Source: an uncultured Nitrososphaerales archaeon
GTDB lineage: Archaea; Thermoproteota; Nitrososphaeria; Nitrososphaerales; Nitrosocaldaceae
Length of the DNA stretch: 64,000 nucleotides
Assembly (NCBI GenBank): GCA_938030895.1
Contig: CALHIV010000005.1
Location: forward strand, 1-64,000
Reading direction: 5' to 3'
Below the pieces are notes generated by a model. The model ran no database searches. It was not told the origin of the DNA and was given only the letters and a program-made list of their open reading frames with translations. Shown here in pieces: positions 1-64,000 of the stretch. The first letter of the stretch is position 1; each line of letters starts with the position of its first letter. The position numbers and the translations under genes were made by a program.

Positions 1-338
1 TATAGAGCATATGGCAGATATAGGAAGATGAAGAGGAAGAGTAGATTCTACATTTATACTACGTTTATACTACCAAGGAGAAGAAGAATGAGACTATATA
101 CTATCCATGATAAAGGCTATTTGGAGAGCGTGAAGAGCAAGTTGTTAGGATGAAGAATAGGGTTGATGTTCATGGTAGTATAGGATAGGGGTAGTGTATG
201 GTAGGATAGTGTAGTGTAGTGTAATTGCCTACAACATGGGTAGTTGCCTACATGCATAGATTAACTGTATTTATGGTATGGTCTCTACAGAGCCTAATAG
301 TAATAATAAATAAATAGGCTCTAGGTAGATCAAGGAGT
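1..338. other. Intergenic stretch at window edge
   Basis: No open reading frame or RNA gene is supported here. The sequence is A+T-rich and contains a short direct repeat (TTGCCTACA near 226 and again near 243) of no recognised function. An A/T block at about 300-313 (TAATAATAAATAAAT) lies roughly 26 bp before the transaldolase start and is its probable TATA element. An upstream gene may end outside the window. Confidence 0.5.
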
Positions 339-1022
339 ATGGTCCAGATATTCCTTGATACTGCGAATCTTGATGCGATAAGGAAGTACAACGATATGGG
401 TATACTTGATGGCGTAACGACCAACCCTACACTCTTAGCAAAGGAGAATGGCGATCCTATAGAGATAATGAAGGAGATCATCAGGATAGTCAAGGGTCCT
501 GTGAGCCTAGAGGTTATAAGTACTGATATAGATGGGATGCTTGAGGAGGCTCAAAGGTTGGCAAGGTTCGGTACAAACGCTGTGATAAAGATACCCATGA
601 CCCCAGATGGTCTCAAGGCAATAAAGAGACTATCAAGTATGGGCATAAGGACCAACTGTACCCTAGTATTCTCTCCTAACCAAGCGATGCTGGCAGCGAA
701 GGCTGGGGCAACATACGTCAGTCCATTCATAGGAAGGCTGGATGATGCTGGGCATGAAGGTATGCAGGTTATAAGAGATACAGTGCAGATATTCAGGAAC
801 TACAACTTCAGCACAAAGGTTCTGGTTGCAAGCGTGAGACACCCATTGCATGTTGTAGAAGCAGCAAAGATCGGGGCAGATGTTATAACAATGCCACCAG
901 ATGTCTTGGAGAAGATGATGAAGCACCCATTAACCGATAAGGGCTTGAGTACTTTCCTTGCCGATTGGGAGAAGGTTAAGAGGATGAACCCTAACATCGA
1001 TCTCAGCCTTGTAAATCCATGA
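339..1022 (+). CDS. tal: Transaldolase (TalC/MipB, fructose-6-phosphate aldolase-like family)
   Basis: 227 residues, the length of the short transaldolase family. It should interconvert sugar phosphates in the non-oxidative pentose phosphate pathway in the cytoplasm. The family signatures are visible: FLDTAN at the N-terminus, TTNPTLL near residue 27, and IKIPMT near 82-87 with Lys84 in the Schiff-base position. The start ATG follows AAGGAG closely and lies about 26-30 bp after an A/T-rich TATA-like block, so a very short or absent leader is likely. The gene is followed convergently by the VWA gene, so it is probably monocistronic. Transaldolase and fructose-6-phosphate aldolase activity cannot be separated by eye. 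Confidence 0.93.
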   Translation: MVQIFLDTANLDAIRKYNDMGILDGVTTNPTLLAKENGDPIEIMKEIIRIVKGPVSLEVISTDIDGMLEEAQRLARFGTNAVIKIPMTPDGLKAIKRLSSMGIRTNCTLVFSPNQAMLAAKAGATYVSPFIGRLDDAGHEGMQVIRDTVQIFRNYNFSTKVLVASVRHPLHVVEAAKIGADVITMPPDVLEKMMKHPLTDKGLSTFLADWEKVKRMNPNIDLSLVNP

Positions 1023-1061
1023 TATTATGAGCACAAAACATGATAGATAAGCAAAGATCAT

Positions 1062-2456
1062 CTATCTGTAGGTAGAGGATGTCCTGACCATCTGCCTCTT
1101 ATGCTGTATATAATCTGTTATGAGCACCTTACCCAGGTCTGATGGGCTTATATAATATGATCTACCTTTGATATGCCTCTCCATCTCATTAACGAACTTG
1201 AGGAGTACATCCTCCTCGCTAATCATGAGCGTATCGATATCTATGCCAGATCTCTTGCACTTCTTAGCCTCTAGTATAGTCTTTGTAGCAATGTATGGAT
1301 CAACCTGCCTATATCTGTAGCATAGATACACAAGTGAACCACTAGTGGTATCCACTCTTATACCCTGCTCACCCCTTAGCATATCGAGCGTGATCTTATC
1401 TGGCCTGTAGAAGTGTGAATACGGTCTAGCATCGAGTATCCTCTCCCTCTCGCTCTCACTATCGATGAAGCATGCACTAGGTTGCCCATCCGTTATCATA
1501 ACCACCCTCTTCTTTGTAGCATCCTCCCTGTTGAGTATCTTCGTTGCCAACCTGAATGCTGCTTGGTAGTTTGTATAGTGTAAAAAGTCATGCCCAGGCT
1601 CAAAAGTCTTCAGGTATGGTATATCCTTTGGCATTATCTTCGTTGCTAGTGCACCAAAGCCTAGTATGTGTATAGTATCTGATGGGAATAGCCTCCTGTT
1701 AAGGACGTATAAGCACCAGAGCGCCTTCTTTGCAGCCTCTATCCTGCTCACATCATCGTTGAGTGAGGAGTAGCGCATAGTAGAACTTAGATCTATACAA
1801 TAGGCGACAGCAACCTTCACCTCGTTGAGCATCTCATACTGTTCGAGGTCATCGACCTTGAACTCTATAGGTAGATCTACCATACCCTTCTCCCTCATTA
1901 TCCTCTCCACAGCATTGAGTATACTCTTTGGCACATTGAGAGCCTTGAGATCATCACCCTGCTCGTACCTCTTGCTACTCTCCAGCATCATCGTACCATA
2001 ACCACTTTTGCTTGTCTCATGCATCCCAAGCGTATTGCTCTTGAATGCCTTCAGTACATCCTTGAGCATGAGTATACCTATGCTCATGAAACCCTTGCCT
2101 GTGAGCAGCCTCCTACTACCCCTATTTATATAACCCTCCTCCTCAAGGTATGCCAAGATGGATCTACTACCCATGCTATTTATCTCATCCTTGCCTTTAT
2201 CCTCAACCTTCTCACTAGCATCCTTATCTTTATCATTCCTCCTCAACATCTCTCCCTTTATCATCTTCTCGACCATCTTCTCCAACTCCTCTCTGCTTGT
2301 ACTATCGCTGTTCTTGAGTATCTCATCCCCTATCGCAAGTAGCACCCTATTCATCAACTCCCTTGGTATTCCTTGGGCATCGCTACTGCTACTGCTACTA
2401 CTACCTCTACTCTCATAGTACTCATAGGCCTTAGAATCAGGCAGCCACATAGACAC
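1062..2456 (-). CDS. VWA-domain protein, partner of MoxR/ChlI-type ATPase
   Basis: 464 residues. The C-terminal half (about 215-400) is a von Willebrand A domain: hydrophobic strand then DLSST (222-226) as the metal-ion-dependent adhesion site, followed later by MITDGQPS. The usual DxSxS reads DxSxT here. Residues 18-26 are a serine run encoded by a trinucleotide repeat, and 50-95 is charged and probably helical. The gene overlaps the end of the upstream ATPase gene by 20 bp, so the two are co-translated. ATPase plus VWA pairs insert metals or remodel partners (ChlI/ChlD, NorQ/NorD, CoxD/CoxE). A role as cobaltochelatase subunits is possible but not shown, since no CobN is present in the window. 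Confidence 0.85.
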   Translation of the reverse strand: MSMWLPDSKAYEYYESRGSSSSSSSDAQGIPRELMNRVLLAIGDEILKNSDSTSREELEKMVEKMIKGEMLRRNDKDKDASEKVEDKGKDEINSMGSRSILAYLEEEGYINRGSRRLLTGKGFMSIGILMLKDVLKAFKSNTLGMHETSKSGYGTMMLESSKRYEQGDDLKALNVPKSILNAVERIMREKGMVDLPIEFKVDDLEQYEMLNEVKVAVAYCIDLSSTMRYSSLNDDVSRIEAAKKALWCLYVLNRRLFPSDTIHILGFGALATKIMPKDIPYLKTFEPGHDFLHYTNYQAAFRLATKILNREDATKKRVVMITDGQPSACFIDSESERERILDARPYSHFYRPDKITLDMLRGEQGIRVDTTSGSLVYLCYRYRQVDPYIATKTILEAKKCKRSGIDIDTLMISEEDVLLKFVNEMERHIKGRSYYISPSDLGKVLITDYIQHKRQMVRTSSTYR

Positions 2457-4125
2457 CCCTCTCCCTCCTATCCAGTACTGGAGGCCTCAGATGCCTCAGA
2501 CCCTCGAGGACAAGTTCTAGTATGGATGCCTTCAACTCACCTATCCTCTCACTACCATTCTCGCCTATCTCTAGCAGACTGGTCTCTATACCATGCCTCC
2601 TCAGATGCTCCATGAACTCCACATGCTCCTTCTCCACCTTGAGCATAACACTGTCTATGAGGCTTAGCAACGCCTTGAATCTTGCTAGTTGTATACTATA
2701 AGCATCTCCATTACTGCCTTGATAACCATCTCCCTCATAACTATTGCTATAGCTCCATAGACTCGTTTGGGATACGATGAGTGATCTGCCCTTGAACTCC
2801 TCTCTTATGCTGGCTAACTGTTCCTGTGTGATATCCACCATATACTCTACCGATGTCTGCTTAAGGCTCTCTTCCATTATCTGCTCCAAGACTCTCCTCC
2901 TATTCTCACTGCTATCCTCTAACTCAGATAACTCGAACTTTGCTGCTGGTACTATAGCGTATATATCTGATGGTCTTGGCACAGCTGCTATATGGTTGTA
3001 TAGTGCCCTAACCCTAACCGCCTCACTTATTAGAAGTTCTAGAGAGTGTATGCTCATCCTAACGCTAACACCCTTCTCCTTGTTGACATCTGGATGTTCC
3101 CTAGCAAGATGGGTTATCCTTGCTAGTAATTTGAGCATGAATATGGGCAGTAGTATACTGCTTGTATTATACACCTTCGCCTCTTGCACCATTATGGCCA
3201 TCTCATCCCTTAGAGTGTAAGGATAGTGCGTTACTATATGGCTCTCAAACCTATCCACCAATGGCTCTATTATCTTGCTCGCATGTGTATAATCTATGGG
3301 GTTCGCTGTTGCTATAACCCTAACATACGGCTTGAATATAACAGGGTAGGAGCCTGTGGTGAACTTCCCTTCTTGGAGTACGCTCAACAGCACAACCTGT
3401 TTCCTAGGATCTAGCACAGGCAGTTCATCTATACAGAGTATACCATGCCTTGCTTGGAGGAGTTGCCCTGGAGAGTAAGATTCTATGCTGTATAGAGTAG
3501 CACCCTTGGCAACCTTTGTAGCATCTATCTGCCCTACAAGGTCCTTTATAGATATATCTGGAGTAGCAAGCACATATCTATACCTAGACATGCCATCGAC
3601 CCACTCTATCCTTGTATCCAACCCTTCATCCCTTATCTTATACTCGCACTCATTGCATATATGGAATTCTAGAGATGTATGCTCTGGATCATTACCAGAG
3701 AGCAGTCTAGCAAGCTCCTCAGCAGGAGGTAGTGTTACTGGTATATCATGTATGATACACCCTTTTATAGCGGGTATAGGGGAGAGTAGGTTCCTTGCTA
3801 TAATCTCAGCGAGCTTGGTCTTTGCTTGGCCAATCTTCCCTATATAGATTATATCATGCCCAGCAAGTATCGCTCTATCCGTTGCAGCTATGACATCATC
3901 ATAACCTATTATCCCTGGATATGGGTTCTTCTTCTCCCTCCTCTTTGCTATAAGGTTCCTCCTCATCTGCTCATCCACGCTAACGTACTTGTAGTTTATC
4001 TCTAGCAATTGGCCAAGAGTCTCTATCCTCTTGTAATCTTCAGGTACACCAGGCATAATCTCAATGTAGCTTGGTTTAGAGGAGTAACTTTTATACACCA
4101 ACTCCCTGATCCTCTTTGAATCCAT
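2437..4125 (-). CDS. MoxR/ChlI-family AAA+ ATPase
   Basis: 562 residues. Walker A is GKIGQAKT (96-103), Walker B ILCIDE (229-234), and the sensor-1 region reads VIATANP, all typical of the MoxR/magnesium chelatase I clade. The N-terminal GIIGYDDV is the usual pre-AAA segment. An insertion between Walker A and B carries CNEC (157-160), which with another Cys near 123 or His residues could bind zinc. The C-terminal 200 residues are mostly helical. It precedes and overlaps the VWA gene, its expected partner. The probable TATA element (4147-4159, read on the minus strand) lies about 26 bp before the ATG, so the transcript is probably leaderless. Confidence 0.88.
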   Translation of the reverse strand: MDSKRIRELVYKSYSSKPSYIEIMPGVPEDYKRIETLGQLLEINYKYVSVDEQMRRNLIAKRREKKNPYPGIIGYDDVIAATDRAILAGHDIIYIGKIGQAKTKLAEIIARNLLSPIPAIKGCIIHDIPVTLPPAEELARLLSGNDPEHTSLEFHICNECEYKIRDEGLDTRIEWVDGMSRYRYVLATPDISIKDLVGQIDATKVAKGATLYSIESYSPGQLLQARHGILCIDELPVLDPRKQVVLLSVLQEGKFTTGSYPVIFKPYVRVIATANPIDYTHASKIIEPLVDRFESHIVTHYPYTLRDEMAIMVQEAKVYNTSSILLPIFMLKLLARITHLAREHPDVNKEKGVSVRMSIHSLELLISEAVRVRALYNHIAAVPRPSDIYAIVPAAKFELSELEDSSENRRRVLEQIMEESLKQTSVEYMVDITQEQLASIREEFKGRSLIVSQTSLWSYSNSYEGDGYQGSNGDAYSIQLARFKALLSLIDSVMLKVEKEHVEFMEHLRRHGIETSLLEIGENGSERIGELKASILELVLEGLRHLRPPVLDRRERGVYVAA

Positions 4126-4198
4126 GTATGTATGAGATGCATAGCACTAAATTTAAAGGTTCTTGCTTATGATGGTATCTTATATGCAAGTAGCATGG

Positions 4199-4208
4199 TT
4201 TTTATTTA
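4199..4208 (+). promoter_or_regulatory. TATA element for uS13-uS4
   Basis: The A/T run TTTTTATTTA is centred about 27-33 bp before the candidate uS13 starts (TTG 4231, ATG 4237). This is the archaeal spacing for a leaderless or nearly leaderless transcript. Inferred from position only. Confidence 0.5.
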
Positions 4209-4236
4209 GGTATGCTAGATCAGCACCTAGTTGGCT

Positions 4237-4725
4237 ATGAGTACAAGCGCTCAGGAGTTTAGGCATATAGTTAGGGTTGCTGGTAAAGATGTAGATGGGC
4301 GCAAGAAGATAGTCGCTGCGCTAGCAGAACTCAAGGGCGTAGGATACAACTTCGCCTACTCCCTGCTCACAACCCTAGGGATAGACCCAAACATGAGGAT
4401 AGGGTTTGCATCAGAATCACATATAACAGCGATAGAGAATGGCCTGAAGGATCCTATAAGTATAGGCTTCCCTGCATGGTACCTAAACAGACAGAAGGAT
4501 ATGGATACTGGCAATGATATACACTTGCTCAGTTCAGATCTGGAGTTTATGGTTAAGAGTGATATAGAGAGGGAGAAGAGTGTTATGAGCTGGAGAGGGT
4601 ATAGGCATATGTATGGCTTGAAGGTTAGAGGTCAAAGAACTAGAACAACAGGGAGGAAGGGAGGTACTGTAGGTGTTAGGAAGGGAGGCAAAGCTGCACA
4701 GGCACAACAGCAGCAACAGAAGTGA
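4237..4725 (+). CDS. rps13: 30S ribosomal protein uS13
   Basis: About 162 residues. It binds the head of the small subunit and contacts the P-site tRNA. EFRHIVRVAGKDVDG, then the helix-hairpin-helix segment LAELKGVGYNFAYSLL, and the C-terminal basic tail with RGQRTRTTGRKG are diagnostic. An in-frame TTG two codons upstream (4231) is also possible; ATG 4237 is preferred because MSTSAQEF is a normal start. The C-terminus ends in a glutamine-rich run, AQAQQQQQK. uS4 follows after 17 bp, as usual in archaea, but uS11 does not. Confidence 0.95.
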   Translation: MSTSAQEFRHIVRVAGKDVDGRKKIVAALAELKGVGYNFAYSLLTTLGIDPNMRIGFASESHITAIENGLKDPISIGFPAWYLNRQKDMDTGNDIHLLSSDLEFMVKSDIEREKSVMSWRGYRHMYGLKVRGQRTRTTGRKGGTVGVRKGGKAAQAQQQQQK

Positions 4726-4742
4726 TATGCTAGGGTGGGATC

Positions 4743-5210
4743 ATGGGCGATATCAAGAAGCCAAGGAAGACATACCATAGGCCGAAGAGGCACTGGGACT
4801 CTACCCTGTTGATGCAGGAACTTGAGATAGTTGGTAACTATGGGTTGAGGAATAAGCGTGAGTTGTGGAAGGCACAATCAGAACTATCAAGGATAAGGAA
4901 GAGGGCAAGGGATCTCCTAGCACTTCCAGTAGAGGTTAGGAGTGCGAGGGAGAAGGAACTGCTCAGATCACTGAATAGGCTAGGTCTGGTAGGGGAGAAT
5001 GCTACACTAGATGATGTACTCAACCTCAAGGTTCAGGATATACTGGAGCGTAGAATCCAGACCATAGTATTCAGAAAGGGCCTTGCAAAGACTCCATTAC
5101 AGGCAAGGCAGATGATAGTGCATAGGCATGTAATGATAGGCGATAGGAGGGTCGATAGACCTGGATACTGGGTGCAGAGGGGAGAGGAGGAGAGGATATC
5201 TCTAAAATAA
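4743..5210 (+). CDS. rps4: 30S ribosomal protein uS4
   Basis: 155 residues, slightly short for archaeal uS4. It is a primary 16S rRNA binder. The N-terminal MGDIKKPRKTYHRPKRHWD matches archaeal uS4, and the S4 RNA-binding domain covers about 100-150 (LERRIQTIVFRKGLA, then ARQMIVHRHVMIGDRRVDRPGY). A GGTGGGATC stretch precedes the ATG. It follows uS13 in the same transcript. The TAA-rich end is followed by an A/T tract (5200-5230) that could end transcription. Confidence 0.95.
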   Translation: MGDIKKPRKTYHRPKRHWDSTLLMQELEIVGNYGLRNKRELWKAQSELSRIRKRARDLLALPVEVRSAREKELLRSLNRLGLVGENATLDDVLNLKVQDILERRIQTIVFRKGLAKTPLQARQMIVHRHVMIGDRRVDRPGYWVQRGEEERISLK

Positions 5211-5230
5211 TAAAATAAAATAATAAAATA
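5205..5230 (+). terminator. A/T-rich 3' end of the uS13-uS4 operon
   Basis: The coding end runs directly into repeated AATAAAATA units. Archaeal termination commonly occurs at T-rich non-template runs, but this is an A-rich strand with only scattered T, so the assignment is weak. Confidence 0.2.
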
Positions 5231-5420
5231 GATCTGTATGGATTGATCGATCGATAGCTGACTGAATAATAGACCAATAGACAAGTAAACCATCCATCTA
5301 CCTAACCATCCATCTATCTATAACCATAATAGTCTAAGTATCATCTGTCTATTCTCCTCAACACTATGCTATATTACAGTTGATCTAACCATTAATCTAT
5401 TCAAGTCCTATAATAGCGAT

Positions 5421-5744
5421 ATGAGTATAGATCTCATACTTGCCAAGGTGGTTAGCGAGGCAAGGAGTGGTCTAGTACCAGATGCCCTAGCCTTCTGGTA
5501 CTCCATAATAGTTGAGAGGACTAGAGTACTATGCCCAGAGGAGTTGAGGGATAAGGTAAGGGTTGAGCAGGATGAGATACTGCCTATGAAGTTCAGGCTC
5601 AACGTATCTAAACGTGTGGTGCCATTACTGCTTAAGGTTATGGAGGATACATTACAAGAGATGCCTTACTCATCTAGGCTATACTTTGAGACCGTATACA
5701 ATATAATCGTTGAGGAGTACAAGAAGGCTGGTGGTACTATATAG
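5421..5744 (+). CDS. Conserved small protein of unknown function
   Basis: 107 residues, not recognised. It appears helical and compact: MSIDLILAKVVSEARSGLVP at the start, a central LRDKVRVEQDEILPMKFRLNVSKRVVPLL, and a YFETVYNIIVEEYKKAGG end. No membrane segment, signal peptide or metal motif is seen. It starts with ATG after an A/T-rich 210-bp gap in which I see no other gene, and ends 15 bp before the convergent cobT. Codon use resembles its neighbours, so it is probably real; the lysine-to-glutamate balance suggests a cytoplasmic protein. Confidence 0.7.
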   Translation: MSIDLILAKVVSEARSGLVPDALAFWYSIIVERTRVLCPEELRDKVRVEQDEILPMKFRLNVSKRVVPLLLKVMEDTLQEMPYSSRLYFETVYNIIVEEYKKAGGTI

Positions 5745-5759
5745 TGCTTTAGGTTTTAC

Positions 5760-6911
5760 TTATTTACCCATAACAGACCTCATAGGGGCCTCTATAGTAT
5801 TCTCATACTCCATCTCAATAGAGTAGAGTATATCCCTAGCATTGATCCTGAATCCGCTCTTTGCCGATGCTGCTACACATGCTCCTCCAGCACCTACACC
5901 CTCCTTCACAAAGCCCTCAGCATACGCCCTAAGCCCTCGTTTGCTGGATAGTGAGAGCATAGGATCTGCATAGATCAATGGTACATATACATCGTTAGCA
6001 GTGATACTCTTCACTAGATACCTTATATCTGCTGTAGGATCATTAACTACATAGGATGTGGTTGCTATAGCGATCTTATCTAATCTAGAACTTAGAGTAT
6101 TGATCAGTGCTAGAACAGCTGCCATCTGAGTACCACCAGCGAGTATAACATGGGCATACTCTACAGCACCAATTGCAAGACCAGCAACGCATGGCATCAT
6201 TGGGTCACCAAGCATAGCTATAGCATCCATTGGCCTATCCTTCAGGGAACCGAATCCAACCCCTGCTCTCCTCATCCCCTCTTCAACCACCTTCAACTTC
6301 AATGGATGGGGATTGTTAGGCATGCTACTGCTTACCCTGAACCTAGCATCTATGCCCATGGCAAGCATGACTGCTAGTGCAGTGGTTGTGCCAGCAGGTA
6401 TGCTCTCACCTATAACTAGACAACCGGTACTCTTTGCAAGTACCCTTCCCAATTCTATGCTATGCCTATATATCTGCTCAACCTCTTCCCTACTAATAGC
6501 ATTACCATTCATTATACTCTTACCATGGGCAGCACTTAATGTGTAGTGCGGAGCAAGGGGCTTGATAATACTCCCAGAGTCTATTATGGTTAGTGGTATA
6601 TCTGCAAGTCTGAGCATTGCTCTGGTTATAACAGCCGGCGTTGGTTTGCCATCTGGGGTTGCTGGTATAGAGGCTATACTCTTACACTTGCCATGGTAGA
6701 GTAACTCTGCATCTGCTGCTGGTGTGAACTTTACAAGGTCCTTATCTGCTCCAGCAACGGTTATACCATCTATCTCTGCAGTCTCGGTATAGGATATTAC
6801 TAGTGTAAACCTGAACTCCTTCTCTGCTATGGCATCTAGAAACTCGATGCCTTTATCCTTGTTGAGCGCTACCCCTACGCTATTATTGTTATTGCTACTA
6901 CTATCAAGCAT
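5760..6911 (-). CDS. cobT: Archaeal CobT-like nicotinate-nucleotide:dimethylbenzimidazole phosphoribosyltransferase
   Basis: About 383 residues. It should activate the lower ligand base (alpha-ribazole phosphate) for cobalamin assembly. The family features are seen: IPATPDGKPTPAVITRAML, AAHGKSIMNG, the glycine/threonine loop GESIPAGTTTALAV, AILGDPM-type segment AMLGDPMMPCVAG, and VILAGGTQMAAVLAL. An in-frame TTG at 6923 is less likely than ATG 6911, which starts 2 bp after the stop of the upstream MBL gene. The N-terminus carries an asparagine run encoded by a repeat. It belongs to a probable operon with MBL and nnrE. Members without dimethylbenzimidazole specificity are known, so the substrate is not certain. 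Confidence 0.88.
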   Translation of the reverse strand: MLDSSSNNNNSVGVALNKDKGIEFLDAIAEKEFRFTLVISYTETAEIDGITVAGADKDLVKFTPAADAELLYHGKCKSIASIPATPDGKPTPAVITRAMLRLADIPLTIIDSGSIIKPLAPHYTLSAAHGKSIMNGNAISREEVEQIYRHSIELGRVLAKSTGCLVIGESIPAGTTTALAVMLAMGIDARFRVSSSMPNNPHPLKLKVVEEGMRRAGVGFGSLKDRPMDAIAMLGDPMMPCVAGLAIGAVEYAHVILAGGTQMAAVLALINTLSSRLDKIAIATTSYVVNDPTADIRYLVKSITANDVYVPLIYADPMLSLSSKRGLRAYAEGFVKEGVGAGGACVAASAKSGFRINARDILYSIEMEYENTIEAPMRSVMGK

Positions 6912-6912
6912 G

Positions 6913-7521
6913 TTAAACACCAACCATGGCTAGGAACTCATCCCTGCTCTTTACCTTCATTACAGGGTTGCTCCTCTTCTCCCTACCTATCGTTGAGTAC
7001 CGCTCATAACCGTAGTCATGGCCAGGATATACCTCTATGCTATCATCCAGCAGAGCAAGCCTCCTTAGGCTCTCGTAGAGTTCGTTAGCATCCCCTCCAG
7101 GCAGATCGACCCTACCACAAGAGCCTACGAATAGTGTATCCCCTGTAAACAGCTTGTTTTCAACTAGTAAACATATACTATCCTTTGAGTGCCCAGGAGT
7201 ATAGAATACTTTGATTCTGAGGTTACCCAGCGCTATGATATCATTATCATCGACTGTGATATCCTTCTCTAGAAGGGAGTTCTTATGCATTACTATCCTT
7301 GCTCCAGTTAATACCTTCAACTGCTCATTGCCTAGCACGTGGTCGAAGTGGGTATGCGTATTTATAATATACTCTAACTTTAGTCCATTACGCTTCAGTT
7401 CATCCATCACAATCTCTAGATCCCATGATGGATCTATAACAGCTGCAAGTCCACTTGCCTCATCCCCTACAATGTATGTAAAGTTTGCCATCCTTCCTAC
7501 CTTGATCTGTTTGAGTATCAT
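6913..7521 (-). CDS. Metallo-beta-lactamase fold hydrolase, glyoxalase II-like
   Basis: About 202 residues from ATG 7521; the longer frame to 7554 adds an unlikely hydrophobic leader. The zinc-binding set is complete: NTHTHFDHVLG, then FYTPGHSKDS, LFTGDTLF, and VYPGHDYG. This arrangement is that of the glyoxalase II/persulfide dioxygenase (ETHE1-like) clade, which hydrolyses thioesters or oxidises persulfides. The protein is cytoplasmic. It lies between nnrE and cobT in one orientation. The substrate cannot be read from sequence. Confidence 0.88.
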   Translation of the reverse strand: MILKQIKVGRMANFTYIVGDEASGLAAVIDPSWDLEIVMDELKRNGLKLEYIINTHTHFDHVLGNEQLKVLTGARIVMHKNSLLEKDITVDDNDIIALGNLRIKVFYTPGHSKDSICLLVENKLFTGDTLFVGSCGRVDLPGGDANELYESLRRLALLDDSIEVYPGHDYGYERYSTIGREKRSNPVMKVKSRDEFLAMVGV

Positions 7522-7556
7522 TATTATCACCACCATAAACAAACCATGATACAAAC

Positions 7557-8213
7557 CTAGAGGACTTCAGCCTCTGGCGGTATACCTATAGGCCATACTA
7601 TTATCTTACCACATACACTACTTGCAGATAAGCCTCTCTTTGCTCTATGGAATGTTACTGTAGCATCTGCCCTAACGCACTTGTCATACCTACCAGTATC
7701 TGGATCTAGGCCAGATGGCACATCTACAGCAACCTTGTATGCCTTGCTGTTATTTATTGCATCTATAATGCTTGAGTGAGGCTCCCTTATGCTACCCTTT
7801 ATACCAGTACCAAATATGCCATCAACTACTATATCTGCACCTGCTATAATCTCTTTTACATCATCTAGACCGTTGAGTTGTACAAGTTTCAGGCTACTGC
7901 TCATCCTCTCCAGTATCCTCCAATTCGTCCTTGCCTCTTCAGTCTTTATATCCATGATGCCCTTACCAAGGAGTATAACTGTTACATCTGCCTTATAGTA
8001 AGTTAGGTGCCTTGCTGCAACCATCGCATCCCCTCCATTGTTACCTAGGCCTGCAACTACAACGACATCCTTCCTCCCAACATCAGGGTATGAAGATACT
8101 ATATGGTGGGCAACACCTGCTCCAGCATTCTCCATCATGAGTAGCCTTGTAACACCCATGGCATGAGCCCTCTCCTCTATCCTCATCATCTCTTCCGTAG
8201 TTATAGCATCCAT
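7557..8213 (-). CDS. nnrE: NAD(P)H-hydrate epimerase (YjeF N-terminal domain, stand-alone)
   Basis: 218 residues. It repairs damaged NAD(P)H by interconverting R and S hydrates. Signatures are LMMENAG near 25, VVVAGLGNNGGDAMVAARHL (glycine-rich Rossmann loop), ADIVVDGIFGTGIKG, and VAVDVPSGLDPDTG. The C-terminal dehydratase (NnrD) that is often fused is absent and not found nearby. The end of the protein, GKIIVWPIGIPPEAE, is typical of the domain. First gene of the nnrE-MBL-cobT run, divergent from the translin-like gene. Confidence 0.92.
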   Translation of the reverse strand: MDAITTEEMMRIEERAHAMGVTRLLMMENAGAGVAHHIVSSYPDVGRKDVVVVAGLGNNGGDAMVAARHLTYYKADVTVILLGKGIMDIKTEEARTNWRILERMSSSLKLVQLNGLDDVKEIIAGADIVVDGIFGTGIKGSIREPHSSIIDAINNSKAYKVAVDVPSGLDPDTGRYDKCVRADATVTFHRAKRGLSASSVCGKIIVWPIGIPPEAEVL

Positions 8214-8283
8214 ATGCAGAACCTATATGGAAGGTGTATTTATTTATAGCATATCTGCTAGATATTGTATGGTATTGTATGGT

Positions 8284-8922
8284 ATGAGTCTGGATTACCT
8301 TAAGGACTCTCTAGATGGTATGATGGAATCACTCAAGGCACTGGAGGAGAGGAGGGAGAGGCTCATCAAGGGCTCAAGGGATGTACTCATGCTATGCAGT
8401 AAGGCCATAGTGAGCATACATGTAAATGACCTCAGTACAGCACGGGAGCAGATAGCGAGAGCAACAAGCATGATGGATGAGTTGAGGCAAGTAGCGATGG
8501 ATAATCCCAACCTACAGGTGTATCTTGTGGGTGCTGAGACAGAACTCGTTGAGGCAAAGACCCTTTACAGTATAGTTCAAGAGTATAGAGTACCAGTTGC
8601 AGATGGGTTGAGCATCACTAGCATAAAGGCGTATCTCCTTGGCTTACTGGACTGTGTGGGAGAGTTGAAGAGGCAAGTATACGATAAGGTTAGAGAGGGT
8701 AAGAACGATGATGCATTGAGGCTATTCAGCATAATGGAGTCGTTATATTCCATGCTACTCCCATTCTCTGCTTACGATAACATAGTTCAAGGGATAAGGA
8801 GGAAGATAGATGTTGCAAGGATGCTTATAGAGGATGTTAGAGCTATGCTTACGGAAGAGGTTAGAAGGAGTGCAATGTTGGAGGCTATGCAGAGGATTGA
8901 GAAGGGTACTGAGAGTAGGTAG
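8284..8922 (+). CDS. Translin-like helical nucleic-acid-binding protein (COG2178)
   Basis: About 212 residues from ATG 8284 (MSLDYLKDS). The frame is open from 8227, but the TATA-like TTTATTTATAG at 8238-8248 puts transcription start near 8267, which excludes the earlier ATG. The protein is all-helical with LIKGSRDVLMLCSKAIVSIH, an acidic NLQVYLVGAETELVEAKTLYS, and YLLGLLDCVGELKRQVYD, as in the archaeal translin/TRAX family. Eukaryotic relatives bind single-stranded DNA and RNA and form the C3PO nuclease; the archaeal role is not firmly known. Confidence 0.8.
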   Translation: MSLDYLKDSLDGMMESLKALEERRERLIKGSRDVLMLCSKAIVSIHVNDLSTAREQIARATSMMDELRQVAMDNPNLQVYLVGAETELVEAKTLYSIVQEYRVPVADGLSITSIKAYLLGLLDCVGELKRQVYDKVREGKNDDALRLFSIMESLYSMLLPFSAYDNIVQGIRRKIDVARMLIEDVRAMLTEEVRRSAMLEAMQRIEKGTESR

Positions 8923-9016
8923 ATGATAGATAATAGCAATATAACGATAGTGATAACAATAGTGATAACAACTAGCAGTAACAGGGTAATATAAGAGTAG
9001 CAAGTAGCAATATAGC

Positions 9017-9793
9017 ATGGAAGAGGGATATCTGTTGATAGAAAAGGCGTTCACAAAAGAACATCTTGAGTTAGTTAAGAGGTATCAGTCTAGAATGGCC
9101 AATAACGTTGTAGCATATGATGTCACCGATGTTAGAAGTATAAGGTATGCAGTTGGTGTAGATGTTGCATACAAGGGCGATACAGCATTTGCAGTAGCGG
9201 TCATGGTTGATAGGCTAAACTACAGTATAGTTGGTAAGCATAGTAGCATAAGCAAGGTTTACATACCATACATGCCAGGCCTGTTATTCCTTAGGGAGGG
9301 CGCACCTATACTTAGAGCACTCATGGGCCTAATAAAGAGTATAGGTAGCAGAGTTGGCGAGTGTATAATTCTTGTAGATGGAAATGGTATGTTACATCCA
9401 AGACTCTTCGGATTAGCATGCTATATAGGCATCATCATAGATAAACCAACCATAGGGGTTAGCAAGTCCCTCCTCTGTGGTACAATTCATCATAGGAATG
9501 GGTACAGTGCAGTTATGCTGAATGGTAGAGAAGTTGCTAGAGTAATAAGGTACAATAACAGGCGGATCTATGTTAGCATAGGGCATAAGATAGGTCTGGA
9601 TAGTGCAGAGAGTATAGTTAGATCGTTGATATATTGTAGGGTAGGAGAATCATCGTCAATATCAATATCAACATCCACATCCACATCTGCATCTTCATAT
9701 ACGCACACACAAAGATCCATACTGGAGCCTGAGCCATTGAGGCTTGCACATAACGCTGCTAACTCACTGCGTAGATCTCAGGCCTTACCTTGA
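9017..9793 (+). CDS. nfi: Endonuclease V
   Basis: 258 residues. It nicks DNA (or RNA) next to deaminated adenine (inosine). The catalytic set is visible: GVDVAY (Asp49), the wedge PYMPGLLFLREG (Tyr85, Glu94), LVDGNG (Asp121) and HPRLFGLACYIG, then VSKSLL (Lys150). Near residues 214-230 there is a serine/threonine/isoleucine run encoded by a hexanucleotide-type repeat, placed before the final EPLRLAHNAANSL helix. The 3' end overlaps the end of the convergent geranylgeranyl reductase gene by 35 bp. Confidence 0.92.
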   Translation: MEEGYLLIEKAFTKEHLELVKRYQSRMANNVVAYDVTDVRSIRYAVGVDVAYKGDTAFAVAVMVDRLNYSIVGKHSSISKVYIPYMPGLLFLREGAPILRALMGLIKSIGSRVGECIILVDGNGMLHPRLFGLACYIGIIIDKPTIGVSKSLLCGTIHHRNGYSAVMLNGREVARVIRYNNRRIYVSIGHKIGLDSAESIVRSLIYCRVGESSSISISTSTSTSASSYTHTQRSILEPEPLRLAHNAANSLRRSQALP

Positions 9794-11240
9794 ACCTCTC
9801 AAACGCATCATTCAAGATTGCCATTAGCCTTGTATGCCATTCTCTGAACCCATCTGGACTCCTTGGGTAGTCTCTATAATGCTCAACCAGTACCCTGTTT
9901 ACATCTGCTGTATACTTCAAGCCTTCAGCAGTCCTCTTATTCAGTACTCCCCTTATCAGCATGCTTATCTTATCCACATACCCAAAGTCTGGATGTTCTC
10001 CCTTGCTTATCTTCTCAACATCAAGCTTTGATATGAAGTGCTTCATCCCATAGTTTATCTGCTCATTAGAGAGTGTCTGCAGGAACCTCCTGAATACCTC
10101 AAGCCCTGCAGTCTTGTAACCATACTCATCAACAAAGTCTGTATTATATCTCCATAGCCCTTGCTCACTCACATCATTACTCTCAATAGCATACACAGCA
10201 TCCCTACCTGCTATAACCCCTGCTATTATTGCTGGACCTATACCTCCAGCATCTAGAGGCTTTGGCATCCATGCAGAGTCCCCAGCAAGCATGTACCCGT
10301 TCGCTACAAGGCAGTCGTTCTGCCTCCTAACAGATACCTGCCATGTGCCCCATGCATTGCCATCATCATCTCTCCCATCTGCAAGCCTTGGATTGCTTAT
10401 GGCTGGATTGCTTGCTACGTAAGCATCTATGAGCGATTTGAGCGTATCACTCCTCTTGAGCATAGCATTCCTCAACTCAAGACTTCGATGCTGTACTCCT
10501 AGGCCTATGTTCACCTTCCTATCCGATTTGGGGAATACCCAGGCATAACCCCCTGGAGCTATCATCTGGTCAAGATGTATTATCGCATAGTCTGGATCGA
10601 AGTATGTCCTATCTTCTCTAGCAGGATCGAATGTAAGGATATACCTCCCAGTTGCCTCTATATCATCCTTGTCTATGCTCCTCTGAATATACGTGCGTAT
10701 CGGTAGGGTAGATCTAAGCATTGATGCTATACCAGTACAGTCTATCACAACCTTTGCTCTAGCCTTGAATGGTTGATTACTCTTCATATCTATGCCTTGA
10801 ACACCTTTAACATAGCCATCCTCTGCTATCACCTGCCTAAGCATTACATTCCACCTGAACTCTACGCCTAACTTCCTTGCATACTCTATCTGCTTGAATG
10901 GTAGTACTCTTCTATTGAGTATATAGCCATCACCCTCAAAGTATATAGCGGTCTCATGGTCTGGAGAGTATGCTACCACCCCCTTCACATTATGCTCTAT
11001 CTCGGGCCTATCCCATCTCAATCCTGTATGCTTTGCTAGATAGTCAACGTTGTTCTTGCCTACAGCATCACCACATACCCAACCAGTCAGGGTCTTCTTG
11101 CCTGCCTCATCCTCTGGATTCTTATCTATCAGTAGTATCCTAAGGCTATTGTTATGTTTTGCAGCGCTTATAGCCGCTATCGTACCTGCTATACCAGCAC
11201 CAGCAACTATTATATCATAATCATAACTGTTACCAGACAT
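9759..11240 (-). CDS. Geranylgeranyl reductase family FAD-dependent oxidoreductase
   Basis: About 493 residues from ATG 11240. The N-terminal FAD dinucleotide motif is DIIVAGAGIAGTIAA; later GYAWVFPKSDRKVNIGLG and YMLAGDSAWMPKPLDAGGIGPAI are the second FAD motif and the family's DAGGIG segment. Such enzymes saturate the isoprenoid chains of archaeal membrane lipids or of quinones. A TATA element (11263-11271) lies 26 bp before ATG 11240, which makes the upstream in-frame start (11282) unlikely and the transcript leaderless. It converges on endonuclease V with overlap. Confidence 0.88.
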   Translation of the reverse strand: MSGNSYDYDIIVAGAGIAGTIAAISAAKHNNSLRILLIDKNPEDEAGKKTLTGWVCGDAVGKNNVDYLAKHTGLRWDRPEIEHNVKGVVAYSPDHETAIYFEGDGYILNRRVLPFKQIEYARKLGVEFRWNVMLRQVIAEDGYVKGVQGIDMKSNQPFKARAKVVIDCTGIASMLRSTLPIRTYIQRSIDKDDIEATGRYILTFDPAREDRTYFDPDYAIIHLDQMIAPGGYAWVFPKSDRKVNIGLGVQHRSLELRNAMLKRSDTLKSLIDAYVASNPAISNPRLADGRDDDGNAWGTWQVSVRRQNDCLVANGYMLAGDSAWMPKPLDAGGIGPAIIAGVIAGRDAVYAIESNDVSEQGLWRYNTDFVDEYGYKTAGLEVFRRFLQTLSNEQINYGMKHFISKLDVEKISKGEHPDFGYVDKISMLIRGVLNKRTAEGLKYTADVNRVLVEHYRDYPRSPDGFREWHTRLMAILNDAFERFKVRPEIYAVS

Positions 11241-11262
11241 GCAAGGCATAGGGCATCTGCTA

Positions 11263-11271
11263 CTTAAAAAC
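11263..11271 (-). promoter_or_regulatory. TATA element for the geranylgeranyl reductase
   Basis: Read on the minus strand the element is GTTTTTAAG, centred 26 bp upstream of ATG 11240. It decides between the two possible starts of the reductase. Confidence 0.6.
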
Positions 11272-11329
11272 TCTTTCTTCAAGGTTGTTCTTTACCTCTA
11301 CCTATGCCATTGATCAACTCATCTACCGT

Positions 11330-11425
11330 TGGCTAATCCTGATGAAGGTTAGGTATGCTGGGTCGGATTGTCGCGAGGTCCTCATTGCTTGCTAGGCTCA
11401 GCCTGGAGCGGCTCTCACCTCATCC
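11330..11425. ncRNA. GC-rich intergenic stretch, possible structured RNA
   Basis: By my own count, 37 of the 60 bases at 11361-11420 are G or C, far above the surrounding intergenic DNA and like the tRNA genes of this window. A 5-bp arm GAGGT/ACCTC can enclose about 37 nt containing an AGCC/GGCT hairpin, and a second hairpin lies at 11334-11356. TGATGA occurs at 11339-11344, but no properly spaced CTGA completes a C/D box RNA. Strand and class are unknown. Confidence 0.35.
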
Positions 11426-11434
11426 CCATCTATA

Positions 11435-11914
11435 TTACTCCTTGACCCTAATAATCCTTCCCTTGTGATATCTTCCCCTATCTTGTCCTGTCTTGTCTGC
11501 ATAACTCCTACGTAATGCCTTTAACGTCCCAGACGTCTTTAGAGTACGTATTCCTAGTATAGAGAGTATATGCATAACATTGGCATAGTGCTCAAGTGCA
11601 CATCTGATTATGATTTGGGTTAGCATTACTCTACCATTAGAGGGACTCTCTCTAGCATCATACTCTAACCCTTTGCCAATTGTAATACTTGATAGCTGTA
11701 TACTCCCTCCCCCTTCCTCTCCCTTCTTCCTATCTTCACTGTAGCCCTTGTATCTACCCTTGCTGTATACAAGCGAGATCCTTGCATGTTCAAGCTCCTC
11801 CCTACCGAACCTCTCAGCATATGCATCCCTTATCCTCTTAACGATTGCCTTGTAATCACTATACCCATGTAAAGTATCTATACATGCAAGTATATACCTC
11901 TTCTTATACCTCAT
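11435..11914 (-). CDS. pop5: RNase P protein Pop5 (Rpp14/Pop5 family)
   Basis: About 159 residues from ATG 11914 (MRYKKRYILAC). The N-terminal KKRYILACIDT, central RISLVYSKGRY, ILIRC-like IIIRCALEHYANV, and the conserved KTSGTLKALRRSY are those of Pop5, the archaeal RNase P protein that joins Rpp30 on the catalytic RNA. A glutamate/glycine-rich loop near residues 60-72 is an insertion. The start overlaps the end of the upstream COG1325 gene by 11 bp. An in-frame ATG at 11932 is also possible. The C-terminal tail is basic. Confidence 0.85.
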   Translation of the reverse strand: MRYKKRYILACIDTLHGYSDYKAIVKRIRDAYAERFGREELEHARISLVYSKGRYKGYSEDRKKGEEGGGSIQLSSITIGKGLEYDARESPSNGRVMLTQIIIRCALEHYANVMHILSILGIRTLKTSGTLKALRRSYADKTGQDRGRYHKGRIIRVKE

Positions 11915-12404
11915 CTGAACCACCAATAGCATCTCTCAGTACTTCAAAGGTTGCTCTATGCATACGCTTTGCAACCTTGAGCCTTATCCTTACAGCATTT
12001 GATTGAGAGAGCTTTATCCTCCCATCAACCATCTCTTGCTTGCTTATCCTTATGTAGAGTGATGATCTATTATCAGTGTAGAGATCAAACTCCCTATATA
12101 TGGATGAGATATCAGCATTACTCAACGATCCTATAACTCTACTAGCAAGATGCCCTGCATCATCACCTTTAATGCTTCCCTTTAGTAGGATTATCTCATT
12201 ACCATGATGCCCAGTCAGTATCTCTCTAGTCAGCATACCACTCCTTATACCTAGGGTATTGTGTAGGGCATCGATAACCTTATCCAGATCCTCTGTAGCA
12301 TGCACTATAAGTTCTACATCTGCAGATGTGAAGATCGCATTTAGATTCTTCTTCGCATCCATCTTCTCTTCTTCTCCATCTCTTGTCATACCTTGAGCAT
12401 CCAT
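11904..12404 (-). CDS. COG1325 RNA-binding protein, exosome-associated type
   Basis: 166 residues. The start is variable and charged; the conserved part begins at DVELIVHATEDLDKVIDALHNTLG and continues with LTGHHGNEIILLKGSIKG, DLYTDNRSSLYIRISKQE and a C-terminal IRLKVAKR helix. This fits the archaeal family annotated as predicted exosome subunit or RNA-binding protein. It is co-transcribed with pop5, linking tRNA processing and RNA turnover. Its molecular activity is not established. Confidence 0.78.
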   Translation of the reverse strand: MDAQGMTRDGEEEKMDAKKNLNAIFTSADVELIVHATEDLDKVIDALHNTLGIRSGMLTREILTGHHGNEIILLKGSIKGDDAGHLASRVIGSLSNADISSIYREFDLYTDNRSSLYIRISKQEMVDGRIKLSQSNAVRIRLKVAKRMHRATFEVLRDAIGGSDEV

Positions 12405-12457
12405 GGACTAGGATATATTATATTATACTACATTATATTATACTATAACTACTGGTG

Positions 12458-13768
12458 CTACATGAAGGAATATACACATCTAGCAGACTCTAGCCTTATA
12501 TAGGGGGATCCTTCGCCTATCTTGAATCCATACTGCTCATCCCTGTATGGTTTGAGTATAGCAACCCTGCTTATGGCATCCATGCCATTCAGTATATTCC
12601 TAACACTATCCTGTATACTTATACCCTTTATAGCATGCACCATCTCTCTCCCCTTCACATAGTATGCTATCACAGGCTTGATCTCAATTATACCTGTGAC
12701 GGTATCTACACTTGCCCTACTCACGCCCCTCATGAGTATACATTCTTGAGCATCGCTGATCATCTCATCTACATACCAGTCCATCGGCTTTACATATACA
12801 TTGCTTATGGTTGGTTTTGGTATCCCATCAAGCCCTCCTCTTGCATTGCCTGGGGTAGAGTATTCATCACTATAAGCTGTAAGCCTTGTATGCAGTAGGC
12901 TAATGGTATCACTGTTAAGGAGTACCTTCCTCTTACCCTTTACCCCTTCATCATCCCATGTGAACGAACCATAACCGTTTGGTAGCGTTGGGTCATCTAC
13001 AACTTCAACACCCTCCTGCATATGGATGGATGAGAATACCTTTGGATTGAAGATATCCGCTTCAAGCATCCTCCCTATAAGCCTTGCAAGTGCACCACCA
13101 GCCTCACCATCAAGTATAACCTTGAATCTCTTACCAGACTCTAGTATGGAGAACTGCCTCGCATCTATCAGATGTCTCATCATGCTTATCATATCATCTA
13201 GGGCATCATCCATACTCTTACGCTTGATTACATCTATCCCTCCTCTACCTCCCATACTCTTGCTAACCTGTATGATACCCCCATGATGTCTCATCATAAG
13301 CCTTATCTCTATAACTGCATTTACCATCAGTTCTCTAACATCGGTACCCTCGCTACTCACCAACCCTTCATCATCCTCTTCATAGGATAGGCTCACTTCT
13401 ACCCTTACAAAATCGTTCAGCCTATTCCTGAGCATGGATACTACATACTCCATTATATCGTACAAACTCCCATCTCTAACCCTCTCTGTTGTAGATGGTG
13501 TAATATGCCCTTTCTCTACATCAACCTCTACGAGATTTAAAGAATTGCCTCTCCCAGTGTATGCATGTGATGAAGTAGCATGCTCTATCGCCTGCTCTAC
13601 AATATCATCTATCTGACGATCTAAGGAGTGAAGATTGCTGGTATATGATGAGGATGAGATCGATTCATTCTGATTATGCCTAGAGGGATTACTCATACTT
13701 GCTATACCATAACCATTAGATAATGCTCTAGCGGTTATGCTCATATCTTCCTCCTCTCTTACAGCCAT
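12458..13768 (-). CDS. TldD/PmbA-family protein lacking the HExxxH metal motif
   Basis: About 436 residues from ATG 13768, which follows GAGGGG by 5 bp and a TATA-like ATATAAAG by a normal distance; the frame is open to 13888. The C-terminal half has the TldD layout: VVDDPTLPNGYGSFTWDDEG, then LTAYSDEYSTPGNARGG, PTISNVYVKPMD, and an IEIKPVIAYYVKGREM strand pair. Where active TldD has LLHEAVGHGLE, this protein has ALARLIGRMLEAD (about 226-238), so all zinc ligands are missing. It may be the PmbA/TldE-like partner of an active TldD elsewhere, or a pseudoenzyme. The N-terminal part carries a serine-rich insertion. Confidence 0.75.
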   Translation of the reverse strand: MAVREEEDMSITARALSNGYGIASMSNPSRHNQNESISSSSYTSNLHSLDRQIDDIVEQAIEHATSSHAYTGRGNSLNLVEVDVEKGHITPSTTERVRDGSLYDIMEYVVSMLRNRLNDFVRVEVSLSYEEDDEGLVSSEGTDVRELMVNAVIEIRLMMRHHGGIIQVSKSMGGRGGIDVIKRKSMDDALDDMISMMRHLIDARQFSILESGKRFKVILDGEAGGALARLIGRMLEADIFNPKVFSSIHMQEGVEVVDDPTLPNGYGSFTWDDEGVKGKRKVLLNSDTISLLHTRLTAYSDEYSTPGNARGGLDGIPKPTISNVYVKPMDWYVDEMISDAQECILMRGVSRASVDTVTGIIEIKPVIAYYVKGREMVHAIKGISIQDSVRNILNGMDAISRVAILKPYRDEQYGFKIGEGSPYIRLESARCVYSFM

Positions 13769-13950
13769 AGTATCCCCTCTAAAGATGAGGTTGGTGCATC
13801 TGCTATGGCGGATCTTTATATCCAGATATCTAACGGTTCTTGCCTTGGCTAGATGTTTAATTAATATATCGTTTGTTGGTATGTACATCTTACTAGATAT
13901 GAATAAGGAATTTTAATATTTAATCCTTATCTCCGCTATATCTGTATTTA

Positions 13951-14574
13951 TTACTTTGTCTGTTGCCCTTGTTGTACCTGAATCAGAGGCTTCTTACTCA
14001 GCAGTTTACTCTTCCATACTGCTACAAATCTAACATTGATTATATCCTTAACCCTGTGATGTATATCTGCATTCAATTTTGGTCCTACAACTGCCTGTAT
14101 GAACTGATCTATGTTCAATTTTGGCACTTCCATGCTTAATACATCATCTATAACCTTCCTTATATCATGCTTCTTCGATGTATTGATCTTCTTCTGTGTG
14201 AAGGTAACTGTATAGATCCTGAACGTGTAACCATCTGCAGTCGTGTAATCCTTTATGAAGTTGACCATGGATGAGCCTCTCCTCACTAGGCTCTTTATGA
14301 ACTCCCTAGAGTACTCGTGACCTTTTAGATAGGTATAGGCATCCTCTCCCTCAATCCTCTCTATCTGAAAGTATAACTTTATTGCATGTTGTTGTGGATC
14401 TGTATGCCAGAGATCGAATAGAGTACACTCTATCACCCTACCTACTGCATTCTCCTCATCGGTTACAGGTATGTATGCTATTGGCTGATTTGCAAATACA
14501 CTTGGTGCGTGTACAACAACCCATCTCTTATCCCTCCACTTATCCCTTACCTTACCACTCTTCTTTGCTGGCAT
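13951..14574 (-). CDS. rps3ae: 30S ribosomal protein eS1 (S3Ae)
   Basis: About 207 residues from ATG 14574 (MPAKKSGKVRDKWRDKRW). The upstream in-frame TTG at 14604 sits within a few bases of the TATA element CTTATATTTAAG and cannot be in the transcript. Characteristic segments are WVVVHAPSVFANQPIAYIPV, VGRVIECTLFDL, and the FRIYTVTFTQKKINTSKKHDIRKV core. The protein ends in a glutamine-rich tail. It binds the small subunit near the mRNA exit. Divergent from nusA. Confidence 0.93.
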   Translation of the reverse strand: MPAKKSGKVRDKWRDKRWVVVHAPSVFANQPIAYIPVTDEENAVGRVIECTLFDLWHTDPQQHAIKLYFQIERIEGEDAYTYLKGHEYSREFIKSLVRRGSSMVNFIKDYTTADGYTFRIYTVTFTQKKINTSKKHDIRKVIDDVLSMEVPKLNIDQFIQAVVGPKLNADIHHRVKDIINVRFVAVWKSKLLSKKPLIQVQQGQQTK

Positions 14575-14742
14575 CCTCTTATCTCTCCTATACTTCTCTA
14601 GCAACTTAAATATAAGTTTACTTACCTTTAGTATTGCAATTCATTGTATTGCAACCCAATTACTCACTACTAATCCTATTATATATAGGAGGAGTGTTAT
14701 CTTTAAATGTGGCTCTATAGTAGAGGGATGTTATAAAGCGGT

Positions 14743-15198
14743 ATGACAGGTATAAGGTTAACATCAGACGAGTTAAGGTTGATGTCTCTCTTTCAGAGCA
14801 TAACTACAGTTACTGCTAAGGACTGCGTCATAGATGAGAAGATGGATAGGGTGATATTCGTTATAGACAAGGGTGATATGGGCTTAGCCATAGGTAGGAA
14901 TGGCTCTACAATAAGGACCCTGCAGAATATGATAGGGAAGAGGATAGAACTTGTAGAGTACTCTGATGACCTTGCAGAGTTTGTGAAGAACATGCTTGGG
15001 AGGGAGGTCGTGCTCGATGTGAAGATAGGTAACCACTCATCCAATCATGGTAAGGTAGTAACGGTCATAGTCGATTCAAGGAAGAAGGGTATGGTTGTTG
15101 GTAGAGAAGGGAGGAATGTAGAGAAGGCTAGACTTCTAACGAAGCGTTACTTCGACGTGGCAAATGTTATAATAAGGGGTCAGGAGGCGAGTATCTGA
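14743..15198 (+). CDS. nusA: Archaeal NusA-like KH-domain protein
   Basis: 151 residues, the usual archaeal length with only two KH domains. The first has [25 protein letters not shown] (GRNG loop), the second [24 protein letters not shown] (GREG loop). It binds RNA and is linked to transcription elongation or termination. The stop TGA shares its last base with the ATG of rps12, so the two are translationally coupled. The usual upstream RNA polymerase genes and eL30 are absent; the operon starts here. Confidence 0.92.
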
Positions 15199-15635
15199 TG
15201 GCAAACTCACCAGTTGGTATGTTCGCTGCCAGAACGCTTAAGCAGAAGAGGCTTAGATTCAGATGGTCTGAGAGGAAGTTCAAGCGTAGAGTACTCATGC
15301 TAGATAAGAAGGCAGACCCTCTAGAGGGAGCACCACAGGCAAGGGGTATAGTTCTTGAGAAGGTTGGGGTAGAGTCGAAGCAACCAAACTCTGCAGTTAG
15401 AAAGTGTGTTAGAGTACAGTTGATAAAGAATGGTAATGTTGTGACAGCATTCTGCCCTAGGGATGGCGCATTGAACTACATAGATGAGCATGACGAGGTG
15501 GTTATAGAGGGTATAGGAGGCTCCATGGGGAGAGCAATGGGCGATATACCAGGCGTCAGGTGGAAGGTATCCAAGGTTAATGGTGTATCGCTAAAGGAGC
15601 TGGTAAGGGGAAGGAAGGAGAAGCCAAGGCGATGA
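15198..15635 (+). CDS. rps12: 30S ribosomal protein uS12
   Basis: 145 residues. It shapes the decoding centre. The universally conserved [15 protein letters not shown] and [16 protein letters not shown] segments are present, with the archaeal basic N-terminus [21 protein letters not shown]. The ATG overlaps the nusA stop by one base. uS7 follows after 92 bp, completing the str-type order nusA-rps12-rps7; EF-1A does not follow. Confidence 0.96.
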
Positions 15636-15727
15636 TGTGCAGTATAGATGCGAATAGAGGATATGTATTCTGTTAGCAGTAAAGGGAAGATAAATAAGAG
15701 AGGAGTGTAGAGGTCTTATAGATAGAG

Positions 15728-16330
15728 ATGGGTAAAGAGGAACCAACTCTCATGCTATTCAACAGATGGGACTTCAGCGAGGTCAAGGTTACAGATCCAG
15801 GGTTGAAGAGGGCACTATCTTTAAAGCCCGTGCTAGTCCCTATTAGCTTTGGGAGGCACGAGCATAAGAGGTTCGGTAAGGCCGATGTGAATATAGTTGA
15901 GCGTTTAGTGAACAGTATAATGCACTTCGGTAAGAGATATGCCAAGAATACAGGTAGGATGGCCGGTAAGAAGGCTAGAGCAATAAATATAGTAAAGACC
16001 GCACTAGATATAATACACCTTAGAACCAACCAGAATCCCATAGCGGTTCTTGTTAAAGCGGTAGAGAATGCCTCACCAAACGAGGATACCACAAGGATAA
16101 TCTATGGAGGGGTTGTATACCATGTATCTGTAGATGTATCCCCATTGAGAAGGATCGATCTTGCATTAAGATTTATAGCAGAGGGGGCTAGAGAGTCAAC
16201 TTACTCAAACCCAAAGACGATAGAGGAGGCTTTGGCTGATGAGATAATACTTGCTGCAAGCAATGATCCAAACAGCTTTGCGATAAAGAAGAAGAATGAG
16301 CAGGAGAGGATTGCTATGGCATCACGTTAG
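15728..16330 (+). CDS. rps7: 30S ribosomal protein uS7
   Basis: 200 residues. It organises the head of the small subunit. [21 protein letters not shown] at the N-terminus, [25 protein letters not shown], and the [22 protein letters not shown] region are archaeal uS7. The last part, [14 protein letters not shown], is a conserved basic tail. ATG at 15728 follows TAGAG with no strong SD; a separate promoter in the 92-bp gap is possible. Confidence 0.95.
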
Positions 16331-16362
16331 ACTGGAGCAGAACACGTTAAACTAGAGCTGAA

Positions 16363-16719
16363 CTAGACCTTTCTTAACCTTGATAGTATTATATTGGCTA
16401 GCAGTGCTGAAGATATACCTAATATGCCTAAAAGGAGCATGTATATGTGTGGCGCATCATGCTTAAGATGAGCTATTACGCTAGTTGAGGGATCTACCTT
16501 ATCCCAGTGCACTCTATAGTGATCGTTGTACTCTCTAACATGTATGCTCTTACCATCGTAAAGCCTTAACCTGTAATCTGCTCTCTGCCCGTGTGGCTCT
16601 CCTACAGAACGCTTGAATCCTACAAGGGTAGGGTGTATTATAGCGCTCTTCTTCACCATAACATCCTCGTGCGCAGGGAGCGTTAGAACCTTCTCTACTA
16701 TCTTACTCCATTCGATCAT
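16363..16719 (-). CDS. Small protein with C-terminal membrane anchor, unknown function
   Basis: 118 residues, not recognised. Residues 1-85 are soluble and polar (VGFKRSVGEPHGQRADYRLRLYDGKSIHVREYNDH includes an aromatic/basic core); residues 88-110 form one hydrophobic helix followed by RLRKV, so it is probably a tail-anchored protein facing the cytoplasm. It converges on rps7 with a 32-bp gap. Base composition matches the neighbours. Confidence 0.7.
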   Translation of the reverse strand: MIEWSKIVEKVLTLPAHEDVMVKKSAIIHPTLVGFKRSVGEPHGQRADYRLRLYDGKSIHVREYNDHYRVHWDKVDPSTSVIAHLKHDAPHIYMLLLGILGISSALLANIILSRLRKV

Positions 16720-16827
16720 AACTGTAAGAAGAAACGAAAATATTTATACATTCTATAAGCGTTTAACCCCTGTACTCCTGTACATTGATTGTAATAATGG
16801 TAACATGGATCGATATCTTGCTTTTGC

Positions 16828-17478
16828 TTAAGACATGGTTGCATCTACTGATATAAGGTCTGGCTCACGAATATACTCAAGCGTGTCAGGATCGAAGCCC
16901 ATCAATGCTACACTCTCCCTCGCTGTAGGGGAACCTCTCTCAAGTATCTTTGATGCTATGTACCTTCTATACTCCCTTGACCACTGTTGCCCTAACTTGT
17001 ACTTACCAGTCATGGTTATGGGCCTGACCTTTATAACAGTAACATGCCTAACGCTATCCATACCCTTGCTTAACCTCCTGTAGTAACCTTCCTTCTGGTA
17101 CTTCTCCATGAGGCTGTTCAATGCATTAGACTTCTCCTCCAGATCCTCAACCAATGATGCTAAGCCCTTTACAACAACGCTTATGTATAGGGTATCTGCA
17201 CTACAGGCATCCTCTGGATCAAAGAAGTATGATGGTAGGAACTCAACGTGCTTGTGGGCCTCGAACCCAACCCTGTTATTCCTCCTTATATTATCTATCT
17301 TCTCTCCAGCATGGTGCGAATGCATGTATATTGCTTCATTAGCATACACAAAGTTCATGGGTATAAGTTGAGGGAACCCATTCTCATCTATGCTACCCAA
17401 TGTGCCTGAATATACACTGTTTAGGAATCTAACGATCTTCTCCTTTGACTTTATGCTGAACCTCTCTACCAGCCTCAT
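16828..17478 (-). CDS. Pyridoxamine 5'-phosphate oxidase-like FMN-binding protein
   Basis: 216 residues. The split-barrel features are present: VYSGTLGSIDENGFPQLIPMNFVY, AIYMHSHHAGEKIDNIRRNNRVGFEA (the HSHHAGEKIDNI segment is the flavin phosphate site of this family), and VVVKGLASLVED. The C-terminal 60 residues (VRPITMTGKYKLGQQWS, then SPTARESVALMGF) extend the fold. Related proteins bind FMN, F420 or haem; the organism makes F420 (CofE at 23.9 kb), so F420 is a possibility. Substrate unknown. Confidence 0.8.
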   Translation of the reverse strand: MRLVERFSIKSKEKIVRFLNSVYSGTLGSIDENGFPQLIPMNFVYANEAIYMHSHHAGEKIDNIRRNNRVGFEAHKHVEFLPSYFFDPEDACSADTLYISVVVKGLASLVEDLEEKSNALNSLMEKYQKEGYYRRLSKGMDSVRHVTVIKVRPITMTGKYKLGQQWSREYRRYIASKILERGSPTARESVALMGFDPDTLEYIREPDLISVDATMS

Positions 17479-17746
17479 AGAGTCCCTTTCTTATTGGTTA
17501 TAGATAACTTTTGTGATAGAGGTTCGGCTATAATTCTATATAGGTAAATAATGGAGACTCAAGATATATGGCTTAATAGATACTATGCATATGATAATGA
17601 TATACGATGTATAAGGATGGTATTTGACATGATTCAGATCCTTGTGCTATGCTAGATATTTATACCCTTATCATCATACCACCATTACTACCATTGCTAT
17701 CATCCACATTGGATAATTATTGGGCTTGGGTTTAGAAGCAAGGTTT
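17479..17746. other. Intergenic region upstream of PNPOx-like gene and downstream of tRNA-Ser
   Basis: 268 bp of A+T-rich DNA without a supported gene. Several A/T blocks (for example ATTTATACCC near 17660) could be promoters. No C/D box pair was found. Confidence 0.4.
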
Positions 17747-17749
17747 TGG

Positions 17750-17855
17750 CGCCGGGAAGGGGATTCGAACCCCTGCGAGCCTTGCGGCTCACCGGCTCTC
17801 AAGGCCGGCGCATTAGTCCACTCTGCCCTCGGGCTCACAATGAATGAATCCCGGC
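17750..17855 (-). tRNA. trnS-UGA: tRNA-Ser(UGA) with a 20-nt intron between positions 8 and 9
   Basis: The mature form is an 86-nt class II tRNA. Acceptor GCCGGGA pairs with TCCCGGC, the discriminator is G73, and CCA is encoded (17749-17747). The D-arm is GCA/TGC, the anticodon stem CCGGC/GCCGG encloses loop CTTGAGA (anticodon TGA), the variable arm is GAGCC-GCAA-GGCTC, and the T-arm is AGGGG/CCCCT with loop TTCGAAT. Between T8 and G9 lie 20 extra bases (17828-17847). They fold as a bulge-helix-bulge: outer helix TCTGC/GCAGA (3 leader bases plus G1C2, with 10-14), central helix CGGG/CCCG, 3' bulge AGG, 5' bulge ATT. Confidence 0.9.
17828..17847 (-). other. Non-canonical tRNA intron (8/9) of tRNA-Ser
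   Basis: Twenty bases whose removal restores T8-G9 and a normal D-arm. The 3' end of the intron (CCCG) pairs with acceptor bases 3-6 (CGGG), so the acceptor stem cannot form in the usual way until the splicing endonuclease has cut. Confidence 0.8.
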
Positions 17856-17858
17856 AGA

Positions 17859-17866
17859 CCGGCGCC
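17859..17866 (-). other. Leader copy of the acceptor strand, tRNA-Ser
   Basis: GGCGCCGG in the 5' leader, 3 nt before G1, is the exact complement of CCGGCGCC at the tRNA 3' end (17755-17748). It can form an 8-bp surrogate acceptor stem in the unspliced precursor. Confidence 0.6.
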
Positions 17867-17897
17867 TAGAAGATTGCAACGTATATGGTATATATAG

Positions 17898-18902
17898 TCA
17901 TTCATGGCCATTACTCTCTGTATCAGCAAGTAACGCTCTAACAACATTGACCCAGGCCTTGGCAAGGTTATCCCTGTTGTACCCTCCACCTCCCAATGCT
18001 ATCATCCTCCCATCACAGTATTCATGGGCTATCCTATGTAGTACTCTAGTAGCATGGTAGTGTATATTGCTATCATAGCATAGGTGTGTCAATGGATCCC
18101 CTGTTATACCATCCGCACCACACTGCATTATTATCAGTTCTGGTCTAGCATCCTCTACAAACCTCTCAACCCTCTTGAGGGCATCCATGAAATCCCTGCT
18201 CGTTGAGTATGGTCTGAGAGGTATATTCAGTTTAGTGCCCTTTGCTTCACCTTTGCCATCCTCATACTCGAACCCAGTACCAGGGTAGAGGTATCTGCCA
18301 TCCTCATGTATATCTGCAATGAATAGCAGCGGATCATCCTCAAACTCATAATATATGCCATCGCCATGGTGAGCATCTATATCTACATAGGCTATCCTCT
18401 TGAGTCCATAGACCTTCCTTGCAAGCATAACTGCTACACCTATATCGTTGAATACACAGAAGCCTCCAGCAGAGCCTCTCCTTGCATGGTGTAACCCTCC
18501 TATTGGATTGAATGCGTGATCCACACTTCTAGTAAGTACCATGTCTAATGCCCTTACAGTACTGCCAACAACGTAACATGCAGCCTCGAATACACCCTTG
18601 TACGCAGGGGTATCCCCATAATCAAGGTAGCCTATGCCGAACTGCGATGCCTTCTTTACAAACTCAACGTACTCCCTCTCATGGAACTCAAGTAGGATAC
18701 GTTCATCTATCATCACAGGCCTCTCTATTACTATTGAGTTGAGATTGCTATAACTACTATCATTCTTGTTGCTATTATTATTTAATATCTGTGCCTTGAA
18801 CATAGACCAGAACGCATCAAGTCTATCGCTACCAAATGGGTGTGCATCTGCAAACCCGTACATTGCAAGCTCTTTGCCATACATAACAGCTACCTTGCAC
18901 AT
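17898..18902 (-). CDS. Histone deacetylase-family (AcuC/HDAC-like) amidohydrolase
   Basis: 334 residues. The zinc and catalytic residues are those of the arginase/deacetylase fold: GGLHHARRGSAGGFCVFND (two active-site histidines), YVDIDAHHGDGIYYEF (Asp and His ligands), QCGADGITGDPLTHL (second Asp ligand), and LGGGGYNRDN near the end with the catalytic-type Tyr. It removes acyl groups from lysines or from small amines such as polyamines. Cytoplasmic. It stands alone, 42 bp downstream of the tRNA-Ser leader. Histone or Alba deacetylation is an inference. Confidence 0.88.
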   Translation of the reverse strand: MCKVAVMYGKELAMYGFADAHPFGSDRLDAFWSMFKAQILNNNSNKNDSSYSNLNSIVIERPVMIDERILLEFHEREYVEFVKKASQFGIGYLDYGDTPAYKGVFEAACYVVGSTVRALDMVLTRSVDHAFNPIGGLHHARRGSAGGFCVFNDIGVAVMLARKVYGLKRIAYVDIDAHHGDGIYYEFEDDPLLFIADIHEDGRYLYPGTGFEYEDGKGEAKGTKLNIPLRPYSTSRDFMDALKRVERFVEDARPELIIMQCGADGITGDPLTHLCYDSNIHYHATRVLHRIAHEYCDGRMIALGGGGYNRDNLAKAWVNVVRALLADTESNGHE

Positions 18903-19032
18903 ACTCTACTCCTTTCCCTTAGCCTAAATATAATTATTGGTCTATAAAGCAATAGCAATACATTACCAACCGGTCTCATCTGCACAGTAGGGATGAAGGG
19001 CAAATTTATATTTTGTATACATGTAATACTGT

Positions 19033-19311
19033 ATGATGGTTGAGCTAAAGGCAAAATCAGTTGCAGTACTTATACCCCTAGAGAGGGTTACATCATGCCT
19101 CCTTGAGCTAGGCTTTATACTAGAGGATGAGGCAACTATAGTAAGCGATGGTAGGTTCTGGAGAAAGATGCTCTTCACAAAGGGCAGTGAGTGTGTAAGT
19201 GTATCTGAGGAGATAGGCGATGCATACCCTAGAGACCCAGTGATAAGCATGTATGCTAGTGATGACACCATAAGCAGGTTAGGCGAGGTGCTGAGGCTTG
19301 GCAGTATATGA
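19033..19311 (+). CDS. Small conserved protein, unknown function
   Basis: 92 residues, not recognised. An alpha/beta pattern is apparent: AKSVAVLIPLERVTSCLLELGF, a strand EATIVSDGRFWRKMLF, and YASDDTISRLGEVLRLG. A TATA-like block (TTTATATTTTG, 19007-19017) precedes the start; ATG 19033 and 19036 are adjacent. The next gene overlaps its end by about 14 bp, so the two probably form a pair. No metal or membrane motif is seen. Confidence 0.65.
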   Translation: MMVELKAKSVAVLIPLERVTSCLLELGFILEDEATIVSDGRFWRKMLFTKGSECVSVSEEIGDAYPRDPVISMYASDDTISRLGEVLRLGSI

Positions 19312-19912
19312 GTGCAATGAGCAGCAGTTCATAGAGAATGTAGTTAGACTCTTGAATATAAGCAGTGATGGTAGGTTGATAGTGAATAGAAGGATCATGC
19401 TGTGTGACGACCATAGATATGGTCCTTCAATACTACCAGAGCATGAGTTCTTAAAGTACGCAAGTATAATGGAGAGGAAGGGCTTAAAGAGGAGCGTTTA
19501 TGCAAGGATACCCTTTATAGATGAGTTCCATAACAGGTTCTATGATGCTGAGGAGATCATTCACTCATCCAGTAGTCTAAGTACTCCTAGACTATCAATA
19601 CCATACTATAGGGTTGAGTACTCATTCTCGCTATGGGGCAACTCATACATCTATACGTTTGATGTGCTTTTTGAGCCGGAGGTTGTAATAGAGAAGAGAA
19701 GGTTGCCTGTAAGCAGATTAGGTAGAGGCAGAGGGAGAAGTACAGGGATGAGGCAATCATCTTCTAGCAGTAGTGATAATATCTTAATCCATATACTAAG
19801 GTTCAACCAGCCAGATGAGAAGATGTTCAATATAAATATACCAAAACAGGTTCTAGTGCTAGATGTTAAGAGGATGATAAGGACTATAGGCACTGATAAT
19901 GAAAAAATTTAG
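19298..19912 (+). CDS. Hypothetical protein overlapping the preceding gene
   Basis: 204 residues if the TTG at 19298 is used; no later ATG fits better until residue 34. Not recognised. The N-terminal two thirds have mixed strands (SYIYTFDVLFEPEVVIEKRRLPV). Residues 141-165 are a glycine/arginine- then serine-rich low-complexity run. The overlap with the previous gene suggests coupled translation. Function is unknown. Confidence 0.6.
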   Translation: MAVYECNEQQFIENVVRLLNISSDGRLIVNRRIMLCDDHRYGPSILPEHEFLKYASIMERKGLKRSVYARIPFIDEFHNRFYDAEEIIHSSSSLSTPRLSIPYYRVEYSFSLWGNSYIYTFDVLFEPEVVIEKRRLPVSRLGRGRGRSTGMRQSSSSSSDNILIHILRFNQPDEKMFNINIPKQVLVLDVKRMIRTIGTDNEKI

Positions 19913-19932
19913 AATGGTTCCTGACTAATCAA

Positions 19933-20469
19933 TTAATGGTGGCCATGTGGTGGAGGCTGTGCACTCTTTGCAAGTTCAGGGTTGTAAGTTCCAGCAGCCT
20001 TCTCATGGTACTCTAGGTTCGACTGATCGACCTTTATTGCCTGGGGTGGGCATACGGATACACATGCCATGCACCATATGCAGTCATGCTCCCTTATTGG
20101 ATCTGCTTTGTCTGTATGGTCCTTCCTGTGATCCTTTGTAGTCTCACCATTACCTCCTGGATACTTCCATGCCTCTATTGCTGGTACATCGTTAGCTGTT
20201 CTATACCACTCATACACCTGCACAGGGCATGCCTCTATACATGCACCATCTGCATAGCATGCATCCCAATCAACAGCAACCATAGTACCATGAACCCCTA
20301 TGGGCACTATCTCCTCTCCTCTAGCAGCATAATCGCGTTTTACTTCCTCATTCTCTGCAGCATCCTTGAGCCTTCCAGGACCCCAGACGAAGTGGAAGTG
20401 CTCCCCGTCCTTATTGTAGTGCTTCCCTATCACTTGATAGCCCTTTGGAAAGTCTGGATCTATAGGCAT
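19933..20469 (-). CDS. Zinc-type dicluster ferredoxin
   Basis: 178 residues. A 70-residue N-terminal extension with HFHFVWGPGRLKD and [33 protein letters not shown] is followed by DCIWCMACVSVCPPQAIKV; the cysteines suit two iron-sulfur clusters. In the first motif the pattern C-x5-C-x3-CP leaves one position (Asp/Gly) typical of a 3Fe-4S site, as in Sulfolobus zinc ferredoxin. Histidines before the core and an Asp before the second motif (KADPIREHDC) could bind zinc. It is an electron carrier for 2-oxoacid oxidoreductases. A loop with GGNGETTKDHRKDHTD is inserted between the cluster motifs. A paralogous fusion lies at 29.9 kb. Confidence 0.9.
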   Translation of the reverse strand: MPIDPDFPKGYQVIGKHYNKDGEHFHFVWGPGRLKDAAENEEVKRDYAARGEEIVPIGVHGTMVAVDWDACYADGACIEACPVQVYEWYRTANDVPAIEAWKYPGGNGETTKDHRKDHTDKADPIREHDCIWCMACVSVCPPQAIKVDQSNLEYHEKAAGTYNPELAKSAQPPPHGHH

Positions 20470-20528
20470 ATGCCTTTACCTCATGCCTCTTATGTAATAA
20501 TGTTATATAAACGATATTGTATTGTATC

Positions 20529-20570
20529 ATATCACTCATACCATATCACTCATACCATATCATTCATATC
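20529..20570. repeat. Short tandem repeat, unit about 14 bp
   Basis: Three imperfect copies of ATATCACTCATACC upstream of the ferredoxin gene and of the divergent aIF6 gene. Too short and AT-rich to be a CRISPR; probably a slippage repeat in the promoter region. Confidence 0.6.
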
Positions 20571-20687
20571 ATACCATATCTATTATCTTATGCTAAGGCT
20601 AGATAAAGTGTATGTATCTCTATCATAATCTCTTTATCATACCTCCCATACTATAAGTTCATATTTGCAGTAACTGAACATAATCAT

Positions 20688-21347
20688 GTGTCAATATATA
20701 AGTATAGGGTGTATAGAAGTGCTAACATAGGAATATTCATGAGGGCTAATGATGATTACATCTTTATACCAAAGGGTTTCGCACATACCAAAGCCTCTAG
20801 GTTGGAGGAGTTCCTATCCGTAAAGAGCGTTAGGGTATCTCTAGCCTATACCAGATTGCTTGGACCATTGATGGTTGCTAATAACCATGGCATAATCGTT
20901 GCAGGTATAGTGGATGATGATGAACTTGGCACACTTAGATCTACTGGATTGAAGGTTGCTAGACTCAACTCTAGGCTTACTGCAGTAGGCAACCTTATAG
21001 CAGTGAATGATAGAGCAGCTATAGTATCAACGTTACTTGATGGATGCATAGATCTAATAAAGGATACTCTAAGCGTGAAGGTAGCACAGATGAGCATAGC
21101 ATCATACCATCAGGTGGGAGCGGTACTCTCATGTACAAACAAGGGAGCGGTTGTGCATCCAGATGCAAGCGATGAGGAGATAGAGAGGGTTAGCAGCATA
21201 CTAGAGGTTGATGTAGAACCAGCAACAGTTAATGGAGGAGTACCGTTCGTATCCTCTGGTATAGTAGCAAACTCAAAGGCTGTGGTGGTAGGTTCACTCA
21301 CAACTGGTCCAGAGATGGTTATGCTGAGTAGGGCATTCAAAGCATGA
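20688..21347 (+). CDS. eif6: Translation initiation factor aIF6
   Basis: 219 residues beginning with GTG 20688; an ATG at 20686 is in another frame. It binds the large subunit and prevents joining with the small one. YRVYRSANIGIFMRAND at the start, VNDRAAIVSTLLD, HQVGAVLSCTNKGAVVHPDAS, and the terminal VGSLTTGPEMVMLSRAF are the repeated pentein motifs of eIF6. The usual partners eL31 and eL39 are not adjacent. SBDS, which works with eIF6 in eukaryotes, is at 39.7 kb. Confidence 0.93.
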   Translation: MSIYKYRVYRSANIGIFMRANDDYIFIPKGFAHTKASRLEEFLSVKSVRVSLAYTRLLGPLMVANNHGIIVAGIVDDDELGTLRSTGLKVARLNSRLTAVGNLIAVNDRAAIVSTLLDGCIDLIKDTLSVKVAQMSIASYHQVGAVLSCTNKGAVVHPDASDEEIERVSSILEVDVEPATVNGGVPFVSSGIVANSKAVVVGSLTTGPEMVMLSRAFKA

Positions 21348-21403
21348 ACTATCGATGATCTGCATATTTATACATGCATGGATGATTTATGTAGAATAGT
21401 TAG

Positions 21404-22693
21404 TTAACGATTATTACTTATAATAGCGGATGGATCTGCTAGCAACGCATCGAGTTGAACAGTCCTCTCGCTTCCATCTATCATACTCTTTAACACTATG
21501 CTCTCCCTTCCCACCTTACCTGTAAGTATGGCAGTGAACCTGTAACCCTTGCTCGATGCATAGTCCAGTTGCCTCTTTAGGCTTGCTGTTATACACTCAC
21601 TCTTCACACCCTTCCTTCTAAGATTGGATGTTAACATCATAGCATTGCCCTTTAACCTATCATCTGTATAGGCTACGAAGATACCGACCTTATCATTGCC
21701 ATGCGGTATACCACTCTCATATCTACCCTTTAGGAGTAATATCAGTCTCTCAATACCTCCAGCAGCACCTGTAGCACCAATATCACTCCTCCCGAATACA
21801 TCTAGCAGTGTATCGTATCTACCTCCCCCAACCAACGCAAGGTTGCTCTTCTCTGAGAATACCTCAAATACTATGCTGGAGTAATAGTCTAAGCCTCTAA
21901 CTATGCTCATATTCACTACTACATCTATGCCCCTAGCCTTGAGAGAGTCTACTAGTGTAGTTAGTCTAGATGCATCTACATCTATACCTTTAAGATGATC
22001 ACTACTCAATATATCATCGATATTGCCCTTCAGTGCTACCACTGTATCAAGTAATGATCCCAACCTCTCAGCATCGATACCCTTCACTGTATACTCTTGT
22101 ATTATTGCATCCCTGCTCTTCTTCGATAACTTGTCTATCGCTCTAAGCATCTCAAGCACAATATGCCCATCCTCTACCCCTATCCTCTCCCTTATCATCC
22201 CTTCAAGCATCTTCCTATCAGATACCTCTATCCTAACTGGTACTGCAAGGGAGTCGAGGTAGTACTTTGTGAACTCTATAACCTCAGCATCAGACTCAAT
22301 GTTAAAGTTATCATACACCTCTACATCCCATTGGTGGAACCACCTATACCTACCCATCTGTGGCTCATCGTACCTCCACACAGGCCCAAACGCTGCTAAT
22401 TTTATCGGCATCTTCAAATCTCTCCTTCCTGCTATGTATCTTGTTAGACCAACTGTAAGATCGAACCTTAATGCTATATCCCTACCAGCCTTGTCCTTGA
22501 ACGCATATATCTCATTGCTTATCATAGGTCCGCTCTTTGCCTCTAGAGTAGAGAGTAGTTCCAATGGAGATGGTTCGATCATTGAGAAGCCGAAGAGTCT
22601 AGCAGCATCTATGAACTTATGCCTAAGATGCTCTATGAGCATGTACTCCTCATCCTCTATATCCCTCATTCCTCTAGGCAGTTCAAACCTCAA
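21404..22693 (-). CDS. hisS: Histidyl-tRNA synthetase
   Basis: 429 residues beginning with TTG 22693 (RFELPRGMRDI). It charges tRNA-His. Motif 2 with the fRYDEPQMGRYRWFHQWDVE segment, the histidine-specific RGLDYYSSIVFEV, motif 3 GGGRYDTLLDVFGR through GGIERLILLL, and a C-terminal anticodon-binding domain are all present. The T/A block around 22718-22724 (TTTTTAAT on the minus strand) lies about 27 bp upstream, so the message is probably leaderless with a TTG start. Length is normal. Confidence 0.95.
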   Translation of the reverse strand: MRFELPRGMRDIEDEEYMLIEHLRHKFIDAARLFGFSMIEPSPLELLSTLEAKSGPMISNEIYAFKDKAGRDIALRFDLTVGLTRYIAGRRDLKMPIKLAAFGPVWRYDEPQMGRYRWFHQWDVEVYDNFNIESDAEVIEFTKYYLDSLAVPVRIEVSDRKMLEGMIRERIGVEDGHIVLEMLRAIDKLSKKSRDAIIQEYTVKGIDAERLGSLLDTVVALKGNIDDILSSDHLKGIDVDASRLTTLVDSLKARGIDVVVNMSIVRGLDYYSSIVFEVFSEKSNLALVGGGRYDTLLDVFGRSDIGATGAAGGIERLILLLKGRYESGIPHGNDKVGIFVAYTDDRLKGNAMMLTSNLRRKGVKSECITASLKRQLDYASSKGYRFTAILTGKVGRESIVLKSMIDGSERTVQLDALLADPSAIISNNR

Positions 22694-22808
22694 CAGATCC
22701 TCTTGCTACAATAGAGATTAAAAACCTTCTCTCACATCCTCCTATTCCATCAGAAACGATTTAATTTATTAATCATCGCTCCCGATGTAATAGTAGAAGA
22801 GATGTAAT

Positions 22809-22904
22809 GGGCCCGTGGCCTAGTCAGGATATGGCGAGGGCTTGCGGTTGTCAACAAGGCAGGCAGAGAGCCCTAGGTCGTGGGATCGAAGCCCACCGGG
22901 CCCG
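22809..22904 (+). tRNA. trnR-GCG: tRNA-Arg(GCG) with a 21-nt canonical intron
   Basis: The 75-nt mature form has acceptor GGGCCCG/CGGGCCC, discriminator G73, D-stem GCC/GGC, anticodon stem AGGGC/GCCCT with loop TTGCGGA (anticodon GCG), and T-stem GTGGG/CCCAC. CCA is not encoded. The intron is 22848-22868, between positions 37 and 38; TTGC pairs with GCAG as the central helix, with bulges GGT and AGA. The T-loop begins with A54 instead of T54. Its leader has no acceptor copy. Confidence 0.9.
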
Positions 22905-22950
22905 TAGATCAACCAATCATTCATATCCTGTGATGGGGTCAGGTTATCAC

Positions 22951-22960
22951 TTAATATTTA
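22951..22960 (+). promoter_or_regulatory. TATA element for the AIM24-family gene
   Basis: TTAATATTTA is centred about 30 bp before ATG 22986, favouring that start over the in-frame ATG at 22971. Confidence 0.5.
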
Positions 22961-22985
22961 TGTACAAGTTATGCTATGCAATAGT

Positions 22986-23753
22986 ATGGAGTGGAGGATA
23001 AGTAAGAACCCATTAGGTATGCTGGAGGTTGTGATGGATAGAGGCGAGGTTATAACAGCAGAGCCTGGCGCACTAGTATATATGCAAGGTGATGTCGAGG
23101 TGAGAACAAGCACCAAGATAAGGGAGCAGGGGTTCCTCAGTAGGGTGAAGAGCACAATACTTGGGGGTGAATCGTTCTTCCTTAACGATTATGTGGCAAG
23201 GGGTAAATGCATGTTAGGCTTTGCAGGTCCAATGATAGGGGATATTGAGGGTATAAGTGTAGATGGCAGTTATATAGTCCAATCTGGGTCATATGTAGCA
23301 TCAACAGGCAGTATCTCATTGGACACAAAGTTCCAGGGTATGGTAAAGGGGGTATTCGGTACAGAACTCTTCATGCTCAAGGTTGATGGGAATGGCATGC
23401 TCTTCGTCAACGCATATGGCAGCCTATTCAGAAAGGAGTTGAAAGAAGGGGAGAGGATGGTTATAGATAACTACCATCTCGTAGCGATGAGTGCAGCAAC
23501 AGATTACAAGGTTGTGAAGATAGGCGGTATGAAGACCTTCATACTAGGGGGAGAGGGTCTAGGGGTTGAGGTGAAAGGACCTGCAGTACTATACCTTCAG
23601 AGTAAGAATAAGATGGAGTTGAAAGGCGAACTAACAAGACTGCTAGAGCTTGAGAAGTATATGCAGAAGGGTTCACAGTTCAACATCGGTATAGGACCGG
23701 GGAGGGAGGATAAGGATAGGCAAGGGTGGAGATGGGATATGCCAAGGATATGA
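22986..23753 (+). CDS. AIM24/TIGR00266-family protein
   Basis: About 255 residues from ATG 22986 (MEWRISKNPLGMLEVVMDRGE). The start is chosen because the family begins at this point. VITAEPGALVYMQGDVEV, GGESFFLNDYVARG, and the repeated beta-strand pattern LFVNAYGSLFRKEL are those of the AIM24/TIGR00266 beta-prism family. A mitochondrial relative affects cristae and respiratory complexes; archaeal function is unknown. It lies alone downstream of tRNA-Arg. The tail is glycine- and charge-rich. Confidence 0.85.
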   Translation: MEWRISKNPLGMLEVVMDRGEVITAEPGALVYMQGDVEVRTSTKIREQGFLSRVKSTILGGESFFLNDYVARGKCMLGFAGPMIGDIEGISVDGSYIVQSGSYVASTGSISLDTKFQGMVKGVFGTELFMLKVDGNGMLFVNAYGSLFRKELKEGERMVIDNYHLVAMSAATDYKVVKIGGMKTFILGGEGLGVEVKGPAVLYLQSKNKMELKGELTRLLELEKYMQKGSQFNIGIGPGREDKDRQGWRWDMPRI

Positions 23754-23774
23754 GCAGTATCAGCATGGATAAGG

Positions 23775-23879
23775 ACTATAGATTATAGATTATAGATTAT
23801 AGATTAGTTGGTATGTAGCGATCAGAATGGGGTCAATGGGTACCGTTATGTTAAGTTATGTTAAGTTAAGTTAAGTTAG
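23775..23879. repeat. Two simple-sequence repeats between convergent genes
   Basis: About four copies of GATTATA (23775-23805) and then a mixed GTTATGTTAA / GTTAA run (23845-23879). They fill the gap between the ends of the AIM24 gene and cofE. The T-rich complement of the second run could help terminate transcription. Confidence 0.6.
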
Positions 23880-24658
23880 TATATATTAGGGTATTCTCCA
23901 TGGGCAAGTCCCCTAACATATATACACTGCTCATATCCTATAGCAAGATCACTCCAATCATACTGCTCTCTATGGCTCATCTTGACATTCGATCCCCTAA
24001 CTATTGCTACCGGTGTAGACTCATCAGTCTCACCCATGACCAGATTTGCTGCAGATGCTATACAATCTGCTACAGCATGTAAAGTGACACGCATAACATT
24101 GCCAAAGAGATCCCTGCTGCCTCTCCTATCATTTACAGGCTCAAACCCAGAGACCGCTACTGCTACCCCAGATGTTCCTATCCTAGTTGGCATGAGCCTG
24201 CTATCTGTTATTACAATACCTACCCTCCTCCCCTCATATAGGAGGAACTTGTCTCTTAGCATATCCGCTACCCTGAAAGCATCAACAGGATAGAGTATGG
24301 ATAGACCATGCATAACATTCGATCTGTCTATCCCAGCGTTGGGTGCAAGTATGCCATCCTTTACAGTGAGTAGGAACCCTGGGACACCACTGAATACATG
24401 ATCGGCCTCTCTAAGTACCAACTCAACCATCCTTCTATCCATACTATGTCTTAAGGCTACAGCAATCGCATCCCTTCCTGGTATAACACCGCTCATATCT
24501 ATAACCCTGCCTTGGCTCATGGCAACGAACTTGCTCGATACAACTATTATATCATCATCCTCTACATGCTCATTACATTCCCTTATGCTATCTACTATAA
24601 CCCTGAAGAGATCGAACCTATCATGCCTAGGCTTAACCTTTACTCCTATAACCCTCAT
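23876..24658 (-). CDS. cofE: Coenzyme F420-0:L-glutamate ligase
   Basis: 260 residues. It adds glutamates to F420-0 with GTP. The family segments are IIVVSSKFVAMSQGRVID near the start, LTVKDGILAPNAGID (metal/GTP site), VGIVITDSRLMPTRIGTSGVAVAVSG, RDLFGNVMRVTLHAVADCIASAANLVMGE. The gene starts 26 bp from the A/T block it shares with leuC on the opposite strand. The organism therefore makes F420; cofC and cofD are not in this window. Confidence 0.93.
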   Translation of the reverse strand: MRVIGVKVKPRHDRFDLFRVIVDSIRECNEHVEDDDIIVVSSKFVAMSQGRVIDMSGVIPGRDAIAVALRHSMDRRMVELVLREADHVFSGVPGFLLTVKDGILAPNAGIDRSNVMHGLSILYPVDAFRVADMLRDKFLLYEGRRVGIVITDSRLMPTRIGTSGVAVAVSGFEPVNDRRGSRDLFGNVMRVTLHAVADCIASAANLVMGETDESTPVAIVRGSNVKMSHREQYDWSDLAIGYEQCIYVRGLAHGEYPNIY

Positions 24659-24678
24659 ATAGGCTAGATCTCAAAAAC

Positions 24679-24689
24679 ATTATTAAAGG
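24679..24689. promoter_or_regulatory. Shared bidirectional TATA block for cofE and leuC
   Basis: The block around CATTATTAAAG is centred near 24684, exactly 26 bp from the cofE ATG (24658) on one side and 26 bp from ATG 24710 of leuC on the other. Both genes would be transcribed leaderless from one element. Confidence 0.5.
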
Positions 24690-24709
24690 CTTATCCTATA
24701 AGCATCGCC

Positions 24710-25987
24710 ATGTGTGGGATGACTATAACTGAGAAGATACTTGCTAGGGCATCGAATAGGGAGAGGGTCTCAGCAGGCGATGTGGTATTTGCAAATGTGG
24801 ACAAGGTCATGGTACATGATGTATCTGGTCCTGGGGTGATGATGGTGTTGAGGGAACTTGAGAGGAGGGGCAAGAAGATAGAGAGGGTATGGGATCCTGA
24901 TAGGGTTTGGATCGCAGAGGATCACTTTGTACCTGCAGTTGATAAGATATCTGCTGAGAATATAATGACATTAGAGAGGATGAGTGAGAGGTTTGGTATA
25001 AAGAAGCACTTCAGGTACGGGATGGGGCAGTATGGTATATGCCATACACTCTCCCATGAAGAGGCCATGGTACTACCAGGAGAGGTGTACGTTGGAGGAG
25101 ACTCGCATACAAATACCACTGGCGCATTAGGGTGCTTTGCTACTGGTATGGGGCATACAGATATAGCCTATGTGCTTATACATGGCAGGATATGGTTCAG
25201 AGTACCAGAGACCCTGCTCTTCAAGTTGGAGGGGAGCATCCCTCCCTATATAATGGCTAAAGATATCATCCTTAAGATAATAGGTGATAATGGTACTGAT
25301 GTTGCAAACTACAAGGCTATGCAGTTTGCAGGCTCTGCAGTAAGAGCTATGCCTATGGATGAGCGCTTCACCCTAACAAACATGACTACGGAGGCTGGTG
25401 CAAAGAACGGTATAATAGAGGCGGATGAGAAGACCATAGAATACGTAAGGGAGAGGACAGATAGACCATTCAAGGCCATCAAGGGCGATGAGGATGCAGA
25501 GTATGAGGAGGTATTCACATATGAGGTTGATAGGCTTGAGCCTATAGTAGCAAAACCACACTCCCCATCAAATATAGCATATGCTAGGGAGTTGAGTAGC
25601 GTAGAGATAGATAGAGCGTATATAGGCTCATGTACAGGTGCAAAGTATACAGATCTGTTAGAGGCAGCAAAGATAATCAAGGGTAAGAAGTCTAAGGTTA
25701 GACTCGAGGTACTACCGGCATCACAGAGCATATACATAAAGGCACTCAGAGATGGACTGCTCAGCATATTCCTCGAGGCTGGAGCAGTTATAGGTCCTCC
25801 AACATGTGGTGCATGTTGCGGTGCACACATGGGTGTATTAGCAAAGGATGAGGTATGTGTCAGCACTACGAACAGGAACTTTCCAGGGAGGATGGGCCAT
25901 GTAGAGTCTAAAACGTACCTTGCATCTCCAAAGGTGGTTGCTGCCTCAGCAGTAACAGGGAGGATAACAGATCCTAGGGATGTATGA
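24710..25987 (+). CDS. leuC: 3-isopropylmalate dehydratase large subunit (LeuC/aconitase family)
   Basis: 425 residues; ATG 24719 is an alternative start. It isomerises isopropylmalate in leucine synthesis through a [4Fe-4S] cluster. The ligands are in GSCTGAK and in the PPTCGACCGAHMG pair; VYVGGDSHTNTTGALGCFATGMGHTD is the substrate/cluster-binding signature. The length fits the archaeal LeuC/HacA group, whose members also act on homoaconitate or methylmalate, so substrate is probable rather than certain. leuD follows after 72 bp. Confidence 0.9.
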   Translation: MCGMTITEKILARASNRERVSAGDVVFANVDKVMVHDVSGPGVMMVLRELERRGKKIERVWDPDRVWIAEDHFVPAVDKISAENIMTLERMSERFGIKKHFRYGMGQYGICHTLSHEEAMVLPGEVYVGGDSHTNTTGALGCFATGMGHTDIAYVLIHGRIWFRVPETLLFKLEGSIPPYIMAKDIILKIIGDNGTDVANYKAMQFAGSAVRAMPMDERFTLTNMTTEAGAKNGIIEADEKTIEYVRERTDRPFKAIKGDEDAEYEEVFTYEVDRLEPIVAKPHSPSNIAYARELSSVEIDRAYIGSCTGAKYTDLLEAAKIIKGKKSKVRLEVLPASQSIYIKALRDGLLSIFLEAGAVIGPPTCGACCGAHMGVLAKDEVCVSTTNRNFPGRMGHVESKTYLASPKVVAASAVTGRITDPRDV

Positions 25988-26059
25988 TGAGTATGATTAG
26001 GAGTATGAGCATGGTTATGGTTAAAAGGCTCATCATTATGACTATTAGGGTGATACACA

Positions 26060-26548
26060 ATGATTAGAGGTAAGGTACACAAGTATGCTAGGGACAATAT
26101 AGATACTGATGTTATCATACCTGGTCCATACCTCAAGATAATGGACCATAACGAGTTGGCAAAGCATGCGATGGAAGGATTGGATAGAGACTTCGTCAAG
26201 AAGGTCAAGAAAGGAGACTTTATACTTGCTGGGAGGAACTTTGGATGTGGCTCAAGTAGGGAGCATGCTCCAATAGCACTGAGTTATGCTGGTATAAGCG
26301 CTGTCTTAGCATTGTCATTCGCAAGGATATTCTACAGGAATGCTGTAGATGGTGCCTATCTACTACCAATAGAGATAGGTGAAGATGCATACAATGAGAT
26401 AGAGGATGGCGATGAGTTGGAGATAGATTTGGATAGGAATGAGGTTAGGAACATAAGCAGGCAGAAGGTATATGTTATGAAACCGTTCCCACCTCTTATA
26501 AAGAGGATAATAGAGGCAGGGGGATTATTCAATTATACTCCAGAATAA
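26060..26548 (+). CDS. leuD: 3-isopropylmalate dehydratase small subunit
   Basis: 162 residues. It is the swivelling domain of the LeuCD heterodimer. IDTDVIIPGPYLK at the start, AGRNFGCGSSREHAPIALSYAGI (signature), and SFARIFYRNAVDGAYLLPIE are diagnostic. The YLK motif in the loop after IPGP helps determine substrate in this family. It is co-oriented with leuC and is followed by a perfect palindrome (26557-26574). Confidence 0.93.
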   Translation: MIRGKVHKYARDNIDTDVIIPGPYLKIMDHNELAKHAMEGLDRDFVKKVKKGDFILAGRNFGCGSSREHAPIALSYAGISAVLALSFARIFYRNAVDGAYLLPIEIGEDAYNEIEDGDELEIDLDRNEVRNISRQKVYVMKPFPPLIKRIIEAGGLFNYTPE

Positions 26549-26556
26549 GTAAGTAT

Positions 26557-26574
26557 CTTTTTATTAATAAAAAG
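26557..26574. promoter_or_regulatory. 18-bp perfect palindrome upstream of the VapB-like gene
   Basis: CTTTTTATTAATAAAAAG is its own reverse complement. It begins 9 bp after leuD and ends 45 bp before the antitoxin ATG. It could be the operator of an autoregulating antitoxin, overlap the promoter, or help end the leuCD transcript through its T run. Confidence 0.5.
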
Positions 26575-26618
26575 ATTATTAATATGTAACTATCTTATAT
26601 TATACGGTGGACAATAAT

Positions 26619-26960
26619 ATGGACGACATATTAAGACATAGTGATAGAGAGGAGAAGGAAGGTGAGGATAAGGAAGAGGATGATGGAGGAGAGGTTATAG
26701 AAGGCAAGAGTAGAGAGAGGGAGTACATACATACAGTTACCAAGTTAGGTACCATATCGATACCAGTACCACTGAGGCGTAAGTATGGGATAACGAAGGG
26801 CTCAAAGATGAAGTTCATAGATGGCGATGATGGGATAAGACTGATACCTTTGGTATCTCTCAGAAACATGTTTGGTATAGATGAGGATAGTAAGGATGTT
26901 GTTATGAGGATATTGAGGGAGATGCTAGAGAGTAGGAGGACCACAACCATGCCGATATGA
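26619..26960 (+). CDS. AbrB/SpoVT-type DNA-binding protein, VapB-like antitoxin
   Basis: About 113 residues from ATG 26619; a GTG lies four codons earlier. The first 35 residues are acidic and low in complexity. The swapped-hairpin domain is YIHTVTKLGTISIPVPLRRKYGITKGSKMKFI, the typical AbrB pattern. The C-terminal helix (MRILREMLESRR) could contact the toxin. The PIN gene starts 10 bp later, which supports a toxin-antitoxin pair. Autoregulation through the palindrome upstream is an inference. Confidence 0.78.
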   Translation: MDDILRHSDREEKEGEDKEEDDGGEVIEGKSREREYIHTVTKLGTISIPVPLRRKYGITKGSKMKFIDGDDGIRLIPLVSLRNMFGIDEDSKDVVMRILREMLESRRTTTMPI

Positions 26961-26970
26961 CTTCTACTCT

Positions 26971-27435
26971 GTGGATGTACCTATTAATACCATACAAAGG
27001 TATATGGAAAAGGGTGTATGGATCATGGGCATGAATGTAGAAGCATATATAATAGATCCTACGGTACTCCTCCTCTACTTCATAGGCAATGAGGATGCAA
27101 GGAGGATTATAGAGAGTATAATCGAGGAGCACGCATATGGCTATATACTAGAGCCTATGCTAGCAGAACTCTTCCAGAGGATGGTTGAACACTTTGGTTA
27201 CACGGTAGCAAGTAGTAGACTAGAAGCCATAAAGAACTCAAACATAAGGTTGATCAACGTTGATTTTGAGTTGATAAGGGATGCAGGAAGGATAAAAGCC
27301 TCAAACCCAAATACTCCAATGGCCTATGCATATATGATAGCATTGGCCAAGAAGTTCAATGCTGTAATAGTCACTGCAGACACAAGGATGAGAGCAAGCA
27401 ACTCTAACATCAAGATAGTGTATATCAATCCATGA
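26971..27435 (+). CDS. PIN-domain protein, VapC-like, with altered active site
   Basis: 154 residues from GTG 26971; ATG 27025 or 27031 (MNVEAYIIDPTVLLL) would match the usual PIN start better. Asp in IIDPT, Glu in EPMLAELFQ and Asp in IVTADTRM fit acidic positions of the ribonuclease site. The third acid, normally Asp in an S/ADA-like helix start, appears to be Tyr in TPMAYAYMIALA. It may therefore be a weakened or non-catalytic toxin, or a regulatory PIN protein. Paired with the AbrB-type gene. Confidence 0.72.
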   Translation: MDVPINTIQRYMEKGVWIMGMNVEAYIIDPTVLLLYFIGNEDARRIIESIIEEHAYGYILEPMLAELFQRMVEHFGYTVASSRLEAIKNSNIRLINVDFELIRDAGRIKASNPNTPMAYAYMIALAKKFNAVIVTADTRMRASNSNIKIVYINP

Positions 27436-27454
27436 AGGATATGGCATCAACTGA

Positions 27455-29776
27455 CTACTGACTACTGCCTAGCCTCTCACTCTCTATATCTTCGAACCTC
27501 TCTATCCTTGTTTTACTCCTCTTCATGAGTGTGAATATTGCGAGTATTACAGTTATCCATATTACGCTGAGTATAACATTCTGGAAGCTCACATACACAT
27601 ATGGTATAGCCTCCCTTATGTTATCCTCAAGTTGGGCAAGTTGTCCTCTAATATCGCTCATGGCCGTGTTGAACGCTTCACTATCCCTAGGTAGCGTACT
27701 TATGATCCTCAGCCTCTCCTTTATCTCATCTATGCTCTTATGCATCATAGCAAAGTCTGTCTTCGCTGTTGGGAATACCCATACTGGATTGCCCTTCTCT
27801 GGTATCAACTCCTCTATCTCTAGAACATACTCTAGTATGGTGGTTGGGGTATTGGATGTCACTGCTACTGCTATGTATCCTCTAGCCTTCTCAAGGGGGT
27901 ACACAGTAGATGCATAGCCTACATATGCCATGACAACACCAAATATCAAGAGCGCAAGTATACCACCAAGTATAAACGTGTACTTCATACCATAGCCAAC
28001 CTCCACTCCCTTGACTTGCCTTCTATAACCCTTATTCCCTTTCTTCTCTCCTCCCCCTCCTCCAATCTCCTTACCATAACTATAAGAGATCTCGATATCT
28101 GCACTCCTTTTATCATTAACCCTACCTCCAGCACCATTACCATCCCCCCTCCTGTTATTAAATATTGAGTGTGATATGCTTAGCGCTGCTATATATATAA
28201 AGCCAGATGTCTGGAGTGCAAGTAATGGAGCATATACAGCATTACCATTGAATATTGATATGAATATGCCAACTATACCATAACCAGCAAAGAATATCTC
28301 AAGCAGTGTAGTCTTGGTGAATGGTAGAACGTAATCTTTGCTCCTCCAATCCTCACCCTTCCTTACTATACCAAACTTTGGCGTCCTATGGAACTCTGAT
28401 CTGCTCCCAAGGAGCGCATCGAATACTGCTATAGTATTGCTTACAGATATACCTGTGAAGAACAGGATAAGGAAAAAGTATGCCTTAACCCTTGCAAACC
28501 ATCTATCTGGCCAGAGCCTCCTCATGACATACATGTAGAACCCCGGGCCTAGTATAGCATATGCTATCAATGGGGAGAGGGGGGCACTCTGTATAGGGTA
28601 TATGTTGTAGTTCATTGCTAGAAGGAGGGGTAGGATGAGGAACTGTGTAAGCAGTAATGGATGCACAGTATGCCTAGTCAACTGTATGAACGCTTGGATC
28701 TTTGTATCCAATGGGAGGTGCCTACTTAGGAGTATCTTGTCAAGTAGTTTTATTGCACATTGTATGGAGCCCTTGGCCCATCTGTACTGCTGCCTCTTCG
28801 CAGCGTTGATCTGCACTGGGAGTTCAGCATCTATAACCACATCATCAAGATATACACACTTCCAGCCCTTCATCTGTGCCCTATAACTGAGGTCTAGATC
28901 CTCTACGAGTGTACCAACATGCCATCCTCCACTATCATCTATGCATGATCTCCTCCATACCCCTGCCGTACCATTGAAGTTCATGAAGAGATGGGTTAGA
29001 CTCTTCGCCTTCTGCTCTATTGTGAAGTGGAAGTCAAGGCTTAGTGCTTGTGCCTGTGTGAGTGTAGAGTAATCCTCGTTCAGATGGCCCCATCTGCACT
29101 GTACTAGCCCAATCCTTCTATCAGCAAAGTAAGGCATAACACGCTTGAGGAACCATGGAGGAGGCACAAAGTCAGCATCGAATATTGCTATGAACTCACC
29201 ATCTGCACTCTTCAATCCTTCCTTGAGCGCTCCAGCCTTGTAACCAACCCTCTCCCTCCTTGTTATATGCTCAATCCTATACCCCCTAGCCTTATAGTAC
29301 TCCACTAGTTCAGCACATATCTCCCTAGTCTCATCTGTAGAGTCATCCAGAACCTGTATCTGCATCCTATCCTTAGGATAGTCCATCCTGCATACTGCCT
29401 TTATCAGCCTCTCAGCAACATACTTCTCATTATATATGGGGAGTTGAATGGTTACTAATGGAGGGTCGATAGACTGCTTATCTGTATTACTTAATCTTAT
29501 ATTATGCTCACCGTTATCACCATTGTAACCTTTACCATCATACCCATACCCATACCCATTCCCATTCCCATTACTATACCCATACCTGTCCCCATTACTA
29601 TTCCCATTACCATCTCTATTCCCATTCCCATTACCATTACTATTCCTGTTAACTAACAATTTACTCTGTGTACTATTCTTGATTGAGCGGAAGAATAGAT
29701 AGTAAAAGTTGAAACCGTAAATGCTCATCATCCATGATACAGTAACAAATATCACATACGCAAGATACTCTATCAC
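27455..29776 (-). CDS. Membrane glycosyltransferase family 2 (cellulose synthase-like)
   Basis: 773 residues. An N-terminal membrane helix is followed by a 60-residue Gly/Asn/Tyr repeat region (about 45-95), then the GT-A domain: VTIQLPIYNE, QVLDDSTDET, AIFDADFVPP, and QQYRWAKGS (the QxxRW motif of processive enzymes). Several membrane helices follow (about 365-560), then a soluble Lys/Gly-rich loop, another helix, a periplasmic-side domain and a last helix. It probably exports a polysaccharide or transfers sugars to lipids at the membrane. The C-terminal region after residue 600 is not part of standard family members. Confidence 0.85.
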   Translation of the reverse strand: MIEYLAYVIFVTVSWMMSIYGFNFYYLFFRSIKNSTQSKLLVNRNSNGNGNGNRDGNGNSNGDRYGYSNGNGNGYGYGYDGKGYNGDNGEHNIRLSNTDKQSIDPPLVTIQLPIYNEKYVAERLIKAVCRMDYPKDRMQIQVLDDSTDETREICAELVEYYKARGYRIEHITRRERVGYKAGALKEGLKSADGEFIAIFDADFVPPPWFLKRVMPYFADRRIGLVQCRWGHLNEDYSTLTQAQALSLDFHFTIEQKAKSLTHLFMNFNGTAGVWRRSCIDDSGGWHVGTLVEDLDLSYRAQMKGWKCVYLDDVVIDAELPVQINAAKRQQYRWAKGSIQCAIKLLDKILLSRHLPLDTKIQAFIQLTRHTVHPLLLTQFLILPLLLAMNYNIYPIQSAPLSPLIAYAILGPGFYMYVMRRLWPDRWFARVKAYFFLILFFTGISVSNTIAVFDALLGSRSEFHRTPKFGIVRKGEDWRSKDYVLPFTKTTLLEIFFAGYGIVGIFISIFNGNAVYAPLLALQTSGFIYIAALSISHSIFNNRRGDGNGAGGRVNDKRSADIEISYSYGKEIGGGGGEKKGNKGYRRQVKGVEVGYGMKYTFILGGILALLIFGVVMAYVGYASTVYPLEKARGYIAVAVTSNTPTTILEYVLEIEELIPEKGNPVWVFPTAKTDFAMMHKSIDEIKERLRIISTLPRDSEAFNTAMSDIRGQLAQLEDNIREAIPYVYVSFQNVILSVIWITVILAIFTLMKRSKTRIERFEDIESERLGSSQ
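29520..29645. repeat. Hexanucleotide repeat region inside the glycosyltransferase gene
   Basis: Degenerate 6-bp units (CCCATA, TTCCCA, TTACCA, TTACTA) encode a Gly-Asn/Gly-Tyr-rich stretch on the minus strand. All length changes of whole units keep the frame. Confidence 0.8.
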
Positions 29777-29897
29777 GCCTAATGCTCATGTTGAATAATA
29801 ATATAAGCAATACTAAAAAAATTATTAAAACGATTAGGAGAAAGACTGATCATATTTATAGGGCTGAGTGATAAAAATCACTTGTGTAGATAATTGT

Positions 29898-30920
<1,023 letters not shown>

Positions 30921-30998
30921 CTAACCTAAAAACCTTTATATCATATAAGTTAGTCTAGTCTAAGAAAGTTAAAATAGTCTAAATCTTTATAATTGGAT

Positions 30999-32201
30999 AT
31001 GAGGGTGGGGCGCTTACTAAGGCTCTTCGGTCCTGCTACTATAGTTAGTGTAGCATATGTAGATCCTGGGAACTTTGGGAGCAATATAGCATCTGGCTCC
31101 CTCCATGGATTAGATCTATTATGGGTTGTATGGATGGCAAGTATAGTCGCAATGCTACTCCAATATCTATCTGGTAAACTTGGAATAGTCACTGGGAAGT
31201 CTGTAGTGGATCTTATCTTGGCAAGGTTGAATACCAATAGATATGGAAAGGCAGTAAAGGCAGTATACTCCATACCATTACTTGTAATAGTTATAGCAAC
31301 CGATATGGCTGAGTTCCTAGGTATAGCATTGGGACTCCACCTACTCTTTGCTATACCATTGCATGTAGCAGCTGGGGTAGCGGTTCTTGATGTACTTATA
31401 CTGCTGGTAGCATCTGAGAAGAGGAGGAGGTTAGAGTTGACTATAGGCTCATTGGTTATAGTCATAGGGTTGAGCTATGTTGTCCAACTCTACCTACTCT
31501 CTCCAGAGCCTACGCTAGTGCTAGAGAAGAGTGTAAGCATAACCCTTGATGAAGGGCAGGTACTCCTAGCAGCAAGTATAGTAGGCGCAACAGTTATGCC
31601 CCATGCCCTGATACTCCATGGTTATCTTACAGCTGAGAGATGGAACGGTATGAAGGACAAGTTGAAGAGGCATACAAGGGAGACTATAGTGTACTTAGCA
31701 TTGGCAGCCATTATAAATGCATCGCTGCAGATAGCAGCGTATGGCGCATTCTACACAAAGGGTATAGAGGTTACAGATATGGCAGAGGCTTACAACACAC
31801 TCATCCCACTCTATGGCTTTACCGCAGCCTATGCATTTGGTATAGCCCTTCTAGCATCTGGCATATCCTCATCCTTAGTAAGTGTGGTTACAGGACAGAA
31901 GGTAATGGAGAGTATAAAGGGTAAGGGTATAACGCAATGGAAGGCTAGGTTGGTAGTTAGGATGATCAACATGCTACCATTGCTCATAGCACTATCTATA
32001 GGCATAAAGGCTATAGATATACTGGTCTACTCGCAGGTAGTGCTATCTCTGATGCTACCATTTGTAGCTGTACCACTTGTAGTGTTAGCATCTAGAATGG
32101 GTATGGTAAGGTATTATACAAGGATAGCAAGTATAGTTGCTGTAGCGCTTATAATAACAATCAACATAATGCTCATAGTATCTGGGCAGATGACGCATTG
32201 A
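30999..32201 (+). CDS. mntH: Nramp-family divalent metal transporter (MntH-like)
   Basis: About 400 residues from ATG 30999; TTG 30993 is in frame. It imports Mn2+ or Fe2+ with protons. The metal-binding DPGNFGSN in helix 1 and ATVMPHALILHG in helix 6 are conserved, and about 11 membrane helices can be counted. A TATA-like TTAAAATAG (30969-30977) lies about 26 bp before the ATG. No signal for a DtxR/MntR operator was recognised. Mn versus Fe preference cannot be decided. Confidence 0.92.
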   Translation: MRVGRLLRLFGPATIVSVAYVDPGNFGSNIASGSLHGLDLLWVVWMASIVAMLLQYLSGKLGIVTGKSVVDLILARLNTNRYGKAVKAVYSIPLLVIVIATDMAEFLGIALGLHLLFAIPLHVAAGVAVLDVLILLVASEKRRRLELTIGSLVIVIGLSYVVQLYLLSPEPTLVLEKSVSITLDEGQVLLAASIVGATVMPHALILHGYLTAERWNGMKDKLKRHTRETIVYLALAAIINASLQIAAYGAFYTKGIEVTDMAEAYNTLIPLYGFTAAYAFGIALLASGISSSLVSVVTGQKVMESIKGKGITQWKARLVVRMINMLPLLIALSIGIKAIDILVYSQVVLSLMLPFVAVPLVVLASRMGMVRYYTRIASIVAVALIITINIMLIVSGQMTH

Positions 32202-32205
32202 TAAT

Positions 32206-32285
32206 GATACTAGTATCTATTCTATTCTAATCCTATTCTATTCTATTCTTATCTAATCTTATAATTTACTAATCTTATAATTCAC
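32206..32285. repeat. CTATT-type simple repeat after the Nramp gene
   Basis: Pentamer-based runs (TCTATTCTATTC and similar) and a duplicated ATCTTATAATT occupy the gap between the converging Nramp and 32286 genes. The T-rich strand follows the Nramp stop and may act as its terminator. Confidence 0.5.
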
Positions 32286-32585
32286 TCAGTCTGGGCATGT
32301 CTCTTCCCTTAACCTTCTATAGAACTCATCAATGCCCTTTGCTACTGTAACAACATCCTCTATGCTGTAGCTCTCCTTGGGGAAGTATAATCTTATGCTA
32401 ACCTTATGCCCTCTACCATCCGCATCGTATATGATGCTCTTGTCTGCCTCTACGCTATACCTCTCATCAATAGATCTCTCAAGTACTGTAAGATTCCTCT
32501 TCGTCTTATCCTCTAGCACAAACGCATCATCACACTCATATATTATGAAGAACTGCCCATTCTTCAATACATTAGCATTATTCAT
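32286..32585 (-). CDS. Small protein of unknown function
   Basis: 99 residues, not recognised. It reads MNNANVLKNGQFFIIYECDD at the start, then alternating strands (RNLTVLERSIDE, SIIYDADGRGHKVSIRLYFP) and a C-terminal helix DVVTVAKGIDEFYRRLREE. No membrane, metal or nucleotide motif is seen. Divergent from NAD kinase with a 71-bp gap that must hold both promoters. Confidence 0.65.
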   Translation of the reverse strand: MNNANVLKNGQFFIIYECDDAFVLEDKTKRNLTVLERSIDERYSVEADKSIIYDADGRGHKVSIRLYFPKESYSIEDVVTVAKGIDEFYRRLREETCPD

Positions 32586-32656
32586 TGTGAGAATCCCTTG
32601 ATCATCCTATATATGTGTAAGGCATAGTTTTTATCTTCTATAGATGGAGAGTATGT

Positions 32657-33475
32657 ATGATGCAGATAAAGAATGTGTTGATAACAACTAGGTATGGGAG
32701 TACGAAGGCCTCAGAACTCGCATTAAGCATAGCAGATATGGTACATGCTAGAGGCTGCGGTATCTATACGGTAAACCCACTTGTTGGATATGCAAAGGAG
32801 ATAGATGAGAGCATGATAAATTCTCTCGATATTGATTTAGCGATAACTGTAGGAGGGGATGGTACAGTTCTTAGGACTGCTAGATGGTTATCAAAGCAAG
32901 TGCCTATCCTTGCAATAAAGTTACCAACAAGTAAAGGCGTGCTTGCAGAGGTTGCTGCAGAGGTATCAGATATAGGGCATGCAATACAGAGGCTCTTCTC
33001 AAACTCCTTCTATATAGAGAGGAGGTTGCGTATAATAGCAAGTGTGGATGGTAGAGCAACACAACCAGCACTGAACGAGATACTTATAGCAAGGGATAGT
33101 CTAACTAGAACACCAACTTACAGGATAAGGATCATGGGTACAGAACTAGCATACAGGATGGATGGGCTTATAGTATCTACACCAACAGGCTCAACTGGGC
33201 ACTCATTATCCTTTGGGGGGGCTATAGTACATGAGGGGTTAGAGGCGATGATGATAACCCCTATAGCATCTATAGATAGGTTACCAAGCATAGTCGTTCC
33301 AGTAACAACCGTTGAGGTTAGCAGCAACATGGATGCAAAGTTGGTTATAGATGGACAGATTACACATAGTGTAAAGCAGGGTCAGGCTATAAGTATAGGA
33401 AGGTATGAGCATGACGCTCTGTTCGTGAGGTTTGAGCCTAGAGGTTTGAGGCAATTGACAAGTATACAACGATGA
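32657..33475 (+). CDS. nadK: NAD kinase
   Basis: 272 residues. It phosphorylates NAD to NADP. The catalytic loop ITVGGDGTVLRTARW near residue 73 and the LNEILIARDS and YRMDGLIVSTPTGSTGHSLSFGG motifs are complete. The TGA stop overlaps the ATG of the next gene (ATGA), so translation is coupled to nob1. Confidence 0.95.
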   Translation: MMQIKNVLITTRYGSTKASELALSIADMVHARGCGIYTVNPLVGYAKEIDESMINSLDIDLAITVGGDGTVLRTARWLSKQVPILAIKLPTSKGVLAEVAAEVSDIGHAIQRLFSNSFYIERRLRIIASVDGRATQPALNEILIARDSLTRTPTYRIRIMGTELAYRMDGLIVSTPTGSTGHSLSFGGAIVHEGLEAMMITPIASIDRLPSIVVPVTTVEVSSNMDAKLVIDGQITHSVKQGQAISIGRYEHDALFVRFEPRGLRQLTSIQR

Positions 33476-34143
33476 GTTATAGTGATAGCGATATATATCT
33501 CAATGAGCAGGATGTGATCATGATAATGGATGTAAATAAAGATACAAATACAGATAAAAATAAAAATAAAAATAAAGAGAAAGAGAAAGAGAAAGAGAAG
33601 AAGGAGAAGAAGAAAGATGAGAAGAATGGAGAGGATAGAGTAATAGTGTTGGATGCAACAGCATTCTACGCTGGCATACCACTCTTATCCTCATCCAGAT
33701 ATTATACTACAACGGCTATTCTGAATGAGGTCAGGCATATAAAGCAGGATATAGGGGCTATAGATCTCTTGGTAGAGTTAGGTAACCTAACGGTACTTGA
33801 CCCAGATCAAGAGTATGTTGAGGATGCCAGATCCTATGCAGAGGAGTTGGGTGAGCATGATGCCCTATCTGATGCAGATATCTCGCTCATAGCACTAGCA
33901 TTGATGCTTCAACGATCCTATGAGGTTACCATAGTTACCGATGACTATAGTATAGCGAATGTAGCAAGTGCTATAGGATTGAGTATATCAAATATAATAA
34001 ACAAGGGTATAAGATATATAGGTTCATGGATAAGATACTGTAAGATCTGTAGAGTAACTTACAGTGATTCAAGTAAGGTATGTAAGATCTGTGGTAGTGT
34101 ACTCAAGTATAGGTTGATTAGAGTTAAAAGAGTAAGTAAGTAA
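33472..34143 (+). CDS. nob1: Nob1-like endoribonuclease (PIN domain plus zinc ribbon)
   Basis: 223 residues. Nob1 matures the 3' end of 16S rRNA. The PIN domain starts at VIVLDATAFYAG; TTTAILNEVRHI supplies Glu, DALSDADISLIALAL and VTDDYSIANVA supply Asp residues. The C-terminal ribbon has CKICRVTY and CKICGSVLKY. Between residues 20 and 55 there is a long Lys/Asn/Glu run (KNKNK, KEKEKEKK) encoded by AAATAA- and AGAGAA-type repeats, absent from ordinary Nob1. The start overlaps nadK by 4 bp. Confidence 0.9.
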   Translation: MSYSDSDIYLNEQDVIMIMDVNKDTNTDKNKNKNKEKEKEKEKKEKKKDEKNGEDRVIVLDATAFYAGIPLLSSSRYYTTTAILNEVRHIKQDIGAIDLLVELGNLTVLDPDQEYVEDARSYAEELGEHDALSDADISLIALALMLQRSYEVTIVTDDYSIANVASAIGLSISNIINKGIRYIGSWIRYCKICRVTYSDSSKVCKICGSVLKYRLIRVKRVSK

Positions 34144-34225
34144 TAATGAATAAGGAGTAATGATATAGCATTATTCTACCATGCCTTAACTCTCATCCCC
34201 ATCAATCCTCATCCATCTATCAATC

Positions 34226-34978
34226 CTAACTAACATCACCACCGTTAGCACTCACATCATCTAGATTTACATGTGTATAATCATCTAGCATACGATACTT
34301 TGCTATCTTACTACCTATACTTGAATCAAGTACATATCTTATCCTCCTAGCCTTGGCATACCCTATACCCTCAACCCTTGCTAAATCTGCGATAGATGCA
34401 CTGAATACACCCATTGGAGATCCAAACCTCTCGAGTAGTCTAGATGCAAGTTTACCACCTATCCCTGGTAGAGACGCTATAATGCTCAACTGTTGCTCCT
34501 TGCTCGATCCATCACTACTACTCTTCTTTATCCTTCTGAGGAGAGGTTCCCTATATTCACTCTTGCTATTACAGTGTCTTGCAAGAGCAACTATAGCAAC
34601 TGCTGTATGCATATAAGATGGTGTAAAGAGTATCGGTACCCTGAACTCTACTGCTAGCGATGCTAATGCACCGTACATCACCTCTGGCCTATCTACACTT
34701 GCTATAGATGTTGATGAGCCCTCAACTATAACTATTGGTCTAGAGTATCGCTTTAGCATATCATCAACCTGTACGAAGAGCCTAGCATCGTATATAGAGT
34801 TAATAAGATCATCGATGCTTTTACGCTCAATGCAGCAGTCCCCATACACTATATAGTCTCCAACGTCCAGCATTGCATACTCAACATCCATACCTAACTC
34901 CTTTAATGCATCTGGTACTCTACTCCTCCTCTCCCTCTCATCTACAACTATTCTGAACCTCTCCTTCTTGTTACTCAT
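34226..34978 (-). CDS. xpf: XPF/ERCC4-type structure-specific endonuclease
   Basis: 250 residues, the short crenarchaeal-like form without helicase. The nuclease domain has VDERERRSRVPDAL, LDVGDYIVYGDCCIERKSIDDL (the ERKxxxD site) and then a (HhH)2 domain with LPGIGGKLASRLLERFG and VEGIGYAKARRI. It cuts flap and fork structures, usually with PCNA. A PCNA-binding tail was not recognised at the C-terminus. Some serines in the linker (KKSSSDGSS) are low complexity. It is close to but not overlapping the DHH gene. Confidence 0.92.
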   Translation of the reverse strand: MSNKKERFRIVVDERERRSRVPDALKELGMDVEYAMLDVGDYIVYGDCCIERKSIDDLINSIYDARLFVQVDDMLKRYSRPIVIVEGSSTSIASVDRPEVMYGALASLAVEFRVPILFTPSYMHTAVAIVALARHCNSKSEYREPLLRRIKKSSSDGSSKEQQLSIIASLPGIGGKLASRLLERFGSPMGVFSASIADLARVEGIGYAKARRIRYVLDSSIGSKIAKYRMLDDYTHVNLDDVSANGGDVS

Positions 34979-35018
34979 TCATATCCTACCCCTAACTATA
35001 TATTTATAGGGAGATACC

Positions 35019-36125
35019 TTACAATGTGTCAAGCCTCCCAAGCCTCTCCTTGATGACTTGGAGTATCCTTTTGGTCAGTTCATCCTCATCCATCTCCACT
35101 GCTATGGATGCTGCCGTTGAATGCCCTCCTCCAGCACTACTAACCCTTGCAAGCACATCGTTGCCTAAATGGAGCATAGTCCTTGCATAGAAGCCCTGAG
35201 TAGATCTTAAAGTTGCCTTTGCTATAGAACCTTCGCTACTAACCACTATGGATAGATCAGCACCAAGGTCTACCAGTGCCTTTGCTGCAGATGCATGATG
35301 GGAGCCAACATTTGATACTGCAACTATTATAGGAGCGTTACTACTATTATGACCATCTCTATTTGTAGTACTGCTGATATTAACCTTGTATAGTCTGCAT
35401 CTCTGTGCAGCCTTCAACCTTGCAATCCTCTCAGAGTAGTCTCTCTCTACCGCCAATATTCCTCTACACTCCTCGAGTGATGCCAGCCTACACATCTCCG
35501 CTACCATAGACATAGTAGTGCACTTTGCTATGGTTAGGTTCTGTGTATCAGTCAGCACCCCTAAAAGGAGTGCTTTTGCAACATCTCTGCTGATCCTCCT
35601 CCTAAACTCCTTGAACAACCTGTAGATCATCTCGCATGTAGATGATGCATCAACATCAACACGCACCTCATCAAACCCTAATCTAGATGCCTCAACAGCT
35701 AAAGGATGGTGATCTATAACCATCTTCCTAGCCTTGCTATTAGCAACTGCTTCAGATAGACCTGCCAACATGACAGGATTATTTGTATCAGCTATAATTA
35801 TGAGGTCATCCTCCTCATAACTCCCTAGCATGTCTATTACCTCATCCTTTGCATATCTAGTTATACCATTACCATTACCATTACCACTACCACTATTATC
35901 GCTATACCTCTTATCTTCATTAGTGATGATCATATTAGCATCTAAGGGGAGATTATGCATAACCTTATCTGCTATAGCATTCAACCCTTCTGGGAATACG
36001 GTAGTTATATTCTTAGTATATCTCTTGAATAGCGTTGATAGAGAGTAGACTGAGCAGTACGCATCGACATCTGCAAGTCTATGAGTTATTATACATAGAT
36101 GCTTAACATCTTTAATCGGGTTCAT
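35019..36125 (-). CDS. DHH-family phosphoesterase
   Basis: About 368 residues from ATG 36125; the frame opens at 36155, but the TATA element (36157-36166) puts transcription start near 36135. Motif I is ITHRLADVDAYCS (His-Asp pair in the unusual form RLADVDA), motif II IIADTNNP, motif III VIDHHPLA, and the DHHA1 end is SSAGGGHSTAASIAVE. Members cleave oligonucleotides, cyclic dinucleotides or pyrophosphate bonds. A Gly/Asn repeat (NGNGNG) interrupts residues 80-90. The class (RecJ-like or nanoRNase) is open. Confidence 0.85.
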   Translation of the reverse strand: MNPIKDVKHLCIITHRLADVDAYCSVYSLSTLFKRYTKNITTVFPEGLNAIADKVMHNLPLDANMIITNEDKRYSDNSGSGNGNGNGITRYAKDEVIDMLGSYEEDDLIIIADTNNPVMLAGLSEAVANSKARKMVIDHHPLAVEASRLGFDEVRVDVDASSTCEMIYRLFKEFRRRISRDVAKALLLGVLTDTQNLTIAKCTTMSMVAEMCRLASLEECRGILAVERDYSERIARLKAAQRCRLYKVNISSTTNRDGHNSSNAPIIVAVSNVGSHHASAAKALVDLGADLSIVVSSEGSIAKATLRSTQGFYARTMLHLGNDVLARVSSAGGGHSTAASIAVEMDEDELTKRILQVIKERLGRLDTL

Positions 36126-36287
36126 ACTTCTAGATAGTAACAATAATGATATCATGTTTTATAAACTAATAACATCTATACCCTCATCTGTAAAGATGCC
36201 TTACCTCTAACCCATCATAGAGAGGAGTAGAAATATCTAGATCTAGATCTTACCAAGTTTACCAATCCACATACATCTTCTGCTATT

Positions 36288-36659
36288 TCATTCAGCCCTA
36301 ACCCCAGTACTCTGACCTCTTATCATCTCATCTATCCTACTCTGTACCTCCTTCAGGTTCTCCTTCAACCTACTCTCCTGCTTACCAAGCACCATTATCC
36401 TAGTGTTTAGTAACTCTTTCTTCTCCTCCAACTCCTTCAATATATTATCCCTCTTACCCCTTATGAGTACGGGTCCAGCGCTCTTGTATACAGCATCATC
36501 TGTACCAGCCTTCTTCAACTCTTCTATTGCTTTGTCTATCTCAACCGATTCTATCTCAAGCTGCTGCTTCTGCATAAGTATAGCCTGTAGGTTCTGTTGT
36601 AGTTGGTTCAACCTTGCCAGTTGCTCCCTTAGCCATGGTGGTAGTTCTTGCTCGCTCAT
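36288..36659 (-). CDS. pfdB: Prefoldin beta subunit
   Basis: About 123 residues from ATG 36659 (MSEQELPPW). It is a jellyfish-like chaperone subunit that hands unfolded proteins to the thermosome. Two long coiled-coil helices (about 5-45 and 75-115) flank a hairpin with DDAVYKSAGPVLIRGKRD, the typical beta-class core. It ends the exosome superoperon, its usual place in archaea, after a 123-bp gap behind pcc1. Confidence 0.92.
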   Translation of the reverse strand: MSEQELPPWLREQLARLNQLQQNLQAILMQKQQLEIESVEIDKAIEELKKAGTDDAVYKSAGPVLIRGKRDNILKELEEKKELLNTRIMVLGKQESRLKENLKEVQSRIDEMIRGQSTGVRAE

Positions 36660-36782
36660 GCTAGAGCATACACAGCACTGAAATAAATTCATATAGGATA
36701 GAGGATGTTACTTGATGAGACGGCCTATATCCCAAACTAAATATTACTTTACTTATCACCACTATAGCATTATCTATCTATT

Positions 36783-37091
36783 TTATTTAGTTATTGTTAG
36801 CGACCTATAAGCAGCATCTATAAACCTTAGATATGAGTTGAGTAAGGCCCTTAGGGTCGATATCTCCCTTGTATCTATGCTTAACATAACCTTTGTACCA
36901 TCAAATATTATATCGATCTTAGTATCATCGCTCTTGCTCTTGCTCTTACCCTTACCCTCACCCTCACCCTTACCTTTCCCACTAGCCTTACATTCAGGCT
37001 CTAGCGCAACATAGATAGATCTAACTATATCATCTACCCTCTCATTACTATAGCATTCTATCTCTATCGTGGTGTTAACGCTAGAGATCAT
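36783..37091 (-). CDS. pcc1: KEOPS subunit Pcc1
   Basis: About 102 residues from ATG 37091. Pcc1 is the dimerising, tRNA-binding subunit of KEOPS, which makes t6A37. The pattern NTTIEIECYSNERVDDIVRSIYVALEPE and the end LSIDTREISTLRALLNSYLRFIDAAYRSL are characteristic. A Gly/Lys/Glu/Ser insertion (GKGEGEGKGKSKSKS) encoded by a hexamer repeat lies between the first helix and second strand. The start overlaps the eL43 gene by 11 bp. Confidence 0.87.
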   Translation of the reverse strand: MISSVNTTIEIECYSNERVDDIVRSIYVALEPECKASGKGKGEGEGKGKSKSKSDDTKIDIIFDGTKVMLSIDTREISTLRALLNSYLRFIDAAYRSLTITK

Positions 37092-37287
37092 AAGCCCCGC
37101 CAGCAACCTTGTAGCTACACTTATCGCACTTCCATATACCTACGGCTTCACGCTTGAATCTTATCGAACCACACATGGGACAAGTACGCCTCTTCTTTAG
37201 CATAAAGTATATCTTGGAATACCTCCTCCTTAGAGTAGCACCATACTTTGCGCCTAAACCCTTTAGACTCTCGCTCTTGGCTCTCAT
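37081..37287 (-). CDS. rpl37ae: 50S ribosomal protein eL43 (L37Ae)
   Basis: 68 residues, a little short. GLGAKYGATLRRRYSKI and the zinc ribbon CPMCGSIRFKREAVGIWKCDKC are diagnostic. It follows rrp42 by 30 bp and overlaps pcc1. The small RNA polymerase subunit RpoP that often follows in other archaea is absent. Confidence 0.94.
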   Translation of the reverse strand: MRAKSESLKGLGAKYGATLRRRYSKIYFMLKKRRTCPMCGSIRFKREAVGIWKCDKCSYKVAGGAYDL

Positions 37288-37317
37288 ACCTTGCTCACTA
37301 CCCTATGCCTACTCCTA

Positions 37318-38187
37318 CTACTTATTTATATCATTATCATTATCATTATCATTATCATTATTTGTACTTGCTGGCGCTACTGCATTCTTTATCCTCTCTC
37401 TCACATTATTTCCTATGCTTACGGCTAGGGTTGCTATCTCGCTCAACTCTTCTACAGAGAATGTGCCACTACCCCCTTTCTGTATTGCACATACCCTTCC
37501 TTGCTCATCTGTAGCAATTGTTATCCTAGCCTCCATACACGCCTCTTCTTCTGCAGTCGGATCGACTATAATGCTATTGCCTATCTTTGCCATTGTAACT
37601 GATACTGGTACTGTGTTTATTGGGAGTGGTATAGTCTCCTCGCTCTTAACGAGCCTATCATCCTGCACCTCGTACTTTGGCACCCTTGCTGTTAGTAGTG
37701 CTGCCACTACAGCGTAAGATGTTGCATCAAACAGATTACCATCAGCGTTGAGTACGCTAACATCAGCGAATACAGCGTAGACCTTCTTCCCGCTTATAAG
37801 CGCTAACTTGTCTAGAGATATCATCTCTGACTCCCTTATGCCTCGATCAACCACCCTAGCAAGTTCTATCGCATCCTCATCTGGTGGCCCTGGCTCTGCA
37901 TATGGTGATGCCAATGGGAGGACTTCAGCGTTACATATGAACAATCCTTTATCTGGCATATCTGGGAATGGTTCATCGACCTCAACCTTTATCCCTGCTA
38001 TAACTTGTGTATTGCCTAGAGAGACAAGGGCAGAGCCGTTGGCCTTCTTTATCAACCCAACATCTATCCTCAACTCCCTGTGGTCCTTCAACCCTCTACC
38101 ATCCAGCCTTTTGTTCAATGCTAGGAGTTCGTTCATCTGTGCCCTCCTGAGTTGCTCTACTATGGTTGTGGTCTTCTTTACACTCAT
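37318..38187 (-). CDS. rrp42: Exosome subunit Rrp42
   Basis: 289 residues. It is the inactive RNase PH-like partner of Rrp41 in the hexameric exosome ring. GLKDHRELRIDVGLIKKANGSALVSLGNTQVIAGIK and EPGPPDEDAIELARVVDRGIRES are the Rrp42 pattern. It ends in an Asn/Asp run (NDNDNDND) encoded by five TCATTA-type units on the plus strand. rrp41 precedes with a 92-bp gap. Confidence 0.94.
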   Translation of the reverse strand: MSVKKTTTIVEQLRRAQMNELLALNKRLDGRGLKDHRELRIDVGLIKKANGSALVSLGNTQVIAGIKVEVDEPFPDMPDKGLFICNAEVLPLASPYAEPGPPDEDAIELARVVDRGIRESEMISLDKLALISGKKVYAVFADVSVLNADGNLFDATSYAVVAALLTARVPKYEVQDDRLVKSEETIPLPINTVPVSVTMAKIGNSIIVDPTAEEEACMEARITIATDEQGRVCAIQKGGSGTFSVEELSEIATLAVSIGNNVRERIKNAVAPASTNNDNDNDNDNDINK

Positions 38188-38279
38188 CCCATACTACAAC
38201 CTCCTCTCCTCTATAATCATAGGTAGATGTTCATTATCATGATCATCTGCAACCTTTGTAACCAACTCCTCTCTACCAT

Positions 38280-39017
38280 TCAATCCTCCACACTACCCCC
38301 TTCTTCATCCTTTGTACTGAAGTACTTCTTCATTAATGCTTCCCTCTGCATATTGTAGACCTTCATACACCCATTTATGGCTAGGTTCAAACACTCCCTA
38401 TACTCATCTGCTGTCAACTTGCCATCTAGTTGGAGTAGTGAGACCTGTTTGAGGTTTGGGAGGTATGCTACAGGCATATCTGCTTCACCCATCTTATCCT
38501 CCTCATCATTTATATCTAGCACTATCCTCCCTCCAACCTTACCAGCAGCACATGCAGCAACAAGATCACGCATGTTTATCCCAGCATCAGCCAATGCAAC
38601 GGATGCAGCAGTTATACCAGCGCATCTTGAGCCACCATCCGATTGGAGTACCTCTATGAAGACATCTATAACTGTTCTAGGATAATCCTCAAGGATGAGT
38701 GCTGGTTCAAGGGCCTCCCTAGTTATCTTCGATATCTCTATCTCCCTCCTAGATGGTGCAGGGTTCTTCCTCTCCTCAACCGAGAATGGGAGCATGTGGT
38801 ATCTACATCTTAATATGCTCTTATCTGGGAGCGCCATGTGCTTGGGATGAACCTCCTTTGGTCCATACACAGCAACCACTATCTTGTTCTTACCAAACTC
38901 TATATATGATGAGCCATCTGCATTCTTGAGTACTCCAACCTCTATCCTCACTGGTCTGAGTTCGTTCCATCTCCTGCCATCTATCCTTATACCCTCTTCA
39001 CTCATCAACCTACTCAT
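38280..39017 (-). CDS. rrp41: Exosome subunit Rrp41 (catalytic)
   Basis: 245 residues. It performs phosphorolytic 3'-5' RNA degradation and tailing. [33 protein letters not shown] opens the RNase PH fold; [19 protein letters not shown] and the acidic [21 protein letters not shown] contain the phosphate and catalytic sites, all retained. The ATG overlaps the rrp4 stop (ATGA). Confidence 0.96.
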
Positions 39018-39700
39018 CTTCCAACTTGCACCCCTTGAAGCATCTCCTTGACCCTCTCTGTAAGGTTCATAGTATGTGCACCTTCCTCAACCATCTTTAT
39101 AGCCTTAACTGCAACATCCCTCATATCTTTATCTGCACCAGTCACTACAAGCACACCGTTCTGCCCAACCACTATCCTACATCTTGTCAGATGCTCTATC
39201 ATCTGTATCATTGAACCCCTCTTACCTATAAGTCTTGGGACCTTCGTTGGGCCTATCTTCACCAACTCCCCCTCGCTTATCTTGCCCAGATCCTTATCTG
39301 CAACCGTGAGCAATGGGTCTCTAGTCCTATCGAAGTTGAGTATCCTACATGCTATAACATCACCTTTATCGAACCTCTTCGTTAGATCATCCCTACCTGG
39401 CGTGAACTCCTTGCCGAAGACATCCTGTGCTGGGAGATGGCCTAGGAAGCATGAGTTTATATCAACCTCCCATGCAAGCGCTGAGTAGTCTATTATCTTA
39501 CCTATAACAAGGTCACCAACCCTAGGTATGTATATTCCAGAGAGGGGGATGACCTTAACACCATTCTGGCTCACCTCAACTATACCTATCCTTGTAGAGT
39601 GCAACCTATCCCCTATCTTTATAACATTTGCTAGAGGCTTAATGTGAGGGTTCCCTTCAACTATCAGGTCCCCTGGTAGCACGTACCTCTTGACTATCAT
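39014..39700 (-). CDS. rrp4: Exosome cap subunit Rrp4
   Basis: 228 residues. The cap has an N-terminal barrel ([18 protein letters not shown]), an S1 domain ([22 protein letters not shown]), and a KH domain ([19 protein letters not shown]). It recruits RNA to the ring. Overlaps SBDS upstream and rrp41 downstream by 4 bp each, so the three are translationally coupled. Confidence 0.95.
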
Positions 39701-40386
39701 CTCATCATCACCGCCTGTGCAGTGCCCTTCGTTATCGATGCTAACCTATCCATCATGCTCGCCTGTATTGCAGCAGGTATCTCTATTATAACCTTTAGAG
39801 AGCCATCTGCCTGCCACTCCTCCTTAACGATCTCGCCCATACCCTTTATAACACTGTATGATTGCGCAGCGTACTGTGCTGGCACTATAAGAGTGAACTT
39901 CAACCTCTCAGACTTCATCGGGAGTATGCTCCTTAGAGCATCAACGACGCTCTTGACCTGATCCTCAGCCTTCTTGAATGGATCTATGGATACCCTACAC
40001 TCCTCCATAGCCTGCTCTATCCTTAATGGTGGATGTGGGAGATGGGTCTTCGGATCAACGTACGATCTGGTTATTATGTTGATTATCTGCTTCCTCTTCT
40101 CCTCAATCAGCCTCTTCCTCTGCTCACTTGTAAGGTTAAGTTCACCCCTCTCAAGTATCATCTTTGCAACATCTGTAATGCTGGAGGTTCTGAAGTGCTT
40201 CTCCAACTTCTCCCTAGATGCTCTACTCCCTTTGTTTGCATCAGTGTATATCTCATCACTTGCAAGTATATTTGAGATATCAGTCCTCTTGCCCATCTTG
40301 TACTCTAGTGCTGGGTCTGGCTTTACCAGTATCTCGAACCTCTCTCCATCTATAACAAGTCTAACTATGCTCAGTTTATCTGCCAT
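39697..40386 (-). CDS. sbds: SBDS-family ribosome maturation protein
   Basis: 229 residues, three-domain SBDS. It acts with EF-2-like GTPases to release aIF6 from the large subunit. VRLVIDGERFEILVKPDPALEYKMGKRTDISNIL and EIYTDANKGSRASREKLEKHFRTSSITDVAKMIL are highly conserved. It heads the exosome superoperon. No proteasome gene precedes it, unlike many euryarchaea. aIF6 is at 20.7 kb. Confidence 0.95.
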   Translation of the reverse strand: MADKLSIVRLVIDGERFEILVKPDPALEYKMGKRTDISNILASDEIYTDANKGSRASREKLEKHFRTSSITDVAKMILERGELNLTSEQRKRLIEEKRKQIINIITRSYVDPKTHLPHPPLRIEQAMEECRVSIDPFKKAEDQVKSVVDALRSILPMKSERLKFTLIVPAQYAAQSYSVIKGMGEIVKEEWQADGSLKVIIEIPAAIQASMMDRLASITKGTAQAVMMR

Positions 40387-40718
40387 GTATTAAACTCTAA
40401 TATACACCTATATATTAATATGCAATATAACGAGAGGATGCTGTATCGGCCTTATGGTGAAGATTGGACTCTAAGAGGCTCATGTATGCATCAGTTTATA
40501 GAGCCTATCTAGCCTCCTCATCCTATACTGTTAACCCAACATTAATCGGAGTATTAACGTATACCTTCTAACCATCTTTATAGTCATAGTCATAGTCATA
40601 GTCATAGTCTAGTTCCATGCTATAACCATCAGCCATAACTACTGTCTTACCGGTCATTCAGGGGGATGGTAATCGGTAGATTTTTAAGTGGTCTTCTTTG
40701 CAGAGAGAGAAGGTTAGC
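40387..40718. other. Intergenic region between sbds and rpoD
   Basis: About 330 bp holding two divergent promoters. TATATATTAATATG near 40410-40423 fits sbds, and AGATTTTTAAG at 40678-40688 fits rpoD. Five copies of TAGTCA lie at 40581-40610. No gene or RNA was recognised. Confidence 0.55.
40581..40610. repeat. TAGTCA hexamer, five units
   Basis: Five tandem 6-bp units, the last with one change, in a non-coding region. This is the same unit length as the in-frame expansions seen inside genes. Confidence 0.75.
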
Positions 40719-41381
40719 ATGATCGAGGTTATAGAGCAATCAGAGTCAAGGATAGCTGTTAGGTTCATAGGCTACCCTATCCAGTATGTTAATGCTCTGA
40801 GGAGGATCGCTATGGTTGAGGTTCCAATAATGGCTATAGATGACGTCATTATATATGAGAACTCATCAGTCATGCATGATGAGGTCCTTGCACATAGGCT
40901 AGGTCTGATACCATTATCCACTCCCCTACACAGATTTGTAAGGCAGGAGGAGTGCGAGTGTAAGAGTCCTCTAGGTTGCCCAAGGTGTAGGGTACTGCTC
41001 TACCTTGATGTTAGAGCAGATGAGAAGGGTAGGGTAGTAACCTCTGGGGATATCGTATCTGAGGACGAGTCTGTCAGGCCTATAAGCGATAACATACCAA
41101 TAGTCACACTTGTAAAGAATCAAGGCGTAAGGTTTGAGGCCTATGCAAGACTAGGTATAGGGAAGATGCATGCAAAATGGCAGCCTACTACAGTCTCTAT
41201 CGTTAGAGAGGTCGATAGCAGCAAGGATGATTATATACTTGAGTTAGAGTCTGTAGGCTCATTACCTGCAAGGGATATACTGCTTGAGGCCATAAACATA
41301 TTAGAGGAGAAGATCACCACCCTAGGCGATAGTATAGGAGGGTTGAAAGCATATGCAGATGCAAAGTCCAGTATTGGTTGA
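40719..41381 (+). CDS. rpoD: RNA polymerase subunit D (Rpo3)
   Basis: About 220 residues from ATG 40719 (MIEVIEQSESRIAVRF); an in-frame TTG at 40698 lies too close to the TATA box. It is the alpha-like assembly subunit. VNALRRIAMVEVPIMAIDDV, DEVLAHRLGLIPLSTP and a Cys cluster CECKSPLGCPRC (probable iron-sulfur or zinc site) are visible. The end overlaps rpl18e. It begins the rpoD-eL18-uL13-uS9 operon; uS11 does not precede it. Confidence 0.95.
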   Translation: MIEVIEQSESRIAVRFIGYPIQYVNALRRIAMVEVPIMAIDDVIIYENSSVMHDEVLAHRLGLIPLSTPLHRFVRQEECECKSPLGCPRCRVLLYLDVRADEKGRVVTSGDIVSEDESVRPISDNIPIVTLVKNQGVRFEAYARLGIGKMHAKWQPTTVSIVREVDSSKDDYILELESVGSLPARDILLEAINILEEKITTLGDSIGGLKAYADAKSSIG

Positions 41382-41706
41382 GTTGATAGAGAGGCTTGGT
41401 AGGGCATCAAAGCAGCATGATGCTCCAATATGGAGGAGGGTAGGAGAACTACTTGGAAGACCTAGGAGTAGGAGGGCTAGTGTGAATATAGCAAAGATAG
41501 CAAGGTATAGTAGTGCAGGTAGCATGGTGATAGTACCAGGGAAGGTACTCGGCTCTGGAAGCATAGAGCATCCTGTGACTGTAGCAGCATTCTCATTCTC
41601 TAGCACTGCTATAAAGAAGATACTTGATGCTAAAGGGAAGGTATTGAGCATAGATGAGTTGGTTAAGATGAACCCAAAGGGTACTGGGGTGAGGATAATT
41701 GTCTGA
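41353..41706 (+). CDS. rpl18e: 50S ribosomal protein eL18
   Basis: 117 residues; ATG 41359 is a second choice. LIERLGRASKQHDAPIWRRVGELL and VIVPGKVLGSGSIEHPVTVAAFSFS match archaeal eL18. The start lies inside the end of rpoD and the end overlaps uL13 by 8 bp. Confidence 0.94.
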   Translation: MQMQSPVLVELIERLGRASKQHDAPIWRRVGELLGRPRSRRASVNIAKIARYSSAGSMVIVPGKVLGSGSIEHPVTVAAFSFSSTAIKKILDAKGKVLSIDELVKMNPKGTGVRIIV

Positions 41707-42223
41707 GAGTACAAGTGTGAATTATGTTAAGAGTAGTGATAATAATAATAATAAGGATGGTAGTAGCAGTAATGGCAATGGTAGTAGTAAGAGCAACCCC
41801 ATAATCGTTGACGCCACAGGTCATATAGCAGGAAGGTTATGCTCATATGTAGCAAAGTTACTGCTCAATGGCAACTATGTTGTTATAGTCAATGCTGAGA
41901 AGGCTTTCATAAGCGGTAATAGGAGTTCAGTTATAGATGAGTGGCATAGGTTCCTTGAGATATCAAGCGTTGTACATCCTAAACATGGCCCGTTCCATCC
42001 TAGGAGACCAGATAACATAATGAGGAGGATGGTGAGGGGAATGCTCCCAAGGAAGAGACCAAAGGGGATCAGCGCAATGAAGAGGCTTAGGGTATACATA
42101 GGTGTGCCAGAGGAGTATGCAGAGATGGAGTTCAAGGTATTCGATGACGCAAAGATAAGGAAGCCAGAATCATTTTACATAAGTATATATGATCTCGCTA
42201 GATCAATAGGGTGGAGCATATGA
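41699..42223 (+). CDS. rpl13: 50S ribosomal protein uL13 with low-complexity N-terminus
   Basis: 174 residues if TTG 41699 is the start. The conserved domain begins only at IIVDATGHIAGRLCSYVAKLL (about residue 35) and continues with VNAEKAFISGN, FHPRRPDNIMRRMVRGMLPRKRPKG. The preceding residues are Asn/Ser/Gly repeats encoded by AAT/AGT/GGT triplets. No better start codon lies between the repeat and the domain. The TGA overlaps the uS9 ATG (ATGA). Confidence 0.92.
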   Translation: MSESTSVNYVKSSDNNNNKDGSSSNGNGSSKSNPIIVDATGHIAGRLCSYVAKLLLNGNYVVIVNAEKAFISGNRSSVIDEWHRFLEISSVVHPKHGPFHPRRPDNIMRRMVRGMLPRKRPKGISAMKRLRVYIGVPEEYAEMEFKVFDDAKIRKPESFYISIYDLARSIGWSI

Positions 42224-42672
42224 GCAGTAGTAGCATGCTAGAACTCTACCCAGGAGCTAGGAAGACTGCGAGAGCAGTTGCAGTGATCAGCAAGGGTAAT
42301 GGTAGGGTATGGATAAACAATATCCCAGTTGAGATACTAGAGCCAGAGGTTGCTAGATATATCATCTTAACCCCACTTCTACTTGCTGGAGAGGCTAGGA
42401 ATAAGATCGATCTGAAGGTTAAGGTCAAAGGCGGGGGCGTTATTGGTCAAGCATTGGCGTCTGCAATCGCTATAGCAAGGGCATTAACGGGTTATAAGAA
42501 GGGTAAGATCGAGGTAAAGGATCATCCATTACCAAAGAGCACTAGGGAGGAGATAAGGGAGAGGATAATGGAGCATGATAGACACCTACTCATAGGGGAT
42601 CCAAGGAGGAAGGAGCCGAAGAAGTTTGGCGGTCCTGGTGCAAGGAGGAGGAGACAGAAGTCATACAGATGA
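42220..42672 (+). CDS. rps9: 30S ribosomal protein uS9
   Basis: About 150 residues from ATG 42220, which overlaps the uL13 stop. PGARKTARAVAVISKGNGRVWINNIPVE, VKGGGVIGQALASAIAIARAL and the terminal GPGARRRRQKSYR (the tail that reaches P-site tRNA) are diagnostic. RpoN and RpoK, which often follow, are absent; the next gene is convergent. Confidence 0.95.
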   Translation: MSSSSMLELYPGARKTARAVAVISKGNGRVWINNIPVEILEPEVARYIILTPLLLAGEARNKIDLKVKVKGGGVIGQALASAIAIARALTGYKKGKIEVKDHPLPKSTREEIRERIMEHDRHLLIGDPRRKEPKKFGGPGARRRRQKSYR

Positions 42673-42677
42673 GCACT

Positions 42678-42989
42678 TTATTCATCGTTGTATTCATCAT
42701 TGAGCACACTCGTCTTCTTTGCTCTTGCAGAATAATAAATTTCAGTCCCATACCTCTTGATACATACTATCCTGCTTGCAGGTATGCTCTGGAAGTTCTC
42801 TGATAGCCTAAGGAACTCCTCAAGGCTCAACTCCTTCAGTATATCCCTATCCCTATAGATCACAGTATATGCACTTGCATCATCTGCATAGATAGCCTTG
42901 CTTAGGAGTTCCTCAAGCATACCCTTCCTTCTCCTCCTCTTACTCCTCTTCCCTCCTCCTCTCTTCATTACTCCATTCATATAGTACAT
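42678..42989 (-). CDS. MJ1316/DUF504-like domain protein
   Basis: 103 residues. The region from 24 onward (EELLSKAIYADDASAYTVIYRDRD, then FQSIPASRIVCIKRYGTEIYYSA) follows the DUF504/UPF0248 pattern, whose members are thought to recognise RNA 2',3'-cyclic ends. A basic KRSKRRRRKG patch precedes it and fits RNA binding. Convergent with uS9 at a 5-bp gap. Confidence 0.65.
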   Translation of the reverse strand: MYYMNGVMKRGGGKRSKRRRRKGMLEELLSKAIYADDASAYTVIYRDRDILKELSLEEFLRLSENFQSIPASRIVCIKRYGTEIYYSARAKKTSVLNDEYNDE

Positions 42990-43603
42990 AACAAGTTACT
43001 ACCAGATTATCGTTACACTCTTTATATCACTCATACTCCATAGCACTCTTCTAGTAATGCAAGAGATCGCTACACCATTATGAACCCTTATTATACCTTA
43101 GATTAGAAGGAGCATATTCATATCTAATATGCAGGTAGATTTGGTAACATAAACCCGCCTACTCATACGTCTATAGCAGCACCAACACCATCGCTATACT
43201 TGCAGAGTACACTCCTCTAATCTACGCATAATCTTTATATCAGAATCTATCATCCCCTTCTGCACTATAGCGTTATCTGTGAGCATCCTTATATAATATG
43301 GATACCATTACTTAACCTATCTACCTATAAGGATTTTTACCCTCTTCCTACCATACCTCTACACCATCTTTAGGTACTATGCTCTAACCCAACGCTCTGA
43401 TAAGAGATAATAATTAGAATAAAGTAGAGATTTTATTCATATACCAGTAGCCAGTGTATTTGAGTATCGTTCAACAGATGCTAGATATAGATAAGATGAG
43501 ATGAGACTATAGATTAAATTATACTCTTAATTAAATCAAATTAACCTGCTTAGCAAATAACGCTCACACTTTTACATAAATAATCTTAGCTTAAAGCATA
43601 GTG
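42990..43603. other. Long intergenic region
   Basis: About 610 bp, one of the longest gene-free stretches here, between divergent genes. Only very short reading frames occur. The last 60 bp hold the promoter of the 43604 gene (TTTTACATAAATAA, 43569-43582). No tRNA, C/D box pair or repeat array was recognised in the rest. Confidence 0.5.
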
Positions 43604-44821
43604 ATGATTAGCGAGGTTTACAGTAGAATAGAGGTAGCAGGTATATACGGTGTTAGGAGAGTGGATCTTAGGAAGGAGTTTGGTGATGATGTGGATAAGC
43701 ATGTTGAAGAGTTAGTATCATCTGGCCTCGTCTTCTCTGACAAGAAGGGTGGAGCAATAACCTACTGGACAAAGGATAACTACATTAGGTATGTTGTTGA
43801 GAAGGATCCAAAGTTCAAACTCATCAAAGCAATGATAGACTCTGTTAGTGATGTGGGTAGGAGGAGTGATGATAGCATGTATAACATTGAGGAGAGGATA
43901 GTTAATAAGATTAATGATATGCTTAATGAGAAGGTTACAGATCTGAGCAGGCATGTTGATGAGAAGATATCATCGATCAAGAATGATCATTCTTATACAG
44001 ATCATATAATGCAAGAGGTAGCGAAGATGAGAGAAGAGTATAGCAATAAGATCTCCCTGCTTAACACCATTATAGATGAGCGAGCACAATCTATCAATAA
44101 CGATCTCTATCTAAAGATAGAAAGCATAAGAGATGAGTTTAATGCCTTAGCTAGCAAGATTGAGGAGAAGATAAACTCTCTACTAATGGATGTAGAGAGA
44201 AGGATTGTGGATAGAGATGGAACCATTGCTAAGGATATGGATGAGATGAAGGGTCTTATAGGAGCGAGTATCTCCTCAATAAGAGAGGAGATAGACAAGA
44301 GGTTGAACGACCTCAATCTGGATGTGGAGACAAGGATCTCCATATTAAGGGATGATCTATCATCGAGGATAATAAGGATAGATGAGAGCATACATGATGA
44401 ACTTACAAGGATAAAGAGCGAGATGGATGGGAAGATATCAATTCTCAGTGAAGAGATCAAGACTATAAGTAGAATCTTGGAGGAGGTGAAGGTTGTAGCG
44501 ACACATAATGGTAATGGTAACGGCCATACAAAGAGTAATGGCAAGAGTAGCAGTACTGTTAGCAGCGAACCCATAACACTAGAGCAGTTCAGGGTAGACT
44601 TCGATAGGATGCTTGCAGAGGCATCATCATCCATAGGATGGGTAGAGTTGGTTAGCATAAAGGAGAGGATGTGTAAGAGGTACAATATCACAGCACATGA
44701 GTTCTACTCATTGGTAGAGCAACTACTAGAGCGCTTCAGCAACAGGTATGAACTCTCATCTGGAGGGCAGGAGGGCATAGTCATCAGAGGATTGGTACAT
44801 GGGTTCGTTAGGAGGATATGA
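43604..44821 (+). CDS. Winged-helix / long coiled-coil / winged-helix protein, unknown
   Basis: About 405 residues (GTG 43601 adds one). Residues 1-75 look like a winged helix (VYSRIEVAGIYGVRRVDLRKEFG, then a wing-like SDKKGGAITYW). Residues about 85-300 are heptad-rich with repeated ERI/EKI/EEI segments spaced by 20-25 residues, a long coiled coil. A Gly/Asn/Ser linker follows, then a C-terminal helical domain (SSSIGWVELVSIKERMCKRYNITAHEFYSLVEQLLER) that resembles a second winged helix. The stop overlaps the ATPase start (ATGA). The architecture recalls chromosome-organising or kleisin-like proteins, but I recognise no family. Confidence 0.8.
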   Translation: MISEVYSRIEVAGIYGVRRVDLRKEFGDDVDKHVEELVSSGLVFSDKKGGAITYWTKDNYIRYVVEKDPKFKLIKAMIDSVSDVGRRSDDSMYNIEERIVNKINDMLNEKVTDLSRHVDEKISSIKNDHSYTDHIMQEVAKMREEYSNKISLLNTIIDERAQSINNDLYLKIESIRDEFNALASKIEEKINSLLMDVERRIVDRDGTIAKDMDEMKGLIGASISSIREEIDKRLNDLNLDVETRISILRDDLSSRIIRIDESIHDELTRIKSEMDGKISILSEEIKTISRILEEVKVVATHNGNGNGHTKSNGKSSSTVSSEPITLEQFRVDFDRMLAEASSSIGWVELVSIKERMCKRYNITAHEFYSLVEQLLERFSNRYELSSGGQEGIVIRGLVHGFVRRI

Positions 44822-46449
44822 GTATGGCTATGGCGAGTGCAGATCTCTACCCTTATGGGTTAGAGCATAATCCATTCCCTAGTAGCCCAACACCAACTAT
44901 ACATGATGCCAGAGTACTAGGCGGTAAGAGACATAGAGAGGCTAGGGATGCTATCATTGATTGCATAAACGATCTCTACTCAAAGTTGAACGCAAAGGAT
45001 GGCGATTACGATTCAAGAGACTTTAGATTGATTACAGTAGTGCAAGATATAGGTTCTGGTAAGACACATCTTGCATTGCATATAAAGAGTACTAGAGATG
45101 ATGTGGTATGCTCCTACGTTGATCTCAGCACGATATCACCAAAGAGCATGTATGGCCTCTTCTCTAGCATACTGAGGGGTTTCGATTCAGAGTATGTTGA
45201 GCAGTTGAGATCACTAATAATAGGTGAGTTGAAGAGGAGAGCACTTGAAGGTAATAAACACGCAAAGAAGTTCTTCCGACCATCATTCTTCTTCAATAAC
45301 AACATAGATAGACTTGCTGATGATGTTATTGAAGGTAGAAGGGAACCAGACTTTAGATACCTGAATCATGCCCTTGATGAGATGGATGAGTATGAGTTTA
45401 TAGTAGTTAAGAAGATAGTAGAGAATAGATTCATAGATATATCTGATCTGAAGAGCCTTGAGGATATGCTCTACTTCCTTGCCTCTATAGCAAAGATAAA
45501 TCAGAGGTTCTTGAAGAAGGTTACAATGATAGAGATCGATGAATTTGATTCTAACACTGACTCCATAGAATTCGTCAAGGCTATAATAAATGCACATATC
45601 CCCTCTACTATAGTATTGTTGATAACAACACCAGCAGCATATGACTCTCTTAGAGGTCTGAGCCCATCCCTATTCGATAGGCTTGAGAAGGCCAACTATA
45701 AGATAGATCTTGTAGGCTCAAGTACATTCGATGAGATAGCGGATATAGCATTAGAGTACATAAGGCAGAACGTCAAGGATCTAAGGTTTAGTATACATGA
45801 GAGCGATATAGTGAACAAGATAAGGGTTATATATGATGAGTTCATAGAGTTCAGGAATATAAGATCATTACTTAACATACTCTACCATGCGATGGAGGTA
45901 GCAGCAAGCAGAGGTGATAAGGTGCTTAGTGAAGAGGCTATAGAGGAGGCTATAAAGCGAGCATATCCAGGGTTAAGGGTTAGAGGGAGCATAATGAACG
46001 TTCCTATAGCAGAGTTCATGAGGATAAGGAGGGAGCATGCTAGTCATGATGCTCTAGAACGGGGGGTGAAGCAGGCTGTTAAGAACCTTCTAGCGTTGAT
46101 GCAGGAGAAGGGCAAGGTATCAAGGGTTGAGTATGATATCACAGTAAACAGCATTAGTGCAGATGCAGTATACATAGATCCCAGTATGAGGAGGACAGGG
46201 GTGATGGTTATTATAGGCAAGAATTATGCTACGATGAATAATATATACCATGAGGGTATGCAGGTTGATAGACTTGTAGTGTTGAACAACACAGGCAGTA
46301 ATGGTAGTAATGGGGCAGTATTCGTAAACATTGATAGATGTAAGATAGCAGATCTCATATACTTTGGTCAGATGTATAGTAAGAAAGAAATAACTGATAT
46401 AGAGATAGAGAAGGCATTGTTACTTGCAAGATCGATCCTACTGTATTGA
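44818..46449 (+). CDS. ORC/AAA-like P-loop ATPase with extra C-terminal domain, unknown
   Basis: 543 residues. Walker A reads QDIGSGKTH (76-84), with Gln in the first glycine place; Walker B is MIEIDEFD (237-244); sensor 1 is VLLITTPAAYDSL, followed by SPSLFDRLEKA as in AAA+ lids. A long helical insertion (about 125-230) separates Walker A and B. Residues about 410-543 form a separate alpha/beta domain (VEYDITVNSISADAVYIDPSMRRTGVMVII) that loosely resembles nuclease-like folds, without a confident catalytic set. An SD-like AGGAGG precedes the ATG. It is coupled to the coiled-coil gene and to the HAD gene. Confidence 0.8.
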   Translation: MSMAMASADLYPYGLEHNPFPSSPTPTIHDARVLGGKRHREARDAIIDCINDLYSKLNAKDGDYDSRDFRLITVVQDIGSGKTHLALHIKSTRDDVVCSYVDLSTISPKSMYGLFSSILRGFDSEYVEQLRSLIIGELKRRALEGNKHAKKFFRPSFFFNNNIDRLADDVIEGRREPDFRYLNHALDEMDEYEFIVVKKIVENRFIDISDLKSLEDMLYFLASIAKINQRFLKKVTMIEIDEFDSNTDSIEFVKAIINAHIPSTIVLLITTPAAYDSLRGLSPSLFDRLEKANYKIDLVGSSTFDEIADIALEYIRQNVKDLRFSIHESDIVNKIRVIYDEFIEFRNIRSLLNILYHAMEVAASRGDKVLSEEAIEEAIKRAYPGLRVRGSIMNVPIAEFMRIRREHASHDALERGVKQAVKNLLALMQEKGKVSRVEYDITVNSISADAVYIDPSMRRTGVMVIIGKNYATMNNIYHEGMQVDRLVVLNNTGSNGSNGAVFVNIDRCKIADLIYFGQMYSKKEITDIEIEKALLLARSILLY

Positions 46450-47096
46450 AGGTTGTATCATTCGATCTAGATGGCACTATATTCAAGAAGGGGTTGGATG
46501 ATATATTCTGGAATAGATTGGTTCCAGAGTTGATAGCTAGAGAGAAGAATATGAGCGTAGATGATGCTGTAGCATATGTACTTAAAGAGTATGACTCTAT
46601 AGGCCCAAACGATATAAGATGGTATATACCAGAGTATTGGTTCGATAGATTCGGACTTACCCATACCTTACTTGATAACCTGCTAGATACCATGGAAGGG
46701 TACTATACTGATGGCATATATGATGATGTAGATCTACTTGCAGATATAAGACATAAAGTGATAATAACAACATGCAACCCTCCAGCGATGGCAAGAAGGA
46801 AACTCTCCATTATAATCAAGAGGACCAACGCCAATATACATAGACTCTTCTCATCCATCTCATATAATACTGTTAAGAATAGTTGGTTCTATAGTAGGAT
46901 CTGTAGGGAACTCAACGTTGAGGCTGAGAATGTACTTCATATAGGCGATGATCCTATACAGGATCTTGAGATACCAAGATCTATTGGCATGCAAGCACTA
47001 CTTATGGATAGGGAGTATAAAAGGATTAACAGCGCTACTCAGACTCAGGATCATCATATCATATCTTCCATTAAAGAGCTCATGAGATTTATATGA
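46446..47096 (+). CDS. HAD-superfamily phosphatase
   Basis: 216 residues starting at TTG 46446, overlapping the ATPase stop (TTGA). The HAD motifs are VVSFDLDGTIF (Asp7, Asp9), IITTCNPPAM, and LHIGDDPIQDLEIPRSIGMQALLMDR. The cap domain is helical (about 15-95). Substrate is unknown. Its tight coupling to an ATPase/coiled-coil pair is unusual for this class. Confidence 0.85.
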   Translation: MKVVSFDLDGTIFKKGLDDIFWNRLVPELIAREKNMSVDDAVAYVLKEYDSIGPNDIRWYIPEYWFDRFGLTHTLLDNLLDTMEGYYTDGIYDDVDLLADIRHKVIITTCNPPAMARRKLSIIIKRTNANIHRLFSSISYNTVKNSWFYSRICRELNVEAENVLHIGDDPIQDLEIPRSIGMQALLMDREYKRINSATQTQDHHIISSIKELMRFI

Positions 47097-47143
47097 TTAT
47101 GGAGGCTCAGTTATTAAATTAAAGGTTAAGGTGAGCATGATCG

Positions 47144-47317
47144 ATGAACCCCTTACTTGCACTTCCTGGCTATGTAACGCTGCTAATAGTAGGGCTGATA
47201 ATAGTTGGCATAGGCTTCCTTATAGATGAGTCTGAGATAGTGTTAAGGTTCATCATAGGTTTTATAGGCCTAGGGTTGGTAGCGGTAGCAATACTTGCTA
47301 TAGTAGTTGTAAGGTGA
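47144..47317 (+). CDS. 57-residue protein with two membrane helices
   Basis: ATG 47144 to TGA 47317. It reads MNPLLALPGYVTLLIVGLIIVGIGFLI-type hydrophobic helix, a short acidic turn DESEIVLR, and a second helix ending VVVR. A TATA-like TTATTAAATTAAAG (47111-47124) precedes it at the normal distance. Start, length, codon use and two clean helices support a real gene. It is not recognised; it may be a small membrane subunit. Confidence 0.7.
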   Translation: MNPLLALPGYVTLLIVGLIIVGIGFLIDESEIVLRFIIGFIGLGLVAVAILAIVVVR

Positions 47318-47413
47318 TCCTTACTTCTTGCTTACCTACATACCCTCTTGTAATAGATCAGGAAGCAAATAGGTAAATAAAAGGTTAAATTTACAGCCTA
47401 AGATAAGTAGCAG

Positions 47414-48607
47414 ATGGGTAGTAATGCTGTAGATGATAATGGCCATGGCTACAAGGGCAGAGATGCTCTTACTCTACATAGAAGGCTGAGAGGCAAGATA
47501 GAGGTTAGAAGCAGAGTAAGTATAAGGTCTACGCGTGATCTAAGCCTAGTCTATACTCCAGGAGTAGCAAGTGTGGCCATGGATATAGTGAGAGATAAGA
47601 AGAATGCTTACATCTACACATCAAAGTGGAATAATGTAGCAATAGTTACTGATGGTTCAAGGGTACTTGGGCTAGGAAATATAGGAGCAGAGGCAGCACT
47701 ACCAGTCATGGAAGGTAAGGCAGTAATATTCAGACAGTTCGGAGGCATCTCCGCATTTCCAATCTGCCTATCTACGCAGGATAAGGATGAGATAATCAGT
47801 ATAGTCAAGAGTATAAGTCCATCATTTGCAGCAATAAGCATAGAGGATATAGAGTCGCCAAAGTCTCTAGCCATAATTGATGAACTCAAAGGCGCTCTAG
47901 AGATACCAATATTCCACGATGATCAGCATGGTACTGCAATAGTGGTACTTGCAGCACTCATCAACTCATTGAGGCTTGTTGGTAAGAGCATAAACGATGC
48001 GAGGATAGTTGTTGTAGGAGCAGGGGCAGCAGGGTATGGTATAGTTAACATATTATACAAGGCTGATGCTAGGAATATGCTTGTCTTTGATTCTACAGGG
48101 ATAATAAGTAGGGATAGAAGAGAGAATATGAATCCATACAAGTTGAGGATAGCAGAGATGAGTAATCCAGAGCAGGTTAGAGGCTCCCTGCAGGATGTTG
48201 TAAAGGGCGCAGATGTACTCATAGGCGTATCTGGCAAGGCTGGTATAGTGAGCAGGGAGATGGTTAGAAGCATGAGCAAGGATGCGATAGTCTTTGCATT
48301 GACCAATCCGGTACCTGAGATCAGACCACATATAGCAAAGAGTGCTGGAGCAAGGATAGTAGCTACTGGCAGATCGGATTACTATAATCAGATAAATAAT
48401 GCGGTTGTATTCCCATCATTGATGAGAGCAGTGCTTGACCTAAACATAAAATGTATAGAATGGGAGATGCTTGTTCATGTAGCATCGGCTGTAGCAGGCC
48501 TTGTAGGTAACAACATCAACGAGAGATATATAATACCTAGTATGATGGATAATAGGTTATTGGCTGCTGTTAAAGATGCAGTCAAATATTATCTTAAATT
48601 GAAATAA
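47414..48607 (+). CDS. Malic enzyme (malate dehydrogenase, oxaloacetate-decarboxylating)
   Basis: 397 residues, the malic domain alone without a phosphotransacetylase tail. It makes pyruvate from malate with NAD(P)+. SLVYTPGVASVAMDIV, GLGNIGAEAALPVMEGKAVIFRQFGG, FHDDQHGTAIVVLAALINSL and the Rossmann loop VVGAGAAGYGIVNIL are present. The acidic or basic cofactor-choosing residue after the second strand reads VFDSTG, which leans to NAD. Single gene with its own promoter (AAATAAAAGG near 47375). Confidence 0.92.
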   Translation: MGSNAVDDNGHGYKGRDALTLHRRLRGKIEVRSRVSIRSTRDLSLVYTPGVASVAMDIVRDKKNAYIYTSKWNNVAIVTDGSRVLGLGNIGAEAALPVMEGKAVIFRQFGGISAFPICLSTQDKDEIISIVKSISPSFAAISIEDIESPKSLAIIDELKGALEIPIFHDDQHGTAIVVLAALINSLRLVGKSINDARIVVVGAGAAGYGIVNILYKADARNMLVFDSTGIISRDRRENMNPYKLRIAEMSNPEQVRGSLQDVVKGADVLIGVSGKAGIVSREMVRSMSKDAIVFALTNPVPEIRPHIAKSAGARIVATGRSDYYNQINNAVVFPSLMRAVLDLNIKCIEWEMLVHVASAVAGLVGNNINERYIIPSMMDNRLLAAVKDAVKYYLKLK

Positions 48608-48681
48608 GTAAGAGTGCCGATGTATGAATAAGAGTATACCTCATTAAAAACGTTTATTAGCATACATGCATATAATATGTA

Positions 48682-49641
48682 ATGGTAGAGATTTTTGGCA
48701 GAAGTTTAAGGGATATAATACGTGATACTCCCTTGTACATCTCTCTGGCCAGAAGGTACTGTGGGATAAGGTTATTCAAAGAGAGATATCCATTACTTGC
48801 ATCTGTAGACGTCTCTAATGTATGCAACCTTCACTGTTCACATTGTTACTGGTGGCTTAATAGGAAGGAGGAGGATGGCTTACATGCTGAGGAGTGGAGG
48901 AGTGTGATACGTAGCATGCTCAAGGGGAAGGTTATGCATGTTGGCATCGCTGGGGGAGAACCGTTGCTACGCTTGGATGTTATCAAGGTATTCTGTGAGG
49001 AGATGCCTAGGCATGTATCTGTAGTAACGAATGGAACGCTTCCATTGCAGAGGATGGAGGGTCTCTACTTTTACTTTGTATCCATAGATGGGACTAGAGA
49101 TGTGCATGATCTGATAAGGGGTAAGGGCTCTTATCATAGGGCAAGGAGGAACATACTCGATTATATAGAGCGTTACAGTAACAATGGATATAAAGCATGG
49201 AAGGATATATGGCTATCACTAACCATAAACTCAATAAACTATAAGAGTGTAGAGGACTATATAGAGGAGTGGTATGGTATAGTGAACAAGGTTGCAGTAC
49301 AGTTCCATACACCATTCGTAAAGAGAGACCCACTATCACTCCCATTTGGGGAAGAGCGGGATCATGTTGTTTCAAAGCTACTGGAATTAAGTAAGAGATA
49401 TCCTAAATTCATAGCTAATCATCCAAGACAGCTTGAACTGTTGAGGGGGAGTTGGGGAGGCAAGGGTACAACACCTATAGCATGTCCATCATGGGCCATA
49501 CTATCACTTGACCATATGGGCAGGATTAAGAGACCATGCTGTATAGGGAGCGCAGACGCACATGCTATGCAACCTATATGTGAAGAGTGTGGGTTAAGTA
49601 GTTATGCTATGCTATACTCTTATGGCATAAGAGGCACATAA
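48682..49641 (+). CDS. Radical SAM protein with C-terminal cysteine cluster
   Basis: 319 residues. CNLHCSHCYWW (Cys48, 52, 55) binds the SAM-ligating 4Fe-4S cluster; VGIAGGEPLLR is the GGEP motif. The C-terminus has ACPSWA, RPCCIG, and ICEEC, enough for an auxiliary cluster of SPASM/Twitch type. Substrate is unknown: neighbours (malic enzyme, tRNA-Met, TopoIB) give no clue. Relatives modify peptides, lipids and cofactors. Confidence 0.85.
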   Translation: MVEIFGRSLRDIIRDTPLYISLARRYCGIRLFKERYPLLASVDVSNVCNLHCSHCYWWLNRKEEDGLHAEEWRSVIRSMLKGKVMHVGIAGGEPLLRLDVIKVFCEEMPRHVSVVTNGTLPLQRMEGLYFYFVSIDGTRDVHDLIRGKGSYHRARRNILDYIERYSNNGYKAWKDIWLSLTINSINYKSVEDYIEEWYGIVNKVAVQFHTPFVKRDPLSLPFGEERDHVVSKLLELSKRYPKFIANHPRQLELLRGSWGGKGTTPIACPSWAILSLDHMGRIKRPCCIGSADAHAMQPICEECGLSSYAMLYSYGIRGT

Positions 49642-49755
49642 TATATAGCATTCAATTTTGTATACCCTTCTATTGTAACTTTTATTTTAGTTTGTAAATT
49701 TTAGTTTGTAACCAATCAATTATTTCAAGCGTCGTAAGATAGTACTGGCATACTA

Positions 49756-49797
49756 TTCTGACTGCACAATACATGGTTCTGACTGCACAATACATGG
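49756..49797. repeat. 21-bp exact tandem duplication
   Basis: TTCTGACTGCACAATACATGG occurs twice head to tail (49756-49776 and 49777-49797), about 40 bp beyond the tRNA-Met 3' end. It may be a recent duplication. No function is seen. Confidence 0.85.
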
Positions 49798-49878
49798 CAG
49801 ATACGGCCAGTAATGAACTGCTCATCATGGATATGTGCCGGGGGCGGGATTCGAGCCCGCGACCTCCAGATTATGAGT

Positions 49879-49898
49879 CTTGCCCCTCGTGTGGAGGT
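49879..49898 (-). other. Second intron of tRNA-Met, anticodon stem
   Basis: Twenty bases with an internal CCTC-CACAC-GAGG hairpin flanked by bulges AGA on both sides; GAG/CTC and GCC/GGC form the outer and central helices. Site 30/31 gives the best bulge-helix-bulge. Confidence 0.7.
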
Positions 49899-49922
49899 CT
49901 GGCGCTCTAACCAGGCTAAGCT

Positions 49923-49973
49923 TTCAGGCTTATAGCTCTTCTCTTCTATCTACTCTGCTCTACTCTGCTCAGT
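49923..49973 (-). other. First intron (8/9) of tRNA-Met
   Basis: Fifty-one purine-rich bases (GAGCAGAGTAGAGCAGAG and similar). Its last bases (CCTG before bulge AAA) pair with acceptor bases 3-6. Removal restores T8-A9-G10. Confidence 0.8.
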
Positions 49974-49985
49974 ACCCCGGCTTCT

Positions 49986-49992
49986 CCCGGCA
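49986..49992 (-). other. Leader copy of the acceptor strand, tRNA-Met
   Basis: TGCCGGG in the leader, 4 nt before G1, is complementary to CCCGGCA at the tRNA 3' end (49842-49836), giving a possible 7-bp surrogate acceptor stem in the precursor. Confidence 0.6.
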
Positions 49993-50091
49993 TGTAAAGG
50001 TTGTATAAAGCATTTAATTTACTTTATTATGGTCACCAATATACCATATATAAATAGGGCCTATGATCATCATCAGCATACGAGAGTAATA

Positions 50092-51687
50092 CTAACCCTT
50101 ATCCTTACCATATGCCTTTAGCATAGCCTCCCATCTGGCATTGCTATTCTTCACCCATTGGAACTTCCTCTGTAGCGTTGCTGTATATATTTTAGTCCAA
50201 TCCATACCAACATATCTACACCATGCATAGAAGAGCCTAGGATCTATATAGTTGCGAAGAGATGTTGCAAGGTTATACTCTCTACACTGCTTTGCAAGTT
50301 CTATCTGAAGTCTCAACTTCTCTATCCTCTCCTTCAACCTCTCCTCCTGCTTCTTCGTCTTCACCTGCTTGTTCATCAACTCCTTCAACCTCTCCTCCTT
50401 CTTCCTAAGTGACTCATCAAAGTTCTTGGGCACTGCCCTCTTGTGGTTGCATGTTATCGCTGCATGCAGGTTTGCAACCTTTGCATGGTATAACTTGACA
50501 TACTCCCCCTCTCCATCCATCTTACCATCTATACTAAGCAAGTAATCCTTAACCACATCTGTAGCAAGATAGGTTCTGAATGCCTTTGCAGTAAGTCCAT
50601 CCATTATGCTGCTGAGGAACCTGTTAACATGCCTAGACGTTATCCCAGCAAATATCTCCTCCCCTTCCTTCTTGTCTGCTACGAACTCCTGAAGATTTCT
50701 ATATGCTATCTCATCCATAGCATTCTCTACTCTTATACTCTTCTGCCATCTTACGGAGTCCTTGCCTAGGAAGTCGAACTCTATGCTCTTTCCATCGCTA
50801 TTAAACCTTATATGCTCTACTCTAAGCGTGCTTGCACCAACGGTATCTGCCTCGTCAGCATCCTTCTCATCCCCAACCCTCATCGCTAGCCTGTAGATGA
50901 GGTAGCAGACTGTTGCTACCTTCCTCCTCTTCTCATCCCCAGCCTTCATCCCCTCCTCTACCTTTGCTATAACCTTGCCTATCCGCTTAGCAAGCCTCAT
51001 TGCTGTATCGTACTTCGCCTTGTCTCTCTCCTGCCTTATCTTTGAAGAGTCAGCAAGCCATACATACTTCTCCTTCCCTGTCAACTTGTCTATCCACTTT
51101 GCAAGCCATATGGAGTCGTGGTCATGCACCACTGCCTTCCAGTTAGCCTCAGGTACGGGCGCATCCTCTCCAAGGTTAAGGATTATATCGCTAGCCTCAA
51201 CCCTTGGTTTCCATCTGCCTCGAAGTGGATGCTCGCCTCTACCCATGAATATACCTGGAGGCTCTACCATCCAGTTCGCTACCTCATACCTCTCCCCATC
51301 GACTATAGCATAGCCATATATTGACTTCAGATGCTCCCTGAGCCTCTTCCTCTCATTGGCAAGCCTCTTCTTCATCTCCTTATCCATAAGGCTCTTCATC
51401 TCCTTCTCCCTATCCACATAGGCATAGACCTCGCTAAAGTCTATATCCTCTATGCTGACACTCCTATACTCTTCAGGGAATAGTTTGAGGAGATCCGTTA
51501 AGAAGTTTAGCACGAATACCCGATCCTTAACATATGGTGTATCCTTCTTCTTTGCAAATGCATAGACCATCTCCTCCTGCTCTGGTGTAAGCTTTATCAC
51601 CTTACCCCTTATCCTTATGCTGAGCCCTTTAGGCTCATAGGGAGGGGGCAGTGCTACACCATTATGCTGCAGTTGCTTCCACTTCAT
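50092..51687 (-). CDS. topIB: DNA topoisomerase IB (eukaryotic type)
   Basis: 531 residues. It relaxes supercoils through a 3'-phosphotyrosine intermediate. The catalytic residues are recognisable: Arg in MRVGDEKDADEADTVGASTLR, Lys in LGKDSVRW, Arg in TAKAFRTYLAT, His in ITCNHKRAVP and Tyr480 in LRNYIDPRL. The N-terminal core (WMVEPPGIFMGRGEHPLRGRWK) and a coiled linker (about 415-470) are complete. This enzyme is a marker of Thaumarchaeota and some relatives. Single gene. Confidence 0.96.
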   Translation of the reverse strand: MKWKQLQHNGVALPPPYEPKGLSIRIRGKVIKLTPEQEEMVYAFAKKKDTPYVKDRVFVLNFLTDLLKLFPEEYRSVSIEDIDFSEVYAYVDREKEMKSLMDKEMKKRLANERKRLREHLKSIYGYAIVDGERYEVANWMVEPPGIFMGRGEHPLRGRWKPRVEASDIILNLGEDAPVPEANWKAVVHDHDSIWLAKWIDKLTGKEKYVWLADSSKIRQERDKAKYDTAMRLAKRIGKVIAKVEEGMKAGDEKRRKVATVCYLIYRLAMRVGDEKDADEADTVGASTLRVEHIRFNSDGKSIEFDFLGKDSVRWQKSIRVENAMDEIAYRNLQEFVADKKEGEEIFAGITSRHVNRFLSSIMDGLTAKAFRTYLATDVVKDYLLSIDGKMDGEGEYVKLYHAKVANLHAAITCNHKRAVPKNFDESLRKKEERLKELMNKQVKTKKQEERLKERIEKLRLQIELAKQCREYNLATSLRNYIDPRLFYAWCRYVGMDWTKIYTATLQRKFQWVKNSNARWEAMLKAYGKDKG

Positions 51688-51754
51688 CCTCCAAATCTTA
51701 TACCTTGCACTATAATATAAGTGCAGTTTACTCCATTCATATACTATTCTTATA

Positions 51755-52168
51755 CTAGTATGCCTTGTATAGGCATGACTCTAGGACCTCCTTGAGCATA
51801 GGTACTGTATCGAACGACGAGATCTCTTCTGGCCTTATCCAGAGGTATGAGTCATGCTCCCAGTCTAGTCTCACCTTATCACTACTAGACTCGAATAGGT
51901 ATGGATGCACCATCCATATGGTGGAATTATCCTCATCCACAACCTCTACTACTCTTCCAGCGCTTATGGGTCTAAGATCTGCTCTGGTTATACCAGTCTC
52001 CTCCTCTATCTCTCTATATGCCCTCTCTAATGCATCCTCACCATCCTCTATATAACCTGAGACCCCAGCCCACTTGTGCTTCATAGTCTTAACCCTACTA
52101 CTCCTCCTTAGGATCAGTATCTTACTACCATGCATTATAAATGAGGTTACTACATGCACCCTCCTCAT
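51755..52168 (-). CDS. NUDIX hydrolase
   Basis: 137 residues. The Nudix box is complete: G38 x5 E44 x7 REIEEETG (52-59). The GVSGYIEDGED preceding it and the IWMVHPYLFES strand suit a hydrolase of nucleoside diphosphate-linked substrates, such as oxidised nucleotides. It ends the aromatic cluster, 11 bp downstream of tyrA, and may be co-transcribed; a functional link is not evident. Confidence 0.88.
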   Translation of the reverse strand: MRRVHVVTSFIMHGSKILILRRSSRVKTMKHKWAGVSGYIEDGEDALERAYREIEEETGITRADLRPISAGRVVEVVDEDNSTIWMVHPYLFESSSDKVRLDWEHDSYLWIRPEEISSFDTVPMLKEVLESCLYKAY

Positions 52169-52179
52169 ACCTTTTGCAC

Positions 52180-53208
52180 CTAACCCTCTCTACCACTAAT
52201 CTCCTTTAGTACCTTGTACATGAGCCTGTATGAACCCTCTATATCAATGCATGATGCTATCTTATCTCTAACTTTAGAGTAGACCCTCTCAAGGGCATCC
52301 CTATCCCTTTCCTCTATACAGGCTAGGAGGTGCTCATTACTTGCTATAAACCTCTTGAGGTAGCGTTTAACATGTCTATTCATGAGCAGAGATGAGAATA
52401 ACTTTGGATCATCGTTTAGTATACCCTCGAATATGAGCGATTGTAGTGTAAAGGTACTACCTGCAAGTGCCTTGCACAACTCTACATCTCTGCAGTCCCT
52501 AAGCAGATCAGCAAACGATATGTTCATTGCATACACCATGCCCAGGATTAGAGCCATCGCTCTATCATGCTCATCGGGCTCATCTACCATTATCAGCGTA
52601 GCATTAGGGAATATCCCCCTTGCAGCAATCTCCTCCTCTTCCCTATCCATAACAGGGATGAGTACGAACCTATTTGGGGCATTGATATCTGCACCAGGGC
52701 CAAAGAGAGGGTGTATAGAGAGTGGTTTTACACCATACCTCTCTGCAGCATACCTCAACGCTCTATGTACATCATGCTTGAGTGAGGATATCTCTACAAG
52801 CATGGAGCCCCTGTGCATGTATCTCGCTATTCTAGATATGGCCTTTGGTATGGTATCCATAGGGAGGGAGAGCATTACAAGGTCTGAGTTGCTAAGGATA
52901 GCAGTAGCATTAACAGTAGCATTAGCAATAGAGGTAGATGATGGCGATGGTGCTGATGATGGCAATGATGTATAACTATTCTTACCACGCTTGAGATAAT
53001 CTAGTATGGATAAGTTTACTATTGTTATCCTCTCATACCCTCCTCTCCCTCCAGCAACACCTTTATCAAGTATAGAGATAGAGGATGATAATGCTTGTAG
53101 AGCATCCATATCTATATCGTTGAGGTATAGATTATGTCCTCTCATGTAGAAGTACCTTGTGAACCATGAGCCCATCCTTCCTCCAGCACCTATTATAGTT
53201 ATATTCAT
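52180..53208 (-). CDS. tyrA: Prephenate dehydrogenase
   Basis: 342 residues. It oxidises prephenate to 4-hydroxyphenylpyruvate for tyrosine. MNITIIGAGGRMGSWFTRYF is the NAD(P) loop; SLPMDTIPKAI and SIHPLFGPGAD are TyrA motifs. Residues about 82-108 hold a Ser/Pro/Ala/Asn/Thr low-complexity insertion encoded by a repeat (52900-52975) between the first strands of the Rossmann domain. It follows the chorismate mutase-aminotransferase gene by 49 bp. Confidence 0.88.
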   Translation of the reverse strand: MNITIIGAGGRMGSWFTRYFYMRGHNLYLNDIDMDALQALSSSISILDKGVAGGRGGYERITIVNLSILDYLKRGKNSYTSLPSSAPSPSSTSIANATVNATAILSNSDLVMLSLPMDTIPKAISRIARYMHRGSMLVEISSLKHDVHRALRYAAERYGVKPLSIHPLFGPGADINAPNRFVLIPVMDREEEEIAARGIFPNATLIMVDEPDEHDRAMALILGMVYAMNISFADLLRDCRDVELCKALAGSTFTLQSLIFEGILNDDPKLFSSLLMNRHVKRYLKRFIASNEHLLACIEERDRDALERVYSKVRDKIASCIDIEGSYRLMYKVLKEISGREG

Positions 53209-53257
53209 ATAGAACTACCCCAGAAGCAAGATACCATCTATTATATATTACATTAAC

Positions 53258-54736
53258 TTACCTTGTATTAAGCCTAAGCTTACTGAGTAGATCACTAATA
53301 GTATCAAGCCCTTTGCTTAGAAGCCTCTCATCCTCTCCGGCAGATATCCTTATGAACGTATCATAGCAACCGCCAAACCCGCTACCTGGAGCAACTGCAA
53401 CACCTCTCTCTAGCAGCGCATCTATGAAGGTATTCATATCACACTCTACATCTATCCTAGCAAAGACGTACATGGCTCCATCTGGCCTATAGAATGATAC
53501 TGGCATATCCTCTAGCCTTCTGCATATAAGATCAAGCCTTGACTTTATGATCTTTGCGTTACCCTTGATACTCTCTATGCTAGAGAGTGCAGCAAGTGCA
53601 GAGTACTGTATAGGTTCAGCAACGCATGTGAGCATCATGCTCTGTAACCTACTCATCTTATCCACAATCTGCCTAGATGGAGTAGCAGCATACCCTATCC
53701 TGAAGCCTGTCATAGATGGGCCCTTTGAGAATGATGATACCATTATGATGTTGTCATCTTTGTATGAGAGGATGCTACTGAACTCCTTGAATGCAAGATC
53801 AGCATAGACCTCATCGCTCAGTACCATTATACCTCTGCTCCTTGCAGTATCTACTATCGCATCTAGAGTACCCTTACCTATAATCTTCCCAGTAGGGTTG
53901 TTTGGATAGTTGAGGATCATCATCCTTGTACCAGTGTTTATTATGCTCTCAAGCCTCCCAACATCTATACCCCATCCATCCTCTAACATTGTACTAAACC
54001 TCCTTACCTTTGCTCCTATGAACTCAGCAATATCCATGTATGCAGGCCATGCTGGTTCTATAACCACGACCTCATCCCCAGGTCTTAGCATTGATAGCAT
54101 TGCAAGGTATACTGCAAACCTACCTCCAGGAGTAACTATTACCTCATCCTTGCTGAGTGATGCACCATATCTGGTATTGAGCATCCCAGCAATTGCAGAT
54201 CTCAACTCCTCTATGCCCTTACTCTCTGTGTAATGGTACCTTCCTCTATCAAGCGCATCTATGAGTGACTGCCTAACCTTGGATGGGATGCTAAGCCTTG
54301 GCTCACCTATCTCCATATGTATAACCTCTCTCCCAGTACGCTCAAGCATCTTTGCCTTAGAGAATACATCAACCGGTCTTACCTTCGATGCCTCCCTTAC
54401 TGCACCAATGCCAGTTAGTCCATAACCCTCTCCTGCCTTCCCTCTCTCCATCCCTTCGTACAGAGCCTCTTGTACCCTTGCTGACTCTGCAAACAACAGG
54501 TTGAGTATCCTGTTAACGAAGTTCCTATCAAGGGATAGTGTATCACACATACTTAGTATATGGCTCCTCAACTCATCCTCTGCCTTTGTATCCACTATCT
54601 CAAGGCCATACAATCTCTTCACCATACCTATACTCCTTGCTATATCCAACCTCTTGCTCAGTAACCTAACAAGATCCTCAGTGAGGCTCTTTATATCTGC
54701 CCTAAGTTCGTCAAGTTTATTGCTCATATCATTCAC
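53258..54736 (-). CDS. Fusion: chorismate mutase and aromatic/aspartate aminotransferase
   Basis: 492 residues; ATG 54727 is an alternative start. Residues 1-90 are an AroQ-type chorismate mutase (LDELRADIKSLTEDLVRLLSKRLDIARSIGMVK). Residues 115-490 are a class I aminotransferase with NYPNNPTG (276-283), DEVY (308-311) and SSFSKG with PLP Lys339. It would make prephenate from chorismate and transaminate prephenate or arylpyruvate. The start overlaps the aroC stop by 8 bp. Fused enzyme order suits channelling into tyrosine and phenylalanine. Confidence 0.92.
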   Translation of the reverse strand: MNDMSNKLDELRADIKSLTEDLVRLLSKRLDIARSIGMVKRLYGLEIVDTKAEDELRSHILSMCDTLSLDRNFVNRILNLLFAESARVQEALYEGMERGKAGEGYGLTGIGAVREASKVRPVDVFSKAKMLERTGREVIHMEIGEPRLSIPSKVRQSLIDALDRGRYHYTESKGIEELRSAIAGMLNTRYGASLSKDEVIVTPGGRFAVYLAMLSMLRPGDEVVVIEPAWPAYMDIAEFIGAKVRRFSTMLEDGWGIDVGRLESIINTGTRMMILNYPNNPTGKIIGKGTLDAIVDTARSRGIMVLSDEVYADLAFKEFSSILSYKDDNIIMVSSFSKGPSMTGFRIGYAATPSRQIVDKMSRLQSMMLTCVAEPIQYSALAALSSIESIKGNAKIIKSRLDLICRRLEDMPVSFYRPDGAMYVFARIDVECDMNTFIDALLERGVAVAPGSGFGGCYDTFIRISAGEDERLLSKGLDTISDLLSKLRLNTR

Positions 54737-55841
54737 TGCTCTTCAATACTGGACTTATCATCCCAGCCCTTATAGCATGGTCAGCAAGGATGAATGCAAC
54801 CATGGCCTCCACAACTGGTACAGCCCTAGGCACAACACATGGATCGTGTCTACCTGCAACAACGATCTCAGTGCTCTGCATACTCTCAAGATCTATAGTA
54901 CTCTGAGCCTTTGCTATCGATGATGCTGGCTTGAATGCAACCCTGAGTAGCAGTGGCATACCATTGCTGAGCCCTCCAAGTATACCTCCAGCGTTATTGC
55001 TGAGAGTAACCACCTTGCCATCCCTTACTGTATAGGGATCGTTATTCTCAGAGCCTCTCATCCTTGATCCATTGAAGCCGGATCCGAACTCAACACCCTT
55101 AACTGCTGGTATAGAGAATAATGCTCTACTCAGATCGGATTCTAGTGCACCAAATATTGGTTCTCCTAACCCTATAGGTAGGTTCAACGCAATACACTCT
55201 ACAACCCCTCCAAGCGAGTCACCATCATGTCTAGCCTTCAATATCTCTTCTCTCATCAACTCTGCAACTCTAGGGTCTGGACATCTGACATCATTGCTGT
55301 ATCTTAACCTCTTTGCATCAATGGACAGGTTTGGATCCATCCTTACCCCTCCTATCTCCAGCGTATATGCTATTATCTCTATCCCAAGGGTATATGCTAG
55401 TAACTTCTCTGCTACTGCTCCTCCCATCACCAATGCTGCAGTTAACCTTCCAGAGAACCTCCCTCCCCCTCTGTAATCGTTGTAGCCAGAGTACTTGACA
55501 TATGCTGGGTAATCAGCATGCCCCGGCCTAGGCTTGAACCTTATCTGATCATATGCCCTAGAATCCTGATCTTTATTCCAGATGAGCATGCATATAGGAG
55601 CACCAGTAGTATAGCCATTGAAGACTCCAGAGAGTATCTCAACCTTATCCTCCTCCTTCCTCTGGGTAGTAACTATCGACTGTCCAGGCCTCCTAAGATC
55701 CAACTTCCTCTGTATATCATCTTCCATTAAAGGGAGGCCAGCAGGACAGCCATCTACAACTACCCCTACACATCTACCATGGCTCTCCCCAAATGTTATC
55801 ATCATGAGACGCTCCCCTAATACATTGCCAAGCATATGCAA
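54729..55841 (-). CDS. aroC: Chorismate synthase
   Basis: 370 residues; ATG 55835 is also possible. It removes phosphate from EPSP using reduced FMN. TFGESHGRCVGVVVDGCPAGLPL, RPGQSIVTTQRKEEDKVEILSGVF, and RPGHADYPAYVKYSGYNDYRGGGRFSGR are all present, as is AGGILGGLSNGMPLLLRVAFKP. It starts a second block of the aromatic cluster, after the inserted methyltransferase. Confidence 0.96.
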   Translation of the reverse strand: MHMLGNVLGERLMMITFGESHGRCVGVVVDGCPAGLPLMEDDIQRKLDLRRPGQSIVTTQRKEEDKVEILSGVFNGYTTGAPICMLIWNKDQDSRAYDQIRFKPRPGHADYPAYVKYSGYNDYRGGGRFSGRLTAALVMGGAVAEKLLAYTLGIEIIAYTLEIGGVRMDPNLSIDAKRLRYSNDVRCPDPRVAELMREEILKARHDGDSLGGVVECIALNLPIGLGEPIFGALESDLSRALFSIPAVKGVEFGSGFNGSRMRGSENNDPYTVRDGKVVTLSNNAGGILGGLSNGMPLLLRVAFKPASSIAKAQSTIDLESMQSTEIVVAGRHDPCVVPRAVPVVEAMVAFILADHAIRAGMISPVLKSSE

Positions 55842-55917
55842 GCCTTATCTATATAGAGACATATATCTTTTAAAATCATAGTCTTACATTTAAAAGTAAG
55901 ATAGGCAAAGCAATGGC

Positions 55918-56634
55918 ATGTTCAGGTGTAGATCAAACAATATAGTAAAGATAGATGATGATAACATCATAATCTTTGATGACTTTTGTAACGTTGAACT
56001 TACTGAGAAGGCAGATATGATATTCAGCGATCCACCATTTGGCATAGACTTCAAGGCAAACATGACAACATACAATAGAAGTCCAGACGCACTATCATAT
56101 GTTGAGATAGCAAACAAGGAGTATCCAGAATTCATAAGGAGCCTTGTGGGATGGTGTTATAGGAACCTGAAGGATGATGGGAGTATGTGGCTCGTCTCAG
56201 GTTGGAATAACCTAAGGCATGTGCTTGACGCAGTTGAGGATACAGGCTTCATTACACTCAACCATGTGATATGGAAGTACCAGTTCGGTGTATTTACACG
56301 CAAGAGGTTTGTAACCTCTCACTACCATCTCCTACTACTTGTAAAGGATAAGTATAGGTATACTTTCAATAAGCCAGAGCATTATGCTGAGGATGTATGG
56401 ATGATAAAGAGACCATATCAGCGTGGTGAGGCTACCGCTGGTAACGAACTCCCAGATGAACTGGTTGAGAGATGCATCTATACATCATCTAACAAGGGCG
56501 ATCTTGTAGTTGATCCTGTGCTAGGTTCAGGAACAACGATGAAGGTATGCAGAAGGATGGGTAGGAGGTGTATAGGGATAGAGGTTAACCCTGCGCTTGA
56601 AACAAGGATAAGGAGGAAACTTTTGCATAATTAA
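55918..56634 (+). CDS. DNA methyltransferase, N6-adenine/N4-cytosine type, solitary
   Basis: 238 residues. SDPPFGIDF (catalytic DPPF) near residue 38 precedes VDPVLGSGTTMKVCRRMGRRCIGIEVNP (SAM-binding) near the C-terminus, the beta-class order. The middle ITLNHVIWKYQFGVFTRKRFVTSHYHLLLLVK is typical of the N4/N6 family. No restriction enzyme is adjacent. It sits inside the aro cluster on the opposite strand. A TATA-like CATTTAAAAG (55888-55897) gives a leaderless start. Confidence 0.9.
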   Translation: MFRCRSNNIVKIDDDNIIIFDDFCNVELTEKADMIFSDPPFGIDFKANMTTYNRSPDALSYVEIANKEYPEFIRSLVGWCYRNLKDDGSMWLVSGWNNLRHVLDAVEDTGFITLNHVIWKYQFGVFTRKRFVTSHYHLLLLVKDKYRYTFNKPEHYAEDVWMIKRPYQRGEATAGNELPDELVERCIYTSSNKGDLVVDPVLGSGTTMKVCRRMGRRCIGIEVNPALETRIRRKLLHN

Positions 56635-56671
56635 TTCTACAGTGAAAACGGAGGGTTACATCGTGCAAATA

Positions 56672-58012
56672 TTAGCCTATAACCTTTACATCAGCACCTA
56701 TACTTGCAAGATCATCTAGAAATGATGGATAGGATACATCAACACTACTAACCCCTCTAACCACTGAATGCTCAGTGAGCATCGATGCTATGCATAGTAC
56801 CATGAATAGTCTATGATCATCATAGGACTCAAGTACAGCATTACTGAGGGTCTTTGGAGGGATTATTACAAGACCATCATCCATCTCTTTTACAACTGCT
56901 CCAAACTTGCTCAACTCTCTAGCAAGGTTTGCTATCCTATCAGTCTCCTTGAATCTTGCATGTGCAACACCCCTTATCTCAACGCTCCCCTTACTCTTTA
57001 ATGCAAGTACAGCAACCACAGGTAGAAGGTCTGGGGTATCAGCAAGGTTGAATGAACCACCATCCAATCTGCTCTCCTCAACATGCACCATGCCCCTTCC
57101 AGTATCAACATGTATACTTGCACCCATATCCCTGAGTATATCAACTATCCTTGAGTCTCCCTGAGGTAGTGTAAAGTCAAGGCCCTCGACCCTAACGCTC
57201 CCAGCGAGGGCACCAGCAGCAAGCATTATCGCAGCACTGGAGAAGTCCCCAGGTACAGTAAAGTTAGCATGCTTGTACTCTTGCCTTGCTATGCTGTATT
57301 GCCTGTAATCATAGTTATCAACAACCGCTGAGAATATCTTCATTGTTGCTATGGTTGAGTCTATGTATGGCTTTGATACCTGCTCCCCTCCAACACTCAA
57401 CTCCACATCATGCCTTGCATACACAGATGGTATGAGTAGGGCAGAGATGAACTGGCTAGATATGCTTCCAGTTATCCTTGCATAACCTCCCTCAATACCA
57501 TTCCCATTGACTAGCAGTGGAGGCGTACCATCTGCAAGTGATCTGCATTGCACTCCTAACTGCTTTAATGCATCAAGCAATGGCTGCATGGGCCTCCTAT
57601 TAAGGCTAGAGTCACCATAGAGTAACGTGCTCCCTTCCTTAACAAGCGCTGATATGGCAGCAAGGATCCTTATGGTTGTACCAGAGTTCTCTGCATCTAT
57701 CTCCCTGTAGCCAATGCTGAACTCCCTTCTACCATGGATAATCAATATCCTCCCTCTCTTACCACTACTATTACCCTTGCTAATCCCCTCCTCATCTTCA
57801 TCATCTACAACCTCTATATACGAACCAAGTACCCTACAACCATGTATTGTAGCATTAGTATCCCTAGCAAGGAGCGCATTCCTAACTATAGATGCTTTAC
57901 CATCATCCACAAGGGAAGAGATCACGATCGCTCTATGTGTATAGCTCTTGCTTGGAGGGCAGAGTATACTTCCATCTATCCTTGAGCGTCTAACCTCAAC
58001 GCTATCCCTCAA
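56672..58012 (-). CDS. aroA: 3-phosphoshikimate 1-carboxyvinyltransferase (EPSP synthase)
   Basis: 446 residues. SILCPPSKSYTHRAIVISSL, AENSGTTIRILAAIS, LNRRPMQPLLDAL, and VPGDFSSAAIMLAAGAL are EPSP synthase motifs, followed by the RFKETDRIANLARELSKFG loop and the SYDDHRLFM terminal motif. A Glu/Gly-rich insertion lies at about 60-72. The start overlaps aroK by 11 bp. Its 3' end faces the methyltransferase across a 37-bp gap. Confidence 0.95.
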   Translation of the reverse strand: MRDSVEVRRSRIDGSILCPPSKSYTHRAIVISSLVDDGKASIVRNALLARDTNATIHGCRVLGSYIEVVDDEDEEGISKGNSSGKRGRILIIHGRREFSIGYREIDAENSGTTIRILAAISALVKEGSTLLYGDSSLNRRPMQPLLDALKQLGVQCRSLADGTPPLLVNGNGIEGGYARITGSISSQFISALLIPSVYARHDVELSVGGEQVSKPYIDSTIATMKIFSAVVDNYDYRQYSIARQEYKHANFTVPGDFSSAAIMLAAGALAGSVRVEGLDFTLPQGDSRIVDILRDMGASIHVDTGRGMVHVEESRLDGGSFNLADTPDLLPVVAVLALKSKGSVEIRGVAHARFKETDRIANLARELSKFGAVVKEMDDGLVIIPPKTLSNAVLESYDDHRLFMVLCIASMLTEHSVVRGVSSVDVSYPSFLDDLASIGADVKVIG

Positions 58013-58922
58013 CTATGCTCACCATCGCCTTCTCATTACTTGCTCTACTCCTTATAACCTCTCCGTAGTTCTGCCATGAAGATGCTATATCACTAGCCTT
58101 CTTCTCGCTATCGGTGATAGCAGTAACTGCAGGGCCATTACCGCTGATCCCTGCTGCTAGGGCACCATTCTCAAGAGCCTCCAGAACAAGATGATACGGG
58201 ATCGATAGTAGAGATGATACTAGCAAACCGTTAAGCACCATAGCATCCCAGTACCTCCCATCCTCTGCTAACCTTACAGCATGGTTGAAGTGCTCTACAA
58301 GTAGAGGCTGCCTAAGCTTCATGGGATCGCTCCTCTTTATCCCCATTGGAAGGAGTATCACAACATTGATGCCCTCATCAACCTTCTCATACTTGAGTAT
58401 CCTCCTCGCATAGTTATCTGTAACGAATATGCCACCAAAGTAGCATGCACATGCATCATCGAACGCCCCAGTTATGCTGACCTTGCTCTCTATAGATGCT
58501 GATACTGCATCACCTATGATATGAATATCTCTAGCAGTTATCCCATCATAGCCATGACTATCATCGTGAGCATCAACTAGCCTATGGCATGCAAGCGCTA
58601 TAGCATTTGAGAGAGCACTAGAACTCTTGAGACCATAGCCCACAGGTATCCTCGACCTTATCTCTATATCGATATCCTTACTCTTGAGTATACCATATGG
58701 TATGATCCTCTTGATTATGTTATGAACAAAGTCTGTACTCCCTGTATTCACTGTTATTATACCGCTCCCACCATCTCTCATGCTAACATTGACACTCATC
58801 CCTAACCCTATACCAAGGGTCGAGCCCTTGCAGGTTGGTATCGCATTGACTATGGATATTGCACCATGCATCTTCACTATCGCAATCTTAGTCTTGCGAC
58901 CTTTACTATCATACATGCTCAT
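58002..58922 (-). CDS. aroK: Archaeal shikimate kinase (GHMP type)
   Basis: 306 residues. The phosphate-binding motif is RIPVGYGLKSSSALSNAIALA. AAISGNGPAVTAITD is the third GHMP motif. It is unrelated to bacterial AroK. It lies 5 bp after aroE and overlaps aroA, so the three are co-translated. Confidence 0.93.
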   Translation of the reverse strand: MSMYDSKGRKTKIAIVKMHGAISIVNAIPTCKGSTLGIGLGMSVNVSMRDGGSGIITVNTGSTDFVHNIIKRIIPYGILKSKDIDIEIRSRIPVGYGLKSSSALSNAIALACHRLVDAHDDSHGYDGITARDIHIIGDAVSASIESKVSITGAFDDACACYFGGIFVTDNYARRILKYEKVDEGINVVILLPMGIKRSDPMKLRQPLLVEHFNHAVRLAEDGRYWDAMVLNGLLVSSLLSIPYHLVLEALENGALAAGISGNGPAVTAITDSEKKASDIASSWQNYGEVIRSRASNEKAMVSIVEG

Positions 58923-58927
58923 GTTAA

Positions 58928-59872
58928 CTACCCCAACAAGTATGATAGTACAGCCCTTTGCATGACATCCCTAGGCGCATCTATACCAAGCCAGATATCC
59001 AGAGCCTTTGCTCCCTGCTCCACGAGCATCTCATAGCCATGGATAACAGTAGCATTTGCCTTCATCGCATTCCTTATCAACCTAGTCTCCATAGGCTTGT
59101 AGACCAGATCATATACTATACTATCACCATCTATATCACTGCTATCTAGTATGCTAAAATCCTCATACCCATGATAGCCATGCATGCCTAGTGGTGTAGC
59201 GTTGACTATGAGATGGCATCCCTTGGAGTAGATCTTTGCATGCTCCAGTTCTACTACCCTGCACTCTACCCCAGCACTCACTGCCATCTCATAGAGTGCT
59301 CTTACCCTACCATCATCAACCCTCCTGCTAGCGATCACTACCTTACCAATATGCTCATCGATCAGTGCTACCAACACTGCTCTAGCAGCACCACCAGCAC
59401 CTATGATCATCACATCCTTACCATTCAACGCTATACCTCTCTTCCTCAATGGCTGGATGAAGCCATATACATCAGTGTTGTAGCCCTTCAGCATCGAGCC
59501 ATCAACCTTCACGGTGTTTGCTGCGTTAACCCTTCTACATAGAGGGTCTAGGTGATCTAGCATATCCATTATCCTTATCTTGTGTGGTATAGTCACGTTG
59601 AAGCCCAGTGCCTTGCTCCTTAGCACCTCAAGCATGCTACTCAACTCATGCTCCCTAACCCTCATAGCAATATACCTGTAACTAAGCCCTAGGGAAGAGA
59701 ATACAGCATTATGCATAGCTGGGGATAGGGAGTGCTCTATAGGGTCTCCTATGACACAGAAGATCTTACCATCCCCACTATCACTGCCTACACTACCATC
59801 TTTATTGTAACTCTCACCTGCCTCTATCCTACATGATGGATAGAATCTATTTCCCATCTCAACCCCTCTCAT
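58928..59872 (-). CDS. aroE: Shikimate dehydrogenase
   Basis: 314 residues. VIGDPIEHSLSPAMHNAVFSSLG, GFNVTIPHKIRIMDMLD (Lys catalytic), GYNTDVYGFIQPLR and the Rossmann loop IIGAGGAARAVLVALI are typical. A 35-residue low-complexity N-terminus (GESYNKDGSVGSDSGDG) precedes the domain; the true start may be internal. It directly abuts aroD. Confidence 0.94.
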   Translation of the reverse strand: MRGVEMGNRFYPSCRIEAGESYNKDGSVGSDSGDGKIFCVIGDPIEHSLSPAMHNAVFSSLGLSYRYIAMRVREHELSSMLEVLRSKALGFNVTIPHKIRIMDMLDHLDPLCRRVNAANTVKVDGSMLKGYNTDVYGFIQPLRKRGIALNGKDVMIIGAGGAARAVLVALIDEHIGKVVIASRRVDDGRVRALYEMAVSAGVECRVVELEHAKIYSKGCHLIVNATPLGMHGYHGYEDFSILDSSDIDGDSIVYDLVYKPMETRLIRNAMKANATVIHGYEMLVEQGAKALDIWLGIDAPRDVMQRAVLSYLLG

Positions 59873-60643
59873 CTAATCTATAGTGCTATGCAGTACAGAG
59901 TCTATGAGTCCTGTAACCATATTTATGGTATCCCTATCATTCCTGATGCTTCTTGTGTAGCCCATCTCATGCATGACCCTGTATACCCTCCTCATCTGTG
60001 CTATGGTGAGTTGTGATGGTGCTAGAGGTTCATCTAGAGCAGCGTATGTGAATGGTGCACCCAGCATAGTGCATAGTACTCTCGATGCAAGCCCATACTT
60101 GCCCATACAGAATGCTACAAGTTGGATATCCTTACCCTTTGCAATATCGTAGAGGGCTAGTATGATCCCATTATCCTCTATCCTCTCTGCCATGGTCACT
60201 ATCTTAACGCTCCTACTATACTCTAACATCCCATCCATTATCTCAGCAAGCCTATTAATGCTCGGGGTGTGGTTGAAGTCATGATAGGATATGAGCAGAT
60301 CGGAGTTGAGCGCTCTAAGATGATAATAGAGTTCCTCATCCTTTATTGCCTTATACTCAATATCTAAGAGCATTGGTCTGAACGAGGCTAGCCTCTTCAA
60401 TACTATAAGCCTATCAGCCTCACTCCCATTAAAGAATCCGCCCTCATCCCTGCTCCTACATGTGAAGATCATCCTATCCCTATACTCCATAACAGTATAC
60501 AGTAGATCGTTTATAGCATCCTTGCTAGAGTAATCGAACCTAACCTCTACCATATCGGAGCCTTCATTGAACGCCCTTGCAATATCCTCTGCAAGACCCA
60601 TCTTATCCCTTGCTGGTATACTCGTACATATCTTACTCTTCAT
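59873..60643 (-). CDS. aroD: 3-dehydroquinate dehydratase, type I
   Basis: 256 residues. The Schiff-base Lys is in SVKIVTMAE, and MVEVRFDY, IFTCRSRDEGG and LISYHDFNHTP are conserved type I motifs. A TATA-like ATATAAAGG (60672-60682 region) lies upstream, so the aroD-aroE-aroK-aroA block may have its own promoter in the 101-bp gap behind aroB'. Confidence 0.94.
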   Translation of the reverse strand: MKSKICTSIPARDKMGLAEDIARAFNEGSDMVEVRFDYSSKDAINDLLYTVMEYRDRMIFTCRSRDEGGFFNGSEADRLIVLKRLASFRPMLLDIEYKAIKDEELYYHLRALNSDLLISYHDFNHTPSINRLAEIMDGMLEYSRSVKIVTMAERIEDNGIILALYDIAKGKDIQLVAFCMGKYGLASRVLCTMLGAPFTYAALDEPLAPSQLTIAQMRRVYRVMHEMGYTRSIRNDRDTINMVTGLIDSVLHSTID

Positions 60644-60744
60644 TCCACACTACCATCATATACATAACAACATCACCATATAAAGGATAGATATAGTTGT
60701 GGTAATAATGTGGTGTGAATCAACAGAACATAAGGTAAATCATT

Positions 60745-61830
60745 CTACTTCTCGAGGATGAACTCATCCACCTCTATGCCAAAGTGTCTACCCTTGCTAC
60801 CCTTTGCATATACCAGTACCTCATCCCCAACCTTCATATCTGTGACTGCGATAAGCCTACAGTCTCTGCCTATGAACCTTATCGTCTCTGCATTCTGCAC
60901 TATTATGCTACCCTCTTCCTTCACACCATCGATATCAACCTCAGCCTTAACAAGCCTCATGGGCCTCGTCTCTATCTTGACCCTTCCTACAACTACATTC
61001 CTAGCCTTCCCATCCTTATCTACTATGAGCACCTCATCCCCAGCCTCCAACTCTGAGAGGTACTTTGTCCTGCCATCTGGCATCAGTGTATAGCAGTGTA
61101 CTGCTCCAGCATTGACCCTGAACGGTCTTGGGGATGTGAACTCAGAGCCTATAGCCTCATTATGCATGAGGAACATGAAGTTTGCCCTACTCCCTATGAG
61201 CATACCCTCTCCAACCTTCAGCATAGACGCTGTATCAACGCATACCCTCTCCCCTATACCAGAGTCCCTAACATCCTTAACTATGGCATACCTTAACCTG
61301 AACTCCTTGCTCTGCATGTAGACTAGGCTCTGTTTAACACTCGCTATATCACTAGTCTCTAGAACGACACCATCAACACCAAGTTGGAGTACGTTGAACA
61401 GTGTCCTAACCTCCCCAGCATCCCTTGCATATGCGAATATCTTTGTATCCATACCCTGTAACTTTGCTATTATATTCTCTAGGGGTATTATCCTCCAGTC
61501 ATCGGCATCTACAAGCACAAAATCAGCATTGCTCTTTGCAGCATCAACTATGGTATCCTCATCACTCTTGCCCCTTATCTTGATGAGTAGGCCAGCACTC
61601 TCCCCATTGCTCTTCCTCTTGATGAGTTCATCCATGCTTGAGCATATCTTCATATCTGCAGAATCGCTCTCATGGATTGTTATGAAGCCATCCAATGATA
61701 TAGGCGAGGATGGGTCTATGTAGATGTACCTTATACCCTCATCCTTCAGTTGGGTTAGTAATTGCTCTAGATTAGAGCCTATAGGCTTGACTATTAGAGA
61801 CTTACCCTTGCCAATGTATCTGCCTATCAT
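60745..61830 (-). CDS. aroB': 3-dehydroquinate synthase II (AroB')
   Basis: 361 residues. This archaeal enzyme converts the AroA' product to dehydroquinate with NAD. VCVDTASMLKVGEGMLIGSRANFMFLMHNEAIGSEFTSPRPFRVNAGAVHCYTL is the conserved core. It abuts aroA' with no gap. Confidence 0.95.
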   Translation of the reverse strand: MIGRYIGKGKSLIVKPIGSNLEQLLTQLKDEGIRYIYIDPSSPISLDGFITIHESDSADMKICSSMDELIKRKSNGESAGLLIKIRGKSDEDTIVDAAKSNADFVLVDADDWRIIPLENIIAKLQGMDTKIFAYARDAGEVRTLFNVLQLGVDGVVLETSDIASVKQSLVYMQSKEFRLRYAIVKDVRDSGIGERVCVDTASMLKVGEGMLIGSRANFMFLMHNEAIGSEFTSPRPFRVNAGAVHCYTLMPDGRTKYLSELEAGDEVLIVDKDGKARNVVVGRVKIETRPMRLVKAEVDIDGVKEEGSIIVQNAETIRFIGRDCRLIAVTDMKVGDEVLVYAKGSKGRHFGIEVDEFILEK

Positions 61831-62616
61831 TCATCCACCAACCTCCTTAAGCGCCTCCTTGATGCTTGCATTCTCAAATATTATGCTTGCTAGAGCCTTT
61901 ATCATTGCTGGAGGATCCCTATGCTGGAATATATTCCTTCCAAATGTAACACCTATAGCCCCAGCCTCCATTGCTCCTTTGGTCATCTCTAACACCTCCT
62001 CATCGCTACTTGCCTTTGGGCCTCCTGCTATCACTATAGGTACAGGGCATCCCTTGACTACCCTCCTGAAACTATCTGGATCCCCAGTATATACAGTCTT
62101 CACTATATCTGCACCGGCCTCAGCACCAACCCTTGCTGTATGTGCAACCACCTCTGGATCATGTGGGTTCTTTATATTCTCGCCTCTAGGATACATCATT
62201 GCTATGAATGGCATATTCCACTCTATACACTCGCTTGCTACTTGCCCTAGCTTGATGAGCATCTCAGGCTCCTCCTTGGAGCCTATGTTTATGTGAACCG
62301 ATACACCATCTGCACCAAGCCTCACAGCATCCTTAACGCTACCCATGAGTACCTTCCTGTTTGGTGCAGGGCCTAGGCTTGTGCTACCCGAGAGATGGAT
62401 TATCACACCAACCCTGCTCGGTCTAGGCATGCTCTTCAGTATACCCTTGTTGACGAGCACACTGGTGAGCCCAGAATCCTCACACCTATATATCATGCTA
62501 TGGATATCATCTATCCCTGCTATAGGACCTGAGGAGATACCATGATCCATGGGGATGCAGAGCATCTTACCATCCCTAAGTATCCTGCTTAGTCTAACCT
62601 CCCTCCCAGTAACCAT
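61831..62616 (-). CDS. aroA': 2-amino-3,7-dideoxy-D-threo-hept-6-ulosonate synthase (AroA')
   Basis: 261 residues, class I aldolase family. It starts the archaeal shikimate route from aspartate semialdehyde and a 6-deoxy-5-ketofructose phosphate. IPMDHGISSGPIAGIDD, NIGSKEEPEML, and GADIVKTVYTGDPD with the Schiff-base Lys are clear. The TATA element (62636-62648) is 26-28 bp before the ATG. Confidence 0.95.
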   Translation of the reverse strand: MVTGREVRLSRILRDGKMLCIPMDHGISSGPIAGIDDIHSMIYRCEDSGLTSVLVNKGILKSMPRPSRVGVIIHLSGSTSLGPAPNRKVLMGSVKDAVRLGADGVSVHINIGSKEEPEMLIKLGQVASECIEWNMPFIAMMYPRGENIKNPHDPEVVAHTARVGAEAGADIVKTVYTGDPDSFRRVVKGCPVPIVIAGGPKASSDEEVLEMTKGAMEAGAIGVTFGRNIFQHRDPPAMIKALASIIFENASIKEALKEVGG

Positions 62617-62635
62617 AGGGAAGAAAGAAAATGAA

Positions 62636-62648
62636 CCTATTTAAAAAA
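62636..62648 (-). promoter_or_regulatory. TATA element for the aro cluster
   Basis: CTTTTTTAAATAGG-like sequence on the minus strand, centred about 26-28 bp before the aroA' ATG. Leaderless transcription inferred. Confidence 0.6.
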
Positions 62649-62706
62649 GTTGTTAAAGTATATCTTGTGTTGAGTTATGATTGCTCTATCCACACAAAGT
62701 TGTAAC

Positions 62707-62922
62707 CTAAGATACGATCTCTGCTGTAGCGAACCTGTTTGCAACGTTGGATATCCTTATCTTATACTCCTTCCCTATCTCTGCGCCCTGTACAAATATC
62801 ACAAAACCCTTGATCCTTGCAACACCATCGCCCTTCCTACTCATCTCATCTATCCTTACTGTGTACTCCTGTCCCTTCTCGACTGGCTTAGGTCTTATAT
62901 CGAAGCCTGTATTTCTTTTCGT
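62707..62922 (-). CDS. TRAM-domain RNA-binding protein, probable ACG start
   Basis: 71 residues if ACG 62922-62920 is the start. The TRAM fold is clear: KPVEKGQEYTVRIDEMSRKGDGVARIKGFVIF, then AEIGKEYKIRISNVANRFATAEIV. An in-frame TAA lies two codons upstream of the ACG, and no ATG, GTG or TTG lies between it and the domain. GGAGGTG (62935-62929) stands 6 bp before the ACG. A TATA element at 62956-62966 puts transcription start near 62936. Archaeal TRAM proteins act as RNA chaperones, often cold-induced. A frameshift in AAAAGAAAT is the alternative. Confidence 0.75.
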   Translation of the reverse strand, partial: TKRNTGFDIRPKPVEKGQEYTVRIDEMSRKGDGVARIKGFVIFVQGAEIGKEYKIRISNVANRFATAEIVS

Positions 62923-62928
62923 ACGTTA

Positions 62929-62935
62929 CACCTCC
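62929..62935 (-). promoter_or_regulatory. Shine-Dalgarno GGAGGTG before the TRAM ACG
   Basis: Strong SD with 6-nt spacing to ACG. It is the main reason for placing the start there. Confidence 0.6.
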
Positions 62936-63094
62936 TACTCCTCTTCTCTTCACCTAAATATAAATCAATAGAGTATGATGATTTTATGCATGGTATTCTT
63001 GCAATTTAATCCCATGAGTAGATGGTAGACCTGAGCAGTAAAACAACGGTTATATGGTAAACGTTAAATATGATATCATGGTTGTGCATCCTAT

Positions 63095-63337
63095 ATGAGT
63101 AGTGAAGTAAGCCAAGATGTGAAGACCATAGATGTTAGAGGTTTATTCTGTCCAGAGCCGGTATTCAGGACCAAGATAGCTATGGAGAGGCTCACTGTTG
63201 GTAGTATGCTCAAGGTCATAGCGGATGACCCAGATGCTGAGGAGGATATAAAGAGATGGGTTCAGAGGACTGGTCATGAGCTTATAAGTCTAAGCAAAGA
63301 AGGTAACAATCTAATCTTCCTTATAAGGAAGAAGTAA
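63095..63337 (+). CDS. tusA: TusA/SirA-family sulfur carrier
   Basis: 80 residues. DVRGLFCPEPVFRTKIAMERL contains the CPxP motif (Cys19), the persulfide-carrying site. LKVIADDPDAEEDIKRWVQRTGHELISL is the typical core. It is followed, after a purine tract, by a cysteine synthase gene, suggesting a shared role in sulfur transfer. Confidence 0.92.
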   Translation: MSSEVSQDVKTIDVRGLFCPEPVFRTKIAMERLTVGSMLKVIADDPDAEEDIKRWVQRTGHELISLSKEGNNLIFLIRKK

Positions 63338-63348
63338 GGAGGAGGAAT

Positions 63349-63400
63349 GAGGAAGAAGGAGGGAGGAAGAAGGAAGAAGGAGGAAGGAAGAAGAGGAGGA
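63349..63400 (+). repeat. 52-nt uninterrupted purine tract
   Basis: GGAAGAAGG-type units make 52 purines in a row directly upstream of the cysteine synthase start. It contains several SD-like GGAGG cores and could form unusual DNA structure. Confidence 0.85.
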
Positions 63401-63405
63401 TATTG

Positions 63406-64000
63406 ATGAGGGCACTCACACCAGAACTCCTTAACAAGATTGGGAATACACCATTGATAGAGTTGAGATCATTCTCTAGCAGCGATGTTAAGATATTAGC
63501 AAAGTTGGAGTGGTTTAACCCCTTCGGCTCTGTGAAGGATAGAGCAGCATACTGGATGTTCAAGGATGCAGAGGGTAGAGGCCTAATATCGAGAGGGAAG
63601 CATGTGATAATAGAACCTACATCTGGTAATACTGGAATAGCACTTGCGGGGATAGCAAGGCTCCTAGGCTATGAGATTGAGATAGTTATACCTGAGAAGG
63701 TTAGCGAGGAGACCAAAAGCATACTTAGAGCATTAGGGACTAACCTCCATGAGACATCCGATGACCTCTGTCCTAGAGTGGGCGTTGGTACAGATCAGAG
63801 CATATCCCTAGCAAAGGCAATAGCAAGGGCTAGGCCAGGCAAGTACTATATGCCAAACCAGTATGAGAATGATGCCAACTTCCTTGCACATTATGAGGGT
63901 ACTGGTCCTGAGATATGGAGACAGACTAGTGGTAGAGTTACACACTTTGTTGCAGGGGTTGGTACTGGAGGTACCATAACTGGTGTAGGTCTATACTTGA
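63406..64000 (+). CDS. Cysteine synthase / O-phosphoserine sulfhydrylase, truncated by window end
   Basis: ATG 63406; 198 codons are visible. It should make cysteine from O-acetyl- or O-phosphoserine with sulfide. GNTPLIEL, FNPFGSVKDRAA (PLP Lys), EPTSGNTGIALAGIA, MPNQYENDANFLAHYEGTGPEI and GVGTGGTITGVG are family motifs. A loop with DDLCPRVGVGTDQ is longer than in bacterial CysK, as in archaeal OPSS-type enzymes. The C-terminus lies outside the window. Confidence 0.9.
   Translation, partial: MRALTPELLNKIGNTPLIELRSFSSSDVKILAKLEWFNPFGSVKDRAAYWMFKDAEGRGLISRGKHVIIEPTSGNTGIALAGIARLLGYEIEIVIPEKVSEETKSILRALGTNLHETSDDLCPRVGVGTDQSISLAKAIARARPGKYYMPNQYENDANFLAHYEGTGPEIWRQTSGRVTHFVAGVGTGGTITGVGLYL

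What the first reader, a model, noticed from the sequence alone, without database searches (positions are those of the whole stretch)
49836..49992. Two tRNAs share an 8/9 intron and a leader copy that can replace the acceptor strand before splicing
Seen directly: in both tRNA-Ser (17748-17866) and tRNA-Met the intron between positions 8 and 9 pairs its 3' end with acceptor bases 3-6, and G1C2 plus leader bases pair with the D-arm 5' strand. The 5' acceptor strand is thus occupied. In both, the leader 3-4 nt before G1 holds an acceptor-like segment exactly complementary to the 3' strand (8 bp in Ser, 7 bp in Met). tRNA-Arg, lacking this intron, lacks the copy. Inference: the leader forms a surrogate acceptor stem in the precursor, so splicing must precede or control RNase P cleavage. 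I do not recall this arrangement being described.
Basis: partly seen in the sequence, partly recalled or inferred. Interest (0 to 1): 0.88.

Follow-up and report, generated by a model that had tools for sequence, protein, structure and literature searches.

The report
Stand-in acceptor strand in tRNA leaders
In several groups of archaea, tRNA genes whose intron breaks or ties up the first strand of the tRNA's main stem carry, just upstream, a second copy of that strand that can pair in its place until the intron is removed; this appears to be an undescribed but recurrent feature of how such tRNAs are made.

Summary
The two tRNAs are as described. Ser-UGA (minus strand, 17866-17747) and elongator Met (49992-49836) have bulge-helix-bulge (BHB) introns at 8/9. 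Each has a leader segment exactly complementary to the 3' acceptor strand: 8 bp (positions 68-75) in Ser, 7 bp (67-73) in Met. Both leader segments are identical in five other genomes of the genus, while upstream DNA and intron interiors diverge.

In the same genome, Pro-UGG (10/11), Ala-GGC (7/8) and initiator Met (4/5) have early introns and leader copies. A pattern scan of GTDB that ignores the leader found the copy in every archaeal 8/9-intron Ser gene, including Bathyarchaeota. Asp and Glu genes with 3/4 introns in a crenarchaeal family also have it. In one uniform test 43 of 44 early-intron tRNAs have a copy of at least 7 bp, against about 3% of other tRNAs and 1.8% of shuffled leaders. 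Computed folds of all 43 precursors pair the copy, not the true strand, with the 3' strand.

Best reading: a leader-borne surrogate acceptor strand that closes the precursor while the true strand forms the BHB. The order of splicing and RNase P is inferred; nearest-neighbour energies do not predict the later strand swap. No prior description was found in the open literature held.

The parts
17859..17866 (-). Ser-UGA leader surrogate strand GGCGCCGG, complementary to positions 68-75
   Evidence: conserved in 5 other genomes of the genus
17856..17858 (-). Ser spacer TCU; with G1C2 forms the outer BHB helix with G10CAGA
17849..17855 (-). Ser authentic 5' acceptor strand GCCGGGA (positions 1-7)
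17828..17847 (-). Ser 8/9 intron, BHB type; 3' end CCCG pairs with positions 3-6
   Evidence: inner 1 bp, central 4 bp, outer 5 bp
17747..17827 (-). Ser second exon (G9 to encoded CCA)
17747..17757 (-). Ser 3' acceptor strand UCCCGGC, G73, CCA
17889..17896 (-). TATA-like box TATATATA, centre 26 nt before the surrogate strand
49986..49992 (-). elongator Met leader surrogate strand UGCCGGG, complementary to positions 67-73
   Evidence: conserved in the genus
49982..49985 (-). Met spacer AGAA; AA with G1C2 forms the outer BHB helix with G10CUU
49975..49981 (-). Met authentic 5' acceptor strand GCCGGGG
49923..49973 (-). Met 8/9 intron (51 nt), interior variable in the genus
49878..49897 (-). Met second intron, anticodon arm (20 nt)
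49836..49843 (-). Met 3' acceptor strand CCCCGGC and A73
50011..50020 (-). AT-rich promoter-like element AAATTAAATG, conserved in the genus

Best explanation
The leader segment is a surrogate 5' acceptor strand. In the primary transcript it pairs with the 3' acceptor strand and often with the discriminator base, closing an acceptor-like stem stacked on the T arm. This leaves the authentic 5' strand free to form the bulge-helix-bulge with the intron (shown by sequence and folding only). The splicing endonuclease and ligase then remove the intron. The authentic strand displaces the surrogate and RNase P removes the leader (inferred). Early introns, which interrupt or sequester positions 1-7, generally come with such a surrogate; introns elsewhere do not.
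For: Copies in five early-intron tRNAs of this genome. Leader copies conserved in the genus, with pairing-preserving variants GGTAGCGGG/GGTAGTGGGG and TAGCCCGG/TGGCCCGG. Last 12 leader bases 100%, 100% and 92% identical between G000 and G001 for Ser, Met and Pro, against 45% mean in 18 control comparisons. Leader-blind GTDB scan: every archaeal 8/9-intron Ser gene has a copy, including four Bathyarchaeota MAGs. Further early-intron tRNAs with copies in G006 and G113 beyond Ser. Crenarchaeal Asp/Glu 3/4-intron genes with copies, intronless relatives without. Sister contrast: G018 intron and copy, same-genus G040 neither. Uniform test 43 of 44 against 6 of 156, one of the six really a 3/4-intron gene. 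Base-pair probability above 0.5 for the surrogate in 43/43 at 37 C and 42/43 at 65 C. RNase P RNA and two tRNA_int_endo genes are present.
Against: Nearest-neighbour energies still favour the surrogate after splicing in all five own-genome tRNAs, so the strand swap needs tertiary folding or protein. L199 (9/10 intron) has only 5 bp. L178 (His, early intron suspected) shows no copy. Copies without early introns exist (L002, L053, L207). No RNA data were available. Some Ser cases may share ancestry, so the counts are not independent.
Confidence: 0.66

Rival explanations
1. Timing device: the copy acts chiefly to block RNase P (and perhaps 3' processing) until the intron is gone, because cleavage at G1 would remove the leader bases of the outer BHB helix; the stem itself is not otherwise needed.
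For: Copies often pair N73 and sometimes C74C75. In bacteria, leader pairing with 3' RCCA inhibits RNase P (PMC9433436). The outer helix of Ser and Met uses leader bases.
Against: Many copies do not reach N73 (most crenarchaeal Glu genes; Pro of G006). Early introns with little or no outer helix also have copies (Pro). The bacterial result concerns bases directly next to G1.
Confidence: 0.17
2. By-product of how these genes arose: a duplication or intron transposition left a second acceptor strand in the leader, without function.
For: Intron transposition is reported in Thermoproteales (PMC4033280). Copies without introns exist (L053, L207).
Against: The copies, not the surrounding DNA, are conserved in the genus. 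Copies differ from the authentic strand mostly by changes that keep pairing, and many extend to N73. Intronless sisters lack them. The Gly copy without an intron is not conserved.
Confidence: 0.1
3. Chance or shared GC-rich motifs; conservation of the leader serves only the BHB outer helix or the promoter start.
For: Acceptor sequences are GC-rich, and the outer helix really does use 2-3 leader bases.
Against: Shuffled-leader rate 1.8% and other-tRNA rate about 3% against 43/44; the copies lie upstream of the outer-helix bases.
Confidence: 0.02

Closest known systems
Archaeal BHB tRNA introns at non-canonical positions (including 3/4 in Thermoproteales)
   Same: Bulge-helix-bulge splice sites, splicing endonuclease genes present, several introns per gene; the 3/4 introns found here match the known position (PMC4090602).
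   Different: The open-access accounts read do not mention a leader copy of the acceptor strand. 8/9, 7/8, 4/5 and 10/11 are not in the list of positions in that text, although the list ends with 'etc.' and its figure could not be seen.
Split (trans-spliced) tRNAs with complementary leaders
   Same: Leader or trailer sequences pair to bring a BHB together.
   Different: Here the gene is one colinear unit, and the leader pairs with the mature 3' acceptor strand, not with another half's leader.
Leader pairing with 3' RCCA as an RNase P antideterminant (bacteria)
   Same: 5' leader bases pair at the 3' end and may restrain RNase P.
   Different: That pairing extends the normal acceptor stem from -1; here a distant segment replaces the 5' strand of the stem.
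Permuted tRNA genes
   Same: Normal acceptor ends are not formed until after splicing.
   Different: Exon order is normal here and no circular intermediate is implied.

Membership tests
Archaeal BHB tRNA intron | 4-bp central helix between two 3-nt bulges at the splice sites | tested here: met
   Found by search for Ser, Met, Pro, Ala, iMet and crenarchaeal Asp; L044 and L079 only with a 3-bp relaxed helix
Archaeal BHB tRNA intron | Removal restores a standard tRNA | tested here: met
   Joined exons give 7-bp acceptors and normal positions 8-10
Archaeal BHB tRNA intron | Cut by the archaeal splicing endonuclease | not testable with these tools
   Two tRNA_int_endo genes are present; activity not testable
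Split tRNA | Halves encoded at separate loci | tested here: not met
   All exons colinear in one gene
Permuted tRNA | 3' half encoded upstream of 5' half | tested here: not met
   Exon order 5' then 3'
RNase P leader/RCCA antideterminant | Leader pairs with N73-C75 | tested here: inconclusive
   Met in many but not all copies
RNase P leader/RCCA antideterminant | Pairing slows RNase P | not testable with these tools
   needs enzyme assays

The most novel reading that the evidence does not exclude
Across Thermoproteota, leader-encoded surrogate acceptor strands are a general, selected rule for introns in positions 1-11: a two-state pre-tRNA in which a disposable strand builds a tRNA-like stem first, splicing releases the true strand, and strand exchange licenses RNase P, making splicing the gate for end maturation.
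Probability: 0.5. Interest if true: 0.9.

Novelty: new variant of a known kind. Interest (0 to 1): 0.82.

Why it matters
It explains how introns can sit inside or next to the acceptor stem without wrecking the precursor, and gives a simple rule for finding such genes, which standard tools misplace or miss (ARAGORN and Rfam put the Ser 5' end inside the intron here; N. cavascurensis was published with 29 tRNA genes). It turns the order of splicing and 5'/3' end processing in archaea into a testable question, and would be a natural case of strand exchange in a stable RNA.

Tried and rejected
Chance complement: rejected by shuffles and by other tRNAs. Gly-CCC copy (L002): looked like a sixth case, but no intron and not conserved in the genus, so an accident. 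Energetic switch: expected the spliced form to favour the true strand; nearest-neighbour energies do not show it. tRNA-Arg control: not found in the window. His L178 in G113: no clean BHB solution or copy; left open. Permutation test of copy against own 3' strand (176 of 182 pairs, permuted mean 125, max 155) is partly circular because copies were found by complementarity; used only as illustration. TATA distances: many early-intron genes have a TATA-like box 20-36 nt before the copy, but the scan is noisy (range 13-50). The 2008 paper on Thermoproteales introns (PubMed 18832079) is not held, so prior mention there cannot be excluded.

Full report
WHAT IS THERE. The window comes from an archaeal genome of 1.37 Mb. 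Its nearest relatives in the same genus match named Nitrosocaldus records and include one closed genome of 1,577,284 bases, the published size of Ca. N. cavascurensis (1.58 Mbp). Both tRNAs are as described. Ser-UGA has a 20-nt intron and elongator Met a 51-nt intron, both between positions 8 and 9. Each forms a bulge-helix-bulge (BHB) whose central helix is C3-G6 with the intron 3' end, and whose outer helix is leader bases plus G1C2 with the D-arm 5' strand. Upstream of this outer helix each leader holds a segment exactly complementary to the 3' acceptor strand: GGCGCCGG with positions 68-75 in Ser, UGCCGGG with 67-73 in Met. No tRNA-Arg was found in the window.

SAME GENOME. A scan of the genome's tRNAs for leader complements and a BHB search found three more early-intron tRNAs, all with copies: Pro-UGG (intron 10/11, leader UAGCCCGG), Ala-GGC (7/8, UGGAUCGG) and the initiator Met with A1:U72 (4/5, GGUAGCGGG). 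The only clear copy without an early intron, Gly-CCC, is absent from the four other genomes of the genus in which that gene was compared.

CONSERVATION. In five other genomes of the genus the leader copies of Ser and Met are unchanged, while the DNA upstream and the intron interiors diverge. For Pro and initiator Met the copies are conserved with changes that mostly keep pairing, such as GGUAGCGGG/GGUAGUGGGG and UAGCCCGG/UGGCCCGG; one Pro (G005) loses the U-A73 pair. The Ala copy UGGAUCGG is present in all six genomes. Between this genome and G001 the last 12 leader bases are 100%, 100% and 92% identical for Ser, Met and Pro. In 18 comparisons of tRNAs without early introns they average 45% (maximum 83%). 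Initiator Met scores 42% because of an indel in the spacer, although its copy is kept.

OTHER LINEAGES. In the same order, Ser-UGA genes with 8/9 introns (G006, G018, G038, G047, G054) all have copies, and Met of G016 has UGUCGGGA. Nearly all intronless Ser and Met genes, including that of G040 from the same genus as G018, lack them (exceptions below). A pattern that specifies only the two exons and an insert of 8-38 nt, and nothing of the leader, was scanned over GTDB r220. Every archaeal 8/9-intron Ser gene returned has a copy: four Bathyarchaeota MAGs, a thaumarchaeote (TA_14), Nitrososphaerales, Nitrosothermus, Methylarchaceae and Nitrosocaldus. The bacterial hits are chance or intronless. 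In G113 (Bathyarchaeota-type by its relatives), two Pro tRNAs, L182 and L183 have early introns and copies, and initiator Met has a 6-bp one. In G006, Pro, Ser-GCU and Ala also have both. In a crenarchaeal family whose member G083 has 1,826,402 bases, which I recall as the size of Pyrobaculum islandicum (own knowledge), Asp and Glu genes with 3/4 introns have copies such as GGCGCCCCGG, UGCCCCGG and CGCCCCGG (two have only 6 bp). Intronless relatives do not, apart from a weak 6-bp match in L265. The 3/4 position is known in Thermoproteales (PMC4090602).

NUMBERS. With one rule (at least 7 contiguous pairs with 66-75 within 45 nt of G1, at most two G.U), 43 of 46 rows labelled early have a copy. 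Two of the three misses are unrelated tRNAs in the same stretch of DNA, leaving 43 of 44. Of 156 other rows 6 have a copy, and one of these (L241) is really a 3/4-intron gene. Shuffled leaders score 1.8%. Rows from one genus are not independent; at the level of genus and isotype there are about 26 early cases with a copy in the curated list, plus L199 and possibly L178 without.

FOLDING. In ViennaRNA, the leader copy is paired with the 3' strand with mean probability above 0.5 in 43 of 43 precursors at 37 C and 42 of 43 at 65 C; the authentic strand is so in none and one. The expected switch after splicing does not appear in nearest-neighbour energies: for all five own-genome tRNAs the surrogate remains favoured by 2-9 kcal/mol at 37 C. 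These energies leave out tertiary structure and proteins, so the swap is neither shown nor excluded.

HOW IT MOST LIKELY WORKS. Shown: the elements, their conservation, their association with early introns, and the computed precursor fold. Inferred: the transcript begins at or shortly before the copy (TATA-like boxes lie 20-36 nt upstream in about two thirds of cases, a noisy scan); the copy closes the stem; endonuclease and ligase remove the intron; the true strand takes over; RNase P cuts at G1. Machinery genes are present: RNase P RNA and two tRNA_int_endo genes. RNase P acting before splicing would remove the leader bases of the outer BHB helix in Ser and Met, so splicing first is likely there. 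In bacteria, leader pairing with 3' RCCA slows RNase P (PMC9433436).

EXCEPTIONS. L199 (9/10 intron) has 5 bp only. L178 (His) is unresolved. L207 (Pro, G038) and L053 (Ser, G034) have copies without early introns. In L051, of the same genus as L053, the same leader position reads ACCGGG, as if a copy were decaying after intron loss.

KNOWN OR NEW. The introns are of a known kind. A leader-borne surrogate acceptor strand was not found in the open-access papers searched and read. The 2008 paper on Thermoproteales introns that reviews cite for the 3/4 position is not held, so an earlier remark cannot be ruled out.

Noticed in passing
17833-17834: ARAGORN and Rfam place the Ser 5' end inside the intron, using intron bases GCCCG as acceptor; such genes are probably misannotated widely.
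   Followed up: partly
L002 (G000:C11:113996): tRNA-Gly-CCC has a leader copy GCGGGGU without an early intron, absent from related genomes.
   Followed up: yes
L053 and L051 (G034, G008): Intronless Ser genes with an intact or decayed leader copy, possibly relics of a lost intron.
   Followed up: partly
L207 (G038): Pro tRNA with two adjacent AGCCCGG strands but no early intron.
   Followed up: no
L199 (G006): tRNA with a 9/10 intron and only a 5-bp leader complement: an exception.
   Followed up: no
L178 (G113): His tRNA whose 5' acceptor strand could not be placed; early intron or split gene suspected.
   Followed up: partly
L030, L031: Two Arg genes of this genome have an intron inside the T arm.
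   Followed up: no
L241 (G249): Crenarchaeal Glu gene with a 3/4 intron and two acceptor-like segments in its leader.
   Followed up: no
49756-49797: Exact tandem duplication of a 21-mer just downstream of the Met tRNA.
   Followed up: no
49923-49973: The Met intron interior is a purine-rich run (GAGCAGAGTA repeats, GAGAAGAG) that differs in length among relatives.
   Followed up: no
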